Under the pieces are notes generated by a model. The model had not been told where the DNA came from. It saw only the letters and a list, made by a program, of their open reading frames with translations, and ran no database searches. 6,089 bases of DNA, taken from NCBI GenBank assembly GCA_001797815.1, contig MGQK01000089.1, positions 15,744 to 21,832 of the forward strand, given 5' to 3'. Numbering within the stretch: the stretch's first letter is position 1; each line of letters starts with the position of its first letter. Of the stretch, positions 1 through 6,089 are shown piece by piece. A program made the translations under genes and the position numbers. The DNA is from Deltaproteobacteria bacterium RBG_13_61_14. Lineage in GTDB: Bacteria > RBG-13-61-14.

Positions 1-2
1 AA

Positions 3-356
3 TGGATCACCGAGCAGACGGTGGAAGTCATCATCTCGGTGTTCAAGGTCAAGCTGACTTACCAACACCAGCAGACCCTGGAACCCCCGAACCAGATCCG
101 CTTCCGGCACGTGAGCGGCGATCTCTCCGGCACCTTCGGAGGCTGGGACCTGGTCCCGGCCGGCGCCGGCCGGCAGACCATGATCTTTTACACCTTGTAT
201 TCCAACCTGATGGCCCTGCCCTGGCCGGTGGGGGCGATCCTCAAAGCCGAGCCGGACTTCATGACCGCGGTCAACGTCACCACCGGGCTGCTGGTGGTCA
301 AGGCGGTCAAAGAAGAAGTGGAGAAACGGGCCCGGGCCTCGAACCCGGGGCCGTAA
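3..356 (+). CDS. SRPBCC/START-like (COQ10-type) protein, 3' part only
   Basis: The C-terminal 117 residues of a gene whose start lies before the window; the frame is open from base 3 (Trp-Ile-Thr-Glu) to the TAA at 354-356. The pattern fits the polyketide cyclase/COQ10-like START (SRPBCC) fold: alternating beta strands, then an 'IRFRHVSGDLSGTFGGWDL' stretch in which the GxW is typical of the family, a 'TMIFYTLYS' strand, and a long C-terminal amphipathic helix ending in a charged tail (VKEEVEKRA). Such proteins bind a hydrophobic ligand in a cavity and have diverse roles, so the ligand cannot be named. No signal peptide can be judged because the N-terminus is missing. The stop is 6 bases before the ATG of the KtrB gene, so the two are probably co-transcribed. 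An internal GTG at base 21 is not the start: the frame is open upstream of it and the fold would be cut. Family assignment is moderately sure; function is unknown. Confidence 0.72.
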   Translation, partial: WITEQTVEVIISVFKVKLTYQHQQTLEPPNQIRFRHVSGDLSGTFGGWDLVPAGAGRQTMIFYTLYSNLMALPWPVGAILKAEPDFMTAVNVTTGLLVVKAVKEEVEKRARASNPGP

Positions 357-362
357 GCGTTG

Positions 363-1751
363 ATGGCCCAACCCCTCTGGAAAATCCTTCGCCGGCTGAA
401 CCCGGCGCAGCTTTTGATCCTCAGCTTCGCCGCCTATATCCTTTTCATCTCCCTGGTCCTTTGTCTGCCCGGGGCTGTCCTCGGAAAGCCGATCAGTTGG
501 GTGCAAGCCCTGTTCACCGCGACCTCCGCCACCTGCGTGACCGGGCTGATCGTGGTGGACACCGGCGCCAAGTTCACTCTCTTCGGGCAACTGGTCATCC
601 TCGCTTCCATCCAACTGGGCGGGATCGGGATCATGACCATGTCCTCCTTCATCCTGCTCCTCATCGGAAAACGCCCCTCCCTCCAGGCCCGGGAAACCGT
701 GAGCGGATACTTCCCCCGCCTGGAAAAGTTCACCTTCTCCCGCCTCCTGGTCGCGATCGTGCTCCTGACCTTCCTGTTCGAGGCGGCCGGCGCCCTCCTG
801 CTCTTCGCCCGATGGCTGCGCTCCTACCCCTCCGCGGGCCAGACCGCTTACCAGGCGGTCTTCCACGCCATCTCCGCTTTTTGCAACGCCGGCTTCTCCT
901 TGAACCGCGACAGCTTGATCCCCTGGGCTTCGGACTTGACCACCAACGGCACGATCATGGCCCTGATCATCCTCGGCGGTCTGGGCTTCTTTGTCCTGAT
1001 CGAAATCTGGAATGCCTTGGCCCCCTCGCGCCGTCCCTTTCATCTCCGCTTCAGCTTTCACACCAAGCTGGTGCTGAGCATGACCGTCCTCATCATCCTC
1101 CTGGGCACGGCCTGCTTTTACTTCCTGGAAATGGGCAACCCGCTCACCTTGAAACCCCTCGGCTTCGGCCAGGGCCTGCTCCGGTCGCTCTTTCAGGTCG
1201 TGACCGCGCGCACCGCCGGCTTCAACACCCTGCCCATCGAAAACCTCACTCACGTCAACCTCTACCTGCTGTTGGGAGTCATGTTTGTGGGCGCCGGCCC
1301 GGGCTCCTGCGCCGGAGGAGTCAAGGTCACCACCGCCGGCGTGCTCCTGATCGTGGTCCTCTCCCGGCTGCGCGGATTCAGCCGGCCCAGCCTGTTCGGC
1401 CGGTCTCTGCCCCGGGCCACCATCGAGCAGGCTCTCACCCTGGTAGTCCTGGCCGCGGTCTTCCTGGCGTTGTTTATTTTATTGCTCCTGATTGCCGAGG
1501 AAGGACATCATCCGGCGGCTTTGCAGCGCGGCAGCTATTTCATGGAACTGATCTTCGAGACGGTTTCCGCTTTCGGCACGGTCGGCTTGAGCACCGGGGT
1601 GACCCCCGACTTGAGCCGGGCCGGGATGCTGCTGATTTCGGCCATGATGTTCATCGGCCGGCTGGGTCCCTTGACCCTGGCCTACGCTTTGGAGCGTCAT
1701 CGCCGCAAGCTCGCCTTCACTTACCCGGAAGAAAGCGTATTGATTGGATAG
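363..1751 (+). CDS. ktrB: Potassium uptake channel subunit, KtrB/TrkH family
   Basis: An integral membrane K+ translocating subunit of 462 residues, close to the usual KtrB length (about 450) and shorter at the N-terminus than TrkH. The four-fold M1-P-M2 architecture is visible through its filter loops: TSATCVTGL (54-62), SAFCNAGFSL (171-180), TARTAGFNTL (281-290) and SAFGTVGLSTG (402-412), giving filter glycines at 61, 177, 286 and 408. The glycine-rich intramembrane gating loop in the third repeat reads GAGPGSCAGGVKVTT (310-324), with Cys316 where Thr or Ser is common. The last helix has the KtrB-like IGRLGPLT (431-438). I chose ATG 363 over the TTG immediately before it (360) because the ATG is stronger and only one residue differs. 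Upstream Shine-Dalgarno is weak (GGGG near 347-350), so coupling to the previous gene is plausible. KtrA follows 9 bases later. A TrkH label is possible, but partner and length favour KtrB. Confidence 0.94.
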   Translation: MAQPLWKILRRLNPAQLLILSFAAYILFISLVLCLPGAVLGKPISWVQALFTATSATCVTGLIVVDTGAKFTLFGQLVILASIQLGGIGIMTMSSFILLLIGKRPSLQARETVSGYFPRLEKFTFSRLLVAIVLLTFLFEAAGALLLFARWLRSYPSAGQTAYQAVFHAISAFCNAGFSLNRDSLIPWASDLTTNGTIMALIILGGLGFFVLIEIWNALAPSRRPFHLRFSFHTKLVLSMTVLIILLGTACFYFLEMGNPLTLKPLGFGQGLLRSLFQVVTARTAGFNTLPIENLTHVNLYLLLGVMFVGAGPGSCAGGVKVTTAGVLLIVVLSRLRGFSRPSLFGRSLPRATIEQALTLVVLAAVFLALFILLLLIAEEGHHPAALQRGSYFMELIFETVSAFGTVGLSTGVTPDLSRAGMLLISAMMFIGRLGPLTLAYALERHRRKLAFTYPEESVLIG

Positions 1752-1760
1752 GAGCCAGCC

Positions 1761-2408
1761 ATGCCTCAGATCGCCGTGATCGGACTTTCCAGTTTCGGGT
1801 TCTACCTGGCCAAGAAGCTCTCCAGCCTGGGCACCCAGGTCTTGGCCGTAGACCAGAAGGACACCCGGGTGGAAGACATCAAGGAGTATGTGGACAAGGC
1901 GGTGATCGCCGACGCCACCGACAAGGACGTGCTGTCCTCCCTGGGGCTGACCCAGATGGACGCGGTCGTGCTCAGTCTGGGCGATAGCTTCGCGTCCTCC
2001 ATCCTGGCCGCCATGCACCTGAAGGACCTGGGCGTGAAGAAAATCATGGCCAAGGCCCTGACCGAAGACCACGCCCGGATTCTTGAAAAGATCGGGGTGG
2101 ACCGGATCATCTTCCCGGAAAAGGACATGGCCGAGCGGGTGGCCATGAGCCTCCAGGGCACCAACGTGGCCGATTACGTGCCCCTGGGCAAGGACCTGAG
2201 CGTGATGGAGCTGATGCCCCTCAAAGAGATGGTGGGCAAGACCCTGGGAGAGTTGAACTTCCGCAAGCGCTACAACTGCCAGATCATCGCCGTCAAGGAC
2301 AAGATCCCGGAAGAAGTAACCTTCATTCCCGAAGCCGAGACCCGGATCAAGCAGAGCCACCTCTTGATCGTGGTCGGCAACAACAAGAACCTGGAGCGCT
2401 TGAAGTGA
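1761..2408 (+). CDS. ktrA: Potassium uptake regulatory subunit KtrA/TrkA (RCK domain)
   Basis: A 215-residue cytoplasmic protein with one RCK_N (about 1-125) and one RCK_C (about 138-215) domain, the layout of KtrA and half that of TrkA. In the family it forms an octameric ring that binds ATP/ADP or NAD(H) and gates KtrB. Visible features are a Rossmann first strand and loop, VIGLSSFG (6-13), the ribose-binding Asp31 at the end of strand 2 (VLAVDQKD), the ADATD loop (50-54), and IGVDRIIFPEKDMAERVA (111-128), which closely matches the KtrA family. The RCK_C part carries the usual 'VGKTLGEL..RKRYNCQIIAVK' pattern (158-179) and ends in 'LLIVVGNNKNLERL'. The first loop is GxSxxG, with Ser10 replacing the middle glycine of the standard GxGxxG. 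A GGAG at 1751-1754, overlapping the ktrB stop, sits 6 bases before the ATG and supports this start. Immediate adjacency to ktrB fixes the role. Confidence 0.94.
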   Translation: MPQIAVIGLSSFGFYLAKKLSSLGTQVLAVDQKDTRVEDIKEYVDKAVIADATDKDVLSSLGLTQMDAVVLSLGDSFASSILAAMHLKDLGVKKIMAKALTEDHARILEKIGVDRIIFPEKDMAERVAMSLQGTNVADYVPLGKDLSVMELMPLKEMVGKTLGELNFRKRYNCQIIAVKDKIPEEVTFIPEAETRIKQSHLLIVVGNNKNLERLK

Positions 2409-3073
2409 AGGTTGCCGAAGGCATCCACCTGGTCGGCTCCGCGGACCTCTCCGACCCCAAGGACTGCTGCGTTTACCTGGTGGACGGCGGAGAAGAGCTG
2501 GCCCTGATTGACGCCGGCGCCGGCGACGGCTTCGCGCGGATCGTGGACAACATCGAAAAGGCCGGGTGCGACCCCCACAAGCTCACCACCCTGATCCTCA
2601 CTCACTGCCACATTGACCATAGCGCCGGCATCCCGGATTTCGTCCGCCGCTTCGGGGTCAAGGTGAAGGCCCACCAGGCCGCAGCCGAGATCCTGGCCAG
2701 CCGCGACGCGCTCCGCACCGCGGCCATCTGGTATAACCTGGAAGTCCCCGAGATCACGGTGGACCAAACCTTTTCCAATTCTGAATTCCGCCTCCAGGTC
2801 GGCGACCAGGAAATCGTCTGCCTGCACACCCCCGGCCACTCGCCCGATTCCATCTCCGCCTACCTGGACCGCGGCGGAAAACGAGTCCTCTTCGGCCAGG
2901 ACATCCACGGGCCTTTCCACCCGGCCCTGGGCTCGGACGTCGCCCTGTGGCGGAAAAGCATGGAGAAGCTGCTCGCCCTCCAGGCCGACGTCCTGTGCGA
3001 GGGCCACTTCGGGATCTTTCAGCCGCGGGCGAAAGTGGAAGCCTACATCCGCTCCTATCTGCAAAAGGTCTAA
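2405..3073 (+). CDS. Metallo-beta-lactamase-fold hydrolase
   Basis: A 222-residue soluble protein of the MBL-fold superfamily. Its full binuclear metal site is readable: H67-x-H69-x-D71-H72 in LTHCHIDH, H145 in TPGHSPDS, the bridging D166 in FGQDIHGP, and H201 in CEGHFGIF. An active zinc or iron hydrolase is therefore expected. Size and layout are like glyoxalase II-type or generic thioester/lactone hydrolases, and the extended helical insert at 92-112 is probably part of the substrate pocket. The substrate cannot be deduced. There is no flavodoxin domain, so it is not a flavo-diiron protein, and no signal peptide, so it is cytoplasmic. The GTG start (2405-2407) overlaps the ktrA stop TGA (2406-2408), with GGAG at 2393-2396 eight bases upstream. 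This implies translational coupling to ktrA. The stop is 5 bases before the SSF symporter ATG. Confidence 0.9.
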   Translation: MKVAEGIHLVGSADLSDPKDCCVYLVDGGEELALIDAGAGDGFARIVDNIEKAGCDPHKLTTLILTHCHIDHSAGIPDFVRRFGVKVKAHQAAAEILASRDALRTAAIWYNLEVPEITVDQTFSNSEFRLQVGDQEIVCLHTPGHSPDSISAYLDRGGKRVLFGQDIHGPFHPALGSDVALWRKSMEKLLALQADVLCEGHFGIFQPRAKVEAYIRSYLQKV

Positions 3074-3078
3074 CCGCC

Positions 3079-4848
3079 ATGGCCACTCTCGACTGGACCC
3101 TGATCTTCGCCTACTTCGCCTTTTCCCTGGCCGTCGGCCTCTTTTTCTCCCGCCGGGCCGGCAAGAGCGTGGCGGATTTCTTTGTTTCCGGCCGGGCCAT
3201 GCCCTGGTGGCTGGCCGGCACCTCCATGGTGGCCACCACTTTTTCCGCGGACACTCCGCTGGCCGTGACCGAGATGGTTTACCGGCACGGGGTGGCCGGC
3301 AACTGGCTGTGGTGGAACTTCGTGCTCTCCGGCATCCTTACCGTCTTCTTCTACGCCCGCCTCTGGCGCCGGGTGGGCGTGCTCACCGACATCGAGTTCA
3401 CCGAGCTGCGCTACGGCGGCCGACCGGCCGCGGCTCTCCGCGGCTTCCGCGCCCTCTACCTGGGCGTGATCATCAACTCGGTGATCATGGGCTGGGTGAT
3501 CTCGGCCATGGGCACCATCGTGGAAGTGTCCCTGGGCATTGACCGCTGGATCGCGGTCAGCGTCTGCCTCATCATCACCGTCCTCTACTCCGGGCTCTCC
3601 GGGCTCTGGGGCGTGGTGGTCACCGACTTCTTCCAGTTCGCCATCGCCATGACCGGCTCGATCCTGCTCGCCATCTTCGGCCTCCGCGAGGTCGGCGGCA
3701 TGGCCGGGCTCAAAGAGCGCCTGATCGAGCACGCCGGGTCCCCTGAAAAAGTTGACTCCTTCTTGTCCATGCTCCCCCCGGTCGGCTCCGCGGCCTGGCT
3801 GCCGCCCCTGCTCTTCTTCACCTACATCGGGATGCAGTGGTGGGCGTCCTGGTATCCGGGCGCGGAACCGGGCGGCGGGGGTTACGTGGCCCAGCGCATG
3901 TTCAGCGCCAAGGACGAGAAGCACTCGCTCTTGGCCACCCTGTGGTTCAACATCGCCCACTACGCGCTCCGGCCCTGGCCCTGGATCATCACCGCCCTGG
4001 TCGCCGTGGTGCTCTACCCGGACTTGAAAAGCCCGCGCGAAGGCTATGTCCTGATGATGACCCATCATCTCCCGCCTGGAATTCTGGGGCTGATGCTCGC
4101 CTCCCTGGCCGCGGCCTTCATGTCCACCATCTCCACCCATATCAACTGGGGTTGTTCCTACCTGGTCAAGGACTTTTACCAGCGGTTCCTCAAACCCGAC
4201 GCCCCCGAGGCCCACTACATCCGGGTCTCGCGGCTCTTTTCCGTGGTCTTGATGGTGGTGGGCGGCCTGGTCGGATACCTCATGCAGTCCCAGGTGGGCG
4301 GGTGGGAACTCTTGCTCACCATCGGTGCCGGCACCGGCCTGGTCTATATCCTGCGCTGGTTCTGGTGGCGGATCAACGCCTGGTCCGAAATCTCCGCCAT
4401 GCTCGCGGCCCTGGTCGGATCGCTGGGCCTCAAGGCCCTGCAAGCCCTGGGCTGGCTGACCCTGCCGCCCGAGACGGCCTTCGCCTATGAGCTGACCATC
4501 ACCGTGGCCTTTACCACCGCGGTCTGGCTGGCGGCAACCTTCCTGACCCGGCCCGAATCCGAGGCCGTGCTGGAGAAATTCTTCCGCCGGGCGCGGCCGG
4601 CCGGACCCGGCTGGGCTCCGGTGCGCAAACGACTGGGAAATTCCGTCCAAGTAACCGATAACCTCTTCTATTCGTTCCTGGACTGGATCGCCGGCTGCGC
4701 CTTGATCTATGCGGCCCTCTTCGGCATCGGCAAACTCATCCTCGGCCAAACCGCGCTCGGCCTGCTCCTCCTCCTCCTCGCCCTCCTCGCCGGCGGCTTC
4801 ATCTACTGGGATCTCCGCCGACGCGGTTTTCAGACCATCGGTGAATAG
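3079..4848 (+). CDS. Sodium:solute symporter, SSF family
   Basis: A 589-residue, highly hydrophobic inner-membrane protein of the SSF family (PutP/SGLT-like, TC 2.A.21), expected to import a solute with Na+. Family marks are TM1 (about 5-23) followed by the SVADFFVSGRAMPWWLAG segment (30-47), the unwound-helix region VATTFSADTPLAVTE (51-65), the SSF signature region around YSGLSGLWGVVVTDFFQF (170-187), and AAFMSTISTHINWG (345-358), whose Ser/Thr residues match the Na2 sodium site of TM8. About 14 membrane segments are visible, the last two near 534-551 and 556-576. The subgroup with ADTPL, NWLWWNF and GGGGYVAQRMFSAKDEKH is a widespread uncharacterised one, so sugar, amino acid or other organic solutes are all possible. 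ATG 3079 is preferred over an in-frame ATG at 2947, which would overlap the hydrolase gene by 127 bases and add an Arg/Pro-rich tail. The Shine-Dalgarno is weak (AGG at 3066-3068). Confidence 0.93.
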   Translation: MATLDWTLIFAYFAFSLAVGLFFSRRAGKSVADFFVSGRAMPWWLAGTSMVATTFSADTPLAVTEMVYRHGVAGNWLWWNFVLSGILTVFFYARLWRRVGVLTDIEFTELRYGGRPAAALRGFRALYLGVIINSVIMGWVISAMGTIVEVSLGIDRWIAVSVCLIITVLYSGLSGLWGVVVTDFFQFAIAMTGSILLAIFGLREVGGMAGLKERLIEHAGSPEKVDSFLSMLPPVGSAAWLPPLLFFTYIGMQWWASWYPGAEPGGGGYVAQRMFSAKDEKHSLLATLWFNIAHYALRPWPWIITALVAVVLYPDLKSPREGYVLMMTHHLPPGILGLMLASLAAAFMSTISTHINWGCSYLVKDFYQRFLKPDAPEAHYIRVSRLFSVVLMVVGGLVGYLMQSQVGGWELLLTIGAGTGLVYILRWFWWRINAWSEISAMLAALVGSLGLKALQALGWLTLPPETAFAYELTITVAFTTAVWLAATFLTRPESEAVLEKFFRRARPAGPGWAPVRKRLGNSVQVTDNLFYSFLDWIAGCALIYAALFGIGKLILGQTALGLLLLLLALLAGGFIYWDLRRRGFQTIGE

Positions 4849-4851
4849 AAC

Positions 4852-4907
4852 GTAGTCAGCCACCGGCGCGCCAGAGCGCTTTGGCGGCGGTGCGTAGTCG
4901 GTAGTCA
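4852..4907. repeat. GTAGTC words flanking a GC-rich hairpin after the symporter gene
   Basis: CGTAGTC occurs at 4851-4857 and 4893-4899, and GTAGTCA at 4852-4858 and 4901-4907; GTAGTCG (4894-4900) and GTAGTCA form two tandem heptamers. Between them is a bulged hairpin: CACCG (4861-4865) pairs with CGGTG (4888-4892), and CGCCA (4869-4873) with TGGCG (4882-4886), around an 8-base loop. The hairpin begins 12 bases after the symporter stop, so it could stabilise or end the transcript, but no T-run follows it. A classic intrinsic terminator is therefore not supported. Confidence 0.6.
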
Positions 4908-4926
4908 GGTTAAGAAAGAAAGCATC

Positions 4927-4953
4927 CACAGATTTCGCAGATTACACAGATTC
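4927..4953. repeat. Three tandem 9-base CACAGATTN words
   Basis: CACAGATTT (4927-4935), CGCAGATTA (4936-4944) and CACAGATTC (4945-4953) are head-to-tail 9-mers sharing C(A/G)CAGATT. From memory, CACAGATT-type words are scattered in intergenic DNA of many bacterial genomes. I cannot assign a function. Confidence 0.7.
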
Positions 4954-4998
4954 CTATTTCTTATCGTGAACGTATCCGAGTTCATGCCGCAATAAATC

Positions 4999-5069
4999 GG
5001 GGACACCATACTAATTTTAATGCCCGTCTTCGGGGATTGGGAGAAAATCCATCGCCTTCAGGCGAAGAC
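4999..5069. repeat. Possible remnant of a transposase-associated palindromic element
   Basis: GGGGACACCATACT (4999-5012) is a word I associate from memory with DNA flanking REP-associated (Y1/IS200-like) transposases; this is not checked. Next to it GTCTTCG (5026-5032) pairs perfectly with CGAAGAC (5063-5069), enclosing GGATT (5034-5038) with AATCC (5046-5050). A competing small hairpin is TCGCC-TTCA-GGCGA (5052-5065). No transposase gene is present in the window. Confidence 0.4.
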
Positions 5070-5116
5070 TTTAGGGAGATTGGGGGTCGAGGAATTGGGG
5101 GCAACGCTTCACATGC

Positions 5117-5151
5117 ATGAGCAGTAAGCAGTGCACGGTGCACAGTGGACA
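5117..5151. repeat. Heptamer array, GTGnnCA family, copy 1
   Basis: Five head-to-tail 7-mers: ATGAGCA, GTAAGCA, GTGCACG, GTGCACA, GTGGACA. The core CAGTGCACGGTGCACAGTG (5129-5147) is identical to 5461-5479. The two GTGCAC hexamers are each self-complementary. Confidence 0.75.
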
Positions 5152-5163
5152 GTCTTAGCGGAT

Positions 5164-5268
5164 GCGCGGCTGAGGCTTCGGCCGTGAGCTCCCTTCGGTC
5201 TGCCTTCGGCCGTGAGCTCAGGCCGAACGGAGACTCAGGGTCGAAGACCGCCGAACGGTCAGCCGCGC
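5164..5268. repeat. Large imperfect inverted repeat with internal 16-bp direct repeats
   Basis: GCGCGGCTGA (5164-5173) pairs perfectly with TCAGCCGCGC (5259-5268). After a 3x3 mismatch, TTCGGC (5177-5182) pairs with GCCGAA (5250-5255). Inside, the 16-mer CTTCGGCCGTGAGCTC occurs twice as a direct repeat, at 5176-5191 and 5204-5219, and the words TTCGG and CCGAA recur several times, allowing alternative folds. A structured RNA or a palindromic mobile-element relic are both possible. There is no T-run after it. Confidence 0.65.
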
Positions 5269-5380
5269 CCCTAAAGTCTTGCTGATAAAATCTGCATTGC
5301 AATCTGGCAACATCTTTTCTTTTTGAAAAATCTTTTTCACGGTGCCAGCCAACCCCCTCTAACTAAAAGAAGAATTATTT

Positions 5381-5409
5381 CACGTTCACGGAAAAGTTCA
5401 CGTTTACGG
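5381..5409. repeat. Direct repeat of CACGTTCACGG
   Basis: CACGTTCACGG (5381-5391) and CACGTTTACGG (5399-5409) differ at one base and are 7 bases apart. TTCACG also occurs at 5379-5384 and twice within the pair. Function unknown. Confidence 0.55.
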
Positions 5410-5448
5410 GTCTTTCATATTTACCTAGCCACCCTGACACTTTCCAAA

Positions 5449-5479
5449 GTGGACAGTGAACAGTGCACGGTGCACAGTG
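5449..5479. repeat. Heptamer array, GTGnnCA family, copy 2
   Basis: Four head-to-tail 7-mers plus a partial: GTGGACA, GTGAACA, GTGCACG, GTGCACA, GTG. The 26 bases 5454-5479 match 5122-5147 with two mismatches, of which the last 19 are identical. This is the same family as the array at 5117-5151. Confidence 0.75.
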
Positions 5480-5491
5480 ATTCAAATGGTT

Positions 5492-5554
5492 GACCGGCAG
5501 GAATGCCTGTCCCCCTCCAAGATTAAAACTAATCCGCGACCGTGGCGGTCGCGG
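5492..5554. repeat. Two adjacent REP-like hairpins
   Basis: First hairpin: GACCGGCA (5492-5499) and TGCCTGTC (5504-5511) pair with one mismatch around a GGAA loop, a GNRA-type tetraloop. Second: CCGCGACCG (5534-5542) and CGGTCGCGG (5546-5554) pair perfectly over 9 bp around TGG. Two strong hairpins 22 bases apart resemble paired REP elements of the kind mobilised by REP-associated tyrosine transposases. That link is inference. A short pyrimidine run (CCCCCTCC) follows the first hairpin. Confidence 0.6.
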
Positions 5555-5572
5555 CTACCTCTTGCTTTCCGC

Positions 5573-5607
5573 CAACTGTCAACCGCCAACCGCCAACGGC
5601 CAACCGG
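5573..5607. repeat. Heptamer array, CAACCGC family
   Basis: Five head-to-tail 7-mers: CAACTGT, CAACCGC, CAACCGC, CAACGGC, CAACCGG. All share CAAC at the start; two are identical. Function unknown. Confidence 0.8.
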
Positions 5608-5620
5608 CTTCAGCCTGGGG

Positions 5621-5683
5621 TGGTTGCCGTGCAGAATGGGGTGGTTGTTGTGCAAGATGGGGGGATTGGCGCGCAGGATGGGG
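5621..5683. repeat. Three tandem copies of a 21-bp G-rich unit
   Basis: The units at 5621-5641, 5642-5662 and 5663-5683 end in ATGGGG and share a T-T-G then GCA/G-GATGGGG pattern. Copies 1 and 2 match at 17 of 21 bases and copies 2 and 3 at 15 of 21. The unit length of 21 keeps every reading frame in phase, so each frame shows a 7-residue peptide repeat; this alone does not prove coding. Confidence 0.75.
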
Positions 5684-5699
5684 GGAAGTTTGAGGAGGG

Positions 5700-5727
5700 T
5701 ATATCGCATGTCGTATGTTGTATATCG
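5700..5727. repeat. Heptamer array, TATATCG family
   Basis: Four head-to-tail 7-mers: TATATCG, CATGTCG, TATGTTG, TATATCG, with the first and last identical. The ATG of the doubtful small frame at 5708 lies inside this array. Confidence 0.75.
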
Positions 5728-5905
5728 GGGGAAGAACTGGTGGAAAAGATTGAGGAAGCGAGAGAAACTGGAAGGAAAGGAAAAAATTGTTAAGCGGTGC
5801 TTGACAGGGATTGGAAATTTTGATCTGAAAAGCGGTATTGTTATGCTTGCTGAGCCAGGGGCCGTGGTGAAGAGGATCAAGAGAATGGCAGCAAAAAGCA
5901 TGTAA
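5708..5905 (+). CDS. Doubtful small basic protein
   Basis: An open frame of 65 residues from ATG 5708 to TAA 5903-5905, with a strong Shine-Dalgarno (GAGGAGGG, 5692-5699) 8 bases upstream. I do not recognise the product. It is rich in Lys/Arg (for example KNWWKRLRKREKLEGKEK near 9-26) with a slightly hydrophobic patch near 41-50 and a basic C-terminus (VKRIKRMAAKSM). Its first residues, MSYVVY, are encoded by a heptamer repeat array, and it lies in a repeat-filled AT-richer stretch, so it may be a chance frame whose purine-rich 5' leader merely resembles a ribosome binding site. If real, it is unrelated in composition to the upstream operon. Confidence 0.2.
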   Translation: MSYVVYRGKNWWKRLRKREKLEGKEKIVKRCLTGIGNFDLKSGIVMLAEPGAVVKRIKRMAAKSM

Positions 5906-6003
5906 AAACAACTGGTTACACAAAGGTAGTCGGTTCCTGGTTTTGGCCTCGCCAGATTCATTTCATCTCTCTATTATATGGAGAAATGTTGCAGTTTTTG
6001 AGG

Positions 6004-6077
6004 AATTTTAGATTTTAGATTTTTGATTTTGGATTGATAAACCGCTGTAAATCTGAAATCCCCAATCTAAAATTAAA
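6004..6077. repeat. Inverted pair of AT-rich heptamer arrays
   Basis: Left arm, four 7-mers from 6005: ATTTTAG, ATTTTAG, ATTTTTG, ATTTTGG. Right arm, four 7-mers from 6050: AATCTGA, AATCCCC, AATCTAA, AATTAAA. The outermost segments AATTTTAGATT (6004-6014) and AATCTAAAATT (6064-6074) are exact reverse complements over 11 bp, and the inner parts pair partially around a spacer containing ACCGCTG. It could fold as an AT-rich hairpin, but it is not a typical terminator. Confidence 0.7.
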
Positions 6078-6089
6078 CCAGGTTTCCCT

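Follow-up and report, generated by a model that had tools for sequence, protein, structure and literature searches.

Paired heptanucleotide arrays in a bacterial intergenic spacer and in other genomes, with a probable origin in slippage and copying between hairpin arms

Why do several dissimilar seven-base words, each repeated in tandem, lie together in one intergenic spacer? The question arises from a window of 6,089 bp, by which we mean the whole stretch of DNA analysed, in the draft assembly of Deltaproteobacteria bacterium RBG_13_61_14 (G000; 4.74 Mb in 132 contigs; window G000:C89:15744-21832). The plus strand of the window encodes an SRPBCC-like fragment, TrkH, TrkA, a metallo-beta-lactamase-fold protein and an SSF symporter (3079-4848, stop codon at 4848). 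The next gene past the symporter lies on the minus strand, encodes a small response-regulator-like protein and ends at window-equivalent position 6194, and the heptamer region is the ~1.35-kb spacer flanked by these two convergent genes. A run of 17 N, representing a scaffold gap, directly follows window position 6089 (L051 near 1833-1849). No known RNA family was matched at the window by Rfam at the gathering threshold.

An earlier note on this DNA had listed five heptamer families in the spacer and suggested a common generating process, and the repetition is real: the period-7 sum score of positions 4849-6089 was 72, compared to a mean of 1.1 and a maximum of 16 in 500 first-order Markov shuffles, and besides 7 only period 14 (2 × 7) attained its own null maximum. 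Both TRF and the period-7 score recovered, all on the plus strand, two AGTGNNC arrays in the same orientation (CAGTGNN units with variable NN; 5120-5153 and 5448-5480), a CCAACNG array of ~5.4 units (5569-5607) and a 31-bp array of the form (ATTTTNG)4ATT (6005-6035). By TRF alone, the first AGTGNNC array spans 5129-5153 and the CCAACNG array 5569-5606. The two AGTGNNC arrays are separated by a GC-rich palindromic sequence (5164-5270) that is not a heptamer array, and the DNA fold of 5155-5290 was more stable than that of every shuffle (z = -4.05). TRF further detected 3.2 plus-strand copies of a 21-bp (3 × 7) tandem unit, TGGGGTGGTTGNNGNGCAGNA (5616-5683), whose core TGGGGTGGTTG gave 29 matches in 1.11 Mb of G000 and none for the reversed control. 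This unit is a dispersed tandem repeat family, seen in the window, at L036 near 12240 and at L039 near 7200 and 11300; both in the window and at L039:7196 it comes right after a CCAACNG array and the words CGGCTTCAGCC. The plus-strand TATNTCG array (5699-5727) is weak, with a TRF score of 30 and a value under the period-7 score threshold, and its family word TATNTCGTATNTCG had 10 matches versus 0 for the reversed pattern (1.11 Mb of G000). GTAGTCR occurs on the plus strand as two adjacent full units only (4894-4907, within an array of 4893-4920 including flank) and as lone copies at 5926 and at 4852-4858 (GTAGTCA), the latter a few bases past the symporter stop codon; since GTAGNCN arrays recur elsewhere in G000 (16 matches versus 1 for the reversed control in 1.11 Mb), it is nevertheless a genuine family. 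A degenerate period-9 array, CACAGATTTCGCAGATTACACAGATT, was also observed at 4927-4952, its word pattern matching 3 times versus 0 for the reversed pattern (1.11 Mb).

The main feature that had been overlooked is an inverted-pair architecture. ATTTTAG/AATCTAA (6005-6077), previously taken as one array, consists of two arms around a loop of ~14 bp: the (ATTTTNG)4ATT array forms the left arm, and a degenerate reverse complement, AATCTGAAATCCCCAATCTAAAAT... (6050-6077, minus strand), which was the top inverted match to 6005-6035 in the spacer, forms the right arm (predicted RNA fold of 6000-6082, z = -3.1). The GTAGTCR array (4893-4920) is likewise the left arm of an inverted repeat, with its partner at window-equivalent 6110-6137 (L051:1853-1880), past the 17-N gap; 26 of 28 bases are identical, and the match score was 24 compared to a shuffled maximum of 14. 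Because the window stops at the scaffold gap, this partner was not visible when the families were first listed. The outer GTAGTCR pair spans the spacer of the convergent genes, with the remaining arrays inside its loop.

Genome statistics were obtained from 0.8-1.11 Mb of the 4.74 Mb, largely contigs carrying AGTG or ATTTTNG matches. Within 800 kb, TRF found 74 period-7 arrays compared to 2 in a local second-order Markov control, with 7 being the commonest tandem period, and a second detector found 80 compared to 0. Period 7 is therefore in excess well beyond the spacer, and its words are not unique to it but recur at dozens of loci: AGTGNNC (AGTGNNCAGTGNNCAGTG) had 44 matches in the whole G000 genome versus 0 for the reversed pattern, and the words found include ATTTTNG, CAGTGNN, GGTTCNN, CGTATNN, TAGGCNT, GTAGNCR, CCAACNG and CTTCANN among others. 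Neither outcome named as refuting in the earlier note, a lack of excess at 7 or words confined to this locus, was observed. An inverted partner within 120 bp was present for 45 of 117 arrays in G000 (1.11 Mb; 7.7 in the scrambled-unit control), compared to a direct partner for 3; the corresponding values for Oscillochloris were 91 of 132 arrays, 20 and 5. Of 53 intergenic arrays, 24 had a length of 30-32 bp, where the distribution peaked; this corresponds to four units and three further bases. Density in the analysed sequence was ~105 arrays per Mb, from which several hundred arrays are estimated for the whole genome, an extrapolation from contigs partly picked for arrays. Arrays are mainly intergenic, with 10 of 93 elements lying within called genes while the coding fraction is 0.83. 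The crowding itself, which the earlier note had considered remarkable, was rejected as a signal: spacers with at least two families numbered 11, compared to 10.3 expected from length, and those with at least three numbered 2, compared to 2.0, so that the number of families in the window spacer matches length-proportional placement.

The paired ATTTTNG pattern was found in at least 112 stretches of GTDB genomes, a count made without a control pattern, and the phyla among the matches listed include Acidobacteria, Nitrospira, Chloroflexi, Cyanobacteria, Bacteroidota, Planctomycetes, Omnitrophota and a few others; the presence of such arrays in so many phyla gives no support to heptamers as a specific mark of cyanobacteria. 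In a domain-wide sample, 2 of 290 genomes (G000 and G202; control, 0) carried the pair and both genomes of the same order as G000 lacked it, which indicates a very patchy distribution. Six species of the genus of G202 had 4, 0, 5, 2, 33 and 53 paired matches, and viral contigs gave 2 matches compared to 0 for the control. A special status of AGTGNNC as a word across families was rejected (16 of 290 genomes, and 13 of 290 with the reversed pattern as control); the word itself is ordinary, arrays built from many different words being common. The 73 matches of G065 to the reversed control GACNNGTGACNNGTGACNNGTGA come from another genome rich in heptamers, in this case GTGACNN.

In several phyla, paired elements with arms often of ~31 bp lie directly 3' of stop codons. 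Among 68 classified paired ATTTTNG elements (named GTDB loci and G000), 45 were in tandem, 16 in convergent and 7 in divergent spacers, mostly 0-40 bp past the upstream stop, with genes called by our own ORF scoring instead of a trained gene finder. The median distance to the stop codon was 2 bp in Oscillochloris, and the stop-side preference was modest in G000. Intrinsic terminators are defined by a GC-rich hairpin followed by a U tract, with transcript ends mapped to the site; the ATTTTNG arms correspond to AT-rich hairpins at gene ends. Several elements folded well (z from -3.1 to -7.1), and one, L097, folded no better than shuffles (z = -1.3). Arms were more similar within one element (0.43) than across different elements (0.33), with no covariation register by register: the match matrix, aligned from the innermost junction, was flat, and an exact hairpin kept by compensatory changes was rejected on this basis. 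(Comparing outer units instead yields an inverse register effect, which is an artefact.) Arms that are alike without matching in register fit slippage and copying better than selection on base pairs.

How such arrays change was followed in two Oscillochloris genomes, G292 and G293, which, judging from matching coordinates and sequence, probably correspond to the records CAIRFY and CAIXLU. At ~88% identity and with gaps of at least 3 bp scored, gap lengths that are multiples of 7 accounted for 6 of 11 gaps touching arrays versus 3 of 34 elsewhere, and orthologous arrays differed mainly by 7, 14 or 21 bp, the whole-unit copy-number variation among relatives for which the earlier note had proposed a test. 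Adjacent units changed together, as in GATTACA × 3 versus GATTTTA × 3 and GATTGTG × 2 versus GATTTTA × 2; this block-wise replacement, together with the predominance of period 7, the recurrence of the words and the 7-, 14- and 21-bp differences, supports the idea of one generating process behind many words. In the L266/L323 pair the left arm has become (GATTGTG)n while the right arm is still (CCAAAAT)n, and at the gene ends L321 and L322 an ATTTTGG hairpin in one species faces an AAAATGC array in the other, the two words being one base apart. Between L258 and L240, arms and flanks are nearly identical and the loop is inverted (shuffle P < 0.0005 with the arm-end bases, P = 0.0175 for a shorter cut); a weaker loop inversion was detected between L259 and L237 (shuffle P = 0.0135). 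The loop of L244/L313 also appears inverted by eye (10/11), although the sequence of this loop is close to a palindrome. In L264/C298 the loop is kept and the right arm differs by 21 bp, and some orthologous gene ends carry no array or another palindrome. Two Flavobacterium orthologue pairs (80 and 88% flank identity) had identical arms around loops of unrelated sequence and differing length (10 vs 31 nt and 18 vs 22 nt), and loop inversion was not significant in either pair. Misassembled repeats are possible in draft metagenomes, and the whole-gene alignments flanking the scored arrays argue against them.

Several further repeats were observed in the same two Oscillochloris genomes. At L310 (G293:C382 region), an array has grown to ~30 units in which GATTTTG and GATTGCG are mixed, with few units in the sister species. 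The non-heptamer hairpin CTCCCTGAG...CTCAGGGAG (L269 near 14658, and L246) shows matching changes in both arms and is a candidate for a further template-switch footprint. A MITE-like element, GAAAATAGCC...GGCCATTTTC (L264:8208-8310 in G293), contains an internal (GATAGCC)n expansion, appears to have an empty site, marked by the short duplication TAACG, at G292:C96 near 6860, and has many related copies in G292. A high-copy non-heptamer palindrome with the core GTCACGCTGAGCGAAGCGAAGCGTC was found at L268:15311-15408 and at ~40 places in G292.

Repeats of several known kinds resemble these arrays. Narrow-sense cyanobacterial STRRs are carried by filamentous cyanobacteria and comprise the words STRR1-3. 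Heptamers are a favoured longer SSR in bacteria, with slippage as a possible cause and mixed words per genome (PMC4679880, PMC4692102), and long SSRs with 7-nt units were described by Mrazek et al. (2007), as summarised in the same two papers. The present arrays share with STRRs and long SSRs tandem heptamers, an intergenic location, several words per genome and the favoured length of 7; they differ in being mostly short and degenerate, in often forming inverted pairs at gene 3' ends, and, in Oscillochloris, in orthologous sites whose loops had flipped or whose words had been replaced. Heptamers that lie between genes, mix constant with variable positions and vary in copy number among related species are also represented by the GGGNATC repeats of Xanthomonas and Nostoc (PMC4692102), which in Xanthomonas include some convergent inverted sets, and by the TAACTGA repeats of Beggiatoaceae (PMC4679880). 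These differ from the present arrays in having one dominant word per genome, for which G-quadruplex or translation control has been proposed, and TAACTGA precedes start codons (PMC4679880), whereas the present paired elements come after stop codons. We regard the arrays as a variant of heptanucleotide repeats and not as a new system: heptamer SSRs are known, and the paired, loop-flipping, word-swapping behaviour is what is new.

Taken together, these comparisons favour, with a probability of roughly 0.6, a process in which 7-nt slippage is combined with copying from one hairpin arm to the other, its products being tolerated, and perhaps selected, at the 3' ends of genes. A short seed word would grow into a tandem array by replication slippage, preferentially in steps of 7 nt in these lineages. 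Where an inverted copy lies nearby, the polymerase would switch template between the hairpin arms, copying units from arm to arm, keeping the arms alike and flipping the loop. Mutant units would spread through an array and its word would thereby drift (GATTTTA, GATTACA, GATTGTG and GATTGCA; AAAATCC and AAAATGC), leaving many word families of one period in a genome. Hairpins would persist mainly past stop codons, a place where they do no harm and may assist in ending or protecting transcripts, and the window spacer would be a pile-up of such quasi-palindromic heptanucleotide arrays. Arm homogenisation and spacer inversion are documented marks of template switching (PMC8604942), which can also create hairpins (PMC8794818). 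Slippage and template switching as the cause of the array changes are inferred from the orthologous comparisons, and the dynamics seen in Oscillochloris may, by analogy, extend to the RBG_13_61_14 lineage. Counting against this reading, 5 of the 11 in-array gaps were not multiples of 7, and the scored events amount to just 11 gaps and two loop inversions; loops could also be flipped by recombination of the inverted arms, and slippage and copying do not by themselves account for the preference for 7.

The location behind stop codons reflects either tolerance or function, and the conservation of the Flavobacterium arms appears to favour some function. One alternative accordingly treats the heptamers as raw material for 3'-end elements that are selected as terminators, mRNA 3' stabilisers or insulators of convergent genes. 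That elements lie very close to stop codons and occupy convergent spacers, that several fold well, and that a sister species may hold a hairpin of another word at the same gene end (L321, L322) are all in line with this explanation, and the identity of the Flavobacterium arms despite their unrelated loops suggests that selection acts on the arms in addition to any mutational process. Position-by-position covariation of the arms is nevertheless absent, L097 folds no better than shuffles, at many orthologous gene ends the element is missing or a different repeat takes its place, the stop-side preference is modest in G000, and any harmless insertion would be best tolerated past stop codons as well; we thus consider selected function as the primary explanation possible but rather doubtful. 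An equally tentative extension of slippage and copying would join the two: a class of stop-codon-anchored hairpins in several phyla, in which the slot is conserved and the word exchangeable, with 7-nt slippage and template switching rebuilding functional transcript ends.

Mobility and protein binding account for less of what was observed. Miniature elements of REPIN or MITE type, mobilised by a RAYT or another transposase acting in trans, would likewise be dispersed and extragenic inverted pairs around a variable loop; REPINs are inverted, hairpin-forming doublets (PMC3116915), G000 has 19 Y1-transposase (PF01797) matches, and one Oscillochloris element, carrying (GATAGCC)n, has the apparent empty site and short duplication in its sister species. 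REPIN arms, however, all reproduce a single sequence almost exactly and require a RAYT (PMC3116915), while copies of the present elements within one genome vary in word, arm units and loop, the arms comprise many words instead of one conserved sequence, and changes at orthologous sites are mostly internal and seldom whole-element gains or losses. G292 (94% completeness) had no PF01797 match yet carries 33 paired ATTTTNG matches, on which grounds RAYT-driven mobility was rejected; G291 likewise had no PF01797 match. We hold mobility in general to be improbable. The PF01797 matches in G000 lie in many cases in open frames of ~320 aa (C34:26497, C21:24133, C90:27216 and C27:10572, for example), and G001 and G002 had 5 and 6 matches, respectively. 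Less probable still is the reading in which one or several DNA- or RNA-binding proteins recognise 7-nt units and have their sites in the arrays, as proposed for Geobacter metallireducens, in which paired heptamer/octamer "global regulator" sites and GGGACCG elements were suggested to bind IHF/HU-type proteins (PMC2700814). The likeness is considerable, with four to five tandem 7-8-mers per site, opposite-strand pairs at variable distance and species-specific abundance there (PMC2700814), and here opposite-strand tandem pairs at variable distance, inverted arms of ~31 bp and units mixing fixed and free positions (GATTTTN, CAGTGNN, GATTNNN). Each Geobacter class has one word (PMC2700814), whereas the present arrays have dozens of interchangeable words, which would require many proteins per genome, and these words vary both inside an orthologous site and from one such site to the next, a change that a binding site would not be expected to tolerate. 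The orthologous comparison thus points to a mutational process, unlike the binding-site reading for Geobacter.

To our knowledge, the heptamer excess of bacteria has been noted for decades with no mechanism given. The footprints described here, namely 7-bp steps, block-wise unit replacement, arm homogenisation and loop inversion, are readable in pairs of related genomes, and slippage and template switching would thereby become measurable genome-wide. Should the 3'-end hairpins be important for transcript ends, this would be an example of regulatory structures built by a mutational bias.
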